Assembly: GCF_003590775.1 (NCBI RefSeq)
Contig: NZ_QYUM01000004.1
Location: 310,001-374,000, forward strand
DNA length: 64,000 bases
From: Sphingomonas cavernae
Lineage (GTDB): Bacteria > Pseudomonadota > Alphaproteobacteria > Sphingomonadales > Sphingomonadaceae
Reading direction: 5' to 3'
This document shows, in pieces, positions 1 to 64,000 of this stretch. A program made the translations under genes and the position numbers. The notes under the pieces were generated by a model. The model was not told where the DNA came from. It made no database searches and worked only from the letters and a program-made list of their open reading frames with translations. Position 1 is the first letter of the stretch. The number at the start of each line of letters is the position of its first letter.

Positions 1-9
1 GGGTGATTA

Positions 10-939
10 ATGTCGACTTATCTGCCGACCCTCAAACAGCTCCAATATCTGGTGGCCCTGCGTGAGTACGGCCATTTCGGCCGCGCCGCCGAGGCGTGCT
101 TCGTCACTCAGTCGACACTTTCCGCTGGGCTTCGCGAACTCGAATCGCTCATCGGGATCACCCTGGTCGAGCGTACGCGTCGGGTCGTGCGCTTTACCCC
201 CCTGGGCGAGAAGATCACCGACAAGGCGATCCGCGTGCTGCGCGAGGCCGAAGAGCTTTCGGGCATGGCGCGCGCGGCTGGAAAGCCCTTGTCGGGCGAG
301 CTGCGCATGGGTGTTATTCCTACGATCGCGCCTTTCCTGCTGCCCAGAATCCTGCCGCGCATCCGCAACGACTGGCCCGAGCTCAAGCTCTATCTTCGTG
401 AAGAGACCAGCCGCTCGGCCTGTGAATCGCTCCACCATGGACAGGTCGATTGCGTATTGCTCGCGCTGCCCTATGCATGCGGCGACGTCGAGGCAGCGGC
501 GTTGTTCGAGGACCGACTCTTCGTCGCCTTCCCGCACAACGAACGCACCGACCTGCCCGAGCTGGTCAGCGCCGACGCGATCGACGAGAGCCGCCTGCTG
601 CTGCTCGAGGACGGACATTGCCTGAAGGACCATGCGCTGGCCGCTTGCAATCGCCCGGAGCTGCGGGCCGAGGCGGCGATGCTCGGCACCTCGCTCCACA
701 CGCTCGTCCAGATGGTCGACAATGGGCTGGGGGTAACCTTGCTTCCCGAAATGGCGCTCAAAGCAGGCATCCTCGACGGCACCGCTATCGAGGCCCGGCC
801 GCTCGACGCCGATAACCCGGCGCGGCGTATCGCGCTCGTGTGGCGCAAGGGCAGCCCGCGTGAAAAGGACTTCCAGCTACTTGCCGACGTCCTGCGCGAC
901 GTGAGCCCCGTTCACGCGCCCCAGCGCGCCGTAGCCTGA
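10..939 (+). CDS. oxyR: OxyR-type peroxide-sensing LysR regulator
   Basis: LysR-family activator of 309 residues. The N-terminal winged helix-turn-helix covers about residues 6-65 (pattern LKQLQYLVALREYGHFGRAA), followed by a periplasmic-binding-like sensor domain. The peroxide-sensing pair is visible as LEDGHCLKDHALAAC, with Cys204 and Cys213 nine residues apart, the same spacing as Cys199/Cys208 of Escherichia coli OxyR. This makes OxyR more likely than a generic LysR call. In the family, oxidation forms an intramolecular disulfide that activates peroxide-defence genes. A GGGTGAT ribosome-binding site precedes the ATG. The 3' end overlaps the convergent moaE by 28 bases. Confidence 0.93.
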   Translation: MSTYLPTLKQLQYLVALREYGHFGRAAEACFVTQSTLSAGLRELESLIGITLVERTRRVVRFTPLGEKITDKAIRVLREAEELSGMARAAGKPLSGELRMGVIPTIAPFLLPRILPRIRNDWPELKLYLREETSRSACESLHHGQVDCVLLALPYACGDVEAAALFEDRLFVAFPHNERTDLPELVSADAIDESRLLLLEDGHCLKDHALAACNRPELRAEAAMLGTSLHTLVQMVDNGLGVTLLPEMALKAGILDGTAIEARPLDADNPARRIALVWRKGSPREKDFQLLADVLRDVSPVHAPQRAVA

Positions 940-1355
940 TCGTCTTCGCAGCGTGCAGCGACCCAGCGGCTTTCGCCGTCGGCAAAGCTTTCCTTCTTCC
1001 AGAATGGCGCCTCGGTCTTGAGCCAGTCGATCAGGAAATGGCACGCGTCGAGCGCCGCGGCGCGGTGCGCGGAAGCGGTGCCGACGAACACGATCCGTTC
1101 GCCCGGCCGCAATTCTCCGACGCGGTGGATGATGACGAGGCCAAGCAGCGACCAACGCGCCTCTGCGCGCACGGCGATGTCGGCAAGCGCGCGTTCGGTC
1201 ATTGCCGGATAGTGATCGAGCCGCATCGCAGTCAGCCCGTCGCCGCCGCGTACGACGCCCATAAAGCTGGCCACCGCGCCGCCGCCGAGGCTCTCGAGCT
1301 CACCCAGCAATGCAGCGGAATCGAAATCCGCCTCGCCGACGAGGATTTGCCTCAT
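912..1355 (-). CDS. moaE: Molybdopterin synthase catalytic subunit MoaE
   Basis: 147-residue MoaE. With MoaD it converts precursor Z (cPMP) to molybdopterin by inserting two dithiolene sulfurs. Seen: the conserved RIVFVGTASAHRAAAL stretch, and near the C-terminus WLKTEAPFWKKE, which holds the catalytic lysines. The frame stays open upstream, but the ATG at 1355 fits the family start (MRQILVGEADF) and overlaps the moaD stop by four bases (ATGA), so translation is probably coupled. The gene is convergent with oxyR. Confidence 0.93.
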   Translation of the reverse strand: MRQILVGEADFDSAALLGELESLGGGAVASFMGVVRGGDGLTAMRLDHYPAMTERALADIAVRAEARWSLLGLVIIHRVGELRPGERIVFVGTASAHRAAALDACHFLIDWLKTEAPFWKKESFADGESRWVAARCEDDQATARWGA

Positions 1356-1609
1356 CCGCCGGTGACCGGAGGAAAGAGCGCAATTTCGCGCGCGCCCGCG
1401 ACCGGTGCATCGAGCTGGACGAAGGACTGGTCGATGGCGGCGCGCAATCGTGAGGGGTTGGCAAAGGCCTGTGCATAGCCGCCTCCCCTTGCGGCCAGCC
1501 AATCGACGAGATCAGCGGCGGTCACGATCGTTTCGGGCAGTTCCACGCTCTCGCCATCGCGCCCGATCGCCTCACGCACCCATGCGAAATAGAGGAGTTG
1601 CACGGCCAT
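1352..1609 (-). CDS. moaD: Molybdopterin synthase sulfur carrier subunit MoaD
   Basis: 85-residue ubiquitin-fold sulfur carrier ending in the required Gly-Gly (PPVTGG then stop). In the family the terminal glycine is adenylated by MoeB and thiocarboxylated to donate sulfur to MoaE. The start at 1609 (MAVQLLYFAWVREAIG) is chosen because residues encoded further upstream lie within pgsA antisense and look random. The gene is two bases downstream of pgsA and overlaps moaE by four bases, so the three genes probably form one transcript. Confidence 0.92.
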   Translation of the reverse strand: MAVQLLYFAWVREAIGRDGESVELPETIVTAADLVDWLAARGGGYAQAFANPSRLRAAIDQSFVQLDAPVAGAREIALFPPVTGG

Positions 1610-1611
1610 GC

Positions 1612-2163
1612 TCAGTCCATGTGCTTCAGGCCGACGCGCAGATAGTCCCAGCCCGTCACAAGGGTGAGGATCGCGGCGCCCCAGAGTGTGAGCAATCCGA
1701 CCGACATCACCCAAGGCCACTGAGGCACCGCGCCCGCGAAGATCAGCGCGCCCAGCGAGACGAGCTGAAAGGTCGTCTTCCACTTGGCGAGCTGACTGAC
1801 GGGGACAGAGACGCTGAGTCCCGCCAGGAATTCGCGCAGGCCCGAAACCATGATCTCGCGCAGCAGGATGATAAGTGCGGCGATCATGTGATAGCCGCGG
1901 ATGTCGTCGATGAAGATCAGCATCACGACCACCGAAGCGACCATGACCTTGTCCGCGATCGGATCGAGGAACACGCCCAGCCGCGAAACCGCGCCCTTCG
2001 CCCGCGCAAGATAACCGTCAAAATAGTCGGTTATGCCCATCAGACAGTAGAGCGCGAAGGCGAGCAGATAGTCGAAGGGCTTCGGATTCGGCCAGAGCAG
2101 GAAGACCAGGAGGGGAACGGCGAAGATGCGCGAAAGCGTCAATATGTTGGGCAGCGTCAGCAT
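1612..2163 (-). CDS. pgsA: CDP-diacylglycerol--glycerol-3-phosphate 3-phosphatidyltransferase
   Basis: 183-residue membrane enzyme making phosphatidylglycerol phosphate. The CDP-alcohol phosphatidyltransferase motif (D-x2-D-G-x2-A-R-x8-G-x3-D-x3-D) is complete: TDYFDGYLARAKG, then RLGVFLDPIADK, at about residues 41-68. Several hydrophobic helices follow, and it ends in YLRVGLKHMD. The ATG at 2163 is preceded by GGTGGGG. An in-frame ATG at 2211 would add 16 unconserved residues, so the shorter form is preferred. It is divergent from the MFS transporter at 2278, which probably handles lysophospholipids, so the two may be functionally linked. Confidence 0.92.
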   Translation of the reverse strand: MLTLPNILTLSRIFAVPLLVFLLWPNPKPFDYLLAFALYCLMGITDYFDGYLARAKGAVSRLGVFLDPIADKVMVASVVVMLIFIDDIRGYHMIAALIILLREIMVSGLREFLAGLSVSVPVSQLAKWKTTFQLVSLGALIFAGAVPQWPWVMSVGLLTLWGAAILTLVTGWDYLRVGLKHMD

Positions 2164-2277
2164 GATCGCCCCACCCATAGCGCGCTTGAATGGCGCTGTG
2201 GAGAGTTTCATTGGACTTGGGCAGGTGCTCGGCTATGACGCCGCCAACATACACAACCGGAGCGTCCGCGCCTCCTC

Positions 2278-3597
2278 ATGAAAACTTCGCTCCGGCTTCT
2301 CGCGCGGCGCCGATTTCTGCCGCTTTTCGTCACGCAGCTCCTCGGTGCCTTCAACGACAATCTGTTCAAGCAGGCGATGATCCTGTTCGTGACCTATCAG
2401 GTCTATTCGGATCCGCTGCAGGAACAATGGTTCAACGCGGTCGCCACCGGCCTGTTCATCCTGCCCTTCTTCCTGCTTTCGGCGCTTTCGGGCCAACTCG
2501 CCGACGCACGCGACAAGGCGCAGATCATTCGCTGGGTGAAGACCGCAGAGATATTCATCATGGTCGTGGGCGCTGCGGGTCTGCTGCTTCCTTCCGTGCC
2601 ACTGATGCTGGTGGCGGTGCTCGCGATGGGCGTTCACTCGACATTTTTCGGTCCGATCAAATACGCGATCCTGCCGCAGCATCTGCAGGCGGACGAAGTT
2701 CTTGGCGGGACCGGGCTGGTCGAGGCGGGCACCTATATCGCGATTCTTGCGGGCACGATCGCGGCCGGCGCACTCGGCTATTTCGCCCACTACACGGGGC
2801 CGGCGACGGGCGGCCTGATCGGCGGCACCGGGGAAGTCGCTGCAGTGCTGGTGCTCGCAATTGCGATTCTGGGATGGCTGTCGGGCCGACAGGTTCCGTC
2901 AGCGCCGCCAATCGGTGACCGTCATCCGATCGACCTCAATGTCTTCAGCTCGTCATGGCGGCTGATTTCCAACACGATGCACATCCCGCGGCTGTTCCTC
3001 GCGATCTGCTCGATCAGCTTCTTCTGGACCATCGGATCGGTGCTGTTCATCGAATTCCCGCCGATCGTGAAGAATGTACTCACCGCCGACGAGGGTGTGA
3101 CGAGCCTGCTGCTCTCGATCTTCTCAGTGGGTGTTGCGATCGGCTCGATCGCGATCAACCGCTTGCTCAAGGGTCATGTGTCGGCGAAATTCGCGCCCAT
3201 TTCGGTGATCGCGATGGGCGGCTTCGTCATCGCCTTCTGGTTCTCGGTTCGGGGGTGGCATGGGCTGCCCGACGGCAGGCTCTATGATTTCTGGAGCTTT
3301 GTCAGCCTCCCGGGCGCGCCCTTCCTCCTCGGCTCATTGCTGTTCGTCGCGATTTCGGGCGGCATGTTCGTCGTGCCGCTCTATGCCTTCCTCACCACGA
3401 CCGTCGACAAGAGCGAGACTGCGCGAACGGTGGCAGCGAACAACATCGTCAATTCGGGTGCGATGGTGATTGGTGCGGCGTTTGCGATGGGGCTCAGCGC
3501 CGCAGGCGTCAGCGCGGTCGACCAGTTGCTGATGGTTGCAGCAATGTGCCTCGTCTCGGCATGGCTGGCGCAGAAGCTGCACCTTGCGTGCGACTGA
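2278..3597 (+). CDS. MFS transporter, lysophospholipid transporter (LplT)-like
   Basis: 439-residue major facilitator protein with about twelve hydrophobic segments. The N-terminus (RFLPLFVTQLLGAFNDNLFK) and STFFGPIKYAILP around residues 121-133 are the signature of the LplT family, which moves lysophospholipids across the inner membrane for re-acylation. In many bacteria this domain is fused to acyltransferase and acyl-ACP synthetase domains (Aas). Here it stands alone, and no acyltransferase gene is in the window. It is divergent from pgsA, which supports a phospholipid role. The substrate is inferred. Confidence 0.8.
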   Translation: MKTSLRLLARRRFLPLFVTQLLGAFNDNLFKQAMILFVTYQVYSDPLQEQWFNAVATGLFILPFFLLSALSGQLADARDKAQIIRWVKTAEIFIMVVGAAGLLLPSVPLMLVAVLAMGVHSTFFGPIKYAILPQHLQADEVLGGTGLVEAGTYIAILAGTIAAGALGYFAHYTGPATGGLIGGTGEVAAVLVLAIAILGWLSGRQVPSAPPIGDRHPIDLNVFSSSWRLISNTMHIPRLFLAICSISFFWTIGSVLFIEFPPIVKNVLTADEGVTSLLLSIFSVGVAIGSIAINRLLKGHVSAKFAPISVIAMGGFVIAFWFSVRGWHGLPDGRLYDFWSFVSLPGAPFLLGSLLFVAISGGMFVVPLYAFLTTTVDKSETARTVAANNIVNSGAMVIGAAFAMGLSAAGVSAVDQLLMVAAMCLVSAWLAQKLHLACD

Positions 3598-3601
3598 CGC
3601 G

Positions 3602-3748
3602 TCAGGCGATCAGCGCATAGAATCCGACAAAGCCGGCGACGAAGGTCGTCAGGAACAGTCGCGCATCGTCTCCGAGAATCGGACGCGTTGAGGGCGAATC
3701 GGGCCGCGAAGCTGGGCCGCTGATGGGGACAGCGTGGTGCATGATCAT
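3602..3748 (-). CDS. Very small single-span membrane protein
   Basis: A 48-residue reading frame between the convergent ends of the MFS gene and the deoA upstream region. It reads MIMHHAVPISGPASRP, then a polar stretch, then a C-terminal hydrophobic helix (about residues 31-48: LFLTTFVAGFVGFYALIA) that ends right at the stop. This is a tail-anchored layout, with a proline/serine-rich cytoplasmic part. No strong ribosome-binding site is visible. I do not recognise a family. It is listed because the helix is clean and there is no overlapping gene to explain it. Confidence 0.45.
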   Translation of the reverse strand: MIMHHAVPISGPASRPDSPSTRPILGDDARLFLTTFVAGFVGFYALIA

Positions 3749-3865
3749 CAGTTAACGTTTTGTTGACCAAATCGACCATGGCTAAAATGGGTTAACTATG
3801 GCTGTTCCGCTTTGGGACGGTTGCCGCCGCTGCGGCACGCGGCGACGCGGTATATGAGGGGAGCG

Positions 3866-5212
3866 ATGCCGACAGCACCGAACATGGCCGAGATCATTCG
3901 CCGCAAACGCGATGGCGAGGCACTCTGCGCGCAGGAAATCAGCCACTTCGCGACCGGACTGGCCGATCAGTCAATTCCCGCCGAGCAGGCAGCGGCGCTG
4001 GCCATGGCGATCTTTCTGAATGGCATGGACATCGCCGAAACCGCCGCGTTGACCAGCGCCTTCGTCGGCTCGGGACGCGTGATCGATTGGAGGGAGACAA
4101 TCGACGGCCCGGTGCTCGACAAGCATTCGACGGGCGGCGTGGGCGACAAGGTGAGCCTGATGCTCGCGCCGATCGTCGCGGCTTGCGGCGGCTATGTGCC
4201 GATGATCTCCGGGCGCGGGCTCGGCCACACCGGCGGCACGCTGGACAAGATGGCGAGCATTCCGGGCTATGACCCCTTTCCGGGCCTCGATCGCTTCAGG
4301 AACATCGTGCAACAAAATGGTTGCGCGATTATCGGTCAGACCGGCGAACTCGCACCTGCAGACCGGCGGATGTATGCTATCCGCGACATCACTGCGACGA
4401 TCGAATCCTTTCCTCTGATCACCGCCTCGATCCTGTCCAAGAAGGTCGCGGCCGGGGTGCGCGGGCTGGTCATGGACATCAAGACGGGCTCGGGGGCGTT
4501 CATGGCGCGCACCGAACAGGCCCATGCGCTCGCGCGCAGCCTGATTGGATCAGCCGAAGCGCTTGGCGTCACCTGCCACGCACTGATCACCGACATGAAT
4601 CAGGTGCTCGGCACGACTGCGGGCAATGCGCTCGAAGTGCGCGAAGCAATCGACTATCTGACCGGTGCGGCGTGCGAGCGGAGGCTGCATGCGGTTACGA
4701 TGGCGCTGGCCGCCGAAATGCTCGTCATCGGCGGATTGGCGCAGGATCATGCCGACGCAGAGAGGCGCGCCGGGGCGGCGCTGGCAAGTGGAAAGGCTGC
4801 AGAGGTCTTTGCGCGCATGGTGGCGGGGCTTGGTGGGCCCGCCGACCTGATCGAGCGCCCCGATGCGCATCTCCCAAGCGCGCCCGTGTCTCTTTCCGTC
4901 TTCGTGCAATCGCCCGGCTATCTGGCCGAAGTTGATGTCCGCGCGATTGGCGATGCGATCATCAATCTGGGCGGCGGACGGCGGGCGGCCGACGATCTGA
5001 TTGATCCGCGCACGGGTTTCAGTAACGTCGTGCCCATCGGTGCCGAGATCGGTCCGGATCGCCCCCTCGCATTCGTCCATGCCGCGGACGAAGCGGCCGC
5101 AAAACGGGGGCTGGCAGAATTTCTGCGCGCGTGTATCGTCGCGCCCGAAAAGCCGGCACCGGGGGCGGTGGTCCACGCGATCGAACTGCCCCACGGTCCA
5201 GGGGGGAAATAA
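3866..5212 (+). CDS. deoA: Thymidine phosphorylase
   Basis: 448-residue pyrimidine-nucleoside phosphorylase that splits thymidine into thymine and 2-deoxyribose-1-phosphate. Seen: the family signature SGRGLGHTGGTLDKMASIPG, the phosphate-binding KHSTGGVGDKVSLM, and MDIKTGSGAFM. The start at 3866 is preceded by GAGGGGAGCG. An upstream ATG at 3812 lacks this site. It is the first gene of a deoA / transporter / deoC series, so imported deoxynucleosides feed into central metabolism. DeoB (phosphopentomutase) is not in this window. Confidence 0.96.
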   Translation: MPTAPNMAEIIRRKRDGEALCAQEISHFATGLADQSIPAEQAAALAMAIFLNGMDIAETAALTSAFVGSGRVIDWRETIDGPVLDKHSTGGVGDKVSLMLAPIVAACGGYVPMISGRGLGHTGGTLDKMASIPGYDPFPGLDRFRNIVQQNGCAIIGQTGELAPADRRMYAIRDITATIESFPLITASILSKKVAAGVRGLVMDIKTGSGAFMARTEQAHALARSLIGSAEALGVTCHALITDMNQVLGTTAGNALEVREAIDYLTGAACERRLHAVTMALAAEMLVIGGLAQDHADAERRAGAALASGKAAEVFARMVAGLGGPADLIERPDAHLPSAPVSLSVFVQSPGYLAEVDVRAIGDAIINLGGGRRAADDLIDPRTGFSNVVPIGAEIGPDRPLAFVHAADEAAAKRGLAEFLRACIVAPEKPAPGAVVHAIELPHGPGGK

Positions 5213-5219
5213 TCTTCGA

Positions 5220-6461
5220 ATGAACAGATATCTTATCGGCGTTGCCGGCATCGTGATTATTCTGGCAATCGCCGTCGCGCTGTCTTCCAATCGCCGCTGG
5301 ATCCGGCTGCGCGTCGTCGGCGCGGCCTTCGCGCTTCAGGCGGGCATGGCCGTGCTCGTGCTCGGCACGCCTTGGGGACAGAACGTCATTGGCGCGATGT
5401 CGCGCGGCGTTTCCAATTTGCTGGGCTATGCCAAGGCGGGCACCGACTTCATCTTCGGCCCTATCGCGGGCCCCGCGATTGGCGGCAACAGCTTCGCGAT
5501 CGCCGCGCTGCCCGTTATCATCTTTTTCGCATCGCTGATCTCGATCCTTTACTATCTCGGAATCATGCAGCTCATCATCAAATGGGTGGGCGGCGCGATC
5601 CAGCTCGTGACGGGCATCACCAAGGTGGAGTCGCTGGGGGCTGCGGCCAACATCTTCGTTGGCCAGTCCGAAAGCCCGCTCGTCATCCGCCCCTATCTGG
5701 CCAGCCTCACGCCCTCCCAACTCTTCACGATCATGACCGTCGGCATGGCGGGCGTCGCGGGGACGATCCTCGGCGCCTATGCCAGCATGATCGGCGAGCA
5801 ACTCCTGCCCTATCTGCTCGCGGCGAGCTTCATGTCCGCGCCCGGCGGGATCCTGATGTCCAAGATCATGATGCCCGACGATCCCAATATCGGCGAGATC
5901 GAGCCAATCGCGATCGCCGAGGCGAGCCATGACGAGGAAAAGCCCGCCAACATCATCATGGCGGCGGCACAAGGCGCGCAGACCGGGGTGAAGCTGGCGG
6001 TCGCGGTCGGCGCAATGGTGCTGGCCTTCGTCGCGCTCGTCGCGCTCGCCAACGGCATGCTCGCCGGCATTGGCGGCTGGTTCGGCCGTCCCGAGCTGTC
6101 GTTCCAGATGATCCTTGGCTGGCTGTTCCAGCCGATCATGTTCATGCTCAACGTGCCGTGGCACGAGGCCGGTACCGCGGGCGGACTGTTCGGCACCAAG
6201 ATGGTCCTCAACGAATTCGTGGCCTTCATCGACCTTGGCAAGGTGCAGGGCACGCTGTCGCCGGTTACGGTCGCGATCGTCACCTTTGCGCTGTGCGGCT
6301 TCGCGAATTTCAGCTCGATCGCGATCCAGATGGCGGTGACGGGGAACCTTGCCCCCAACCAGCGCCCGGTGATCGCCCGGCTCGGCATCAAGGCGCTGAT
6401 CGCCGGCTCGCTCTCCAACCTGATGAGTGCGGCGCTGGCGGGACTTCTGCTCGCGCCCTGA
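5220..6461 (+). CDS. nupC: Concentrative nucleoside transporter (NupC family)
   Basis: 413-residue inner-membrane nucleoside importer coupled to protons or sodium. About ten hydrophobic segments are visible. The family's gate region is seen as ANIFVGQSESPLVIRPYL (about residues 142-159), and the conserved GTKMVLNEFVAF and ALCGFANFSSIAIQ lie near residues 323-365. The ATG at 5220 lies seven bases after the deoA stop, with GGGGGAA upstream. It supplies substrate to DeoA and DeoC. The NupC name reflects family; the exact specificity is not read from sequence. Confidence 0.9.
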   Translation: MNRYLIGVAGIVIILAIAVALSSNRRWIRLRVVGAAFALQAGMAVLVLGTPWGQNVIGAMSRGVSNLLGYAKAGTDFIFGPIAGPAIGGNSFAIAALPVIIFFASLISILYYLGIMQLIIKWVGGAIQLVTGITKVESLGAAANIFVGQSESPLVIRPYLASLTPSQLFTIMTVGMAGVAGTILGAYASMIGEQLLPYLLAASFMSAPGGILMSKIMMPDDPNIGEIEPIAIAEASHDEEKPANIIMAAAQGAQTGVKLAVAVGAMVLAFVALVALANGMLAGIGGWFGRPELSFQMILGWLFQPIMFMLNVPWHEAGTAGGLFGTKMVLNEFVAFIDLGKVQGTLSPVTVAIVTFALCGFANFSSIAIQMAVTGNLAPNQRPVIARLGIKALIAGSLSNLMSAALAGLLLAP

Positions 6462-6489
6462 GTCCCTCCCCTTTCCCGGCAAACTGATC

Positions 6490-6615
6490 TGGACCTTGAT
6501 CGTTTCAGGCTGATTCAGCCTGAAACGTGAATCAAGGCCCAACCATACGAATAGAGCCTGATTCACGCTTTCAGTGGAAGCGCGTAACGCTTCCACTTCA
6601 ACCGATCAGGCTCTA
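6490..6615. repeat. Dispersed palindromic element, copy 1
   Basis: A 126-base intergenic element with two hairpins. Module A has the outer pair CCTTGATC...GAATCAAGG enclosing GTTTCAGGCTGA / TCAGCCTGAAAC. Module B begins TAGAGCCTGATTCACG, contains GTGGAAGCG / CGCTTCCAC, and ends GATCAGGCTCTA. A linker (CCAACCATACGA) joins them. The two ends are imperfect inverted repeats of TAGA.C.TGATCGTTT (the left end here reads TGGACC). It separates nupC from deoC and stops just before the deoC ribosome-binding site. Confidence 0.9.
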
Positions 6616-6626
6616 GGGGGACGGGC

Positions 6627-7475
6627 ATGAACTCCATTCCCCTTGATCCGGACGCCGTCGAAGCGATCCAGGTCGATGCGGTGGCCATCGAGAATGCCGT
6701 CGCCGCCATCGTCCCCGGCGCAGATATCGACGCAGATTTGCGGCTTGCCGTTTCCTGCATGGACCTGACCACGTTGCAGGGCGACGATACCGAAGATCGC
6801 GTCCGCGCGCTCTGCACCCGTGCACGATCGCCGCTCGCGAACGATCCCGTTCTGACGACCGCAGCCGTCTGCGTCTATCACGCGATGGTGCCCACCGCGC
6901 TCGAGGCTCTGAATGGCACCGACATTCCCGTGGCTGCGGTCTCCGCGGGCTTCCCCCATGGCCTTTCCCCGCTTTCCACGCGCATTGCCGAGATCGAGGC
7001 TTCGGTCGCGGCCGGAGCACAGGAGATCGATATCGTCATCCGCCGCGGCCATGCGCTGAAGGGCAATTGGCAGGCGCTTTATGACGAGGTCGCCGCGTTT
7101 CGCACTGCCTGCGGTTCCGCGCACATGAAGGCGATCCTGGCGACGGGCGAGCTGGGCGACGCCACCACGATCGCGCGCGCCTCTTATGTCTGCATGGCGG
7201 CGGGCGCCGATTTCATCAAAACCTCGACGGGTCAGGAAAAGGTGAACGCCACCCTCCCGGCCGGAGCGGTGATGATGCGCGCGATCCGCAGTTTTCACGC
7301 ACAAACCGGCCGACATGTAGGTTTCAAGCCCGCTGGCGGGATCGCCACCGCAGATCAGGCGCTCCAGTGGATCGCGCTTGTCCGGCAGGAACTGGGCAAC
7401 GTGTGGCTGAAGCCCGAACTGTTCCGCTTCGGCGCCTCGCGCTTGCTCGACGACATAGCGGGACGGCTGGCATGA
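6627..7475 (+). CDS. deoC: Deoxyribose-phosphate aldolase
   Basis: 282-residue class I aldolase cleaving 2-deoxyribose-5-phosphate to acetaldehyde and glyceraldehyde-3-phosphate. Seen: the Schiff-base lysine in [11 protein letters not shown], a second conserved lysine in [10 protein letters not shown], and the strand EIDIVIRRG. The ATG follows GGGGGACGGGC, which abuts the end of repeat copy 1. It is the last dedicated step of deoxynucleoside breakdown after deoA and the transporter. Its stop overlaps the trhO start (ATGA). Confidence 0.95.
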
Positions 7476-8416
7476 CCCAGCCCATCCGTGTCGCCGCGCT
7501 CTATCGCTTCACGCGCCTTGAAGACATCGCTGCTCTGCGCGAGCCCCTGCTCGCCGGCTGCAACGAGGGCGGCGTGAAGGGGACGCTGCTGCTTGCCGCC
7601 GAAGGCATCAACGGCACGATCGCCGGATCGGAAGCGGCCATCGCGCGCGTGATCAACCATATCCGCACCGCCCTGCCCGACTGCGCCGCACTCGAGGTAA
7701 AATATTCAGGTGCGGAAACCATGCCCTTTCACCGCATGAAGGTGCGACTGAAGCGCGAGATCGTGACGATGGGGCAACCCGATATCGACCCTCTGAAAGG
7801 CGTCGGCCACTATGTCGCGCCCGCCGACTGGAACGCGCTGATCGCCGATCCTGATACGATCGTGATCGACACGCGCAACGACTATGAAGTGGCGATCGGC
7901 AGCTTCAAGGGCGCGATCGATCCCAAAACTCCCAGTTTTCGCGATTTCCCCGGATGGTTTCGCGAACAGCGCGACACGCTGATCGGGCAAGGCAAGGCGC
8001 CCAAGGTCGCGATGTTCTGCACCGGCGGGATACGCTGCGAGAAATCGACCGCTTTTCTGAAATCCGAGGGGCTGGATGAAGTCTATCACCTCCAGGGTGG
8101 CATATTGAAATATCTGGAAGACGTCCCCGCCGAGCAAAGCTTGTGGGAAGGCGAATGCTTCGTCTTCGACCAGCGCGTCTCGGTTAGGCATGGGCTGGCG
8201 CCGGGTACGCATGATCTCTGCCATGCGTGCCGCCGCCCGGTGAACGCCGCGGACAAAGCCTCTTCGCTCTACGTCGACGGCGTGAGCTGCCCAGCCTGCC
8301 ATCAAGAACGCGATGAGGCGCAGCGCGCAGGTTATGCGGAGCGTGCTCGCCAGACAAAGCTCGCCGAGGCGCGCGGTGAAGCGCACATTGGCGCGGTCTA
8401 CCCCGACAAGGACTGA
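7472..8416 (+). CDS. trhO: tRNA uridine(34) hydroxylase, rhodanese-related
   Basis: 314-residue TrhO/YceA protein. In characterised members it hydroxylates U34 of tRNA, the first step towards 5-alkoxyuridine wobble modifications. Seen: an N-terminal domain ([31 protein letters not shown]), a rhodanese domain with [19 protein letters not shown] and the active-site loop [10 protein letters not shown], and a C-terminal cysteine-rich part ([13 protein letters not shown]). It overlaps the deoC stop by four bases, so it is probably cotranscribed with the deo genes without an obvious functional link. Confidence 0.92.
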
Positions 8417-8435
8417 TCGCGCGATATCGGCGCGT

Positions 8436-8562
8436 CAGACCTTGATCGTTTCAGGTTGAATCAACCTGAAACGTGAATCAAGGTCTCAACTGCTTGAATA
8501 GAGCCTGATTCACGGCATCGGCGGAAGCACGAAGTGCTTCCACCTTAACCGATCAGGCTCTA
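8436..8562. repeat. Dispersed palindromic element, copy 2
   Basis: Full-length copy of the element at 6490. Module A reads GTTTCAGGTTGA / TCAACCTGAAAC. Compared with copies 1 and 3, a C-to-T change in one arm is matched by G-to-A in the other, so pairing is kept. Module B has GAAGCAC / GTGCTTC, again with paired changes. It lies between convergent trhO and the 178-residue membrane protein. Its terminal CTA is the reverse complement of that gene's TAG stop. Confidence 0.9.
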
Positions 8563-9096
8563 GAATCGCATTGCAGCGGCGATCGCATCCGAGAACAGCC
8601 AGCCCGTAACTGCCACCCCGATCACGGCCAACACCGCGGTTGCCGCAAGCAATTTTGCTGCGGCGGATGACGGCTGGTATTCGGACGTCAGCTCAAGCGT
8701 ATCAGTGATGGCTTCGGGCTCTGCCTCGGGAAGCTGGGCAATCGTCTCACCGCCCAGCTTCGCGCCCGAGATGCCCGCCATCAGCGCAATCTTCTCGTCG
8801 GCGAGCGCGCGCTTCTGGAGTGCGACAAGCTCGGCGATCTCACGAAGCTCGGGGGCAGCCGCACCCGCAGGCCCGATGCCCTCGATGAAATGTTCGAGCT
8901 CACGGTCCATGTCCGCAAGGTGATCGAGCGACTCCATCGCGGGCCTGCGGTCGCGCCGCAGCACCGCAAGCTGGAGCCGGACGGACTGCATGTTGACCGC
9001 ACGCAGCAACTGCATCCCCGTGACGAGCTCTGTTCTGGAAACGCCGGCCGCAGCGTGCTCGCTACGATCCGAAATCGAGTAGGAATAGCTCAGCAT
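8560..9096 (-). CDS. Conserved hypothetical protein with C-terminal membrane anchor
   Basis: 178-residue protein of unknown function. The first ~120 residues are polar and helical (QLLRAVNMQSVRLQLAVLRR, RRPAMESLDHLADMDRELEH), probably coiled coil. One hydrophobic helix lies at about residues 148-168 (LLAATAVLAVIGVAVTGWLF). The layout suggests a tail-anchored cytoplasmic protein. AGAGGATC precedes the ATG. The stop codon comes from the end of repeat copy 2. The family is not recognised. Confidence 0.75.
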   Translation of the reverse strand: MLSYSYSISDRSEHAAAGVSRTELVTGMQLLRAVNMQSVRLQLAVLRRDRRPAMESLDHLADMDRELEHFIEGIGPAGAAAPELREIAELVALQKRALADEKIALMAGISGAKLGGETIAQLPEAEPEAITDTLELTSEYQPSSAAAKLLAATAVLAVIGVAVTGWLFSDAIAAAMRF

Positions 9097-9253
9097 GATC
9101 CTCTACGCCCCGCTCTATCGCGCGCAAATTGAGCGATTGCGCGCGTTGCATGCGTACTGGCTATGCCTGACCCGCGTGCAAAGCCAGCGCGCTCGCGGGT
9201 TTACGCGGCGGAATGTGCGGTGCGGACGGTGCCTTGCAGTTGGCCGGCCGCCT

Positions 9254-9380
9254 TAGACCTTGATCGTTTCAGGCTGAATCAGCCTGAAACGTGAATCAAG
9301 GTCTCCACCATTGGAATAGAGCCTGATTCACGCTCTCGGCGGAAGCGCACAGCGCTTCCACCTCAAACGATCAGGCTCTA
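9254..9380. repeat. Dispersed palindromic element, copy 3
   Basis: Full-length copy, starting TAGACCTTGATCGTTTCAGG and ending GATCAGGCTCTA, with module A arms identical to copy 1 and module B arms GAAGCGC / GCGCTTC. It lies between two genes on the minus strand (the FadL gene and the 178-residue protein). Its terminal CTA supplies the TAG stop codon of the FadL gene. As a hairpin pair just after that gene it could also act as a transcription terminator or mRNA stabiliser. Confidence 0.9.
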
Positions 9381-10682
9381 GAACCGGAAGCGCCCCCCAA
9401 TCGCGAGCACTATGGCGCTTGTGTCCTCGATCACTCCGTCAACGATGATCGGCGTCTGCGCCGCTGTGCCAGGATAGGCCGCGGTCACGCGGTCGATCGG
9501 CGCGTCCTCGAAACTGATATAGTTGATCGCCGCGTCGATCGTGAAACGCGAGCTCACGTCATAGGACGTACCCGCCGCGAAGTTCCACCGATCGGAATCG
9601 GGAACGCGCGCATCGCGCTCGCCATCACGCGTCGGCGTCTGATCATGTTGCACGCCTGCCCGGACGGTCCACTCAGGGTTGACGACATAGTCGAGCCCGC
9701 CCGCGAAGCTCCAGGTGTTGCGGTAGTTTTCGGGGATCGCCTGATTGATCGGATCTCCGAGGCGGATGGCATCGAACTCGTTCCAGCCGACGCGTACCGC
9801 CTGTGCGTTGAGCGTCAGCCTGTCGCTGGCCTTGAAGCGTCCGCCCATGATGAGCTGCCAGGGCGTGCGGAAGCTCGCATCGGCATCGATCGTCCCGTTC
9901 GCCGGCGCGAGCGGGCCGAGCAGGCCGCTTGTTTCGACGCGGCCAGCGAGCGTGTGTTTGACGCTCGACTTGTAGCTGACGCCGAGGGTCGCGGGGCCGG
10001 TATGAACCTGCGCGCCCGCGCTCCATCCGAGATCCCAGCCATTGCCCTCGAGCCGCTGTTCGCCATCGGGCAGCGCCGCCGCGAGATTGGGGAGCGCATT
10101 GGTCAGCGTCGCGTCGCTATATTCGATATTCGCGGCCACACCCAGACGCAGCCAATCGGTTGCCGCGATCGCGAGCGACGGTTGGATATCGATCGTCCGC
10201 AGTTTGGATTTGTCGGCGGTGTAGCGGACCCAACTGTCGGCATCATAGTCGGTGGTGAAGCTGAACGGCGCGCTGACTGCAAGGCCCGCGACGAGGCGAT
10301 CGGTCAGCCGCATGGCGACCGCGCCGCTCGGCAGGATTCCGGTCTCGATCGGATCCTTGGCGAGCGGATTGCCGCCCACCGCTGCCGCGGGCTGGCCGGG
10401 GCGTATGATCACGGTGTCGTTGTCGCGAACCTTCGCACTCGGCAGGATCGTGCTCACGCCGATATAGACCTCGTTCTGCTCGATATTGGCAACGGCGGCC
10501 GGGTTCCACCACAGCGAATCGGCCCCCTCATCGGCCACTTCGCCTGAAAAGGCGCGTCCCGCGGCCTTCACCGACTGCTCCTGCAAATAGAAGCCTCCGG
10601 CATTGGCGGCGCTCGGAAGCAGCGTGAGCGCTACCAATGATACCGAAGTTACCGCGGCCAGGTGAATGTGCGAACCCTTCAT
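9378..10682 (-). CDS. FadL/OmpP1-type outer-membrane transport protein
   Basis: 434-residue beta-barrel protein for uptake of long-chain fatty acids or other hydrophobic compounds. A signal peptide ends at SAANA, followed by GGFYLQEQSVKAAGRAFSG, the plug region of the FadL family, and DSLWWNPAAVANI. Alternating amphipathic strands run to a C-terminal phenylalanine (GGRFRF), as expected for BAM-assembled barrels. The start is uncertain: ATG 10682 gives a compact signal peptide with GCAGGA upstream, and ATG 10712 has GGGTGAT upstream. The substrate is unknown. Confidence 0.88.
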   Translation of the reverse strand: MKGSHIHLAAVTSVSLVALTLLPSAANAGGFYLQEQSVKAAGRAFSGEVADEGADSLWWNPAAVANIEQNEVYIGVSTILPSAKVRDNDTVIIRPGQPAAAVGGNPLAKDPIETGILPSGAVAMRLTDRLVAGLAVSAPFSFTTDYDADSWVRYTADKSKLRTIDIQPSLAIAATDWLRLGVAANIEYSDATLTNALPNLAAALPDGEQRLEGNGWDLGWSAGAQVHTGPATLGVSYKSSVKHTLAGRVETSGLLGPLAPANGTIDADASFRTPWQLIMGGRFKASDRLTLNAQAVRVGWNEFDAIRLGDPINQAIPENYRNTWSFAGGLDYVVNPEWTVRAGVQHDQTPTRDGERDARVPDSDRWNFAAGTSYDVSSRFTIDAAINYISFEDAPIDRVTAAYPGTAAQTPIIVDGVIEDTSAIVLAIGGRFRF

Positions 10683-10855
10683 GTTCCTGCTTTCCATCAT
10701 GTTGAATGACATCGGATCACCCAATTTCAGTGGCGTCGATCCGGTCAAAAACCGGCCAGTGATCGATTAGTTGCTTTGATGTCAAACTAATGACGTTAAG
10801 CGCAAGCAATTACGGGAAAAGTTTCAATGGATCCGGGCAGTCTCGTCGTCGCCGC

Positions 10856-11557
10856 TCAATCGAGGGCGCATAGCCACTGACGAATCATCTTCTGCCCGGC
10901 CGCGACCGCTAAAGGCCCGATGGCGGCATATTGCGCGCGTAGCGTGTCAGGCTGGATTCCCACTTCCGCCAAGCAATCATTCGACTGGTCGATCCAAGCC
11001 TCTATCCGCGGATCGACGCCCATTTCGGCATGGCATTGCAAGGCAAGCACCTGCCGCCCGCGACGGAACGCCTGGTGCGGATAAAGTTGGGTGGAGGCCA
11101 GCAACTCGGCCCCCGCGGGCAGATCGAACGTATCGCCATGCCATTGCAGCACGGGTTGGTTCGCCAGATGCGCGAGTGGCGACGCCAGACCAGTCGCGTT
11201 CAGCGTCAGTCGGTGGAAGCCGATTTCCTTGGCAGCGCCTTTATAGACCCGCGCCCCAAGTGCGGCAGCGATCATCTGCGCGCCGAGGCATACGCCGAGC
11301 GTCGGCCGATCCGCCGCGAGGCGCACGCCCAGCCGTTCGATCTCATGAGCGATCCACGGATAGCTATCGCGATCATACACGCTCATCGGCCCGCCCATCA
11401 GAATCACCAGATCGGGGGAAACGAGGTCCGCATCGGCGAAATCGGGATCGGACACGTCCAGCCGCTCGATCCGATATCCCGCGCTTTCGACCGGATCCCG
11501 AAAGCCCGCAATCCCTTCATAAGGAACGTGTCGAATGATCAAGGCACGCTTTGTCAC
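10856..11557 (-). CDS. Class I glutamine amidotransferase (GMP-synthase-like domain protein)
   Basis: 233-residue stand-alone GATase1 domain. The nucleophile elbow GVCLGAQ places the catalytic cysteine at residue 90. The His-x-Glu pair is in LQCHAEMG near residue 175, and LMGGPMSVYD provides the oxyanion region. Family members of this type are often annotated as glutamine amidotransferases of unknown acceptor or as gamma-glutamyl hydrolases. The start is GTG. It is divergent from the serine acetyltransferase gene; no synthetase partner is adjacent. Confidence 0.88.
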   Translation of the reverse strand: MTKRALIIRHVPYEGIAGFRDPVESAGYRIERLDVSDPDFADADLVSPDLVILMGGPMSVYDRDSYPWIAHEIERLGVRLAADRPTLGVCLGAQMIAAALGARVYKGAAKEIGFHRLTLNATGLASPLAHLANQPVLQWHGDTFDLPAGAELLASTQLYPHQAFRRGRQVLALQCHAEMGVDPRIEAWIDQSNDCLAEVGIQPDTLRAQYAAIGPLAVAAGQKMIRQWLCALD

Positions 11558-11662
11558 GGCAGGTCGCTGGTTATACGGATAAAGACTGCGAGCATGGCTC
11601 GCCGGCTTTGGCTATCGCGCCAGCCTCTGTGCGCAAACGCAGAAGATCTGACGCGCGCAATA

Positions 11663-11688
11663 TATTTTCTATCCAATTAGTAGAAATA
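11663..11688. promoter_or_regulatory. Inverted repeat upstream of serine acetyltransferase
   Basis: An AT-rich patch in a GC-rich intergenic region contains TTTCTA (11666-11671) and TAGAAA (11681-11686), an inverted repeat with a nine-base spacer. It lies about 60 bases before the cysE start and on the divergent side of the amidotransferase. Position and symmetry fit a dimeric repressor or activator site controlling cysteine biosynthesis. The regulator is unknown. Confidence 0.4.
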
Positions 11689-11747
11689 CTCTGTGGCGCG
11701 TCTCCATGTGTTTGGCGCAAAATCAGAAGCACACAACAGGAAAGACC

Positions 11748-12719
11748 ATGACCGATATGCTCCACGACATTGACGCACGCGCCCAGGCACCTTTCCCCGG
11801 CAATCTGGGCAACGTCGTCGCGCGATTGCGTGAAGCGCGGCAGACGTGGCGCGGCGCGCATTGGCGACATGCAGAACATGGCGCCTTCGGCTTCCCTGCA
11901 CGGCGCTCGCTCGACCGGATCATGGGCGTGCTGTGCGCCGCACTATTCCCGCTTCGGCTCGGCCCGCCCGAACTGAATCCCGGCAATGAAGACGCCTTTG
12001 TCGAAGCCACGCTTGAATCGGCACTGTCGCAACTGGCGGCACAAATCCGCCTGGAGCTGCACTATTCCGACCCTGCCGCCACGGCGGATCGGATCGAGTC
12101 CAAGGTGCAGAAAATCATAGCCGATTTCTCGCTCGCGCTGCCCGAACTGCGTGGACTGATCGACAGCGATATCGAGGCCGCCTATGCGGGCGATCCCGCC
12201 GCACGCAGCGTCGACGAAGTGCTTCTCTGCTACCCCTGCGCGATCGCGGTCATCCATCACCGGCTGGCGCACCGGCTATACCGACTGGGCGCACCGCTGG
12301 TCGCGCGAATCATATCCGAGGTCGCGCATTCACGGACGGGGATCGACATTCATCCCGGCGCACAAATCGGCCGCAGCTTTTTCATCGATCACGGAACGGG
12401 CGTGGTGATCGGAGAAACCGCGATCATCGGCGACAGGGTAAAGCTCTACCAGGCGGTGACGCTTGGCGCGCGCAACTTCCCGCTGGATGACGAAGGCGCG
12501 ATCGCTCGCGGTGCAGAACGGCATCCGATCGTGGAGGACGATGTGGTGATCTATGCGGGCGCTACGATACTGGGCCGCGTGACCATTGGCCGCGGTTCGA
12601 CGATCGGCGGCAATATATGGCTGACCCAGAGCGTGCCGGCAGGCAGCCATGTTCGTCAGGCCCACCCGAATCTCACCATTGCCGCGCATGCAGGCGACGA
12701 GGATCATGTAGCGCGATGA
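11748..12719 (+). CDS. cysE: Serine O-acetyltransferase (EpsC type)
   Basis: 323-residue enzyme acetylating serine to O-acetylserine, the carbon acceptor for cysteine synthesis. The C-terminal left-handed beta-helix hexapeptide repeats are clear (IDIHPGAQIGRSFFIDHGTG, VVIGETAIIGD, ATILGRVTIGRGSTIGGNIW). The long N-terminal helical extension is typical of the EpsC subgroup. The start at 11748 has AGGAAAG upstream; a frame-open ATG at 11706 does not. No cysteine synthase gene is adjacent. Confidence 0.92.
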   Translation: MTDMLHDIDARAQAPFPGNLGNVVARLREARQTWRGAHWRHAEHGAFGFPARRSLDRIMGVLCAALFPLRLGPPELNPGNEDAFVEATLESALSQLAAQIRLELHYSDPAATADRIESKVQKIIADFSLALPELRGLIDSDIEAAYAGDPAARSVDEVLLCYPCAIAVIHHRLAHRLYRLGAPLVARIISEVAHSRTGIDIHPGAQIGRSFFIDHGTGVVIGETAIIGDRVKLYQAVTLGARNFPLDDEGAIARGAERHPIVEDDVVIYAGATILGRVTIGRGSTIGGNIWLTQSVPAGSHVRQAHPNLTIAAHAGDEDHVAR

Positions 12720-12802
12720 TGTCAGGGGCTTGGTAGATCGGCGGCAGGGCGCAGCTAGCGCTGTCTGCGGCTGTGTCCGAATCGCGAAGTGTGTAGGAGG
12801 AA

Positions 12803-12878
<76 letters not shown>

Positions 12879-12962
12879 GAAACCATCCTCGCCGCCCTGG
12901 GTAGTGCGGCGCTGAGGCGCTGCCCTTTATGCTGGCAGCGCCTGCTTGGCAAGACGTTCAGA

Positions 12963-13289
12963 TCAATTATTCGAATCGTCTTCGCCGTCGGACGTATCGA
13001 CGCCCAGATCGTCGTCGCCGCCGAGGTCGACATCGTCGTCAGGCGAATCGGCATCGTCGGAATCGACATCGATATCCAGATCGTCGTCGGCCAGCGCCAC
13101 ATCGTCGACGGGCTTGGCTTCCGGCTTGGGCGCATCATAGGGAAGCGGCTGCTTCGATTTCAGCACGGGCTCAGGATACCAGTTGTTCCCGCATTCGATG
13201 CAGGTCACGGGCTCGTCCTTGGCAAGATCGTAAAAGCGGGTACCGCATTTCGGACAGGTCCGCTTGCTGCCCCATTCAGGCTTCACCAT
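12963..13289 (-). CDS. FYDLN-acid zinc-ribbon protein (TIGR02300 type)
   Basis: 108-residue small protein. The N-terminus has a zinc-ribbon pattern (CPKCGTRFYDLAKDEPVTC then IECG), which holds the FYDLN motif for which the family is named. The C-terminal half is an extremely acidic Asp-rich tail (runs such as DDDLDIDVDSDDADSPDDD). Function is not established. The family is restricted largely to Alphaproteobacteria. The start at 13289 was chosen over an open upstream extension without family features. It is divergent from aroA. Confidence 0.9.
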   Translation of the reverse strand: MVKPEWGSKRTCPKCGTRFYDLAKDEPVTCIECGNNWYPEPVLKSKQPLPYDAPKPEAKPVDDVALADDDLDIDVDSDDADSPDDDVDLGGDDDLGVDTSDGEDDSNN

Positions 13290-13373
13290 GTGCTGCCTCA
13301 GCCTCCAGAATAATTGAAAACAGCGGTCACCGGATGATCGATGCCCCGCCAAACGCCGCGCGCCTTGCCATAG

Positions 13374-15400
<2,027 letters not shown>

Positions 15401-15608
15401 GCCTGGACTGCGAAACGCATGGCGCGAAGAGTGCCGGCACGAAAGGCCGGTTCTCTTGACGCGCCCTTTTCGCTTTTCGCGATGCGCACGTCTGCAACGC
15501 TCTCGTTCGAGGGATGCCGTTTGGGCATGCGGCCCTTGCGGCACTTCTGGTCAAGACCGCCGGATACAACCGGCTGGCCGGAAAATGTAAGAAAGACAGG
15601 AACCAACC

Positions 15609-17324
<1,716 letters not shown>

Positions 17325-17341
17325 GTTACGGAAAAATTACG

Positions 17342-17384
17342 TGCCGCCGTCGACGCATCCCTGCGTCGGCGGCGGTTTTTTTTC
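17342..17384 (+). terminator. Rho-independent terminator after rpsA
   Basis: A GC-rich hairpin (GCCGCCGTCGACGCA, loop TCCC, TGCGTCGGCGGCGG) is followed directly by eight thymines, starting 17 bases after the rpsA stop. It is the cleanest intrinsic terminator in the window. Confidence 0.95.
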
Positions 17385-17618
17385 GTGTTTACAATGGCCT
17401 GAGACACGGCCGCGCCTGGATGCGTCGTGCACACGGACCGTCCCACCGTCAAAATTCCGGACAAAGGCTTGCAAATAAACCGAAATCCGGCACACATTCG
17501 TTGTATTGACGCGGGAAGTGGGAGCCTGGGTCAATCAAAAACAAAGCCTGCGTAATCGGGCCCAACCCGGTGTTTCGACGGTCCCGTTGGACCGACGTAG
17601 CCCATATGGGGAATAGCC

Positions 17619-17897
17619 ATGATCCGTTCCGAACTCGTCCAGAAGCTCGCTGCGGAAAACTCGGGTCTCTCCGTCAAGGATGTCGAACACATCGTCGATG
17701 TGTTCTTCGACGAAATCTGCGCACGGCTTGCCAATGGGGGGCGGGTCGAACTCAGGGGTTTCGGGGCATTCTCGACGCGTGCGAGGACGGCCCGCACGGG
17801 CCGGAATCCGCGTACCGGAGCCGCCGTTGAAGTCGACGCAAAACGTGTGCCCTATTTCAAGCCGGGCAAGGAAATGCGCGAACGTCTCAACATGTAG
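17619..17897 (+). CDS. ihfB: Integration host factor, beta subunit
   Basis: 92-residue DNA-bending protein. It starts [11 protein letters not shown], has the flexible arm [14 protein letters not shown] whose proline intercalates in DNA, and ends [13 protein letters not shown]. It pairs with IhfA, which is not in this window. GGGGAATAGCC precedes the ATG. About 230 bases separate it from the rpsA terminator, with TTGACGCGGG near 17506 as a possible promoter element, so it is likely expressed separately. Confidence 0.95.
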
Positions 17898-17907
17898 CTG
17901 CGAGGCG

Positions 17908-17952
17908 CCCACCGCCCGGCGCCGGCCCAGCGGGCGGGAGCGGTGCGGTGGG
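17908..17952. terminator. Stem-loop between convergent ihfB and ABC permease
   Basis: CCCACCGC (17908-17915) pairs with GCGGTGGG (17945-17952) around a GC-rich loop that itself can fold. It lies between convergent genes, which suggests bidirectional termination, but there is no thymine run on either side. Confidence 0.4.
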
Positions 17953-17963
17953 TAGCGGGACGC

Positions 17964-18730
<767 letters not shown>

Positions 18731-18731
<1 letters not shown>

Positions 18732-19729
18732 CACTTCTCTCCCTTGCGGTCGCTGACCAGCCCGACGAATATTTCCTCGAGCGAACTCTGGCGGGTGTTC
18801 AGGTCCTTGAAGGCGATGCCGAGGTCGCTCGTCCGCCGCAGCAATGAGGGAACGCCCGTGCGCTCCGCATTGGCGTCGAACTCATATTCGAGTTCGTTGC
18901 CATCGGCCTTGATCGTGAGCTTCCAGTCGGAAAGCCCATCGGGAATTGCGGTCATTGGCTCTGCCAGATTCAGCGTCAGCGTTTTTCTGCCGAGCTTTTT
19001 CATCAGGGTCGCCTTTTCCTCGACAAGGATCAGTTCGCCCTTGTTGATCACCCCGACGCGATCGGCCATCTCCTCGGCTTCCTCGATATAATGCGTCGTC
19101 AGGATGATCGTGACGCCGCTTGTCCGAAGCTGGTGGACGAGCGCCCACATGTCGCGCCTCAGTTCCACGTCGACCCCGGCGGTAGGCTCGTCGAGGAAGA
19201 GGATGTCGGGCTCATGGCTCAGCGCCTTGGCAATCATGACGCGGCGCTTCATGCCGCCCGACAGTTCCATGATCTTGTTGTTGCGCTTTTCCCAGAGCGT
19301 CAGGTCCCTCAGGATCTTTTCGACATAGGCGGGGTTGCGCGGCTTGCCGAACAGTCCGCGGCTGAAGTTGACCGTGTCGATGACGCGTTCGAACTGGTCG
19401 GTGTGCAATTCCTGCGGCACCAGCCCGATCTTCGTCCGCGCCGCGCGATAGTCGCGCTGGATATCATGCCCGTCGGCGATCACCTTGCCGGTGCTGGGGG
19501 TCACGATTCCGCAGACGATGCTGATCATCGTCGTCTTGCCCGCGCCATTGGGGCCAAGCAGCGCGAAGATCTCGCCCTTGCGGATTTCGAGGTCGACGCT
19601 TTTCAGCGCCTGGAAGCCACCCTGATAGGTCTTGGACAGCCCGGAAATCGAAATCACGGGAACCTGAGCGGTCCCCGAAAAGCCCCCGCCCGGGGCGCTG
19701 TCAGTGCTCTGATTATCGGCGGCACGCAT
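18731..19729 (-). CDS. ABC transporter ATP-binding protein (exporter type)
   Basis: 332-residue ATPase. Walker A is [12 protein letters not shown], the signature is [16 protein letters not shown], Walker B is [12 protein letters not shown], and the switch histidine is in [18 protein letters not shown]-terminal ~90-residue extension is of the drug-exporter (DrrA/CcmA) type. It has a strong AGGAGAG site before the ATG. It is divergent from soxR, with a SoxR-box-like palindrome in the 104-base gap, so it is probably induced by redox-cycling compounds and may export them. Confidence 0.93.
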
Positions 19730-19785
19730 ATATCTCTCCTAGCCGATTGATGCGCAGATATCTGCCTCGACCGGGGCCGCTACAA

Positions 19786-19803
19786 GTTCAAGCGCACTTG
19801 AGA
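19786..19803. promoter_or_regulatory. SoxR box between soxR and the ABC exporter
   Basis: GTTCAAGCGCACTTGAGA matches the enterobacterial SoxR operator (CCTCAAG-TT-AA-CTTGAGG) at 13 of 18 positions, including the CAAG/CTTG core with correct spacing. It sits 31 bases before the soxR start and about 57 bases before the divergent ATPase start. In MerR-type control this site would lie between stretched -35 and -10 boxes. Confidence 0.75.
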
Positions 19804-19833
19804 TCAAGAACAATTTCTGATTTTGTTGCAACC

Positions 19834-20292
19834 ATGTTCCACTATCTGACCATCGGCGAGGTTTCACGCCGCAGCGGCGTCGCGCCTTCGGCGCTGCGCT
19901 ATTACGAGGATCGCGGACTGATCGAGGCCGAACGGCTCAATTCGGGGCATCGACGCTACCCGCGCGTGGTGCTGCGCCGCGTCGCCTTCATCGTCTTCGC
20001 GCAGCGTGTGGGGCTGAGCCTTGAGGAAATCGGCGGTGAACTGGCCAGGCTACCGTCCGATCATGCGCCCAAAGGCAAGGACTGGGCGAGGCTTTCGAGC
20101 GCATGGTCCGAACGGATCGACGCTCGTATCGCCGAACTCCAGCGGCTGAAAGAAGGTCTTGCGGGATGCATCGGCTGCGGCTGTCTCTCGGTCGAATCCT
20201 GTACGCTCGCCAACCCCGGCGACCGCGCCGCGCGCCTCGGCCCCGGCGCACGCTACTGGCTCGGCGATCAAACGCCCGTGCAAGACGCTTGA
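19834..20292 (+). CDS. soxR: Redox-sensing MerR-family activator SoxR
   Basis: 152-residue regulator. An N-terminal MerR winged helix (LTIGEVSRRSGVAPSALRYY) is followed by a dimerisation helix, then the [2Fe-2S] cluster motif C-x2-C-x-C-x5-C as CIGCGCLSVESC, at Cys112, 115, 117 and 123. This matches the E. coli SoxR cluster. Oxidation of the cluster by redox-active drugs activates transcription. There is no soxS nearby, as is usual outside enterics, where SoxR directly controls efflux or modifying enzymes. Confidence 0.95.
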   Translation: MFHYLTIGEVSRRSGVAPSALRYYEDRGLIEAERLNSGHRRYPRVVLRRVAFIVFAQRVGLSLEEIGGELARLPSDHAPKGKDWARLSSAWSERIDARIAELQRLKEGLAGCIGCGCLSVESCTLANPGDRAARLGPGARYWLGDQTPVQDA

Positions 20293-20328
20293 CCCGGCGG
20301 GCCTTATGCGCCTTTGTCGCGCGCACAT

Positions 20329-20415
20329 GCGGATGTGGCGAAATCGGTAGACGCGACGGACTTAAAATCCGTTTCCCGTTAGGGAGTGCGGGTTCAAGTC
20401 CCGCCATCCGCACCA
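20329..20415 (+). tRNA. tRNA-Leu (anticodon TAA)
   Basis: An 87-base class II tRNA with a long variable arm, starting GCGGATGTGGCGAAATCGGT and ending in encoded CCA. The anticodon stem ACGGA / TCCGT encloses CTTAAAA, giving anticodon TAA for UUA/UUG. T-arm GGTTCAAGTCC is present. It follows soxR by 36 bases. Confidence 0.97.
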
Positions 20416-20460
20416 GCGGCGAGAAATGCTAGACGCCGCGAGCGGCACCCGCCCGTCCCG

Positions 20461-21459
20461 TCAGTCAGTTTTGGCGACCTCGGCGGGAACGCTGTCCATG
20501 ATCGTTACCTTCTGGCCGACAGAGCCCTGACCAATACTGGCCTGGGTGACGAGGATGGTGGTTCCGGGAACCAGTGAACTTTTCACAGCGGTATAGAAGC
20601 CACGCGGCACGCGGACCTGCGCCGCGACGGCGGCGTCGAGCGCCGTGCCCGACTGCCCCTCGTGGCCCGGCACGCCGATATAGATCCAGTGTTCGCTACC
20701 GTCCTTCTCGTGCGTGAGCGTGAGCACCCTGGTATCGGGCACGTCGCGCGGGATCTGGACAATCGTGCGGCCGATCTCGACGCCGTTGCGCAGCACCACC
20801 GCAGCCTGATCGGTACGCGATATCACGATGGTGAGCGGGCCGGTCGGCGCACGCTGCGGTTGCCAGATGAAGCCGCCGCTGTCCGCGAGTTGCCCCATCG
20901 AGGCCTCGGCTGCGGACGCGGGCGCAAGCACGCCGGCCGCGCCCGCCGTCATCGGCTTGCCCGCGGAGCCCGCAACTACCACCGTTCCGCCAAGCGCCGT
21001 GATGCCGAACAGTGCGCGCGAAAAGTCCAGCGGAAGATGCACGCAGCCATGGCTTTCGGGATAGCCCGGCAAGCCGCCTGCGTGGAGCGCAACGCCGTCC
21101 CAGGTGAGCCGTTCCATATAGGGCATGGCAGCATTGTTGTATTTGCTCGAATGGTGCTTCGCGTCCTTCTGCAGGATCGTGAACACCCCGGTGGGCGTCT
21201 CATGGCCCGGTTTGCCTGAGGATATCGTGGTGACTGCAATGCGCACGCCGTTGCGATAAACCGTGGCCCGCTGCGCCGAGAGGTCGACATAGATTGTCAC
21301 CGGCCCTTCGGGCGCGATTTCCGGCGCCCAAACCCATTGGCCAGGCTTGAGCTCGTCCGCGAGACGAGTGAGTTCGACCGGTGACGAGACCTTGGCACCC
21401 TGCGCCTGCAGCGTCGCAGGAAATACGAGCAACATCAGGGCTATGATCGAGCGGCGCAT
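20461..21459 (-). CDS. L,D-transpeptidase with a duplicated, catalytically dead second domain
   Basis: 332-residue secreted protein with signal peptide ending ATLQAQ. Domain 1 (about residues 48-165) is a YkuD L,D-transpeptidase with the active site SHGCVHLP at Cys139, which cross-links or modifies peptidoglycan. Domain 2 (about residues 198-310) repeats the start of domain 1: APEGPVTIYVDLSAQ and VYRNGVRI correspond to APTGPLTIVISRTDQ and VLRNGVEI. It has no His/Cys motif. The ATG at 21459 follows AAGGAGATTCC. Confidence 0.9.
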   Translation of the reverse strand: MRRSIIALMLLVFPATLQAQGAKVSSPVELTRLADELKPGQWVWAPEIAPEGPVTIYVDLSAQRATVYRNGVRIAVTTISSGKPGHETPTGVFTILQKDAKHHSSKYNNAAMPYMERLTWDGVALHAGGLPGYPESHGCVHLPLDFSRALFGITALGGTVVVAGSAGKPMTAGAAGVLAPASAAEASMGQLADSGGFIWQPQRAPTGPLTIVISRTDQAAVVLRNGVEIGRTIVQIPRDVPDTRVLTLTHEKDGSEHWIYIGVPGHEGQSGTALDAAVAAQVRVPRGFYTAVKSSLVPGTTILVTQASIGQGSVGQKVTIMDSVPAEVAKTD

Positions 21460-21564
21460 GGAATCTCCTTCATTCAATGCCATAGCATAAATCGCGCCTT
21501 TTTCGAGAGCCCCGCGCCATGCCGGGCTTGCCCGCCCCCCTGCCCATCGTCCAAAGGCTTATTC

Positions 21565-23079
21565 GTGACCGCCAGAATCGACATGGGAATGGACGGCGCC
21601 GGCAATCCGGTGCTCATGGATCTCGAAGAGCTCCTTGCGACGCGTCTGCTTGTCCAGGGCAATTCGGGTTCGGGCAAGTCGCATCTGTTGCGCCGCTTGC
21701 TCGAGGGCAGTGCGGGGCTCGTCCAACAGGTCGTGATCGACCCCGAGGGCGATTTCGTCTCGCTTTCCGAGGCGTTCGGCCACGTCGTCCTCGACGCGAG
21801 CGAGCATAGCGAGCACGAGATCAATCGCATCGCCACGCGGATCCGCGAGCATCGCGCCTCGGTCGTGCTCAGTCTCGAAGGGCTCGACATCGATGCGCAG
21901 ATGCGCTGCGCGGGCGGCTTTCTCTCTGCGCTGTTCGATGCGCCGCGCGATCACTGGTACCCCGCGCTCGTCGTGGTCGACGAGGCGCAGATGTTCGCCC
22001 CCGTGGCCGCGGGCGAATTTTCGGAAGAGGCGCGTCGCGCTTCGCTGGGCGCGATGACCAATTTGATGTGCCGCGGGCGCAAACGCGGGCTCGCGGGCGT
22101 GATCGCGACTCAGCGCCTCGCCAAGCTTGCAAAGAACGTCGCGGCCGAAGCATCGAACTTCCTGATGGGGCGCACCTTCCTCGATATCGACATGGCACGC
22201 GCCGCCGACCTGCTCGGTATGGAACGTCGCCAGGCCGAGCAGATTCGCGATCTTGAGCGCGGTCGCTTCCTCGCACTTGGCCCTGCGGTTTCACGCCGAC
22301 CGATTGCGGTCCGGATCGGCGAGGTGAAGACGGGTGCACGCGGCGGCACGCCCAAGCTGACCCCGTTACCGACCGCCGCGCCCGAGGATCTGGAGAGCCT
22401 GCTCTTCGCGGCGGTCGAAGCGCCTCCCCCGCCCCCGCCGCCTCCCCCGCCACGCGTGACCTCCGAAGATCTGATCCGCTCCATCGCACGCCCGATCCTG
22501 CAACCCGCGACACCGGCGCCCGCCGGCCCGCAAATGGAAGAAAGCGAGCGCGCCGCAATCATTTCCGCGGTGCTCGCCGAGATCGTCGCGGATCCCGACG
22601 CCACCTATCGCACGGCTGCGGTGCTTTATCAGGATTTCGGCCTGCGCTGCCGCATGCGCCAGTTGGGCGATCCCGGCCTCGATCTTCCCAAGTTCCGCAA
22701 GCGGCTCGCCATGGCGCGCGCCGGGATCTTCGATGAGGGTGACGAGAGCTGGGCCGAGGCGCTCGAACTGGCTGGCCAGTTGCCCGAGGACATGCTCGGC
22801 GCGTTCCTGATGGTCGCGCGCGTCGCCAAGGAGGGCATGCCCTGCCCGTCCGACGCCGAGCTTGCCGAAGTCTATGGCACGCGTTCGCCCGGAAGGGTTC
22901 GGCGCATGCTCAGCTATATCGAATCGCGCGGGCTGCTCGTCGCGCGCGTAGACCTCTCGGGCAAGCGTACCCTGACGCTCCCCAATCTGGGCTGGACCAC
23001 CGCGCCGGCCATTCCTGAAATCGACCATCCCGCGCCGGCGCCGATGCGCGGCAGCGCGGACATGGGTTCGTTGCTTTAG
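21565..23079 (+). CDS. HerA/DUF87-like ATPase with C-terminal winged helix
   Basis: 504-residue ATPase. Residues 1-250 are an additional-strand P-loop domain: Walker A GNSGSGKS at 32-39, Walker B LVVVDE at 135-140, and ATQRLAKLAK at 181-190 like the HerA sensor region. A run of ten prolines (287-296) links to a C-terminal half that ends in a winged-helix-like segment (DAELAEVYGTRSPGRVRRML). The start is GTG with AAAGG upstream. Members of this group act as DNA-translocating motors; the role here is unknown. The 86-residue gene downstream is nine bases away. Confidence 0.8.
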   Translation: MTARIDMGMDGAGNPVLMDLEELLATRLLVQGNSGSGKSHLLRRLLEGSAGLVQQVVIDPEGDFVSLSEAFGHVVLDASEHSEHEINRIATRIREHRASVVLSLEGLDIDAQMRCAGGFLSALFDAPRDHWYPALVVVDEAQMFAPVAAGEFSEEARRASLGAMTNLMCRGRKRGLAGVIATQRLAKLAKNVAAEASNFLMGRTFLDIDMARAADLLGMERRQAEQIRDLERGRFLALGPAVSRRPIAVRIGEVKTGARGGTPKLTPLPTAAPEDLESLLFAAVEAPPPPPPPPPPRVTSEDLIRSIARPILQPATPAPAGPQMEESERAAIISAVLAEIVADPDATYRTAAVLYQDFGLRCRMRQLGDPGLDLPKFRKRLAMARAGIFDEGDESWAEALELAGQLPEDMLGAFLMVARVAKEGMPCPSDAELAEVYGTRSPGRVRRMLSYIESRGLLVARVDLSGKRTLTLPNLGWTTAPAIPEIDHPAPAPMRGSADMGSLL

Positions 23080-23087
23080 GAGCCGTC

Positions 23088-23348
23088 ATGGATTTCGACA
23101 TACTGCTCCAGCACTATTTCGGTTCGACCGAGATCGAGAATCTCGGCGCTGACGGGCTCGCGCGGGGGCTCGAAGCGCTTTCCATCGATTTCGGCACCGA
23201 GCGCGATCCCGGTCGACGCTTCGCGCTTTGGGCCCTCATGCAGATGCTGGGCGTCGCACCGATGCCCGACGAAGCATTCAAGACGCAAGCCGAGCGCGAG
23301 GCTGCATGGCGCTTCATGCGCATGGCCCGCCGTGCCGACGAAAATTGA
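23088..23348 (+). CDS. Small conserved hypothetical protein
   Basis: 86-residue soluble, helical protein (LLQHYFGSTEIENLGADGLA, FALWALMQMLGVAP, EAAWRFMRMARRADE). AGGAGCCGTC precedes the ATG, and it begins nine bases after the HerA-like ATPase, so the two are almost certainly cotranscribed. I do not recognise the family. It could be a partner of the ATPase. Confidence 0.7.
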   Translation: MDFDILLQHYFGSTEIENLGADGLARGLEALSIDFGTERDPGRRFALWALMQMLGVAPMPDEAFKTQAEREAAWRFMRMARRADEN

Positions 23349-23378
23349 CATTATTGATAATTGATCGCATTAGCGATT
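23345..23378 (+). promoter_or_regulatory. Candidate promoter and operator for fpr
   Basis: TTGACA (23345-23350) is followed 17 bases later by CATTAG, a weak -10. ATCGC-ATTA-GCGAT (23364-23377), a perfect five-base-arm inverted repeat, overlaps the would-be -10. The gene starts at 23537, so the leader would be about 155 bases. Regulator unknown. Confidence 0.35.
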
Positions 23379-23536
23379 GTGCGAAGCCGCAGATCAAGCT
23401 ATGCGGCGCAAAACAATTCTTACGTTGATCCCTGCCCGGGAGACTGTATCGACGGCGCCATTGGCACCCCGCCCGGCGTCGAAACAGTGGCGCGCCGGGC
23501 TTTGCCACGTTTTGAGCAATTGAGAGTGTTAGAGGA

Positions 23537-24352
23537 ATGAGCGACCGTAACGCCGGTGCCCAGTTGATCGCCCCTTCGGCCAGCCTGTCCGTCGAGGAAG
23601 TGCTGAGCGTGCGTCACTGGAACGAGCATCTGTTCAGTTTCACGATGACGCGGCCCGCGAGCTTCCGCTTCCGTTCGGGCGAATTCGTGATGCTCGGCCT
23701 TCCTGCCGAAGGCCGCCCGCTGCTGCGCGCCTATTCGATCGCGAGCCCCGCCTATGCCGAAGAGCTTGAAATCCTTTCGATCAAGGTGCCCGACGGTCCG
23801 CTGACCTCGAAGCTCCAGCTCATTCAGCCCGGCGACCAGCTTTTCCTGGGACGCAAGCCTACGGGCACGCTCGTTGCCGATGCACTGTTGCCGGGCAAGC
23901 GGCTGTTCCTGCTGTCGACGGGCACGGGGCTTGCGCCCTTCCTCAGCATCATCCGCGATCCCGAAATCTACGATCGCTTCAACCAGATCGTGCTCGTCCA
24001 CAGCGTCCGCCGCGTTTCCGATCTTGCCTTCCGCGAGGAGCTCGAGGCGCAGCTCGCGGGCGACCCGCTCGTGCAGGATCAGGCGCTGCTTCAGTTCAGC
24101 TATGTGCCGACCGTGACCCGCGAGGAGTTCCGCACCAGCGGCCGCATTGAGGCGCTGATCAAGAACGGCAAGATCTTCGAAGGTCCGTTGGCCGGTCCCA
24201 AGCATTTCGATCCCGAGCATGACCGCGTGATGCTGTGCGGCAGCATGGCGATGATCAAGGAAACCGCGGCGATGCTCGATGACAGGGGCTTCAGCGAAGG
24301 TTCGAACAACAATCCCGGCCATTATGTGATCGAGCGCGCCTTCGTCGGCTGA
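23537..24352 (+). CDS. fpr: Ferredoxin--NADP reductase
   Basis: 271-residue flavoenzyme passing electrons between NADPH and ferredoxin or flavodoxin. Seen: FAD-binding RAYSIASPAYAEELE, NADP-binding LSTGTGLAPFLSIIRD, and VMLCGSMAMIKE. It ends HYVIERAFVG, the usual C-terminus of the bacterial Fpr subclass. AGAGGA is directly before the ATG. In other bacteria fpr is induced under oxidative stress. Confidence 0.94.
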   Translation: MSDRNAGAQLIAPSASLSVEEVLSVRHWNEHLFSFTMTRPASFRFRSGEFVMLGLPAEGRPLLRAYSIASPAYAEELEILSIKVPDGPLTSKLQLIQPGDQLFLGRKPTGTLVADALLPGKRLFLLSTGTGLAPFLSIIRDPEIYDRFNQIVLVHSVRRVSDLAFREELEAQLAGDPLVQDQALLQFSYVPTVTREEFRTSGRIEALIKNGKIFEGPLAGPKHFDPEHDRVMLCGSMAMIKETAAMLDDRGFSEGSNNNPGHYVIERAFVG

Positions 24353-24437
24353 GCCGGCTTCCGTTTCGAGAACGTCACGGGGGTTGGCAGGATCGGCCTG
24401 CCAACCTAGACCGGTTCCAAAGACTTGGACCCAAGCC

Positions 24438-25889
24438 GTGACGATCCGCCCTTTCCTGCCCTCCGCTCTGGCCGTGCTGCTGCTGACCGCATGCGGCGGC
24501 GGGGATTCGGGCGGCCCTGTCGAAGTCGTTGCGATCGGCCCCCAGCCCAAGCTCGCGGCATCCGACGGAGACGCTGCCTCAACACCATCGGCCATTCTGG
24601 ATCTTTCGGTTGCGCAGGGACTGGTGGCGTTCGACGCCAGCGGGCAGGTCGAACCGGGGCTGGCGGAACGCTGGATCGTCTCGGATGACGGCCTGAGCTA
24701 CATCTTTCGCCTGCGTGACACCGAATGGCGGCCAGGCCGCCCCATCAAGGCGGCCGAACTCGCACGGCTGCTGCGCCGCAAGCTCTCGCCAAACGCCGGA
24801 CATCGGCTCGCGCGATCGTTCCATGCCGTCGACGCGGTCATCGCGGTGACCGATGATATCCTCGAAATTCGGTTGAAACAGCCTCGACCGCAGTTTCTGG
24901 CGCTGCTGGCGCAACCTGAATTGACGCTGCATTCGGCAATGCGTGGTGGCGGTCCTTTCCGGATGGCCGAACAGCAGGGCACCGCTTTTCTGCTTGCCCC
25001 CATCACCGATCCGGAAAGCCCGGCAACCGCCCAGGCCCGCTATCCTGTGCGATTGCGCGCGGGCCGCGCTGCGGTCGCTGTGGTGCGCTATGATCGTGGG
25101 CAGGCCGATCTGGTGCTTGGCGGCGGCTATGCCGACCTGCCCTATGCGCGCGTGATCAACCCACCCGGCGCCCAGCTCCGCTTCGACCCGGTGCCGGGCC
25201 TTTTCGGGCTTGGAGTGGTCAACCAGGAGGGATTCCTTGCGACCGCAGAAAATCGCGAGGCCGTGTCCATGGCGATTGACCGTCAGGCAATCGTCCGCGC
25301 ATTCGACATTCCGGGATGGAACCCCGTCAATGCGATCGTGCCCGCGCGACTAGACCTTGCCGCTGAGCCAGCGCAACCCGAATGGCTGCCCGTCGACCGC
25401 GAACAGCGCGTGGCGATAGCACGCGCGCGCGTTGCGGCGTGGCGCGGCAACAACGCGGCGTTTCCGCGGCTGCGCATCGCGCTACCTGCAGGGGCAGGGT
25501 CCAGGATCCTGTTCGCGCGCCTCGCCATCGACCTCGGCCAGATCGGCATAATCGCCGAGCGTGTCGCCTTCGATGCAGCGGCCGACCTGCGCCTGATCGA
25601 CGAAGTGGCGCCTCATGACAGTGCGACCTGGTATTTGACCCGGCTGTCCTGCGCCCGTCGGCTACCCTGCGGGGAGACCGGCGACGCGGCGCTCACGGCG
25701 TCACGCGATGCTCCGAGCCTTGCCGAACGGTCAGTCAAGTTGAGCCAGGCCGATTCGGCCTATGCGGTCAACGTGCCCTTCATCCCCATCGCCAGCCCTG
25801 TGCGCTGGTCACTCGTGCGTTCGCGACTGCAGGGGTTCAAACCCAACGCGCGGGCCGTGCATCCACTCAACCACTTGTTGAAGGATTAG
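24438..25889 (+). CDS. ABC-type peptide/solute-binding lipoprotein (SBP family 5)
   Basis: 483-residue protein. The signal peptide ends in a lipobox LLTAC followed by GGGDSGG, so it is lipid-anchored. The body resembles family 5 oligopeptide-binding proteins (LAERWIVSDDGLSYIFRLRD, FLATAENREAVSMAIDRQAIV). It starts at GTG 24438. No permease or ATPase gene is nearby, so it may serve a distant transporter or another role. Several family regions look degenerate, for example in the middle third. Confidence 0.8.
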   Translation: MTIRPFLPSALAVLLLTACGGGDSGGPVEVVAIGPQPKLAASDGDAASTPSAILDLSVAQGLVAFDASGQVEPGLAERWIVSDDGLSYIFRLRDTEWRPGRPIKAAELARLLRRKLSPNAGHRLARSFHAVDAVIAVTDDILEIRLKQPRPQFLALLAQPELTLHSAMRGGGPFRMAEQQGTAFLLAPITDPESPATAQARYPVRLRAGRAAVAVVRYDRGQADLVLGGGYADLPYARVINPPGAQLRFDPVPGLFGLGVVNQEGFLATAENREAVSMAIDRQAIVRAFDIPGWNPVNAIVPARLDLAAEPAQPEWLPVDREQRVAIARARVAAWRGNNAAFPRLRIALPAGAGSRILFARLAIDLGQIGIIAERVAFDAAADLRLIDEVAPHDSATWYLTRLSCARRLPCGETGDAALTASRDAPSLAERSVKLSQADSAYAVNVPFIPIASPVRWSLVRSRLQGFKPNARAVHPLNHLLKD

Positions 25890-25933
25890 CACGCCCCATA
25901 TTCGAGGCCGGACCTATAGGAGCCTCGATAGGA

Positions 25934-26356
25934 ATGCGCGTTTCACCCGATCAGTTCGAGAACATCACCGGCGCGTTGCCCGATATGGGCCGCGACCCCG
26001 CATCGGTGCGCAAGCGTGTCGAGATGATGGAAGCATTGCTTGAGCGCGCATTCATCATTCCCGGCCTGAACCGCCCGATCGGGCTCGATGCCATAGTCGG
26101 TCTCGTGCCCGTGTTGGGCGATGTCGTTACGGCGGCGATGGGCGCCTGGCTGGTCTGGGAAGCACGCAACCTCGGCATGTCGAAGTTCCAGCTTACACGC
26201 ATGGCGGCCAATGTCGGCATCGACTCATTGCTCGGCGCGATCCCGCTCGTCGGCGACGCTTTCGACTTCTTCTACCGTTCGAATACGCGCAACCTGAAGA
26301 TCATCAGGAAGCACCTCGACAAGCATCACCCCGGCACGGTGACCATCGAGGGTTAA
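25934..26356 (+). CDS. DUF4112 domain-containing protein
   Basis: 140-residue protein with the DUF4112 pattern FIIPGLNRPIGLDAIVGLVP-VLGDVV and LLGAIPLVGDAFDFFYRSN, which gives two short hydrophobic hairpins. It is probably a small membrane-associated protein of unknown function. The C-terminus NTRNLKIIRKHLDKHH is typical. AGGAG lies upstream. Its TAA stop overlaps the stop of the convergent RNase T2 gene in GTTAAC. Confidence 0.88.
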   Translation: MRVSPDQFENITGALPDMGRDPASVRKRVEMMEALLERAFIIPGLNRPIGLDAIVGLVPVLGDVVTAAMGAWLVWEARNLGMSKFQLTRMAANVGIDSLLGAIPLVGDAFDFFYRSNTRNLKIIRKHLDKHHPGTVTIEG

Positions 26357-27066
26357 CCGATTGCCCGGATTCTGAGCTTAGCACCGGCAGGCAAACCGCC
26401 CTGATGCGCGGGGCAGGCGTGCGGCTTCATCCGCTGATCGAGGCAAAGCCAGACTTCGTCGAGATAGCCGCCACGCGTCGCCGTGATCCGCATCATGTCG
26501 GCACTGACACCCCGATTGGCCGCTGCGAAGGCACTGGCGAACTGGCCGGCGGTGATCGAGGGACGGCGCGCGAGCACCGCCATGTCGGGATAGCGTATGC
26601 CCGCATAGAGCCGGCGTGCGTCGGCGAAATAGCGTTGGGGCCGCGTCGTCATGCAGGTGCCGTGCTTGGCCCATTCATGCTGGATGAGCTGCGCCGAGGG
26701 GGTTGCACAAAGATTGTCGCGGATCACCTTGGGCGACAGGATCCGCGCAGGGCGGCAATATTGCGGCCATTGCTTGCCATGACCATCGGGCCACAGGCCA
26801 TGCAGCGTGAAGCCGAAGCGGTTGGCGCTACCGCACTGGAAGCCGTCGCGTGCACTCGATTGCTTGCCGCTGCAATATTCGGGGGACCAGGTAAGCGCGA
26901 GCGTGTAGCTGCCGATCGGAATGTCGCGCTGCGGCTGATCGGCGGTCGGGCCGTCATGCTTCGGGCGCGGCGGGTTGGTCGGCACCGCGCAGGAAAGCGC
27001 CTGCGCGCTTGCGACGCCGGGAAGCAACACTGCCAGCGAGGCCACCGCCAGCAGCGGCTTACGCAT
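26353..27066 (-). CDS. Ribonuclease T2 family protein, secreted
   Basis: 237-residue endoribonuclease with signal peptide (ending GVASA). Both catalytic segments are intact: FTLHGLWPDG (CAS I) and HEWAKHGTCM (CAS II), plus the cysteines around them. The family cleaves single-stranded RNA through 2',3'-cyclic phosphates, here in the periplasm or outside, probably for nutrient scavenging. It overlaps nadC by eight bases and is the last gene of that operon. Confidence 0.93.
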   Translation of the reverse strand: MRKPLLAVASLAVLLPGVASAQALSCAVPTNPPRPKHDGPTADQPQRDIPIGSYTLALTWSPEYCSGKQSSARDGFQCGSANRFGFTLHGLWPDGHGKQWPQYCRPARILSPKVIRDNLCATPSAQLIQHEWAKHGTCMTTRPQRYFADARRLYAGIRYPDMAVLARRPSITAGQFASAFAAANRGVSADMMRITATRGGYLDEVWLCLDQRMKPHACPAHQGGLPAGAKLRIRAIG

Positions 27067-27904
27067 TGGCGAAATCCAGCCCGATATCGGCCGCCGGCGC
27101 CGACTGCGTCAGTCGCCCGACCGAAATATAGGTGACGCCGGCCTCCGCGATCGCACGAATGGTATCGAGCCGCACGCCGCCCGAGGCTTCGGTAGGCACG
27201 CGCCCGCCGACCAGCCGCACTGCACCGCGCAGCGTGGCTGGATCCATATTGTCGAGCAGCAGGTGCGTCGCACCCGCGGTCAGGGCAGGCTCAATCTGGT
27301 CGATCCGGTCGACCTCGACGATGATCCGCGCAATTCCCGCAGCCTTGGCGCGGCGCACGGCCTCGCCGACATCGCCCGCGACCGCGACATGATTGTCCTT
27401 GATCATCGCGGCATCCCACAAGCCCATGCGATGGTTGGTCGCACCGCCCATGCGCGTCGCATATTTCTCGAGCACGCGCAGGCCGGGTATGGTCTTGCGC
27501 GTATCAAGCAGCGTCGCGCCGGTGCCAGCGATCTTGTCGACATATTGCCGCGCCAACGTCGCAACGCCCGTCAGATGCTGCACGGTGTTGAGCGCCGATC
27601 GTTCGGCGGTAAGCATCGCACGAGCATTGCCCTTCAATCGCATCAGGTCGCTTCCCGCCGAAACACGGTCGCCATCCTGCACCAGCAGTTCGATCTCGAC
27701 CGCGGGATCAAGCCGTCGGAAAAAAGCCGCCGCGATCGGAAGGCCCGCTACGATAACGGCCTCGCGGCTGTCCATCACGCCATCGAACACGGAGTCGGCC
27801 GGAATGACGGCTTCGGAGGTGATATCACCCGCCGCGCCAAGGTCCTCGGCCAGCGTGGCGGCGACGAAGGCGTCGAGATCGAAATCGGGCAATGCGAAGG
27901 ACAT
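27059..27904 (-). CDS. nadC: Nicotinate-nucleotide diphosphorylase (carboxylating)
   Basis: 281-residue quinolinate phosphoribosyltransferase, third step of de novo NAD synthesis. Seen: LAEDLGAAGDITSEAVIP, AERSALNTVQHLTGVATL, LDTRKTIPGLRVLEKYA, IKDNHVAVAG and EASGGVRLDTIRAIAEAGV. A very strong GGGGGGAGGAG precedes the ATG. It is preceded by nadA after 147 bases containing a palindromic repeat. Confidence 0.96.
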   Translation of the reverse strand: MSFALPDFDLDAFVAATLAEDLGAAGDITSEAVIPADSVFDGVMDSREAVIVAGLPIAAAFFRRLDPAVEIELLVQDGDRVSAGSDLMRLKGNARAMLTAERSALNTVQHLTGVATLARQYVDKIAGTGATLLDTRKTIPGLRVLEKYATRMGGATNHRMGLWDAAMIKDNHVAVAGDVGEAVRRAKAAGIARIIVEVDRIDQIEPALTAGATHLLLDNMDPATLRGAVRLVGGRVPTEASGGVRLDTIRAIAEAGVTYISVGRLTQSAPAADIGLDFANA

Positions 27905-27938
27905 GGCTCCTCCCCCCTTAGAGCATGGTCAGAATCAG

Positions 27939-27963
27939 CGCTCCTGCGAAAGCAGGAGCCCAT
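27939..27963. repeat. Short palindromic repeat in the nadA-nadC gap
   Basis: GCTCCTGC-GAAA-GCAGGAGC (27942-27961) is a perfect eight-base-arm hairpin with a GAAA loop. The surrounding sequence (ending CGGAGC, then GGGAGC) looks like a decayed copy of a dispersed intergenic repeat. It may modulate the level of nadC and RNase T2 mRNA. Confidence 0.55.
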
Positions 27964-28051
27964 ATCGGTCGGCACACCATCGCTTCAGGCATTGGCTCCG
28001 GTTCAAGCCCGGAGCGCCAAGTGTGCCAAATCCCTCGTAAAGCCGGGAGCT

Positions 28052-29059
28052 TCAGTCCCCCGTCACCCGAGCGCCGAGATCACCCATGCCGACGGTCGAC
28101 GACGCCATTGCCAGCATGCGGTCGAGCGACTTTTTCGCCTGGAGGCGTACGGTTTCGTCGAGCTCGATGCGCGGTTCGAGATCGCGCAGCGCAACGTAGA
28201 GCTTCTCCATCGTGTTGAGCGCCATGTACGGGCAGATATTGCAGTTGCAGTTCCCGTCCGCTCCGGGCGCGCCGATGAAGGTCTTTTCGGGGACCGCCTT
28301 TTCCATCTGGTGGATGATATGCGGCTCGGTCGCGACGATCACGGTGTCGGCGTCGGTCGTCTTGGCGAATTCGAGGATCGCGCTGGTCGAGCCGACCATA
28401 TCGGCGTGATCGAGCACATGCGGCGGGCATTCGGGATGCGCCGCAACGGGAGCGCCGGGATGCTGCGCCTTCAATTTCAGCAGCTCGGTTTCCGAGAACG
28501 CCTCATGGACGATGCACACGCCCGGCCAGAGCAGCATCTCGCGCCCAAACTTGCGCGAAAGGTAACCACCCAGATGCTTGTCAGGGCCAAAGATGATCTT
28601 CTGATCCTTGGGGATCTGGCTCAGGATCTTCTCGGCCGAAGAGCTGGTGACGATGATGTCGGAGAGCGCCTTCACCTCAGCCGAGCAATTGATATAGGTG
28701 AGCGCGATGTGGTCGGGATGCGCCTCGCGGAACGCCTTGAACTTGTCGGGCGGGCACGAATCCTCGAGGCTGCAGCCGGCATCCATGTCGGGCAGCACCA
28801 CGGTCTTTTGCGGGCTGAGAATCTTCGCGGTCTCGGCCATGAAGCGCACGCCGCAGAACGCGATGACATCAGCCGAAGTCTCGGCGGCCTTGCGCGAAAG
28901 ATCGAGGCTGTCACCCACGAAATCGGCCAGATCCTGAATCTCGGGCTTCTGGTAATAATGCGCGAGGATCACGGCATTGCGTTCCTTGCGCAGCCGGTCG
29001 ATCTCAGCCCTGAGATCAAGCCCAGTTAGGCTCCCGCCAATACCATTTCGTGCATCCAT
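28052..29059 (-). CDS. nadA: Quinolinate synthase
   Basis: 335-residue [4Fe-4S] enzyme condensing iminoaspartate with dihydroxyacetone phosphate. Seen: ILAHYYQKPEIQDLADFVGD, DMDAGCSLEDSC, AHPECPPHVLDHAD and the C-terminal CNCNICPYMALNT that carry the cluster cysteines. AGGTGAG precedes the ATG. It lies five bases from the DUF4230 gene. NadB, which makes the substrate, is not in the window. Confidence 0.96.
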   Translation of the reverse strand: MDARNGIGGSLTGLDLRAEIDRLRKERNAVILAHYYQKPEIQDLADFVGDSLDLSRKAAETSADVIAFCGVRFMAETAKILSPQKTVVLPDMDAGCSLEDSCPPDKFKAFREAHPDHIALTYINCSAEVKALSDIIVTSSSAEKILSQIPKDQKIIFGPDKHLGGYLSRKFGREMLLWPGVCIVHEAFSETELLKLKAQHPGAPVAAHPECPPHVLDHADMVGSTSAILEFAKTTDADTVIVATEPHIIHQMEKAVPEKTFIGAPGADGNCNCNICPYMALNTMEKLYVALRDLEPRIELDETVRLQAKKSLDRMLAMASSTVGMGDLGARVTGD

Positions 29060-29064
29060 CTCAC

Positions 29065-29688
29065 CTAACTCCCGGATTCATCGCCGAAGCGCGCCACGAC
29101 GGTGGCCTCTACGCCCGCCGCCTTCAAAGGCATAGAAAAACTGTTGGCGATGGCGCGGCGCGTGGCATCGCGCGCAAGTTTCATCGGCACCGCCTCGCGC
29201 GCCTGCCGCATCAGCTCGTCCTGGCCCGCCTTGCGGTTGGCGGCGTCGAGCACCTTTTCGGAGTCGGTCAGCGCCAGCAGGATTCCGCCGCCATCATACT
29301 CCTGGATCGCGCGCATATCCACTTGCGGCCCGGCAATCTCGATCGGCGGCAGCGTGACGGTGAGTGTCCTGGAAACCTCGTCCCAGGCGACGTCACGCTG
29401 TTGCAGCTTCGAGAGGTCGACCTCGTAACGGACCATCCCGGGCATGATGAGCGTCTTTTTGGCGGTCAGCCCGAAGCGCCCCTGCTCAGAGGTGACGACC
29501 GCGACAAAGCGCGCCGCGAACGCCGACAGACGGTTCTGCTCGCGCAGACCCTGCAGGCTCGACGCGGCGATCGTCTCGACGTTCCCCTGCCAGCGCTTTT
29601 CCCAGGTGCGTTGCATCAAAAGCAGCGCGCCCAACCCCAGCGCGATCGCGAAGGCAATCGCGATCAGCCACTTGCCCAATGGTTTCAT
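29065..29688 (-). CDS. DUF4230 domain-containing membrane-anchored protein
   Basis: 207-residue protein with one N-terminal membrane helix (LIAIAFAIALGLGALLLMQ) and a periplasmic domain (VVTSEQGRFGLTAKKTLIMP, VRYEVDLSKLQQRDVAWDE), which fits DUF4230. Function unknown. Its start overlaps the end of the MBL-hydrolase gene by four bases, and it precedes nadA closely. Confidence 0.82.
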   Translation of the reverse strand: MKPLGKWLIAIAFAIALGLGALLLMQRTWEKRWQGNVETIAASSLQGLREQNRLSAFAARFVAVVTSEQGRFGLTAKKTLIMPGMVRYEVDLSKLQQRDVAWDEVSRTLTVTLPPIEIAGPQVDMRAIQEYDGGGILLALTDSEKVLDAANRKAGQDELMRQAREAVPMKLARDATRRAIANSFSMPLKAAGVEATVVARFGDESGS

Positions 29689-30545
29689 GTCTCGATCAGC
29701 TCCCAGCTATCCTGGTGTTCGCGGACCACACCGCGGTCGCGCAGGTCGATCAGATGCGCAAGCACCGAGCGCCCCGCAGCGCCGGTGAGGCGCGGATCGA
29801 GCCCCTTGTACATGTGCGAGACCATGACCGGGATTTCCCCTGTACCCCGCCCGACCAGCCGCAATATCTGCCCCTCGCGCTGCTTACGGTGGCCGAGCAA
29901 CCCGCGCGCGAAACGCTGCGGCCGCTCGATCGGATCGCCGTGCGCCGGATAATAAATAACGTCGTCGCGGCCCATCAACAGCTCGAGGCTGGCCATATAG
30001 GCGGCCATGTCGCCATCGGGGGGCGAAACCACGCTGGTCGACCACGCCATCACGTGATCGCCCGTGAACAGCGCCTTTTCCTCGAGAAGCGCGAGGCAGA
30101 GATGATTGGAGGTGTGCCCAGGCGTCGCAACCGCCTGGAGCGTCCAGCGCGGACCCGAAACGCTCTCGCCGTCGCCGAGCACATGATCGGGCGCATAGGC
30201 GCGGTCGAATGCTTCATCGGCACGCGGGCCGCTGTCATCAAGCACCAGGGGCGCACAGCCGACGATCCGGGCGGCCGTAGCCTCCTTGAGCGGTCGCGTG
30301 GCGGGGCTGTGGTCGCGGTGGGTGTGCGTGCACGAAATATATGCGATCTCCTCGCCAGCGGTCGCACGCAGAATCGCGTCGATATGGTGTTGATCATCGG
30401 GACCGGGGTCGATCACCACAACGCTTCCATGACCCACGATATAGGTCTGGGTTCCGCTATAGGTATAAGGCGAGGGATTGGGCGCGAGCACGCGGCGCAC
30501 CAAAGGGGTCAGCACCATCGCCTCACCGGTCGGGAAATCGTTCAT
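29685..30545 (-). CDS. MBL-fold metallo-hydrolase (LACTB2-like)
   Basis: 286-residue metallo-beta-lactamase-fold hydrolase. The metal site is THTHRDHSPA with downstream PGHTSNHL, FTGDHVM and YYPAHGDPI. A C-terminal winged-helix-like segment (LLGHRKQREGQILRLVGRG, LIDLRDRGVV) resembles the human LACTB2 and bacterial RNase-like hydrolase group. The start at 30545 is a choice; another ATG lies nine bases earlier. It heads the DUF4230-nadA-nadC-RNase T2 series. Confidence 0.87.
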   Translation of the reverse strand: MNDFPTGEAMVLTPLVRRVLAPNPSPYTYSGTQTYIVGHGSVVVIDPGPDDQHHIDAILRATAGEEIAYISCTHTHRDHSPATRPLKEATAARIVGCAPLVLDDSGPRADEAFDRAYAPDHVLGDGESVSGPRWTLQAVATPGHTSNHLCLALLEEKALFTGDHVMAWSTSVVSPPDGDMAAYMASLELLMGRDDVIYYPAHGDPIERPQRFARGLLGHRKQREGQILRLVGRGTGEIPVMVSHMYKGLDPRLTGAAGRSVLAHLIDLRDRGVVREHQDSWELIET

Positions 30546-30633
30546 CCCGCACATGTGGCACGTCCCTGCCCAGAAACAAGATCGGGCGGAACAGCCTGTA
30601 AATGTTCCACCCGATCAAATTGTCCCGCAGGAT

Positions 30634-31062
30634 TTATTTGTTGGTGGCGCGATCCGCCTTGAGCCGCGCGATTTCGGCGTCCAGCGTGGCAAGCGCGCTT
30701 GAGCGATGCTCATCGCTCAGCCCCTTTTCCGCCGCCAGTTCGCCACGCGCCTTTTCCAGCGCTGCGACGGCGTCGGCGTCAGCCTTGCCGCAGATCATGA
30801 TGCGCGTGCGCTGCTTCTTGCCGTCGGTCTCGGTTTCGACGTCGGTGCCGACCTCCTGCCCTTCAGCCTTGCACTTTGCCATCGCCGCATTGAGGTGCGC
30901 ATCGTCGACCGCCACGCCGCCTTCCCCGCGCTTGATGATCGTCACGCGTTTTTCGACTTTGGGCTCGGTGTCGTGTCCCTCATGGGCCAGCGCCGCTATC
31001 GGAAGCCCTGCCAGCGCCAATGCTGTCAACGCGACTGTCAAATAGTCTTTTTTGTTCGTCAT
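30634..31062 (-). CDS. Secreted paralogue of the M56 sensor tail
   Basis: 142-residue protein with signal peptide ending ALAHEG. The rest aligns by eye with the last ~80 residues of the M56 peptidase encoded just upstream: AKCKAEGQEV...RIMICGK (Cys64, Cys91) against GKCDGKSEIV...VRVCVAK (Cys441, Cys466), then ARGELAAEKGLSDEHRSSAL against ARAGIASSQGLSADQRRDAL, and LDAEIARLKAD against IDGEIEKLRRA. GGAGGAG precedes the ATG. It starts 22 bases after the peptidase gene and is probably cotranscribed. Function unknown. Confidence 0.8.
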   Translation of the reverse strand: MTNKKDYLTVALTALALAGLPIAALAHEGHDTEPKVEKRVTIIKRGEGGVAVDDAHLNAAMAKCKAEGQEVGTDVETETDGKKQRTRIMICGKADADAVAALEKARGELAAEKGLSDEHRSSALATLDAEIARLKADRATNK

Positions 31063-31084
31063 AGCCGATTCTCCTCCCGCGTAA

Positions 31085-32638
31085 TTACTGGTCGTTCGCG
31101 CGGCGCAGCTTTTCGATTTCCCCGTCGATCGAGGCGAGCGCATCTCTGCGCTGATCGGCGGAAAGCCCCTGTGATGAAGCGATGCCTGCGCGTGCCGACG
31201 AAAGCGCCTGCACTTGCACCTTGTGATCGATCTTCGCGACACAGACGCGGACGATCTGCTTTCTGACCCCGTCATGACTCTCGGTGCGCGACTCCACAAT
31301 TTCACTCTTGCCATCGCACTTGCCGGGAACGACACGAACCATCGACATGTGGCGGCGGGCGACGATCTGCGCTGCGCGTGCGGCCGCCATCGCTTCGCGG
31401 CGAACCTCCTCCGCTTCGACCAGCGCCTCGCGGCGTGCCTCCGCCGCCTCACGCAACGCTTCGCGACGCGCTTCGTCTGCTTCGGCCAATGCCTCACTCC
31501 GAGCCTCCGCGGCCTCGCGTTGCGCGGCTTCAAGCTCTTCATGCCAATCCCCCAAATTCAGGGGTGCAATCGGTGCCGGCGGAGCGGGAGCCATGGGCGG
31601 CGCGATGGCCAGCGGCGGCGCTGGCGCATCGGGGATTGCCGCCGGTGCGGCGGGTGGAATGGGCGTGATCGACGGCTGCAGCAACGCTGTCTTCTCGACC
31701 ACTGCGCTACGCACTGTGCTTTCGACCTCACGCGTTGTCTCGGCCGCGATCCCGCCCGACGCGGTGAGCGCAAGGCCGCCGACGACGATGGTCACGGCGA
31801 GCGCACGGCCCGCCAAGATACGCTCATGCGCGTCGCGCATCATCAGCAGGCGCGTCTTGATCTGGTTGCGCGGGTTGAGCGCGCACGCCGCGACGGGGGT
31901 GCGGACGCAAGCCGATTTCACGAGCGCCGAGCCATAGGAATGACGCTCGTCGGGTGTCGCGTCGGCGAGCACGATCGCGTCGCAGGCGAGTTCCTGATCG
32001 GCGCGGAACGCACGCCAGGCACGGTATGCGATGGGATTGAACCAATGCAGCGACAGCATCGCCAGCGCGAAATAATTGAAGGAAAGGTCGCCGCGCCGGT
32101 GGTGCGCCCATTCATGCGTCAGCGCGAGACGCAGTTCATCCGCGCTGTAGCGATAGCGATAGTCATAAGGCAGCACGATCCGCGGCACGAACACACCCGT
32201 CGCAAAAGGACCGTCGACCGCCTGGCTCGCGCAGACCTCGATTCCGCCGCGATCGAATTCGGGAAGCTGCGTCGCCCGCGCGAGCGCCGTTCCCACGAAA
32301 CGGCGATAGGCAATCAGGTGCCATCCGAAATAGCTGATCGCGCCGGTCAGCCAGATCGCGAGCAGCAGCGTGCCCCAGGCAATGCCGCTTTCAGGCGTGA
32401 CGGGCGCGGCCTCGACCACCTCGATCATCGAGAAGTCGACGATCACCGGCAATTGCGTGATCGGCGCGGGACCGACCGATTCGGGCAGCGGCGGCAGCAC
32501 CATGCGCAGCGCGGGCAGCAGCCAGAGCAGATAGGCAGTGCGCGCGCCGAGCATGCGCGCGACGTGACCGCGAACGAGAAGGACGAGGACCATGAGGATG
32601 GTCGTCGCCACGAACGTTTCCACGATCCAGGCCGTCAT
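31085..32638 (-). CDS. BlaR1/MecR1-type M56 membrane peptidase
   Basis: 517-residue membrane protein. Hydrophobic helices lie at about 5-22, 32-50, 86-110 and 278-296. The zinc motif HEWAHH (175-180) and ELACDA (216-221) identify an M56 peptidase. After a Pro/Ala-rich linker (320-360) comes a charged coiled coil of REALxEAxEA repeats (365-425) and a C-terminal module with Cys441 and Cys466. There is no penicillin-binding domain, so the signal is probably not a beta-lactam. It overlaps the blaI-like gene by four bases. Confidence 0.92.
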   Translation of the reverse strand: MTAWIVETFVATTILMVLVLLVRGHVARMLGARTAYLLWLLPALRMVLPPLPESVGPAPITQLPVIVDFSMIEVVEAAPVTPESGIAWGTLLLAIWLTGAISYFGWHLIAYRRFVGTALARATQLPEFDRGGIEVCASQAVDGPFATGVFVPRIVLPYDYRYRYSADELRLALTHEWAHHRRGDLSFNYFALAMLSLHWFNPIAYRAWRAFRADQELACDAIVLADATPDERHSYGSALVKSACVRTPVAACALNPRNQIKTRLLMMRDAHERILAGRALAVTIVVGGLALTASGGIAAETTREVESTVRSAVVEKTALLQPSITPIPPAAPAAIPDAPAPPLAIAPPMAPAPPAPIAPLNLGDWHEELEAAQREAAEARSEALAEADEARREALREAAEARREALVEAEEVRREAMAAARAAQIVARRHMSMVRVVPGKCDGKSEIVESRTESHDGVRKQIVRVCVAKIDHKVQVQALSSARAGIASSQGLSADQRRDALASIDGEIEKLRRANDQ

Positions 32639-33003
32639 GACTTGAGCGCCTTCAGAAGGGCTTCGATCTCGGCGATGTCCTCATCGCTGAGTTCGTCGCG
32701 ATCGGCGAGATGCGCCACCAGCGGCGAGACCCGCCCGCCGAACAGCCGGTCGACGAGTCGGCGCGACTCAACCGCGATATAATCCTCGCGCGCGACGGCA
32801 GGCCGATAGAGATAGCGGCGGCCATCCTCCTCGTAGGAAAGCACATTCTTTGCGAGCAGCCGCGACAACATGGTCTTGACCGTACGGTCGCTCCAGCCGC
32901 GCGCGGCACCGATACGCTCATGCACCTCGGTGGCGGTGAGTGGAGCTTCATCCCACAGCACATCCATCACCACCTGTTCGGCTTCGCTGATACGCTCGCT
33001 CAT
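32635..33003 (-). CDS. BlaI/MecI/CopY-family repressor
   Basis: 122-residue winged-helix repressor (ISEAEQVVMDVLWDEAPLTA, WSDRTVKTMLSRLLAKNVLS, DGRRYLYRPAVAREDYI) with a C-terminal dimerisation helix. In BlaI/MecI systems the partner peptidase triggers cleavage of the repressor. Two operator-like palindromes lie 20-60 bases upstream, so it should repress its own operon with the M56 peptidase. Confidence 0.93.
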   Translation of the reverse strand: MSERISEAEQVVMDVLWDEAPLTATEVHERIGAARGWSDRTVKTMLSRLLAKNVLSYEEDGRRYLYRPAVAREDYIAVESRRLVDRLFGGRVSPLVAHLADRDELSDEDIAEIEALLKALKS

Positions 33004-33023
33004 CGGCGCCTGCTCCCTTGTCC

Positions 33024-33039
33024 GATTACAACCGTAGTC
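33024..33039. promoter_or_regulatory. BlaI-type operator 1
   Basis: GATTACAACCGTAGTC resembles the BlaI/MecI operator core (TACA-N2-TGTA) with one base off symmetry. It lies 21 bases before the repressor start, 23 bases from operator 2 centre to centre, i.e. about two helix turns. Confidence 0.75.
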
Positions 33040-33046
33040 GATTTTC

Positions 33047-33062
33047 GATTACAAGTGTAGTC
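33047..33062. promoter_or_regulatory. BlaI-type operator 2
   Basis: GATTACAAGTGTAGTC carries the full TACA-AG-TGTA core with outer GATTACA / TGTAGTC arms, as in MecI/BlaI operators. Together with operator 1 it would bind two repressor dimers across the promoter of the blaI-like operon. The divergent gene at 33097 could be regulated too. Confidence 0.82.
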
Positions 33063-33096
33063 ATCAATTGGCTGAACGGCAAATGAACGCGCATTC

Positions 33097-33669
33097 ATGC
33101 CGACGCGCTTTGACAAGCCGGGTCGACGTGCAATGAATGCGAAAATGACCGAAAGCGACAGTTCCCGCCGGCGCATCGTGGTCAATGATCGCATGCAGCA
33201 GGGGTATAGCTATCAACTGAGCGCGGGCGCCGGCAGGAATTTCGATCCCGATTTTTGCCCAGAGCTGACCCCGAAGGAAATGCTCGCGCTCGGCGTATTC
33301 GGCGGAAAGTATATGACCGATTGCCGCGACGAATTTCCTGAAAGCTGGTTCCGCGACGCCAAGCTGTCACCCCAGGGCCACGATCCTGCGCTCAATTATT
33401 TCGGAGTCAGCGCGAGCACGGCTTTGTCTGTATGGCGCGCCAAGGGCTGGATCCATCCGGACGACCCCCGTGGCTGGTTTCAATGGTATTGTCGCTATTA
33501 TATGGGGCGAAGGCTGCCCGACGAAGACCGGCGTCAGATCGGTCGATGGAAAGCTTTTGCCCGTCACACCGCGCAGGTGCGGCGGCATTGCGAGCCCGGC
33601 GATCCCTTCTGTCGCCCCAGGCAGCGCCAAGCCTTGCTGCAGTGGGCCTATGACAGCCGGCGCATCTGA
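33097..33669 (+). CDS. Conserved hypothetical protein rich in Trp/Tyr/Arg
   Basis: 190-residue soluble protein of unknown function. Conserved-looking aromatic clusters include GVFGGKYMTDCRDEFPESWF, VWRAKGWIHPDDPRGWFQWY, and RYYMGRRLPDEDRRQIGRW. The C-terminus is QALLQWAYDSRR. It has no signal peptide or membrane segment. The start could be 33097, 33133 or 33145; none has a strong ribosome-binding site. It is divergent from the BlaI-like operon, across the two operators, so coregulation is possible. I do not recognise a named family. Confidence 0.7.
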   Translation: MPTRFDKPGRRAMNAKMTESDSSRRRIVVNDRMQQGYSYQLSAGAGRNFDPDFCPELTPKEMLALGVFGGKYMTDCRDEFPESWFRDAKLSPQGHDPALNYFGVSASTALSVWRAKGWIHPDDPRGWFQWYCRYYMGRRLPDEDRRQIGRWKAFARHTAQVRRHCEPGDPFCRPRQRQALLQWAYDSRRI

Positions 33670-33797
33670 TCTGGCGCATCACGACGCAAACGTCGGTCGG
33701 CTTTACAGACGTCCCGCCTGGTTAACATCTGTGAACCATCGAGTCGCAGGAATTTCGCCATTCGACCGAATTGGCACATAGCGTGCTATATTAGAGG

Positions 33798-33885
33798 TGT
33801 TCCCGATGGGGCATGGTCTCCAGCCATGCTCCACTTCATAGCGGCGGGTTGGTGCTTCCCTGGTCTCGCACCACCCGCCGTCCCC
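33798..33885 (+). ncRNA. Candidate structured RNA in a convergent gap
   Basis: Two consecutive hairpins: GGGGCATGG / CCATGCTCC (33808-33832), and CGGCGGG-T-TGGTGC / GCACCA-CCCGCCG (33842-33880) with a 12-base loop. A TATATT box at 33787-33792 lies about 10 bases before. A short frame MGHGLQPCSTS (33806-33841) could be a coincidence. It could instead be a terminator for the two genes converging here, although no thymine run follows. Confidence 0.4.
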
Positions 33886-33891
33886 CGCTCC

Positions 33892-34662
33892 TCATAATTT
33901 CTGCAAGATCGCGAGCGTTTCGGCGTCGGCGGGCAGGAAGGATTCGATCGCGAGCTCCGAAAGTGTGACGTCGACGGGTGATCCGAACACCGCGCTCATG
34001 CTGAGCATCGACAGCCGCCCGAGCGGTGTTTCGAGGATCATCGGGATCGCGAGCGGATAGGCCGTCGCTGCCGCCGCGGTCTCGCCGCCCGGATAGCCGC
34101 GCAATTCGTCGAGCAGTTCCACCAGCGCTGGATCGGCGCTTGCCTCAATCTGTTCACGAAGCCGCTGGAACAGCGCCGAGCGCCATTCGGGGAGATTCAC
34201 GATGCGCGCCGCGACGCCCTCAGGATGAAGGCTGACCCTGAGCGCATTGATCGGCGGCACGAGCAGATGAGACGCGACCCCCGTCATCAGGGTCATCAAC
34301 GTGGCATTGGCATCGACCATATTCCAGTGCCGGTCGATCGCAAGCGCGGGATAGGGCTGGTAGGCAGCAAGCACATGCGCGATCGCGGTGCGCGCGGACG
34401 CCATGTCAGCACTGTCGAAGCGCTTTTCGGGATAGATCGGCGCATAGCCCGCCGAAACCAGCATGGTATTGCGCTCGCGCGGCGGCACTGCGAGGCATTC
34501 GGCGAGCTTTAGCACCAGTTCGCGGCTCGGGCGCGAACGGCCTGTCTCGACGAAGCTCAGGTGACGCGGCGAAATCTCGGCATCGAGCGCGAGATCCATC
34601 TGGCTCTGTCGCCGGTGCGCGCGCCATTTGCGCAGTTCTAAACCGATATCGATCTGCTTCAT
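33892..34662 (-). CDS. XRE-family regulator with MmyB-like ligand domain
   Basis: 256-residue regulator. Helix-turn-helix at about residues 8-60 (RKWRAHRRQSQMDLALDAEI-SPRHLSFVETG-RSRPSRELVLKLAE), then a C-terminal MmyB-type PAS-like ligand-binding domain (ERNTMLVSAGYAPIYPEKRF, YPALAIDRHWNMVDANAT). This subfamily often senses small hydrophobic ligands and regulates a neighbouring gene. A perfect 17-base palindrome lies just upstream, shared with a divergent membrane-protein gene. The start at 34662 gives MKQIDIGLELR. Confidence 0.9.
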   Translation of the reverse strand: MKQIDIGLELRKWRAHRRQSQMDLALDAEISPRHLSFVETGRSRPSRELVLKLAECLAVPPRERNTMLVSAGYAPIYPEKRFDSADMASARTAIAHVLAAYQPYPALAIDRHWNMVDANATLMTLMTGVASHLLVPPINALRVSLHPEGVAARIVNLPEWRSALFQRLREQIEASADPALVELLDELRGYPGGETAAAATAYPLAIPMILETPLGRLSMLSMSAVFGSPVDVTLSELAIESFLPADAETLAILQKL

Positions 34663-34696
34663 GACAGGCGGTGTAGCACGATGGCGCGGTGCCACC

Positions 34697-34713
34697 ATTA
34701 CCTGGCAGGTAAT
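34697..34713. promoter_or_regulatory. Palindromic operator between XRE regulator and membrane protein
   Basis: ATTACCTG-G-CAGGTAAT is a perfect inverted repeat with eight-base arms. A further half-site ATTACCTC (34721-34728) lies 16 bases on. It sits 35 bases before the regulator start and 74 before the divergent gene, which is the usual layout for autoregulation and control of the divergent gene. Confidence 0.8.
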
Positions 34714-34786
34714 CGACGTCATTACCTCACGCTTCTATTTCCGGATCCGGCTCCCGGCATCGGGATCGCATCAACGGAGACAGACC

Positions 34787-35188
34787 ATGGACAACAGCCT
34801 TTTCCTCCGCCGCATCTTCAAGCTCGATGCGCTGACTTGCTTCGCCTGTTTCGCACTGCTCACCGTCGGCGCGACACCGCTTGCACCGTTGTTCGGCCTG
34901 GACGCGCTGTTCCTACGCACGGCCGGACTGCTGCTCCTGCCCTGCGCCGCGCTTTTTCTCTGGCTGGGAACGCGTGTTGCACCGCCGCTCGCGCTCAGCG
35001 TCGTCGCGATCCTCGGCAATTTCCTGTGGGTCGCAGAGAGCGTCGCGGTGATGACGACGCGTCAGGACACGCTCACAGCGATCGGCACCGCCTTTGTCGG
35101 CACACAGGCCGCCGCGGTGCTGGTGCTTGCGTTGCTTGAAAGTCATGGCGTGAAGATCATGCGCCGCGCGACGGCGATGGCGCGGTAA
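34787..35188 (+). CDS. Small integral membrane protein
   Basis: 133-residue protein with four hydrophobic helices (ALTCFACFALLTVGATPLAP, LFLRTAGLLLLPCAALFLWL, LALSVVAILGNFLWVAESVA, GTAFVGTQAAAVLVLALLE). No enzyme motif. GGAGACAGACC precedes the ATG. It is divergent from the XRE regulator, with the palindromic operator between them. Likely its regulatory target. The family is not recognised. Confidence 0.8.
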   Translation: MDNSLFLRRIFKLDALTCFACFALLTVGATPLAPLFGLDALFLRTAGLLLLPCAALFLWLGTRVAPPLALSVVAILGNFLWVAESVAVMTTRQDTLTAIGTAFVGTQAAAVLVLALLESHGVKIMRRATAMAR

Positions 35189-35215
35189 TCACACTCCACA
35201 CCATGACATAAAGGC

Positions 35216-35306
35216 CCGTTCGGGCTGAGCCTGTCGAAGCCCTCCCCTTTTCTTTCCGTGCGGTTCAAGGAGAAGAAAAGGGCTTCGACAGACTCAGCCC
35301 GAACGG
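35216..35306. repeat. Inverted-repeat element, TGAGCCTGTCGAAG family, copy 1
   Basis: CGTTCGGGCTGAGCCTGTCG (35218-35237) is repeated inverted at the other end (CGACAGACTCAGCCCGAACG, 35287-35306) around an AG/TC-rich centre with CCCTTTTCTT / AAGAAAAGGG. Such elements are common in intergenic DNA of proteobacteria. It lies between convergent genes and could terminate both. Confidence 0.85.
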
Positions 35307-35347
35307 AGAGGCTGGAATGAACTTTGCAACAGGCTCGTTTCTCGGGT

Positions 35348-35680
35348 TCAGCCCGCCGGCACCAGTCCCTTGTCGGCAAGAAGCTGCTGAAGCTCGCCCG
35401 CCTCGTACATTTCCATCATGATGTCCGAACCACCGACAAATTCGCCCTTCACGTAAAGCTGCGGGATGGTCGGCCAGTCCGAAAATTCCTTGATCCCCTG
35501 CCGGATCGACTGATCCTGAAGCACGTCGACGCCCTGATAGGCGACGCCGAGATGGTCGAGGATCGCAATTGCGCGACTCGAAAAGCCGCACTGGGGAAAG
35601 AGTGGCGTGCCCTTCATGAACAGAACCACGTCGTTATCGGTGACGATCTGCCCGATACGGGCCTGGCTATCGTCGGTCAT
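35348..35680 (-). CDS. grxD: Monothiol glutaredoxin (Grx4 type)
   Basis: 110-residue monothiol glutaredoxin with CGFS active site ([16 protein letters not shown]), [27 protein letters not shown]. Such proteins bind a glutathione-ligated [2Fe-2S] cluster and partner BolA proteins in iron-sulfur trafficking. It follows the bolA-like gene by 17 bases. Confidence 0.95.
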
Positions 35681-35697
35681 ATGCGTTCCACTTCCTT

Positions 35698-35931
35698 TTA
35701 GTCGGGCGTCGCGGTGGTGAGTTGCAGCGCGTGGAGCACCCCGCCCATCCGGCCGCCCAGCGCGGTATAGACCGCGCGTTGCTGGTTCACCCGGGACATG
35801 CCCCGAAAAGTCTCGCTCACCACGCGCGCGGCATAATGATCGCCATCGCCCGCCAGATCGGTGATCTCCACCTTCGCGTCGGGAATCGCGGCCACGATCA
35901 TCGCCTCGATGTCTTCTGCCGCCATCGGCAT
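35698..35931 (-). CDS. BolA family protein
   Basis: 77-residue BolA/IbaG-like protein ([43 protein letters not shown]). The conserved His in the [11 protein letters not shown] segment is a cluster ligand in BolA-Grx complexes. Adjacent grxD provides the partner. It overlaps the zeta gene stop by one base. Confidence 0.93.
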
Positions 35932-36257
35932 CAGGGCTGCGCCTCGATGAACTGGCGACGCGCCTCGACGGTCTTTTCCTCGAGCGCGGTGCGCACCTCG
36001 CCTTCGTCGATGTCGATGCCCGCCGAGGTGAGATCACCCAGCACCTTGCGGATGACATCGCCGTCGCCGGCTTCCTCGAAATCGGCCTGGACCACCGCCT
36101 TGGCATAGGCTTCGGTCTCTTCGGCGGTCAGGCCCATCTTGTCCGCCGCCCACTGGCCGAACAACCGGTTGCGCCGCGCGATGATCTTGAAGAGCGTGTC
36201 CTGATCCATCGCGTATTTCGCCTCGAAGGCGCGCTCGCGGTCGTCGAAAGTGGTCAT
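35931..36257 (-). CDS. ATP synthase zeta inhibitor subunit (DUF1476)
   Basis: 108-residue protein with the DUF1476 pattern [40 protein letters not shown]. In Paracoccus the homologue inhibits F1 ATPase rotation in the hydrolytic direction. This family is specific to Alphaproteobacteria. It heads the zeta-bolA-grxD operon. Confidence 0.93.
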
Positions 36258-36334
36258 GGCAGTCCCTTGGCTGGCTTTGCATTTCGCCCTTGAAATAGGA
36301 GCGCGCGCGCTACTCCGCAACGGGGCCGTGTCGA

Positions 36335-37336
36335 TCAATCGCCGATCGTGACGACCACCTTGCCGATCACCTTGCGCGCCGCCATCTGCGCGATCGCGTC
36401 CCCGCCCTTCTCAAGCGGGTAGGTCCCGGTCACCTTGGGCGCGATCTGCCCCGTTTCCCAAAGGCGGAACAACCGCGCGACATGCGCCTGATTGGCCTTG
36501 GGATCGCGTGCGGCGAAGGCGCCCCAGAACACGCCGCAGACGTCGCAGCTCTTGAGCAGCGTCAGGTTGAGCGGCAGCCTGGGGATACCCGCGGGAAAGC
36601 CGACGACAAGATAACGCCCCTCCCAGGCGATCGCGCGTAGCGCCGGCTCGCAATAGTCGCCGCCGACGGGATCATAGATAACATCAGCGCCATTGGGGCC
36701 GATCGCAGCCTTGAATTCGTCTGCAAGCGCCTTGGATTGATCCTTGTCAAAGGGCCCGCGCCCATAGACGACAACCTCGTCGGCGCCCGCCGCACGCACC
36801 GCCTCGGCCTTTTCCTCCGAAGAGACCGCCGCAACGACGCGCGCGCCGAATGCCTTGCCAAGCTCGACCGCCGCCAGGCCAACGCCACCCGCCGCGCCGA
36901 GGACGAGCAGCGTCTCGCCTTCCTTCAGATGACCGCGGTCGACGAGCGCGTGGATCGTCGTGGCATAGGTCAGCAGCAGCGCCGATCCTTCAGTGAAGCT
37001 TCGTCCCTCGGGCAAGCGAAACGCGCTAGCCGCAGGAATCACGATCTTTTCAACCATGCCGCCCGATCCGGGCACCGCGATCACGCGGTCGCCGGGCTTC
37101 CAGTCGGTGACGCCCTCGCCCACCGCTTCGACCACACCCGCGATCTCGCCGCCGGGTGCGAAGGGGCGCGGCGGCTTGAACTGGTATTTGTCCTCGATGA
37201 TCAGCACGTCGGGATAGTTGACCGCACACGCCTTGACCGCGACGAGAAGCTGGCCGGCTCCGGGCGTCGGATCGGCGATCTCGTCGACAACCAGCGTTTC
37301 GGGGCCACCAACGGCTTTGGACAGCAATGCCTTCAT
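36335..37336 (-). CDS. NADPH:quinone oxidoreductase-like zinc-independent MDR protein
   Basis: 333-residue medium-chain dehydrogenase/reductase, quinone-oxidoreductase subclass ([72 protein letters not shown]). No catalytic zinc ligands. It overlaps leuD by a short ATG overlap and ends the leu cluster. Substrate unknown. Confidence 0.9.
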
Positions 37337-37929
37337 GCGCTTCCTTCTCCCATCATCCACGGCCGCTCGCCGGCGGCTTTTTTCTCGAATGTCGCGATCT
37401 GAGCGTCCATGGCGAGCGTCAAGCCGATCTCGTCCAGTCCATCCATCAGGCAGTGCTTGCGAAATGGGTCGATCTCGAAGGTGAAGCGGTCCTGGAACCG
37501 CGTTGTCACGGTTTGATGCTCGAGATCGATATGGATCGGATCGGTCTTTGCCACCTCCATCAAACGGTCGATCGCCTCCTGGGGAAGAACGACGGCCAAT
37601 ATGCCGTTCTTGAATGCGTTGCTCGAAAAAATATCCGAATAGCTCGGCGCGATCACCGCGGTGATGCCCATATCGAGCATCGCCCATGCGGCGTGCTCAC
37701 GGCTCGACCCGCAACCGAAATTGTCGCCCGCAATCACGATCGGCGCGCCCGCATATGCGGGATTATCGAAGACGTTGTCCGGATCCTTGCGCAACCGCTC
37801 GAACGCACCCGCTCCAAGCCCCGCGCGACTGATCGTCTTCAACCAGTCGGCGGCGATGATCATATCGGTATCGACATTCTTCAGGCCCAGCGGATAGGCG
37901 CGGCCATCGATCACGGAAACCTTGTCCAT
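37333..37929 (-). CDS. leuD: 3-isopropylmalate dehydratase small subunit
   Basis: 198-residue small subunit of the isopropylmalate isomerase of leucine synthesis. Seen: [35 protein letters not shown], and [22 protein letters not shown] 37929 with TGAGGA upstream is preferred to an in-frame TTG three bases earlier. It is separated from leuC by a lactonase-like gene. Confidence 0.95.
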
Positions 37930-37936
37930 CAAATCC

Positions 37937-38773
37937 TCAATTGAGCGCTGCGGGAAAGGCGGGCAGTTCCGCCATATCGCGCGGATCGTGCTGGATGATC
38001 ACGCGCGCCTGCAGGTTCTTTGCGATTTCCTCGAACCGGTCGTGCGAGGCAAGCGTGTCGGCGCGGTTGGTGTTGAAGCTGGGCACGCCGCGCACCGCGC
38101 GGTTCTCGCGAAAATGATACTGATCTCCCGAGAGCAGCACGGCACCGCTCTTGGGCAGCCGTACCAGCAAGGCACTGTGCCCCGGCGTATGGCCGGGCAT
38201 GGTGAGCATCGTGACCGTGCCATCACCGAAGACGTCAAGATCGCCTTTGACCGGCCGCACCTTGCCCTTGCCCGAGAGCCAGTGCGTCAACTGCTGCGCC
38301 GAGCGATCTTCGGGCTTCATCGCCTTGACCGCATTCCAGTCGCCTTCGCCCATCAGCAGTTCGGCACCCGGAAATTCAGCCGCGCCGCCGGTATGATCGG
38401 GGTGATAATGGCTGATGCCAACATAAGTGATCGCGCCCGGCTGGATGCCGCTTTCCTTGAGCTTGTCGGTCAGGCTCTTGTCGAGGGTCAGCCCCGGCGG
38501 GCCATTGGTGGCGCCGACAAGTTGTGCCGTCAGCCCGGTATCCCAGAGCAGCACGCCCTTGGGATGACGGATCAGGAAACAGCCCGCGACAAGTTCACGC
38601 TTCTCGCCCTTAAAGCGCATCGTATCGGAGAACCAGGCAAGATCCTCCTGCTTCAACTGGCCGCACTGAATCGCCTGCAGCGTGATCTTCGCCTCGCCCT
38701 GCGCCATCGCGGCCCAGGCGGCGATCCCGCTCAGAAGCGCGCCACCGAACAGCAGCACCATTACCCTTTTCAT
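37937..38773 (-). CDS. MBL-fold hydrolase, N-acyl-homoserine-lactonase-like, secreted
   Basis: 278-residue protein with an N-terminal signal/anchor ([20 protein letters not shown]). Metal motif [19 protein letters not shown], then MPGHTPGHS and SGDQYHF; C-terminal [10 protein letters not shown]. The overall layout resembles the AttM/AiiA lactonase group, but specificity cannot be read off. It lies 10 bases after leuC and seven before leuD, so all three are one transcript. Confidence 0.85.
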
Positions 38774-38783
38774 GGCGTCCCCC

Positions 38784-40214
38784 TTATCCCATCAATTCGC
38801 GCACATCGGTCAGCCTGCCCGTCACGGCCGCTGCGGCAGCCATGGCGGGGGACAGCAGATGGGTTCTCGAGCCCGGCCCCTGCCGTCCCATGAAATTACG
38901 ATTGGACGTAGAGGCGCAGCGTTCGCCCGCGGGCACCTTGTCCGGGTTCATGCCCAGGCACATCGAGCAGCCGGGCTCGCGCCATTCGAAGCCCGCCTCG
39001 GTGAAGACGCGGTCGAGCCCTTCCTGCTCGGCCTGGAACTTGACCAGCCCCGAACCCGGCACGACCAGCGCCTGCTTGATGCCCGGCGCGACATGGCGCC
39101 CTCGCACGATCTCCGCGGCGGCGCGCAGATCCTCGATCCGGCTGTTGGTGCAACTCCCGATGAAGATATTCTCGATCGTCACATCTTCCATGCGCTGGCC
39201 TGCGGCGAGGCCCATATAGTCGAGCGATTTCTGCGCCGCCTCGCGCTTGGAGGCGTCGGCAAAGCTCTGCGGATCGGGCACGACACCGGTGATCGGCACT
39301 ACGTCTTCGGGGCTGGTACCCCAGGTGACATTGGGGACGATCTCGGCGGCGTCGAGCGTGACGACACGGTCATATTGCGCGCCTGGGTCGGTCGCGAGCA
39401 ACTTCCACCAGGCGACGGCCTTGTCCCACTCCGCGCCCTTGGGCGCCATCGGGCGATCCTTGAGATAGGCAAAGGTCTTCTCGTCGGGCGCGATCAGGCC
39501 GGCGCGCGCGCCACCCTCGATCGACATGTTGGAGACCGTGAGCCGCCCCTCGACCGACATCTCGCGGAAGACCGAGCCGGTATATTCGATGACATAGCCG
39601 GTGCCGCCTGCGGCGCCGATCTTACCGATGATCGCCAGAATGACGTCCTTGGGCGTGACGCCCGCGCCGAGTTCGCCATCGACGCGGATTTCCATCGTCC
39701 TGGATTGCTTCAAGAGCAGCGTTTGCGTGGCGAGCACATGCTCGACCTCGCTCGTGCCGATACCGAAGGCGAGCGCGCCGAGCGCGCCATGCGCCGCGGT
39801 GTGGCTGTCTCCGCACACCAGCGTGCAGCCCGGCAGGGTGAAGCCCTGTTCAGGGCCGACGACATGGACGATGCCCTGCTCGCGATCGGTGGCGCCGATA
39901 TAGCGTATGCCGAATTCGGGTGCATTCTTCTCCAGCGCAGCCAGTTGCTGCGCAGACATCGGATCGGCGATCGGCAGCTTGTGCCCCGCGGCGTCGACGC
40001 GCGGCGTGGTCGGCAGGTTGTGATCGGGCACGGCAAGCGTGAGGTCGGGGCGACGCACCTTGCGGCCCGACGCCCTGAGGCCCTCGAATGCCTGCGGGCT
40101 CGTCACTTCATGAACGAGGTGACGGTCGATATAAATAAGGCAGGTGCCGTCGTCGCGTTTCTCGACAACGTGCGAATCCCAGATCTTTTCGTAAAGCGTG
40201 CGCGGTCCAGTCAT
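38784..40214 (-). CDS. leuC: 3-isopropylmalate dehydratase large subunit
   Basis: 476-residue aconitase-family large subunit. [4Fe-4S] cysteines are seen in [13 protein letters not shown] and [11 protein letters not shown]. Also [20 protein letters not shown], a classic aconitase segment, and [19 protein letters not shown]. The start at 40214 ([12 protein letters not shown]) matches the family; upstream ATGs exist at 40229 and 40244. First gene of the leu cluster. Confidence 0.96.
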
Positions 40215-40295
40215 AACCCGACCGCCCATAAACCCATTCCTCATTGCCGGGAAAGCGGGAAGTTTGCAATTTTCGTGCGCATCCGGCCAGAACGG

Positions 40296-41585
40296 CTATC
40301 GCGCGCTCGCAGTCATCGTTCCCCCGGCCCCCGACGCCGGCACATTGCCCAGATCCGCCCAATCGGTGAAGGGCTGCTGGTAAAGCATATCCATCAGCTC
40401 AAGCTGGATGCCGACGGGCTTGTTGCTCTGCGAATTCCACAGCATCGCGATCCCCGCCTTTTTCACAGGATCGAACAGGATCAGCGAGCGATAGCCATTG
40501 ACCGCCCCGCGATGTCCGACAATCGGGTGACCGGCATAGCTATAATCGCGCCAACCCATCGCATAATGCGCGTTCTTGAGCGCATAATCGACGCGTCCGC
40601 CGCCGTGCGGCGTCGCGACGACGGGCGCATGGACACGGTCGAGCAATTTTGCCGAGAGCACGCCGGGCGCGCCGCCCATCTGCGCGCGCATCCATTTCGC
40701 AAGGTCGAAGATCGACGAGTTGACGCCGCCCGCGGCGGGCACGCGATAATAGTTGTCGTTGACCTCGATCGTGCGCTGGCCGACATGCGGCCGCGCCCAG
40801 CTCACCGCGCTCTGAAGTCCCGCACGATCGGTGCTCGCGCTCGCCATGCCGAGCGGGCCGAAAATCTTCTCGCGTACCAGCACACCATAGGGCTTGCCCG
40901 TCACGCGCTGGACGATCTCTGCCGAAGTATCGAAGGCGACGTTTTGATAGGTGTAGCAGGTCGACGGCGCGCAATAGGGCGACAGCCCTGCCAGCATGCC
41001 GCGTATCAGCGTCGGGTCCTGTCCGGCCTCAAGCTTGTCGTCATAGGCGTTACGGACGATGCCGGTACGGTGCGAGAGCAGGTCAGCGACCGTGACGCGC
41101 CCCTCATTTCCACCCGGCAACCGCAGCGAGGTCTGATACTGCGTGACGGGTGCGTCGAGGGACAGCTTGCCCTCATCTGCAAGGCGGTTGACAAGCGCGG
41201 ACGCAACGCCCTTGGACAGCGAGGCCCAGCGGAACACGGTGCCCGTCGTCACCGGATCGCCGGTGCCGGCGGCGGTGACCCCATAGCCCTTCACGAAGCG
41301 GATCTGGCCGTTCTCGATCACCGCGACGCCCAGCCCGACCATATCCTTCGACCGCATAAGGTGCTGAAGGCGCGCGTCGAGCCTGCCATAGTCGACCCGC
41401 TGGGGGCCATCGAAGGCAATCGGATCGGCGATGAGTGCACTGCTCGCAGGCTCGAAGCCATCCGGGCCGTCGCCCGCCGCCTGGCTTGGGCCGGCTTGTG
41501 CGAAACCATAAAGAACGGCCCCTGCAGCGCACATCATTGCGGCAGGCAAGCCGAACGTCCAACGACGCGATCGGGTTGATGTCAT
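40296..41585 (-). CDS. Beta-lactamase-family serine hydrolase, exported
   Basis: 429-residue protein with N-terminal hydrophobic signal. The SxxK nucleophile is WASLSKGVA (Ser122, Lys125), YxN is CYTYQNVAFD, and HRG (GHRGAVNGYRS) replaces the KTG box. These are the class C / esterase / D-peptidase group (S12). No evidence that it hydrolyses beta-lactams. It lies 81 bases upstream of leuC on the same strand. Confidence 0.88.
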   Translation of the reverse strand: MTSTRSRRWTFGLPAAMMCAAGAVLYGFAQAGPSQAAGDGPDGFEPASSALIADPIAFDGPQRVDYGRLDARLQHLMRSKDMVGLGVAVIENGQIRFVKGYGVTAAGTGDPVTTGTVFRWASLSKGVASALVNRLADEGKLSLDAPVTQYQTSLRLPGGNEGRVTVADLLSHRTGIVRNAYDDKLEAGQDPTLIRGMLAGLSPYCAPSTCYTYQNVAFDTSAEIVQRVTGKPYGVLVREKIFGPLGMASASTDRAGLQSAVSWARPHVGQRTIEVNDNYYRVPAAGGVNSSIFDLAKWMRAQMGGAPGVLSAKLLDRVHAPVVATPHGGGRVDYALKNAHYAMGWRDYSYAGHPIVGHRGAVNGYRSLILFDPVKKAGIAMLWNSQSNKPVGIQLELMDMLYQQPFTDWADLGNVPASGAGGTMTASAR

Positions 41586-41726
41586 ATCTATCTCACGACC
41601 CCCAAGGCTCTGTTAAGCCTTTCTGTGGGGTTGAGGCTAAGCCTGTTTCATATTTGTTGCCAAGCGCCAGGGATTCGACCGGTCCCGAAACGAGGCGGTT
41701 TCATCGTAATTTACGCGAGTTCGACG

Positions 41727-42464
41727 TCAGCGCGCGACGATCGCGGATGCCCATGATGCAAAGGCAAGCCAGCCATCGGTTTCCCAGATCGCGATCCTGA
41801 AGACCTGTGATGCGATCAGGAACAGCCCGCCCCAGATCGTCGCCGGGTGCAGTTTGCCGAGCGTCTTCAGGTCCCAGACGATCAAGGGGATGAGGAAAAG
41901 ATCGGGCAGCCCGAAGATCGCGATCGGCCCTGCGATCGGCGGCGGCCACGGCATGCGACCGATCGCGGGCGAGAGCATCCCGATCATGGCGATCAACATC
42001 AGCCGCTTGTGCGTCTGCGGCGTCCTGCGATTGAGCAGCGCCATGACGATCAGACCGCCATAGACGGGCACATCGATCAGCGGGATTGCGAGCCAGCTAA
42101 GCGGCGTCGTTCCGGGCGGATTGGTCGGCCGGTGGACGCCGTAGAGGGCAACCGCGGTTCCGAGCAGGATCATGACGACCGCAAGCGCCATGCCCACCGC
42201 GCCGAGCCGGCGATGGAGATCGGTGCGCCCGGCCGCAACCAGCGAGGTTTGCGTGACGAACAGCAGGATCCAGGATGAAAATACGAGCCCGTGCAGATGC
42301 ACGAGCGGCGTCATCGCGGGCAGCGGCCGTCCCGCATCGATGATCCCGCGCAGATAATAGGTCGGCGCGAAGCCGATGACGACCATGGCGAGGATCGCCA
42401 GCGCCATGCTCGTAAAGAAAATGCGTTCGCCCGAAAGGCGACGACGCCCCGCCACAGTTGCCAT
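41727..42464 (-). CDS. Conserved integral membrane protein
   Basis: 245-residue protein with about seven hydrophobic helices. Paired histidines at HLHGLVFSSWILLFVTQTSL and DLHRRLGAVGM, and a later THKRLM, are consistent with a haem-b-type or DUF2306-like membrane protein, but this is tentative. ATG 42464 has GGGGAG upstream. Function unknown. Confidence 0.7.
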   Translation of the reverse strand: MATVAGRRRLSGERIFFTSMALAILAMVVIGFAPTYYLRGIIDAGRPLPAMTPLVHLHGLVFSSWILLFVTQTSLVAAGRTDLHRRLGAVGMALAVVMILLGTAVALYGVHRPTNPPGTTPLSWLAIPLIDVPVYGGLIVMALLNRRTPQTHKRLMLIAMIGMLSPAIGRMPWPPPIAGPIAIFGLPDLFLIPLIVWDLKTLGKLHPATIWGGLFLIASQVFRIAIWETDGWLAFASWASAIVAR

Positions 42465-42558
42465 GCCCGAACTCCCCACAAGTTCCCGAGACTTTCGTGG
42501 CCGCTGATATCATGTCGGAACCGAAACTTCCATCCCGGCGCAGGCTCGTCGGACGGTG

Positions 42559-42888
42559 TTAGCGCTTACGGACGATCCCCAGCCGCGCCATCACCTCGCG
42601 CGGTATCGTGAAATCCTCTACAATCATCGCGCTGTTGCGAAAGCCGCAAAGCTCGCGCTGGACGATGAAGCCCCAGACCTTGGCGGCGGCCGCGTCGAGC
42701 AGCGCCTCATGCGCGGCGCTGCCACGCTCGCCATCGAAGCCGCGTAGCACCGCAAGCGCGCGCTCCACCTGCCGACCGGCGCGCGCGAGCGATTCCACCT
42801 TCTCGTTGAGCACTTCGGCCTCGAGCGCGCCAAGCGCGGCCTCGCGCGCCTGCGGACGAAGCGCGCCGATATGGGGGCGGACAGCCAT
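42559..42888 (-). CDS. Small conserved hypothetical protein (possibly DUF6665)
   Basis: 109-residue soluble, helical protein (LEAEVLNEKVESLARAGRQV, DAAAAKVWGFIVQRELCGFR, IPREVMARLGIVRKR). From memory it resembles a family catalogued as DUF6665, of unknown role; that link is unsure. It is followed on the same strand by other unrelated genes. Confidence 0.7.
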   Translation of the reverse strand: MAVRPHIGALRPQAREAALGALEAEVLNEKVESLARAGRQVERALAVLRGFDGERGSAAHEALLDAAAAKVWGFIVQRELCGFRNSAMIVEDFTIPREVMARLGIVRKR

Positions 42889-42921
42889 GGCCTGCCGATA
42901 TACGCCGCGGCCGCCCCGGCG

Positions 42922-43611
42922 TCAGCCCGCCTTGCGATAATCCGCGACGATCTCGCCCGCGGCGATCAGTTCCGCCTCATGGCTCGCTTCGCGCCACGTC
43001 TCGGCCAGCGCGGCGGCTTCCCATTGCTGCATCGCGGGGTGCGCGATGACGTGATCGACCCAGCGTTGCCCGGCCGCGCCGACATCGAGTCCGTAGGTGC
43101 GCACCCGGAACGCGACCGGGGCGTAAAAGGCATCGACGGCGCTGAAATCGGCGCCAGCGAGCCACGGCCCGCCAAAGCGATCGAGCCCCTCCGCCCACAG
43201 TTCGGCGATGCGCGCGACATTTCTTTCGAGCGCGGCGCTCGGGGTGCGTGGCTTCACGCGAACGCCGACATTCATCGTGCAGTCGTTGCGGAGCGCACCG
43301 AAGCCGCCGTGCATTTCAGCAACCGCCGAATAGGCCCAGGCACGCGCGGCTTCGTCGGTGGGCCAGACGCCAGGATGACGTTCGGCCAGATAGACGGTGA
43401 TGCCGAGCGAATCCCAGATCGCGCGATCGCCGTCGATCAGACAGGGCACCTGGCCGTTGGGCGAGAAGGCGCGGAAAGCGTCGTAATTGTCGTGGGTTGT
43501 GAAGGGCTCGATCCGATCCTCGAACGCGATGCCCAGCGCCTTCATCAGCAGCCAGGGCCTCAAGGACCAGCTCGAATAGTTCCGGTTTGCGGTGATCAGC
43601 GTGTACGTCAT
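42922..43611 (-). CDS. Glutathione S-transferase family protein
   Basis: 229-residue GST. N-terminal thioredoxin fold (YTLITANRNYSSWSLRPWLL, VPCLIDGDRAIWDSLGITVY), then the all-helical domain (WLAGADFSAVDAFYAPVAFR). The NYSSWSLRPW opening is typical of a bacterial subgroup. Substrate unknown. Confidence 0.88.
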   Translation of the reverse strand: MTYTLITANRNYSSWSLRPWLLMKALGIAFEDRIEPFTTHDNYDAFRAFSPNGQVPCLIDGDRAIWDSLGITVYLAERHPGVWPTDEAARAWAYSAVAEMHGGFGALRNDCTMNVGVRVKPRTPSAALERNVARIAELWAEGLDRFGGPWLAGADFSAVDAFYAPVAFRVRTYGLDVGAAGQRWVDHVIAHPAMQQWEAAALAETWREASHEAELIAAGEIVADYRKAG

Positions 43612-43705
43612 GCGATGTTCCTCCCGCGCCAGCCCCTAGCCGCGCGATCGATTCCGGCCAAAACAAGAATGCGTCTCCATCGATAAGCTGGCCTTATCAA
43701 GGGGA

Positions 43706-44674
43706 TCACACCACCTCCTTGGGCGAGAGATAGTCGGGATCATGGATGATCGGCGGTTCCTCGCCGCGATCGAGCGCTTCGAGGATCTGTGCAAATCCGG
43801 TGCGGCAGCGAAAGCCCAGCAACCGTTCAGCCTTTTCGGCGACATACACACGATCGATATGCGCGGGCAGCGTCCAGCCACGCTTTGCGTAGAGCGCAGC
43901 AGCGCCCGGGAAATAATGTTCGATCACGCGCGGCGCATCCTCGATCAGCGCGGCGCAGCCCTCGCGCGTGAAGGGCGTGGGCGCCGACAGGATGAAGGTC
44001 TCGAAACCGAGCGCGGGCGCACGATCGAGCGCCGCGACATGCGCCTCCACCGCATCCTCGACGGTCAGCCGGCGACCCAGGAACTCGTTGGCCTTGGTGT
44101 TGGGGCCGTCATGGTCGATTTCGCCGGCCATGTCGTCATCCTCGGGGAAGAAACGCCCGGTGCGCAGCACGGTGACGGGCAGCGCCTGCTCCAGATGCGC
44201 GAGGCGGCAGAGCTGCTCGGCGGCGAGCTTGGTGACGCCGTAGATGTTGCGCGGCTGGAGCGGTGCGAGCTCCTCGGTGATCCACGCCGCCTCGCGCGCG
44301 CCGCCCGCCTTGCCCGCGCGGATCGCGGCCGAGATCATCAGCGAGGTGGTCGAGGTGAAGACGAAGCGGTCATTGCCCGCCGCCACCGCGGCCTCGAGCA
44401 GGTTGAGCGTGCCCGTGACGTTGACGTCGATGAAGGCCTGCGCGGGATAGCGCGCGATATCGGGCTTGTGCAGCGCGCCCGCGTGGATCACCGCCTCGAT
44501 ACCATGATCGACAAAGACGCGATCGACGGTCGCGCGATCGGCGACCGACCCGATGATCTGCGTGTGCGCGCCCGGTGCGACGTCCAGCCCGGTGACGTGA
44601 TGCCCCGCCGTGCCCAGCCGGGGGGCCAGATGACGTCCGAGCCAGCCCGAAGAACCTGTCAGAAGTATTCGCAT
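43706..44674 (-). CDS. NAD-dependent epimerase/dehydratase family protein
   Basis: 322-residue extended short-chain dehydrogenase. Rossmann motif LLTGSSGWLGRHLAPRLG at residues 3-20, and YGVTK carries the catalytic Tyr and Lys (NIYGVTKLAAEQLCRLA). The substrate, likely a sugar nucleotide or a related compound, is not evident. ATG 44674 starts MRILLTG. It is next to a 44726-44814 repeat. Confidence 0.9.
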   Translation of the reverse strand: MRILLTGSSGWLGRHLAPRLGTAGHHVTGLDVAPGAHTQIIGSVADRATVDRVFVDHGIEAVIHAGALHKPDIARYPAQAFIDVNVTGTLNLLEAAVAAGNDRFVFTSTTSLMISAAIRAGKAGGAREAAWITEELAPLQPRNIYGVTKLAAEQLCRLAHLEQALPVTVLRTGRFFPEDDDMAGEIDHDGPNTKANEFLGRRLTVEDAVEAHVAALDRAPALGFETFILSAPTPFTREGCAALIEDAPRVIEHYFPGAAALYAKRGWTLPAHIDRVYVAEKAERLLGFRCRTGFAQILEALDRGEEPPIIHDPDYLSPKEVV

Positions 44675-44725
44675 GCCGTTCGACACTCCTTGGCCGCCGC
44701 CCTCACGCGCCGCCCACCCCACGAT

Positions 44726-44814
44726 CGTCATGCTGAACTTGTTTCAGCATCCATTCGGAAGCGCCCGCGTAACCGGACAAATCGCGTGGACCCTGAAACA
44801 AGTTCAGGGTGACG
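44726..44814. repeat. Inverted-repeat element, GCTGAACTTGTTTCAG type
   Basis: CGTCATGCTGAACTTGTTTC (44726-44745) is repeated inverted as GAAACAAGTTCAGGGTGACG (44795-44814) around a 49-base centre. It resembles widespread intergenic repeats of proteobacteria. It lies between two minus-strand genes and could act as a hairpin terminator for the CoA-transferase operon. Confidence 0.8.
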
Positions 44815-44832
44815 ACGAAGGTGCGAAGAGAA

Positions 44833-45468
<636 letters not shown>

Positions 45469-45487
45469 TCACTCTTGCTCCATCTAT

Positions 45488-45641
45488 CCCCCTCCCTTTC
45501 AAGGGAGGGGCAAGGGGTGGGTCAGCGAAGGCGGGGCTCGACGCCCCGGCTTCGCTTTGGGGTGAAGTAGCAGCGCCTTGAGTCCTTTTGGCTCGCAGAC
45601 GCTCGCACCCACCCCCTTACCCCTCCCTTGAAAGGGAGGGG
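45488..45641. repeat. Large inverted-repeat element inside the CoA-transferase operon
   Basis: CCCCTCCCTTTCAAGGGAGG (45488-45508) is repeated inverted as CCCTCCCTTGAAAGGGAGG (45621-45639), and flanking AAGGGGTGGGT / ACCCACCCCCTT extends the arms. Each arm is itself palindromic. The repeat lies between subunit A and B genes, so it should not terminate fully; it may set subunit ratios. Confidence 0.85.
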
Positions 45642-45652
45642 CTTAATCTATC

Positions 45653-46360
45653 TCACGCCGCCTCCCGCTCGCGCGTCGTCACGAATTCGATCTTCTTGTC
45701 ATAGGGCGCCCCCACGATCATCCGCTTCACATAGATGCCGGGCAGATGGATCGCGTCGGGATCGAGCGAGCCCACGGGCACCACTTCCTCGACCTCGGCG
45801 ACGCAGATCTTCGCGGCGGTCGCCATCGGCTGGTTGAAGTTGCGCGCGGTCTTGCGGAAGATCAGGTTGCCGCTCTCATCGGCCTTCCAGCCCTTGATGA
45901 TCGCGACATCGGCGTAGATGCCGCGTTCGAGGATATAGGTTTCCCCGTCGAACTCCTTGTGCTCCTTGCCCTCGGCGACAAGCGTGCCGACGCCGGTCTT
46001 GGTGTAGAAGCCCGGGATGCCCGCGCCGCCCGCGCGGCAGCGCTCGGCGAGCGTGCCTTGGGGGCAGAACTCGACCTCGAGCTCGCCCGCAAGATATTGC
46101 CGCTCGAACTCCTTGTTCTCGCCGACATAGGAGGAGATCATCTTGGCGACCTGGCGCGTGCGCAGCAGCTTGCCGAGCCCCTCATTGTCGATGCCCGCAT
46201 TGTTCGAGGCGATCGTGAGACCCTTCACCCCTGAATCGCGGATCGCGTCGATCAGCCTTTCGGGGATTCCGCACAGGCCGAAACCGCCCGCGCACATCGT
46301 CATGCCATCGAACAACAGCCCCTCGAGCGCGCTTGCCGCATCGGGATAGAGCTTCTTCAT
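45653..46360 (-). CDS. scoA: 3-oxoacid CoA-transferase subunit A
   Basis: 235-residue alpha subunit ([59 protein letters not shown]-like segment). With ScoB it transfers CoA from succinyl-CoA to acetoacetate, feeding ketone bodies into the cycle. AGGAGGGGACCCG precedes the ATG. A palindromic TTGCA repeat lies ~85 bases upstream. Confidence 0.93.
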
Positions 46361-46433
46361 CGGGTCCCCTCCTGAGATCCAGTTTCCGCCGCGGAATAGG
46401 CGCGCGCACGGGGGGCGGTCAATCGCGGCTCGG

Positions 46434-46480
46434 CTGCAATCGCAGTTGCAGAAAATGCAATTGTCGATACTTCTGCAAAT
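46434..46480. promoter_or_regulatory. TTGCA/TGCAA operator cluster upstream of scoA
   Basis: TTGCA-GAAAA-TGCAA (46446-46460) is a perfect inverted repeat, with additional half-sites CTGCAAT (46434-46440) and CTGCAAAT (46473-46480). TTTGCAAA-like half-sites are recognised by short-chain acyl-CoA regulators of the ScfR/RamB/PccR type in related bacteria. The match is a hypothesis. Confidence 0.45.
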
Positions 46481-46490
46481 GTCTTCGTTC

Positions 46491-46576
46491 CGTTGGGGCT
46501 GAGCCTGTCGAAGCCCTTCCCTTTTCTTTTTGGTGGAGGAAGAAGGAAGGGGCTTCGACAGGCTCAGCCCCAGCGG
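46491..46576. repeat. Inverted-repeat element, TGAGCCTGTCGAAG family, copy 2
   Basis: GGGGCTGAGCCTGTCGAAGC (46496-46515) is repeated inverted as GCTTCGACAGGCTCAGCCCC (46552-46571), around a CTTTTC / GAAG centre. Same family as at 35216. It lies upstream of scoA and downstream of the DUF2855 gene. Confidence 0.85.
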
Positions 46577-46620
46577 TGTGAGAAACTGCGAAAGCCGCCA
46601 AAAGCCGCTGAACGCCAGCC

Positions 46621-47715
46621 CTACAACGCGACAATCACCCCCGCGCGCGGATCGGCCTTGCCCGCCACCGCTTCGCGATAGGCGGCAAGCGCGGCGTCGG
46701 GCCCCATGCGCTTGTCGATGTGAAACAGCTTGCGGGCGTCGCCGAGGAAGTTGGTCCAGGCAGCGGCGACGCGCTCGCGAAAACCGCCCGCCCCCCAGTC
46801 CTGCGAGCGCTTCTGGATGCGGCCCGGAGCGAAGAAGCCTACGGCGGGCCAGCGCTTGCCGCCTTCGCCCGTCGCATCCCAGTGCGCCTTGCCGACCACG
46901 AGGCTGAAGCGCAATGCGTCGCCCAGATGCTCGTGCACCGCGCCCGTCACCGTGCTGTTGCCCGCGACGTCGACAAAGGCGGACGGCACCGATGCGTCGA
47001 TGTCGCTGATCGTATCATAGAGCACGAGTTCGTCGTACAGCCCCGTGGCTTCGAGGAACGCCCGGCCGCGCTCTGACGTGAGGCCGATCATGCGCGGCCG
47101 CTGCGCACGTTCGCGCATCGCATGCGCGAAGGAGATCGCGGTCTTGGCCGAAGCGCTGGCGACGATCACCTGTTCCGCGCCATAATCGCCCTCATCCTCG
47201 AACTGATCGGCGATCAACCAGCCGGTGAGGTAGAGCGGGCGAAAGACGGGCCACCACTCACGATCCGCTTCGGCATAATCGCCGAGCGCCGCAACGCGCT
47301 GATATTGGTTATAGACCGCGGGCATGTCGAGCCGGTGCGCGGTCTGATCGGTAAAGCCGGCGGGCCCGACGCGGTCGGGGGTGAGCACCGCGTGCGAGGC
47401 GAGCGGGAAATAGCCGTAAAGCAGTTCGCCGGGATCGAGACCCTCGACCCTGGAGCGCGTCACCGTGGCAAAGCCCCACACGGGAAGCCGCCCCGCGCCA
47501 TCGCCCGAGAAGAAGTCCCAATAACCCTTGCCGTTGCCGAACAGTCCGACCGGATGGCCGAGCGCGGCATAGGTAACATTGTTGGCAGTCATCGCGAATT
47601 CGTCGAGCCGAACCTCGATCTCGCCATCGCCCAACTCCCGCGCACCCTCGTCAACGATACCAGCCTTTGCGATCTCATCGCGATCGACGTCGACCGCCCA
47701 GCGTGCTTCGCTCAT
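46621..47715 (-). CDS. DUF2855 family protein
   Basis: 364-residue protein. It resembles the DUF2855 family ([57 protein letters not shown]). The layout is like an MDR reductase without the usual glycine motif. Function unknown. Confidence 0.85.
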
Positions 47716-47787
47716 AGATCCTCTCCTTGCTCAAGCGGCAGAATGACGCATAACCGTGACAGCACAAGTCATGGACGAGGACTTGCG

Positions 47788-48168
47788 GTGACAGCCACAC
47801 TCCGGATCAAGCGCATCCATGAGCCCGCCGAGTCGAGTGACGGCGCGCGATTCCTCGTCGATCGGCTCTGGCCGCGCGGCATATCCAGGGAAAGGGCGGC
47901 GCTCACCGGCTGGCTGCGCGCGCTGGCGCCGAGCGACCTGCTACGCAAACTCTATCACGGCGCAACCGGGGATTCGGATGCTGCATGGGATGCATTCCGC
48001 AAGGCTTATGTCGACGAACTCGAAATCGGTGGCCCCGATATTACGGCCGCGCTTGCCGAACTCGACGCGGCGCGGATGGCTGGGCCGGTGACCTTGCTCT
48101 ATGCAGCGAAGAATGTGTCGCGCAACAATGCCGCGGCGCTCGCGGAGTGGCTCAACCGACGAGCCTGA
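47788..48168 (+). CDS. DUF488 family protein
   Basis: 126-residue protein (IKRIHEPAESSDGARFLVDR, LWPRGISRERAALTGWLRAL, VTLLYAAKNVSRNNAAALAE), the DUF488 family of unknown function. GTG start at 47788 with GAGGA upstream; the ATG at 47771 is out of frame. It overlaps the convergent SMP-30-like gene by 17 bases. Confidence 0.85.
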   Translation: MTATLRIKRIHEPAESSDGARFLVDRLWPRGISRERAALTGWLRALAPSDLLRKLYHGATGDSDAAWDAFRKAYVDELEIGGPDITAALAELDAARMAGPVTLLYAAKNVSRNNAAALAEWLNRRA

Positions 48169-49066
48169 GCCCCGGGCGCGGCCACGCCATGCTCACCAGC
48201 CGGCCCGTCCCCGACAGAGTGATATATGCCGTCCGCCGATCCGCTCCGCCCCAACAGATATTGGTGGTGAAGGGATCGTGGGTGGGCACAAAGTCGACAA
48301 GTTGGCCCTCGGGCGAGATCACGGAGATACCGCTCTGGCCGATCGTCGCAACACAGATATTGCCGTCTTCCTCGACACCAAGGCTGTCGAAATAGGTGTA
48401 GCCCGCGGGCGAGTAGAGGAAGCGCCCGCCACCGCCCGAAAGCCCCGTCGCCCTGGCCACACTGCCCGGTCCTGTCAGATCGAAGGCCCAGAGTTTGCAG
48501 GTATAGGTCTCGGCGACATAGAGCGTCTCGCCATCGGGCGAGAGGCCGATGCCGTTCGGGTTTTCGAGCGGAAAGATGACTTCCTCAATATGGCTGCCAT
48601 CGGCCTTCGCGTAGAACACGCCGACGACGTCGCGCGCTCGTTCGCCGGTCTTGCCGTGATCGGTGAACCAGAAGCCGCCATGCGCATCGAAGACGATATC
48701 GTTGGGACCGCGCAGCGCCACGTCGCCCGCATGGGTGTAGAGCGTCTCGACCGAACCTGTCGCCATGTCGACGCGCTGGATCGACCCGCCCGCATAATCC
48801 GCCGCGGTACCATGAGGGACGAGCAACCCCTGCGTCTCCACCCAGCCGAAGCCGCCATTGTTGCAGACATAGAGCATGCCGTCGGGCCCGACCGCGAGGC
48901 CGTTGGGACCACCGCCGGGCTCGGCCACGGTTTCCTTGGTCCCGTCGGGGCGGACGCGCGTGATGCGCCCGGCGGCAATCTCGACCAGCACGATCGAGCC
49001 GTCAGGCATCGCCACGGGTCCCTCGGGGAAGCGCAGTCCCAACGCAATCTCTCGAACCGCCTGCAT
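48152..49066 (-). CDS. SMP-30/gluconolactonase-like beta-propeller hydrolase
   Basis: 304-residue six-bladed propeller (LRFPEGPVAMPDGSIVLVEI, GGGPNGLAVGPDGMLYVCNN, GPNDIVFDAHGGFWFTDHG, PNGIGLSPDGETLYVAET). The Glu, Asn and Asp ligands of the calcium site fit SMP-30/gluconolactonase proteins that open sugar lactones. Strong GAGGAGGGG site. Substrate unknown. Confidence 0.88.
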   Translation of the reverse strand: MQAVREIALGLRFPEGPVAMPDGSIVLVEIAAGRITRVRPDGTKETVAEPGGGPNGLAVGPDGMLYVCNNGGFGWVETQGLLVPHGTAADYAGGSIQRVDMATGSVETLYTHAGDVALRGPNDIVFDAHGGFWFTDHGKTGERARDVVGVFYAKADGSHIEEVIFPLENPNGIGLSPDGETLYVAETYTCKLWAFDLTGPGSVARATGLSGGGGRFLYSPAGYTYFDSLGVEEDGNICVATIGQSGISVISPEGQLVDFVPTHDPFTTNICWGGADRRTAYITLSGTGRLVSMAWPRPGLRLVG

Positions 49067-49279
49067 CGCACCCCTCCTCGCCTGTCCTACACGTTCTGTT
49101 CCTGTCATCTTTGACGCGAGCCGATTCGGCTGCGGTTGCGACAGGGACGAATCAACATGGCGTTTTGTGCGAAGTTTGCGAAGTTAAGGAAAGGCAGGAT
49201 CGCCGGGGCCAGCTTTGCAGACGCCGCGACCCAGCCTAGACCATGACGCAATGACACGTTTTCAGGAGAGATTTCGCCA

Positions 49280-50953
49280 ATGACAGCCAGAACCGGCGGC
49301 CGCATCCTCATAGACCAGCTTCTGATCCAGGGATGCGACCGCATTTTCACCGTACCCGGCGAGAGCTTCCTGGCAGTGCTCGACGCGCTCCACGACAGCC
49401 CCGAGATCGAAACGGTGGTGTGCCGGCAGGAAGGCGGCGTGACCTTCATGGCGGAGGCCGACGGCGCGATGACCGGCCGGCCGGGGATCGCTTTTGTGAC
49501 GCGCGGGCCGGGTGCGACCAATGCCTCGATCGGCGTGCATGTCGCGATGCAGGATTCAACGCCGATGATCCTGTTCATCGGTGACCTCGCACGCGGCGAC
49601 AAGGACCGCGAGGGATTTCAGGAAGTCGACTTCACCGCGATGTTCACCCCGCTCGCCAAATGGGCGGCGCGGATCGACGACGCGGCGCGCATCCCCGAAT
49701 ATGTCGCGCGCGCCTATGCGACCGCGATGTCGGGGCGGCCGGGGCCCGTGGTGCTCGCGCTGCCCGAGGATATGTTGCGCGACGCGGTCGAGGCGCTCGA
49801 TCGGCCCAAGATCGTCCCGCCCGAACAGAGCGTCGATCCCGAGGCGATGATGGCGCTTGTAGACCTGCTGAAAGATGCCTGCGCGCCCGTTGCGATCGTG
49901 GGCGGCGCGGGCTGGTGCCAGGGGGCGTCGCATTATTTCCGCGAATGGGCGGAGCGCGTGGGTATTCCCGTCGCGGTCGGCTTTCGCCGCCAGGACGCCA
50001 TCCCCAATGACAGCGCCGCTTATGCGGGCAATCTGGGCTATGGCCCCAACCCCAAACTGGTCGAGCGCGTGCGCAACGCCGATCTGATCCTCGCCGTCGG
50101 CGCGCGGTTGGGCGAGGCGACCACCGACGGCTATGCGCTGATCACCCCCGACCATCCCGACCAGATTTTGATCCACGTCCATCCCGATCCGAATGAGCTG
50201 AACCGCGTCTATCGCGCGGATCTCGCGATCTGTGCGGACATGCGCGAATTCGCCGAAGAGGCGGCGCTCTGGGAAGACGACCTGCTCGATTTCGACGCCG
50301 GAAAGCAAGCGCATGCCGAATGGGAGGCGTGGAACACGCCCGCCCCCAATGGCGCGGCGCTCGACCTTGGGATGTGCGTCAAGGAGATGCGCGAGAAACT
50401 GCCGGCCGATTCGATCATCTGCAACGGCGCAGGCAATTTTTCGGGCTGGTGGCATCGCTACTGGCGCTATACCGGCCCCGTGAGCCAGCTCGCGCCGACC
50501 GCGGGCGCGATGGGATATGGCGTCCCCGCTGCCGTCGCCGCATGCTTGCGCAATCCGGACCGGCAGGTGATCGCGCTCGCGGGCGACGGCGATTTCCTGA
50601 TGAACGGGCAGGAACTGGCGACCGCGGTGCGCTATGGCTGCGATCTGCTCGTGCTCGTGATCGACAACGGCGCCTATGGGACGATCCGGATGCATCAGGA
50701 ACGCGAATATCCTGAGCGGATCTCGGCAACCGAACTCGTCAATCCTGACTTCGCGGCGCTGGCGCGCGCCTATGGCTGCTGGGCAGCGACGGTCGAGAAG
50801 ACCGACGAATTTGCGCCCGCGCTCGCCGAAGCGATGCAGCGCAAGGGCGTGCGGCTGCTCCATCTGAAAACCGATGTCGAGCATATCGGCGCAGGCGGCA
50901 ACACGCTCGACAAGGTGCGCGCGGCGGGACGCAAGGCGCGCGGCGAAGGCTGA
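49280..50953 (+). CDS. Thiamine-diphosphate-dependent enzyme (acetolactate-synthase-like)
   Basis: 557-residue ThDP enzyme with PYR (1-175), central (190-320) and PP (360-540) domains. Activating Glu is in VVCRQEGGVTFMAEA. ThDP/metal motif is GDGDFLMNGQELATAVRYGC to DNGAYGTI. No small regulatory subunit follows. It may be a 2-oxoacid decarboxylase or a catabolic carboligase; substrate unknown. AGGAGAG upstream of the ATG. Confidence 0.9.
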   Translation: MTARTGGRILIDQLLIQGCDRIFTVPGESFLAVLDALHDSPEIETVVCRQEGGVTFMAEADGAMTGRPGIAFVTRGPGATNASIGVHVAMQDSTPMILFIGDLARGDKDREGFQEVDFTAMFTPLAKWAARIDDAARIPEYVARAYATAMSGRPGPVVLALPEDMLRDAVEALDRPKIVPPEQSVDPEAMMALVDLLKDACAPVAIVGGAGWCQGASHYFREWAERVGIPVAVGFRRQDAIPNDSAAYAGNLGYGPNPKLVERVRNADLILAVGARLGEATTDGYALITPDHPDQILIHVHPDPNELNRVYRADLAICADMREFAEEAALWEDDLLDFDAGKQAHAEWEAWNTPAPNGAALDLGMCVKEMREKLPADSIICNGAGNFSGWWHRYWRYTGPVSQLAPTAGAMGYGVPAAVAACLRNPDRQVIALAGDGDFLMNGQELATAVRYGCDLLVLVIDNGAYGTIRMHQEREYPERISATELVNPDFAALARAYGCWAATVEKTDEFAPALAEAMQRKGVRLLHLKTDVEHIGAGGNTLDKVRAAGRKARGEG

Positions 50954-51284
50954 AGGCGAGACGCCGAACGAAAGGCCCCGCTCCGGCAAAGCGGAACGGG
51001 GCCTCCCGCGACCCTCTGGGGGTATTCGGAAAATCAGCGCTGACCTGCGAAAAGCCTCGCATGTTTTCCGGGAGGAAACTCTCGTGCGCTCAGCACGCGC
51101 CTCCCCTTTTGCGTCACCAGGCAAGGGGAGAGCCCGGCGACGTTGAAGGCCCAACAAGCTTTGCCGAACGGGGTTCCGGGCTTTGCGACAAGCGGTGGCA
51201 AAGCAAGTGATGATCCGTTGATCGCCCCTGCCGCGATCTTGCCATGATATTGCTGCAAGGCGGCGCATCCTGCGGAGGCACAAG
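50954..51284. other. 331-base intergenic region without a supported gene
   Basis: Only short open frames occur. The first part holds a strong hairpin (50973-51004). The middle (about 51085-51180) has GC-rich, partly palindromic sequence. The last part includes an AAGGCGGCGCATCCTGCGGAGG region just before the next gene, which provides its ribosome-binding site (CGGAGG). Confidence 0.6.
50973..51004 (+). terminator. Stem-loop after the ThDP-enzyme gene
   Basis: AGGCCCCG (50973-50980) pairs with CGGGGCCT (50997-51004), and inner TCCG / CGGA extends the stem. It lies 20 bases after the stop codon. No thymine run follows, so it is at best a partial or Rho-assisted terminator. Confidence 0.5.
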
Positions 51285-52556
51285 ATGACGTTTCGTCCCC
51301 AAATGCTTGCAGTCATGGCGCTTCTGCTGCTGACGGCGTGCGTAACGCCCGCCAGACTACCGCTATGGCGCAGCACTGACGCCGCGCCCGGAACACGCAC
51401 TGCAATGCGCGTCTTCTTCGCGACCGACCGCGTCGCCAGCAGCGCGCCTGCGGGCAGCCCCGAGTATCTGGCACAGCCCTATGGCAAGCAGGTCTATTTC
51501 GATCGCGCCAACACGCTGTCCTTCGGCGCCGCGACGGGGACGATCGCCCGGCGGGCCACTTCGCTGGGGCCGTGTGAGCCCGGTTGGTGGCCGCAGGAGG
51601 TCGTGCCCGGTGCAGTCAAGCCGCGCTTTCCGCTGCGGTCACTCTCACCGCTTGCGGGCGGGGATTTCTATTCAGCGCTCGAGCGCGAGGTCGACCGGCT
51701 GGCGACCGCACCCGCGGCGCCGTGCCATGAGGCGGGCGCACTCACCCGCCCCGCGCGCCGCGTGATCCTCTATGTCCACGGCTTCAACGACGCCTTTGAC
51801 GAGGCCGCCGGCAACGCTGCGCAGCTCGCCTATGACCTCGAAATCCGCGCCGCGCCCGTATTCTTCAGTTGGCCGACGCAGCAGTCACTGGTCGAATATA
51901 CGCGCGACCGCACCTATTCCGAGCGCGCGGGGCCACTGCTCAAGGAACTGATCGCGGGGATTGTCGACAAGGTGAAGCCCGACGAATTCTATCTTATCGC
52001 GCACAGCTTGGGCACACGGATCACGCTGCAGGCGCTGAGCGAATTGTCGGTGGAGCGATCGGAGCGTTTCGTGCCGCTGACCGCGCTGGTACTCTATGCA
52101 CCCGATCTCGACACACTCATCTTCCAGCGGATCTTCATGGATTCGCTGCCGAGGTTCGCAAGACGCACATCGGTTTATGCCAATACGCACGACATAGCGC
52201 TGTCGGTCTCGCGCCGCGTCAATGGCGGCTATGCCCTTGGCGACTTTGACGGTGCGCCCTTCACCGGGCCTACCTTCCACACGATCGACGTGGGGCCGGT
52301 ACGCCAGTCGCGGCTCAACCATTCGGGATTCGAGGATTCGCCGCTGATCACGCGCCAGATTCAGGCGGATCTGCTCGGCACCCCGATATCCGAACGCCCA
52401 TGCCTTTGCCGACTGAGCGCGCAAGGCAACGGCGCGATCAATCCCACGGGAAAAGAGCCCTTTTATCGCATTGCCGTGGGCGCGCTGGCCTGCCCCTTTG
52501 ATTCCAAAATCTATGCGTCGCGCCCCGACACCCCGGCCTGCCCTGCCCAGCCCTGA
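51285..52556 (+). CDS. DUF900-type alpha/beta-hydrolase lipoprotein
   Basis: 423-residue protein. Signal peptide with lipobox LLTAC, so lipid-anchored. The hydrolase core has YVHGFNDAFDEAAGNAAQLA and the nucleophile elbow YLIAHSLGTRIT; a later Asp and His (THDIALSVSRRV) complete the DUF900 pattern. Substrate unknown. Two cysteines near the C-terminus (CLCRLSA). Confidence 0.87.
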   Translation: MTFRPQMLAVMALLLLTACVTPARLPLWRSTDAAPGTRTAMRVFFATDRVASSAPAGSPEYLAQPYGKQVYFDRANTLSFGAATGTIARRATSLGPCEPGWWPQEVVPGAVKPRFPLRSLSPLAGGDFYSALEREVDRLATAPAAPCHEAGALTRPARRVILYVHGFNDAFDEAAGNAAQLAYDLEIRAAPVFFSWPTQQSLVEYTRDRTYSERAGPLLKELIAGIVDKVKPDEFYLIAHSLGTRITLQALSELSVERSERFVPLTALVLYAPDLDTLIFQRIFMDSLPRFARRTSVYANTHDIALSVSRRVNGGYALGDFDGAPFTGPTFHTIDVGPVRQSRLNHSGFEDSPLITRQIQADLLGTPISERPCLCRLSAQGNGAINPTGKEPFYRIAVGALACPFDSKIYASRPDTPACPAQP

Positions 52557-52700
52557 GCCGAGCTGCTCAGGGCGCATCGAGCTTTGTATGCGTGGCGGTG
52601 TTGTTCGCCGCGATGCGGGCCATCAGTGATTGAAGCGCGCACAACACAGCGTTGACGATCTGGAAGATCGCCCAGACGGTGACAGTATAGCCCCGCGATG

Positions 52701-53771
52701 TCAGACCCGCGCTTCGAGCACCATGTTGGTCGGTGTCTCGGCGGCGCGGCGCACCGAGCTGAAGCCCGCTTCCTTGAGCACGTCGGTCAGCCGCTTCTCG
52801 CCGGCTTGCGCGCCGAGCCCGAGCCCCACCTCCTGCGCACGCGAACAGGGGACGCAGACCACCGTCGAGAATCCATAGAAGATGTTGCCGAGCGGATGGC
52901 AATTGTCCTCAAGCCGATCGCCTGCAAGCGGCTCGACGACCATGAAGGTACCGCCGGGCTTCAATATTTCGCGCACGCGCCGCGCCGCGCCCACCGGATC
53001 CCCCATGTCGTGAAGCGCATCGAAGATGCAGGCGAGGTCGTAACCGTCCTCGCCGATCTCCTTGGCGGCAACCGCATCGAAACGCGTATTGGCGGGCCCC
53101 CCATCGGCCGCCTTTTGCCGCGCAAAGTCGATCGAGGGCTGGTGGAAGTCATAGCCGTGGATCTGCGACTTCGGATAGGCCTCAGCCATCAGCATCGTGG
53201 AGGAGCCGTGACCGCAGCCGATGTCGGCGACCTTTCCGCCGGACTTGAGCGTCGCCTCCACCCCGTCGAGCGCAGGGATCCAGCTCGACACGAGATTGAC
53301 CATATAGCCGGGGCGGAAGAAGCGATCGGTGCCGCAGAACAGGCAATTATTATGCTCGCCCCAGGCGCGCCCACGCCCGCTCTTGAACACGTCGATCGCG
53401 GTCTCGTTGCTCATATATTGCGAGACAACCGCCTGGAAGAAACCCTGCATGCAGGTAGGTTCGCCTTCATGCGCGAAAACCGCGGCCTGTTCGGGCGTAA
53501 GCGAGAAGCGTTCGCTCGCCGGATCCCAGGCCACATAGCCCGCGGCCGCGTTGCCCGACAGCCACTCGCGCACATAACGCGGATCGACCCCTGCTTCGCC
53601 CGCTACATCCTCTGCGGTCGAAGGCCCAAGCTTCTCGAGCGCGCGATAGGTGCCTGTCTGGTCGCCGATATAGGCGAGCAGCAATCCCATAGCGCCCGCC
53701 ACGTCGCCGATCACCTTGCCGATCAGTTGCTCGAGTTTCGTTCCGTCGATTTCCGGAGCCATCGTCGCCAT
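52701..53771 (-). CDS. Class I SAM-dependent methyltransferase with N-terminal dimerisation domain
   Basis: 356-residue protein. N-terminal winged-helix-like dimer domain (GTYRALEKLGPSTAEDVAGE, RYVREWLSGNAAAGYVAW). SAM motif VADIGCGHGSSTMLMAEAYP at about residue 181; then DLACIFDALHDMGDP and LKPGGTFMVVEP. Similar proteins methylate small molecules. GGAGAG before the ATG at 53771. Confidence 0.88.
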   Translation of the reverse strand: MATMAPEIDGTKLEQLIGKVIGDVAGAMGLLLAYIGDQTGTYRALEKLGPSTAEDVAGEAGVDPRYVREWLSGNAAAGYVAWDPASERFSLTPEQAAVFAHEGEPTCMQGFFQAVVSQYMSNETAIDVFKSGRGRAWGEHNNCLFCGTDRFFRPGYMVNLVSSWIPALDGVEATLKSGGKVADIGCGHGSSTMLMAEAYPKSQIHGYDFHQPSIDFARQKAADGGPANTRFDAVAAKEIGEDGYDLACIFDALHDMGDPVGAARRVREILKPGGTFMVVEPLAGDRLEDNCHPLGNIFYGFSTVVCVPCSRAQEVGLGLGAQAGEKRLTDVLKEAGFSSVRRAAETPTNMVLEARV

Positions 53772-53844
53772 TCCATCTCTCCCAGGCGTCTGTGCGATGG
53801 CCGTGGACAATAGCACCGCGTCGCGCCCGAATCGTCGGGGGAAA

Positions 53845-54480
53845 CTACGCTCCGATGAGTGGGACGAAGCGCACCGCGCACAGTTCAGCAATCGCAAAGC
53901 TGTCCGCGCCGGTGCGCGTCACGCGAACCAGCGTCTGGATGTCATCATGGCCGCCTAGCGGGATCACCAGCCGTCCGCCGATCGCGAGCTGCTGCTTGAG
54001 CGGCTCGGGTATGATCCGCCCGCTCGCTGCGACGAGGATCGCGTCGAACGGCGCCTCTTCGGGCCAACCCAGCGTCCCGTCTCCGGCGTGGACCGTGACA
54101 TTGTCATAGCCGAGCTCTGCCATGCGCATGGCCGCGAGATCGGCGAGCAGCGGCACGCGCTCGATCGTGAAGACATGGTCCGCGATTCGGCTCATCACCG
54201 CTGCTGCGTAGCCCGACCCCGCCCCTACCTCGAGCACGCGCGCATTCGCGTCGATCCGCGCCTCAGCGATCATCAGTGCGACAATATAGGGCTGCGAGAT
54301 CGTCTGTCCCGCCTCGATCGCGAGCGCGTGATCAGAATAGGCGTAGTCGGCCATATCCGCCGACACAAATTGTTCGCGTGGGACCATGCGCAGCGCGGCG
54401 AGCAGCCGCGGATCGGTGATACCGCGGCTCGCGATCTGCCGATCGACCATGCGATCGCGATCAACCTGAAAATCGCGCAT
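53845..54480 (-). CDS. pcm: Protein-L-isoaspartate O-methyltransferase family protein
   Basis: 211-residue PCMT ([73 protein letters not shown]). The family repairs isoaspartyl residues. Sequence ends in AVRFVPLIG, as usual. AAGGGATG precedes the ATG. Confidence 0.92.
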
Positions 54481-54521
54481 CGGGCATCCCTTCAGCCGCC
54501 CTTATGCGTGAGGATGCGCCT

Positions 54522-55511
54522 TTAGATCAGTCCCGCCAAGGGGCTGGAAGGATCGGCGTAGCGCCGCTTGCCCATACGGCCCGCGAGGTAGGACAGGCGC
54601 CCGGCCTCGACCGCGGCCTTCATCGCGCGTGCCATCATGATCGGCTGCTTGGCCTCGGCGATGGCGGTGTTCATCAGCACCCCGTCGCAGCCCAGCTCCA
54701 TCGCGATCGCCGCGTCAGACGCCGAGCCGACGCCGGCGTCGACGAGCACGGGCACCTTGGCGCCCTCCACGATCAGCCGGATCGTGACGCGGTTCTGAAT
54801 GCCCAGCCCCGAGCCGATCGGGGCGCCCAGCGGCATGACCGCGACCGCGCCCGCATCCTCGAGCTGCTTCGCCGCGATCGGATCGTCGACGCAGTAGACC
54901 ATCGGCTTGAAGCCTTCATTGGCCAGCGTCTCGGTGGCGCGCAGCGTTTCGCGCATATCGGGATAGAGCGTCTTGGCTTCGCCCAACACCTCGAGCTTGA
55001 CGAGATCCCAGCCCCCCGCCTCGCGCGCCAGCCGAAGCGTGCGGATCGCCTCGTCGGCGGTGAAGCAGCCCGCGGTGTTGGGGAGATAGGTGATCTTCTT
55101 CGGGTCAATGAAATCGGTCAGCATCGGCGCCTTGGGGTCGGCAATGTTCACCCGGCGCACCGCGACGGTCACGATTTCGGCGCCCGAAGCCTCGACCGCG
55201 GCGGCATTCTCGGCGAAGTCCTTATACTTGCCCGTGCCGACGATCAGCCGCGAACGAAAGGTCCTGCCCGCGACGGTCCAGGTGTCGTCATCCTGCCCGC
55301 CGCCGACGAAATGCACGATCTCGAGCTCGTCGCCATCCTCGACCTTCACCGCGGCCAGCGTCGAACGCGGCACGACCTCGAGGTTGCGCTCCACCGCAAC
55401 CTTGGCGGGATCGAGCCCGAGTTCCGCCGCCAGCCCGGCCAAGGTCAGCCCGGCCGCGATCCTGCGATGCTCGCCATTCACCCGGATCGAAATCGTGCCG
55501 TCGCTGCTCAT
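54522..55511 (-). CDS. thiG: ThiS-ThiG fusion: sulfur carrier and thiazole synthase
   Basis: 329-residue two-domain protein. Residues 1-71 form a ThiS ubiquitin-like carrier (IVHFVGGG at the end), and residues ~75-329 ThiG, with Schiff-base lysine in LVKLEVLG and [20 protein letters not shown] and the phosphate-binding [20 protein letters not shown]. Together they build the thiazole phosphate of thiamine. Other thi genes are not adjacent. The ThiS Gly-Gly is internal, not at a free C-terminus. Confidence 0.93.
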
Positions 55512-55589
55512 CAAGTCCAAACCTTTGCGTGTTCCGTTCGCGCGCCATATAGGGGGCGCCTTGGCAGTGCCGCAACCGAAAGGCTCTTC

Positions 55590-56030
55590 ATGGCTGATGC
55601 AAAGACCGTGTTCGTGCTCAACGGCCCCAATCTCAATCTGCTGGGCCTGCGCGAACCCGAGATCTACGGGCACGACACGCTCGACGACATTGCCGATCGG
55701 CTGGAGGATCAGGCGCAGGAACTGGGGCTGTCGATCGACATGCGCCAGTCCAACCATGAAGGCCACCTGATCGACTGGCTTCACGAGGCCAATGCCGACG
55801 GCGTCAAGGCTGTGATCCTCAATCCGGGCGGCTATACGCACACTTCGGTAGCGCTCCACGACGCGATCAAATCCATCACGGTGCCCGTGATCGAGGTGCA
55901 TCTTTCCAACCCGCATGCGCGCGAAAGCTTTCGCCATATCAGCTATGTAGGCCGCGCGGCCAAGGGAACCATTGCGGGCTTCGGCGCGCTCTCCTATGCC
56001 CTTGCGCTGGACGCGGCCGCCCGTCTCTGA
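55590..56030 (+). CDS. aroQ: 3-dehydroquinate dehydratase, type II
   Basis: 146-residue dodecameric dehydroquinase of the shikimate pathway. Seen: [52 protein letters not shown], and [23 protein letters not shown] precedes the ATG. The aroQ-accB-accC order is common in proteobacteria. Confidence 0.97.
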
Positions 56031-56067
56031 CAATAGCGCCCGCAACAAGGGGTAATAAGAGGGTCGC

Positions 56068-56541
56068 ATGACCACTGCGAAAACGAACAACACCATGCAG
56101 GTCGATCCCGCGCTGGTCCGCCAGCTCGCCGAGCTGCTCGACGACACCCAGCTTACTGAAATCGAGGTCCAGGACGGCGAACGGCGCATCCGCGTCGCGC
56201 GGAATGTGACCGTCGCGGCCGCGGCGCCCGTTGCCGCTGTCCCCATGGCTGCAGCGGCACCTGCTGCGGCAGCGCCTGCCGAAGCTGCGCCGGCTGCCGC
56301 CGCCAACGTCAACGCGATCAAATCGCCGATGGTCGGCACCGCCTATCTCGCGCCCGAGCCCGGCGCGAATGACTTCATCAGCGTGGGCAGCACCGTGAAG
56401 GCGGGCGACACGCTGCTGATCGTCGAGGCGATGAAGGTGATGAACCCGATCACCGCCCCTTCGGCAGGCAAGGTGACCGCGATCCTCGTGGGCAATGGGC
56501 AGCCGGTCGAATACGACCAGCCGCTCGTCGTCGTCGAGTAA
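56068..56541 (+). CDS. accB: Acetyl-CoA carboxylase biotin carboxyl carrier protein
   Basis: 157-residue BCCP. N-terminal [20 protein letters not shown], then an Ala/Pro-rich flexible linker, then a biotinyl domain with EAMKVMNPI (biotin on the lysine). It carries carboxybiotin to the transferase in fatty-acid synthesis. Seven bases before accC. Confidence 0.97.
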
Positions 56542-56548
56542 TCACATC

Positions 56549-57901
<1,353 letters not shown>

Positions 57902-57927
57902 AGCCGCCGCCGACGGGAGACGTGTCG

Positions 57928-58632
57928 ATGTCCGATCTTTCAGACTTTCCGGTCACGTCGCGCTGGCCTGCACGGCATCCCGACCGCCTTCAGCTCTATT
58001 CGCTGCCCACGCCCAACGGCGTGAAGGCCTCGATCATGCTGGAGGAGATCGGGTTACCCTATGAGGTGCACCTGATCGACTTCGCGACCGACGACCAGAA
58101 GACGCCCGAATATCTGTCGCTCAATCCCAACGGGAAGATCCCCGCGATCCTCGATCCCGACGGGCCCGGCGGCAAACCGCTGGCGCTGTTCGAATCGGGC
58201 GCCATCCTGCTCTATCTCGCGGACAAGACGGGCAAGCTGATGCCGACTGATGTCGCGCGTCGCTATGAGACGATCCAGTGGGTCTTTTTCCAGATGGCCG
58301 CGATCGGCCCGATGTTCGGACAGGTCGGCTTCTTCCACAAGTTCGCAGGCCGCGAATATGAGGATAAGCGCCCGCTCCAGCGTTACGTCGACGAATCGAA
58401 GCGCCTGCTGGACGTGCTTGAGACGCGGCTCAACGGCCGCGACTGGATCATGGGCGAGGACTATACGATCGCCGACATCGCGACGCTGGGCTGGGTGCGC
58501 AACCTGGTCGGCTTCTACGACGCGGGCGCTCTCGTCGGCTATGATGCGCTGCGCCACGTTCCCGCCTGGCTCGAGCGTGGGCTCGCCCGGCCTGCGGTGC
58601 AGCGCGGATTGACGATCCCCGCACGCGGCTGA
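57928..58632 (+). CDS. Glutathione S-transferase, YfcG-like
   Basis: 234-residue GST (LYSLPTPNGVKASIMLEEIG, YEVHLIDFATDDQKTPEYLS, LNPNGKIPAILDPDGPGG). The TPNGxKxxIMLEE pattern is like the disulfide-bond oxidoreductase YfcG/YghU group. ATG 57928 is preferred over GTG 57922. Follows accC after 26 bases. Confidence 0.9.
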   Translation: MSDLSDFPVTSRWPARHPDRLQLYSLPTPNGVKASIMLEEIGLPYEVHLIDFATDDQKTPEYLSLNPNGKIPAILDPDGPGGKPLALFESGAILLYLADKTGKLMPTDVARRYETIQWVFFQMAAIGPMFGQVGFFHKFAGREYEDKRPLQRYVDESKRLLDVLETRLNGRDWIMGEDYTIADIATLGWVRNLVGFYDAGALVGYDALRHVPAWLERGLARPAVQRGLTIPARG

Positions 58633-58692
58633 ACGCGGAACGCGGGCACGGTCCCGCGCATTGATTGAGGCGAAGCACAAGAGGAGCAGCCC

Positions 58693-59037
58693 GTGAAGGC
58701 GACGATCTGGCACAACCCAAAATGCGGCACATCGCGCAAGACGCTGGAGATTCTCCAGGCCGAGCCGGGTGTGGAGGTCGAGATAATCGAGTATCTCAAG
58801 ACCCCGCCCAGCCGCGAAAAGCTCGCAGAACTCTACGAACGCGCGGGCATGACGCCGCAGCAGGGACTGCGTCGCAAGGAGAAGCTGGTCCAGGACCTTG
58901 ACCTTGATCATGTCAGCGACACCGCCGTGCTCAAGGCGATGATCGCCGATCCGATCATCATCGAACGCCCGCTGGTTGAGACCGAGAAGGGCGTCCGCCT
59001 GTGCCGCCCTCAGGAAAAGGTGCGCGAGATCCTCTGA
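58693..59037 (+). CDS. arsC: ArsC-family arsenate reductase (glutaredoxin-coupled)
   Basis: 114-residue ArsC/Spx-fold protein. Cys11 in NPKCGTSRKTLEIL, with the arginine triad including IERPLV. It would reduce arsenate using glutaredoxin. Isolated from arsB/arsR, so it may have a different substrate. GTG start with GGAGCAG upstream. Confidence 0.88.
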   Translation: MKATIWHNPKCGTSRKTLEILQAEPGVEVEIIEYLKTPPSREKLAELYERAGMTPQQGLRRKEKLVQDLDLDHVSDTAVLKAMIADPIIIERPLVETEKGVRLCRPQEKVREIL

Positions 59038-59109
59038 TCGCAATGCTGTTGCCCGGACTGCAACAGCCATGTCACATTTACCGAGTCTAGCACCCAGGAT
59101 GGAGCAATC

Positions 59110-59862
59110 ATGGGGAATGACAAGGAAATGGCGACGATCGCGGTCTACAGCCTGAAAGGCGGCGTCGGGAAGACGACGCTCGCGGTCAATCTCGCCTGGT
59201 CCTCCGCGGTGCTGTCGTCGCGTCGCACGCTGCTCTGGGATCTCGACCCACAAGGGGGCGCGAGTTTCCTCATCGGTGACGGACAGCATTCCAAGGATGC
59301 GGCGCAGGCCGTATTTGCGAAGGATGTCGCGCCCGAAAAACTGATTCGCCCCTCCACGGTTGACCGCGTCGACCTGCTCGCAGCCGACACATCTCTACGG
59401 GGTCTCGACCGCTTCCTGTTCACGCTCGACAAAAAGAAGCGGCTGGCGAAGCTGCTCGAAACGCTCGGCAAACATTATGACCGGATCATCCTCGACTGCC
59501 CGCCCGGCCTAACTGAAACAAGCGAGCAGGTTATGCGCGCCGCCGACCTGATCCTGTCGCCCGTCATCCCCTCGCCGCTTTCCGAACGCGCGCTGGACGA
59601 CGTCGTGACCTTTCTCGACCGGCAAAATAATCGCCACGCGCCGATCCTGCCGATCTATTCCATGGTCGACAGACGACGCGCGCTGCACAAGGCCGCGGTC
59701 GATCGGCGCCCCGACTGGCCCGTCATTCCAATGGCGAGCGCGGTCGAACAAATGGCGACCCGCCGCGCACCCCTCGGGCAGTTCGCGCATGTCTCGCCGG
59801 CGGGTCAGGCCTTCTCGAAGCTGTGGCAGGGAGTCGAACGCAAGCTGGCGACGATGAGCTAG
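59110..59862 (+). CDS. Orphan ParA/MinD-like ATPase
   Basis: 250-residue deviant Walker ATPase (LKGGVGKTTLAVNLAW at residues 15-30; WDLDPQGGASFL; ILDCPPGLTETSEQVM). No ParB or centromere sites nearby. Might position a protein complex or polar structure. Its TAG stop is the start of a repeat remnant. Confidence 0.88.
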   Translation: MGNDKEMATIAVYSLKGGVGKTTLAVNLAWSSAVLSSRRTLLWDLDPQGGASFLIGDGQHSKDAAQAVFAKDVAPEKLIRPSTVDRVDLLAADTSLRGLDRFLFTLDKKKRLAKLLETLGKHYDRIILDCPPGLTETSEQVMRAADLILSPVIPSPLSERALDDVVTFLDRQNNRHAPILPIYSMVDRRRALHKAAVDRRPDWPVIPMASAVEQMATRRAPLGQFAHVSPAGQAFSKLWQGVERKLATMS

Positions 59863-59890
59863 ACCTTGATCGTTTGAGCAGAGCCTGATC
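59860..59890. repeat. Truncated copy of the dispersed element (copy 4)
   Basis: TAGACCTTGATCGTTT (59860-59875) is identical to the left end of copy 3, then GAGC and AGAGCCTGATC, like the start of module B. The intervening A hairpin and the linker are missing. The first TAG is the stop codon of the ParA-like gene. Confidence 0.75.
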
Positions 59891-59902
59891 CCCGGCAGCG
59901 TG

Positions 59903-60658
59903 CTATCGCGCTGCCCTTTCGGTGTAGTCGATCCGTATCCGTACCCAGGTGCCGGTCATGGGCCGGCCGCCGATGCGGGGCGGCAGCACCCGGAACTGCC
60001 ATGCCGCCAGACGCACCGCGCGCGCCAATCCGGAACCGCTGGGCGATTCGCCCAGTTCCTGGCAATCCTCGACCCTGTAACGGTCCACCGTCCTGCACGC
60101 GACCAGTCCCCATCCAAGCGGTGGCGCCGACGCGGGCAAATATGTGGAAAGCTCCGCATGGGTCGGCCGTCGATACCAGTCGGCTTCATAGAGCCGTTCC
60201 CCGCCCGGCCCTTCGCCAACCGCCCGCGCATCGCCGGGAGCGCCCGCGCTGCCGCCGCCTCCCTCGCTCTGCACCGCACGGCGCGAGGGCAGCCGGCCGA
60301 TGTCCGCCGCCGCATAATCCTCCCGGGTAAGCACAAGGAAGGATGGCGGCTTGGGCACGTCGTCTACCTTGGTCACATCGACTTCAGGTGGCTTCTGCCG
60401 CTCGACGGCCTGCTGAGGCACCGACTCCGGCTCCGCGGATTTCCGGACACTGTCCTTGCTCGCATCGCGTGCAGCCTCGAGGTTGAATGTGGCGAGCGAA
60501 CCGCCGCCCTGCCGCGGACGCATCGGCGTGAAGGACTGCCACAGCAGCACCGCGATCATCAGGACATGGATCGCGATGGCGAGCGCCAACGCGATCGCGC
60601 GGCCGCTAAGCTGCGCGCGGTTGGGGAACGGTGAATTTCTGGAATACGCCAGCGCCAT
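59903..60658 (-). CDS. TonB-like single-span periplasmic protein
   Basis: 251-residue protein with one N-terminal membrane helix (ALALAIAIHVLMIAVLLWQS, about residues 23-42), a Pro/Glu/Lys-rich middle part and a C-terminal domain (GGRPMTGTWVRIRIDYTERA) like energy transducer TonB proteins. No ExbB/ExbD nearby. ATG 60658 chosen. Confidence 0.72.
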   Translation of the reverse strand: MALAYSRNSPFPNRAQLSGRAIALALAIAIHVLMIAVLLWQSFTPMRPRQGGGSLATFNLEAARDASKDSVRKSAEPESVPQQAVERQKPPEVDVTKVDDVPKPPSFLVLTREDYAAADIGRLPSRRAVQSEGGGGSAGAPGDARAVGEGPGGERLYEADWYRRPTHAELSTYLPASAPPLGWGLVACRTVDRYRVEDCQELGESPSGSGLARAVRLAAWQFRVLPPRIGGRPMTGTWVRIRIDYTERAAR

Positions 60659-60746
60659 CCGGTAGCGGCCTAACGCCTGCAATGATCTGCGGCAACTCAT
60701 GCCGGCGCAGATTGATCGAAGACGCTGAAAGCGACATATTGAAGCG

Positions 60747-61472
60747 GTGCAACCGCTCGATACCACCATGCTGCTTCGCGCCTATGCCTGCGGCGTCTTC
60801 CCGATGGCGGACGACCGCGAGGCTGAAAAGGTGTTCTGGGTAGAACCCAAAAAGCGCGGCATCCTGCCGCTCGACGGTTTTCACCTCGCGCATTCGCTCG
60901 CGAAGACACTGCGCTCGGACCGCTTCACGGTGACAGTCGATACGGCCTTCGAGGAGGTCATCAGAGGCTGCGCCGCACCGACCCCAGACCGGCCCGGAAC
61001 CTGGATCAACACGCAGATCGAACAGGCCTGCCTCCAGCTCCACGCGCGCGGTCACGCACATTCGGTCGAGACCTGGCGCGACGGGCAGCTCGTCGGCGGG
61101 CTCTATGGCATCAAACTTGGCGGCGCGTTCTTTGGGGAGAGCATGTTCAGTCGCGCGACCGACGCCTCAAAGGTCGCGCTCGCGCATCTCGTCGCGCGGC
61201 TCCGCATCGGCGGGTTCAGCCTGCTCGATTGCCAGTTCATCACCGATCATCTCGCCTCGCTGGGCGCGATCGAGATCAACCGAGACGACTATGTGGCGTT
61301 GCTCGATTCGGCGCTGGCGGGCGGCGTCGGCGCCTCGGCCTCGCCCGACTTCGGCGCGCTCGACCGTTTGGCCGCCGCGGGCGTCGAAGACGATTCGCCA
61401 CCCGACACTGTCTCGGTCTCCGGTCCGATATCAGGGAAACTCATCGCGCAGCTCTTGGGCCAGACGTCGTAG
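60747..61472 (+). CDS. aat: Leucyl/phenylalanyl-tRNA--protein transferase
   Basis: 241-residue enzyme that attaches Leu or Phe to N-terminal Arg/Lys for N-end-rule degradation by ClpS-ClpAP. Seen: [57 protein letters not shown], and C-terminal [21 protein letters not shown] start. The last 184 bases overlap the convergent DUF2155 gene. Confidence 0.95.
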
Positions 61473-61963
61473 ACCGGGTGCTCGACGACGTTGAGAGACG
61501 GCGATTCCTTGTAGAGCCACCCCGAAAAGATGCGGCCCCAATTGTCTTGCGGTGAACGCACATCGACCTGAACAAAGGCGCCGGTGAGTTGCTCGTGCTC
61601 CCACGGCGCGGTCTTCTCGCACGCGCGCAGCCGGACGATGACGTCGCCGAGGCGAAGTGCCTGTCCAGGCTTCATCGTCAGATCACGCTCGATACCGTTG
61701 CGCTTGTTGAGCACGCCGATCACCGCGACACGCTCGGCCATCGGGGTGGTCGTGCCGCGCGACGGCGCGGGCCCGCGCGTCTCTTCGGCCGCGCGCACTG
61801 GTCCACGGGGGGCGGCCGTCGAGTTGGCTTCGGCGCCGCTGGCATTGCCCGCTGCAGGCTGTTCGTTCTGCAGCGCGTCTGCCGCCTGCCAGCCCGCCAG
61901 TCCAAGCCCGATGGCGGCAATTCCGGCGAACGCCCAGCCTTTCTTCACGCGCCCGGAGTCCAT
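61289..61963 (-). CDS. DUF2155 domain-containing protein
   Basis: 224-residue protein. N-terminal membrane/signal helix ([20 protein letters not shown]), low-complexity linker, then the DUF2155 domain ([69 protein letters not shown]). The low-complexity tail after the domain (about 40 residues) lies wholly in aat antisense. Overlaps the NDUFA12-like gene start region by 19 bases. Confidence 0.88.
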
Positions 61964-62340
61964 GCCTCATAGTCTCCGGTGGCGGCCGCACGCCGGCCGC
62001 CCTTTTCGAGCGCACCCGCGGGACGATATGCCTCGCCCGTGCCCGTCAGGTTGGGCGTCGGCTCGCGCTCCCAGGTCCTTGGCGACGGCAGTGCCTGATC
62101 GGGCACCGCGTCGATCATATGATGAAGCCAGCTATGCCATTCGGGCGGGACGCGGCTCGAATCGTTCTGGCCCTTGTAGATGACCCAGCGGCGCGTGAGG
62201 CCGGCCTGGGCCTTCTTGCCCTCATAATAGAGATTGCCCTGATCGTCCTCGCCGACCTTGCGCCCGTTGCGCATCGTGTTCAGCGCGGTGCCGAAGGTCG
62301 CGCCTTCCCACCAGGTGAAGATATTCTTGAAAACGCCCAT
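61945..62340 (-). CDS. NADH:ubiquinone oxidoreductase subunit NDUFA12-like
   Basis: 131-residue accessory complex I subunit (FTWWEGATFGTALNTMRNGR, VGEDDQGNLYYEGKKA, RRWVIYKGQNDSSRVPPEWH, SWLHHMID). This family is found in Alphaproteobacteria and mitochondria. It is not next to the nuo operon here; its location beside aat/DUF2155 is common. Confidence 0.93.
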   Translation of the reverse strand: MGVFKNIFTWWEGATFGTALNTMRNGRKVGEDDQGNLYYEGKKAQAGLTRRWVIYKGQNDSSRVPPEWHSWLHHMIDAVPDQALPSPRTWEREPTPNLTGTGEAYRPAGALEKGGRRAAATGDYEAWTPGA

Positions 62341-62389
62341 GGGGGCTCCGTTACTGCAAAGGGACGCGCGAGAAAACCGCTTTTCGGCA

Positions 62390-62464
62390 TAGAGCCTGAT
62401 CGGTTGAGGTGGAAGCGCTTCGCGGTGGCTCTGAGAGCGTGAATCAGGCTCTATTCGGATGGTT
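62390..62464. repeat. Half copy of the dispersed element (copy 5)
   Basis: Module B alone, in inverted orientation: TAGAGCCTGATCGGTTGAGG at 62390, then GGAAGCGC, and GAGCGTGAATCAGGCTCTA at the end (to 62453). A linker TTCGGATGGTTG follows, like the linker of copy 1. Module A is missing. Confidence 0.8.
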
Positions 62465-62471
62465 GACACGA

Positions 62472-62960
62472 CTATTGCGGCAGCGCCGGGCCACCTTCCC
62501 AACTGACATGATCGCCCTCGGCGATGCCCAGCGCAGCCGCGCGCCCGCCCGCGATTTCGAAGACCGCGGCCACGGGTTCACCCGATTGCACGGGCTCAAG
62601 CGACTGCGGCACCGTCTCTTCGGCGATACGCGCGATGCTGCCGTCCGGGCGGATGAAGATCATGTCGAGCGGGATCAGCGTGTTCTTCATCCAGAAGCTT
62701 GCGGGACGCGGCGGTGAGAAGGGAAAGATCATCCCGCCATCTGCGGGCAGCGAAGTACGATACATCAAACCCCGCGCCTGCTCCTCCTCGGTCCGTGCTA
62801 CCTCGACGCGGAAATTGACCATGCCCTTCGCGGTCTTGACGCGCAGCGGCAGCAGCGCCTGTTCCTCGGTCTTGGCGGTGGCCACCGCATTGGATGCGGT
62901 CCCGCAGCCGGCAACGAGCATCGCCGCGCCCAGCGCGGCCAGCAGGTCTTTCGATTTCAT
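62472..62960 (-). CDS. DUF192 family lipoprotein
   Basis: 162-residue protein. Lipobox LVAGC, then the DUF192 domain (VNFRVEVARTEEEQARGLMY-R, GGMIFPFSPPRPASFWMKNT, LIPLDMIFIRPDG, AVFEIAGGRAAALGIAEGD). Function unknown. The start lies four bases after the cold-shock gene's stop, so the two are likely cotranscribed. Confidence 0.92.
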   Translation of the reverse strand: MKSKDLLAALGAAMLVAGCGTASNAVATAKTEEQALLPLRVKTAKGMVNFRVEVARTEEEQARGLMYRTSLPADGGMIFPFSPPRPASFWMKNTLIPLDMIFIRPDGSIARIAEETVPQSLEPVQSGEPVAAVFEIAGGRAAALGIAEGDHVSWEGGPALPQ

Positions 62961-62964
62961 GTGG

Positions 62965-63573
62965 TTACTCGGGCCTTTCGACACAGACGGCGAGCAAACC
63001 CTTATTGCCCGCCACACACCGCGCCTGAAGCGCCTGGCCGGGTTCGATATCGGCAAGGCCCGCGCGACGCAGCGTTTCCATATGCACGAATATATCGCTG
63101 TCGTCCGAGCCGCGCACCAGAAAACCATAGCCCTTCACGCGGTTGAACCATTTGACGGTTACCGGCTCGAGCGGTCCCGCGTTTTCGAGCAGCGCGACGG
63201 GATCGATGCGATTCGCGCGATCGCCTGCCTGTTTGTCGAGATCGGGACCGATGGCGGTCGACAGGTCGAACGAAACGACCTGGCGCGCCTGAAGCCCGCG
63301 ATTGCGTCGCGCCGCCATGCAGACAAGCCGCGTCCCTTCGGGCAGGCTGCGCCGATCATGCTCGCGCAGCACCGAGAAATGAACGAGGATGTCGCCGGCG
63401 CCGTCATCCGAGACCATGAAGCCGAAGCCACGCGTGGCGTCGAACCATTTCATGGCGCCTTCGTGACGCTCCAGAATTTCGGGATCGGCTTCGATCACGG
63501 CTGCGCACTCGGTCCCCGTCTCAGGGAGATCAGTGTCGCGATTCAAAGCATCCAAGCGACCAGACTCATGCAC
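62965..63573 (-). CDS. Two-domain cold-shock protein
   Basis: 202-residue protein with two CSDs: [29 protein letters not shown] (about 41-105) and [29 protein letters not shown] (about 137-200). The RNP1 motifs (RGFGFM, KGYGFL) bind RNA/ssDNA. GTG start with AAGGAGGGG upstream. Tandem-CSD proteins are typical of Alphaproteobacteria. Confidence 0.93.
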
Positions 63574-63657
63574 GCGAGCGGTCCCCTCCTTATTTATGCG
63601 CCCTGAACGAATTTAGCACAGTCGATTCGAATCCGAAACCGAGCGATAAAGCGTGTA

Positions 63658-64000
63658 TCAATTCGGGTCGGCGGGGCATTCGCCGGGTAATGCCGCTACC
63701 AATAGCTTCGCAAATTCAAATGGATGGCCGGCACGCAACATCGCGGCAAGCTGCTTTTGTCGCCGGTTTTCCTCTGATGGTTCGAGAGCAAACGGACCGA
63801 TTTTCTTGCGCCGCGCATAGGTGAGCGCGGCATCCCACCCCCTTTCGTGCGCCTCTGCGCGGGCCACAGCGGCGTCGGCGTCCTCGATTCCCGCGATTCG
63901 CAGCGCCGAATCGACTCGGCGCGCGCCATAGCCACGGCGCGCGAGCGCTTCCGCGCGAGACTCCGCGAACAGCCGGTCGTTGACATAGCCGCGCTCCGCA
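63658..64000 (-). CDS. recX: Regulatory protein RecX, 3' part (gene runs off the window)
   Basis: In-frame translation from the window edge to the stop at 63658 gives ERGYVNDRLFAESRAEALAR, RRGYGARRVDSALRIAGI, then QKQLAAMLRAGHPFEFAKLL. The GYxNDxxFAxSRAxxxxxxGYGxRRV pattern is the RecX/OraA family, which inhibits RecA filaments. About 113 residues are in the window; the start lies beyond base 64000. Confidence 0.88.
   Translation of the reverse strand, partial: AERGYVNDRLFAESRAEALARRGYGARRVDSALRIAGIEDADAAVARAEAHERGWDAALTYARRKKIGPFALEPSEENRRQKQLAAMLRAGHPFEFAKLLVAALPGECPADPN

What the first reader, a model, noticed from the sequence alone, without database searches (positions are those of the whole stretch)
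30634..33003. BlaI/M56 operon with a secreted copy of the sensor tail
The M56 peptidase has no penicillin-binding domain; it ends in a coiled coil and a two-Cys module (Cys441, Cys466). The next gene encodes a signal-peptide protein whose mature part aligns with the same module (Cys64, Cys91; shared ARGxxAxxxGLSxxxRxxAL pattern). A free paralogue of the sensor domain could act as co-sensor, decoy or ligand carrier. I know no characterised BlaR-type system with this layout.
Basis: partly seen in the sequence, partly recalled or inferred. Interest (0 to 1): 0.72.

Follow-up and report, generated by a model that had tools for sequence, protein, structure and literature searches.

The report
BlaI/M56 operon with secreted sensor-tail relative
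A bacterial gene switch related to the one that turns on penicillin resistance, but lacking its penicillin-binding sensor, carries beside it a small secreted protein built from the same domain as the sensor's outer tail, and some relatives carry this domain on its own.

Summary
On the minus strand lie blaI (33003-32635), an M56 protease gene (32638-31085) and a 142-residue protein with a signal peptide (31062-30634). The M56 tail and the free protein share a two-Cys hairpin plus helical-hairpin module: blastp E=4e-9, profile-profile E=1.2e-17, same predicted secondary structure. The module is a common M56 tail in this family (178 of 298 genomes have the module, 214 of 298 an M56) and rare in a sample of the class. 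I confirmed free copies in 14 of the 298 genomes, 5 genera: 12 beside BlaI/M56, 2 without them (lower bound). The window's free protein does not look like a recent copy of its neighbour's tail: it groups with other free proteins (80/80) and is better conserved than the tail between two congeners (82% against 39%). BlaI-type operators precede blaI; no second site stands out in this genome. Best reading: an autoregulated operon whose one detected output is a periplasmic protein recognising what the sensor tail recognises. Ligand and feedback are inferred. A strict co-sensor is weakened because each half occurs without the other. New variant of a known kind.

The parts
33047..33062 (-). BlaI-type operator, distal box (GACTACACTTGTAATC; core TACAnnTGTA)
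   Evidence: Exact match; 8/8 core match before the blaI start
33024..33039 (-). BlaI-type operator, proximal box (GACTACGGTTGTAATC)
   Evidence: Exact match; 7/8 core match
32635..33003 (-). blaI: repressor of the BlaI/MecI/CopY family, 122 aa
   Evidence: Penicillinase_R 125.4 bits, cut-off 22.6
31085..32638 (-). M56 metallopeptidase, 517 aa, overlapping blaI by 4 bases; HExxH at 175-179
   Evidence: Peptidase_M56 169.5 bits, cut-off 31; model with confident catalytic domain
31358..31552 (-). M56 coiled-coil stalk (residues 363-427), presumed periplasmic
   Evidence: One long helix in the model
31088..31351 (-). M56-attached two-Cys module (residues 430-517; Cys441, Cys466)
   Evidence: Strands 447-455 and 458-467, helices 472-487 and 494-516; homology to the free protein
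30634..31062 (-). Free secreted module protein, 142 aa; signal peptide about residues 1-26 (ALA|HEGHD, read by eye, no predictor run)
   Evidence: free relatives in 13 other genomes
30637..30906 (-). Module part of the free protein (residues 53-142; Cys64, Cys91)
   Evidence: Strands 69-79 and 82-92, helices 97-110 and 117-141
30572..30616 (-). Terminator-like 14-bp hairpin with U-rich tail after the free gene, before the next gene
   Evidence: Fold of 96 nt: -43.5 kcal/mol, shuffled mean -27.2, z -4.9, 1 of 200 shuffles as low. Not listed by the simple scan, which allows loops of 3-8 (this one has 9)

Best explanation
This is a BlaI/M56 regulated-proteolysis switch with a family-specific periplasmic sensor tail, whose operon also makes a secreted protein built from the same module. 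Most likely working: (1) without stimulus BlaI sits on two boxes before blaI and silences the operon (boxes shown, binding inferred); (2) a periplasmic signal acts on the M56 tail (stalk plus probably disulphide-stabilised module), the protease is activated and BlaI is cut (inferred from BlaR1/MecR1); (3) the operon is derepressed and the free module protein is exported (signal peptide read from sequence); (4) the free protein binds the same ligand or partner as the attached module, doing the protective work itself and, by removing the ligand or occupying its site, shutting the sensor off. Step 4 is inference. Nothing here identifies the ligand; an envelope or cell-wall stress signal is my guess.
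For: Operon order and overlap, terminator-like hairpin. Homology of attached and free module. A BlaI-type box before blaI in 16 of 16 loci examined (perfect core in 14, 7/8 in 2). In this genome the exact sites are the two at this operon; other hits (two at 2 mismatches; one at 1 mismatch of a looser pattern) do not exceed the controls of 5. Free mature protein dN/dS 0.085 between G000 and G168, against 0.10 for M56 residues 1-300, 0.07 for BlaI and 0.64 for the attached module. A free protein occurs where BlaI/M56 is missing (G074, G271) and where the M56 lacks the module (G077, G197, G238), so it probably does something on its own. In G215 a perfect box lies between a class A beta-lactamase gene and a divergent gene read as an exported hydrolase, a lead that such systems can control exported defences.
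Against: No ligand, expression or binding data. Only one congener pair shows the strong contrast in conservation; over 31 within-genus pairs the attached module evolves 1.0 to 12.4 times faster (dN) than the catalytic part, with no clear difference between genomes with and without a free copy. dS values near or above 1 are partly saturated. G145 and G273 keep BlaI, M56 and operator with no module found, so the module is not needed for every such switch. The G271 and G074 free copies are truncated M56 genes and G074 has lost the Cys hairpin, so they may be decaying. Across 25 further genomes, 6 perfect boxes away from blaI do not exceed the 21 hits of the control pattern. Of 30 class A beta-lactamase loci fetched, 29 hold no box of 7/8 or better; in the other (L111) two weak boxes lie 769 bases before and beyond the match.
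Confidence: 0.42

Rival explanations
1. Co-sensor: the free module docks on the M56 stalk or attached module and is needed for signalling, so the receptor is split between two chains.
For: Same operon, presumably same compartment, shared module. In genus g77 the five M56 proteins examined keep a coiled-coil stalk but lack the module, and 3 of the 5 genomes carry a free copy near it.
Against: G145 and G273 of the same genus keep BlaI, M56 and operator with neither form found. G074 and G271 keep a free form without BlaI/M56. Free copies were confirmed in only 14 of 298 genomes, M56 is in 214.
Confidence: 0.2
2. Pure decoy or feedback inhibitor: the free module only competes for the ligand or for the dimer interface of the tail and resets the switch, without protective work.
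For: Homology plus placement behind the regulators; no second target stands out in this genome.
Against: Free copies without a BlaI/M56 neighbour in G074 and G271 have no such switch to reset, unless they are decaying; G074 has lost the Cys hairpin.
Confidence: 0.18
3. Neutral by-product: the free gene is a leftover fragment or duplicate with little function.
For: The g74 free copies are truncated M56 genes. Free genes were confirmed in only 14 of 298 genomes. G127 has only a 48-residue signal-peptide-like ORF at the place.
Against: Free mature protein dN/dS 0.085 between G000 and G168; open frames and the Cys pair kept in the g1, g50 and g77 rows aligned.
Confidence: 0.12

Closest known systems
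BlaI/BlaR1 and MecI/MecR1 (review PMC7593790, passages seen)
   Same: Repressor of the BlaI family next to a membrane M56 protease with an outer C-terminal domain; palindromic boxes before the operon.
   Different: The outer domain is not a class-D-beta-lactamase-like penicillin binder but a stalk with a two-Cys module; the third gene is a secreted relative of that module, not a beta-lactamase or PBP2a.
CopY family copper repressors (family features recalled)
   Same: BlaI-like fold and TACAnnTGTA-type operator (the operator of CopY is recalled).
   Different: Below the CopY model cut-off (83.6 against 121.95 bits); this repressor has no cysteine, so not the Cys motif that I recall for CopY.
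CpxP/CpxA and RseB/RseA periplasmic accessory pairs (recalled, not tested)
   Same: A small secreted protein made by the system that it may modulate; how the best explanation would work.
   Different: There the secreted protein is, as far as I recall, not a paralogue of the sensor's own tail; no sequence relation was tested.

Membership tests
BlaR1/MecR1 beta-lactam sensors | M56 peptidase domain with HExxH | tested here: met
   Peptidase_M56 169.5 bits against cut-off 31; H175, E176, H179 invariant in 18 rows
BlaR1/MecR1 beta-lactam sensors | C-terminal penicillin-binding (class-D-like) sensor domain | tested here: not met
   No such Pfam match in the protein; its last 93 residues match no family at E<=1; BlaR1 model 92.8 bits against cut-off 400
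BlaR1/MecR1 beta-lactam sensors | Adjacent BlaI-family repressor and operator-like boxes | tested here: met
BlaR1/MecR1 beta-lactam sensors | Induction by beta-lactams and cleavage of BlaI | not testable with these tools
   Needs experiment
BlaI/MecI/CopY repressors | Penicillinase_R winged-helix domain | tested here: met
   125.4 bits, cut-off 22.6
CopY equivalog | Score over the CopY_TcrY model cut-off | tested here: not met
   83.6 against 121.95 bits
Two-Cys M56-tail module of this family (defined here) | C-x(~25)-C hairpin followed by two helices with AR and LD-EI-RL motifs | tested here: met
   Attached and free copy of the window both match; both were in the seed, so this is by construction in part

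The most novel reading that the evidence does not exclude
Sensor domain and output of this switch are the same protein module: an old periplasmic binding protein that exists free (g1, g50, g77), was tied to the M56 protease as its sensor, and can be cut loose again (g74, where the last membrane helix became the signal peptide). The switch would sense its ligand with a tethered copy of its own effector and make more of the free form.
Probability: 0.3. Interest if true: 0.72.

Novelty: new variant of a known kind. Interest (0 to 1): 0.52.

Why it matters
Here one sensor module is found attached, attached plus free, and free alone within one bacterial family, mostly at one conserved neighbourhood, which makes its role directly testable. 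If the free form is the output, the ligand of the sensor can be sought by pull-down with the soluble protein. The g74 case also shows how a receptor tail can become a secreted protein.

Tried and rejected
A fold match for the module: 1203 PDB matches at E<=10, none at E<=0.001; the top hits are Ras-like with TM about 0.2, and the model is weak (mean pLDDT 66, pTM 0.48), so no conclusion.

Relaxed selection on the attached module wherever a free copy exists: rejected as a general rule; dN ratios (module over catalytic part) overlap in genomes with and without a free copy. Only G000-G168 is extreme (12.4).

A beta-lactamase regulon across the family: 29 of 30 class A loci fetched (top-scoring, out of a longer cut list) carry no box of 7/8 or better, and the other has none near its start; one gene in G215 does.

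Excess of second BlaI targets: 6 perfect boxes away from blaI in 25 genomes against 21 hits of the reversed control pattern. Four of the six lie within about 100 bases before, or at the start of, a gene that I read as exported; the two in G087 do not clearly; judged by eye, not tested.

A simple promoter scan found no sigma-70-like site in 30400-33400. Named relatives through genome contigs: the one scan returned five distant M56 genes of Clostridia and Bacteroidota, not used. The PDB sequence search and the phrogs and padloc libraries were not used. Papers: searches showed no title or abstract describing this layout; most subscription journals are not held. Two papers listed for BlaI matched only author names in their references.

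Full report
Observation. The M56 protein has no penicillin-binding domain by Pfam and scores far below the BlaR1 model cut-off. Its tail and the free protein are homologous: E=4e-9 pairwise, 12.6 sd above shuffles, E=1.2e-17 by profiles. Models of both give two strands and two helices in the same order; mean pLDDT is 66 for the free protein (first 49 residues under 50) and 76 for M56.

Setting. On the minus strand downstream lie an MBL-fold gene (29685-30554), a DUF4230-like gene and nadA/nadC; about 2.3 kb upstream of blaI, behind other genes on both strands, are glutaredoxin- and DUF1476-like genes (names by comparison with the next record and by eye). The annotated record of Sphingomonas parapaucimobilis has grxD-BlaI-M56-MBL-DUF4230-nadA-nadC with no gene annotated between M56 and MBL, so the family is most likely Sphingomonadaceae. 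Of 29 loci examined, 26 encode a relative of the window's MBL protein; in 24 of these an M56 gene is present and in 2 (G074, G271) it is not. The 3 without MBL in the stretch held are G059, G131 and G046, so the g59 free genes do not share this neighbourhood as far as seen. The M56-MBL gap, with the MBL start estimated by script, is 566 bases in the window and 126 and 153 in the two congeners without a free gene. A terminator-like hairpin follows the free gene, though the simple scan does not list it.

Distribution. With a 20-row module profile 178 of 298 family genomes match at E<=0.001; M56 itself is found in 214 of 298. In 385 genomes drawn from the class 6 match: five of this family and one weak 29-residue stretch. 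I confirmed free copies in 14 genomes: G000, G168, G215 (g1); G050, G185, G228, G264 (g50); G059, G131 (g59); G077, G197, G238 (g77); G074, G271 (g74). The list was cut, so its weak rows were not inspected and 14 is a lower bound. G124, with two matches at E<=0.001, has both in one M56 frame; a third G215 match (22.5 bits, 40 residues) lies in a small exported-looking protein without the Cys hairpin and was not counted. In g1, g50 and g59 the free gene directly follows M56; in G077 it precedes blaI; in G238 it follows M56; G197 has two copies behind a gene read as a glycosyltransferase. G238's copy and one of G197's carry an extra C-terminal part. G021, G107 (g1) and G127 (g50) show no free copy. 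The five g77 M56 proteins examined lack the module but keep helical tails; G145 and G273 show no free copy either. The M56 modules of g59 are degenerate (26-27 bits).

Release of a tail in g74. The G271 free protein aligns from its first Met with the last membrane helix and tail of congeneric M56 proteins (54.6% over 216 residues, E=1e-63, low-complexity filter off): the helix now stands where a signal peptide would. G074 aligns likewise, more weakly, and has lost the Cys hairpin. Neither genome has the orthologous M56; each has only one weaker-scoring M56 of about 664 aa, and all five g74 genomes have one of this kind (orthology not tested). No BlaI relative was found in the stretches held; BlaI was not sought in the rest of these genomes. 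They have no match to the strict box pattern, and the free gene lies beside MBL and DUF4230 relatives.

History. A module tree of 38 rows puts the free proteins of g1, g50 and g77 together (80/80, with one long-branched M56 tail, G055, inside; g50+g77 97/89), leaves the g59 free copies unplaced, puts G271's copy with g74 tails (97/95) and G074's in a weak group with g74 and other tails. The label needs 5 changes on the tree and at least 2 by well-supported branches, against 12.0 for shuffled labels; with the g74 alignment this speaks for at least two origins. The window's free gene is thus probably not a fresh copy of its neighbour. Between G000 and G168 the mature free protein is 81.9% identical (dN/dS 0.085), M56 residues 1-300 91.3% (0.10), BlaI 91.8% (0.07), the attached module 39.1% (0.64). 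In the four g50 carriers the contrast is smaller: dN 0.06-0.32 for the last 90 residues of the free protein against 0.03-0.57 for the attached module; in g59 0.37 against 0.65.

Control. Each of 16 loci examined has a TACAnnTGTA-like box before blaI (14 perfect, 2 at 7/8). In the window genome nothing else stands out: other hits are at 1 or 2 mismatches and do not exceed the controls of 5. In 25 more genomes, 19 perfect sites lie at blaI and 6 elsewhere, fewer than the control's 21. Leads: G215 has 3 perfect sites, one before blaI, one between a class A beta-lactamase gene and a gene read as an exported hydrolase, one beside a gene read as an exported peptidase; in G059 one stands before a gene for a secreted-looking coiled-coil protein.

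Mechanism. Shown: homology, gene order, boxes as sequence, conservation pattern, occurrence of each half without the other. Inferred: export, repression, cleavage of BlaI by M56 (from BlaR1/MecR1; review passages), common ligand, feedback. I prefer the effector-with-feedback reading because the free protein is conserved in g1 and occurs without the switch in g74. I give co-sensor 0.2, decoy 0.18 and neutral by-product 0.12; the rest is unassigned.

Known or new. The kind (BlaI/M56 switch) is known; the sensor module and the free partner match no family in Pfam or NCBIfam, and the paper searches named above showed no description.

Noticed in passing
window 30970-30984 and loci L058, L059, L067: Presumed mature N-termini of several free proteins begin with His-rich stretches (HEGHD, HPHND, HPEHA, read by eye), which could bind metal; the g50 copies lack this.
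   Followed up: no
L162 883-1541 (G059): A perfect BlaI-type box lies about 70 bases before a gene for a secreted-looking protein made largely of EAREAA-type coiled coil, reminiscent of M56 stalks.
   Followed up: partly
L098 (G215): A perfect BlaI-type box lies between a class A beta-lactamase gene and a divergent gene read as an exported alpha/beta hydrolase.
   Followed up: partly
L074 (G127), between M56 and MBL: A 48-residue ORF with a signal-peptide-like start and SDNHGDK sits where carriers have the free gene; perhaps a remnant.
   Followed up: no
L067 2339-3259 and L068 843-1787: Free module proteins of g77 with an extra C-terminal part holding several Cys.
   Followed up: no
L181, L182, L183, L184, L185 (g74): A second, weaker-scoring M56 (open frames 637-671 aa) occurs in all five g74 genomes examined.
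   Followed up: no
L191 (NZ_CP155757.1): The BlaI/M56/nadA/leuC neighbourhood lies on a 138-kb replicon called a plasmid in Sphingomonas parapaucimobilis; my guess is an assembly matter or a chromid.
   Followed up: no
L197 1327-1689 (G215): A small exported-looking protein matches only the helical part of the module profile (22.5 bits).
   Followed up: partly
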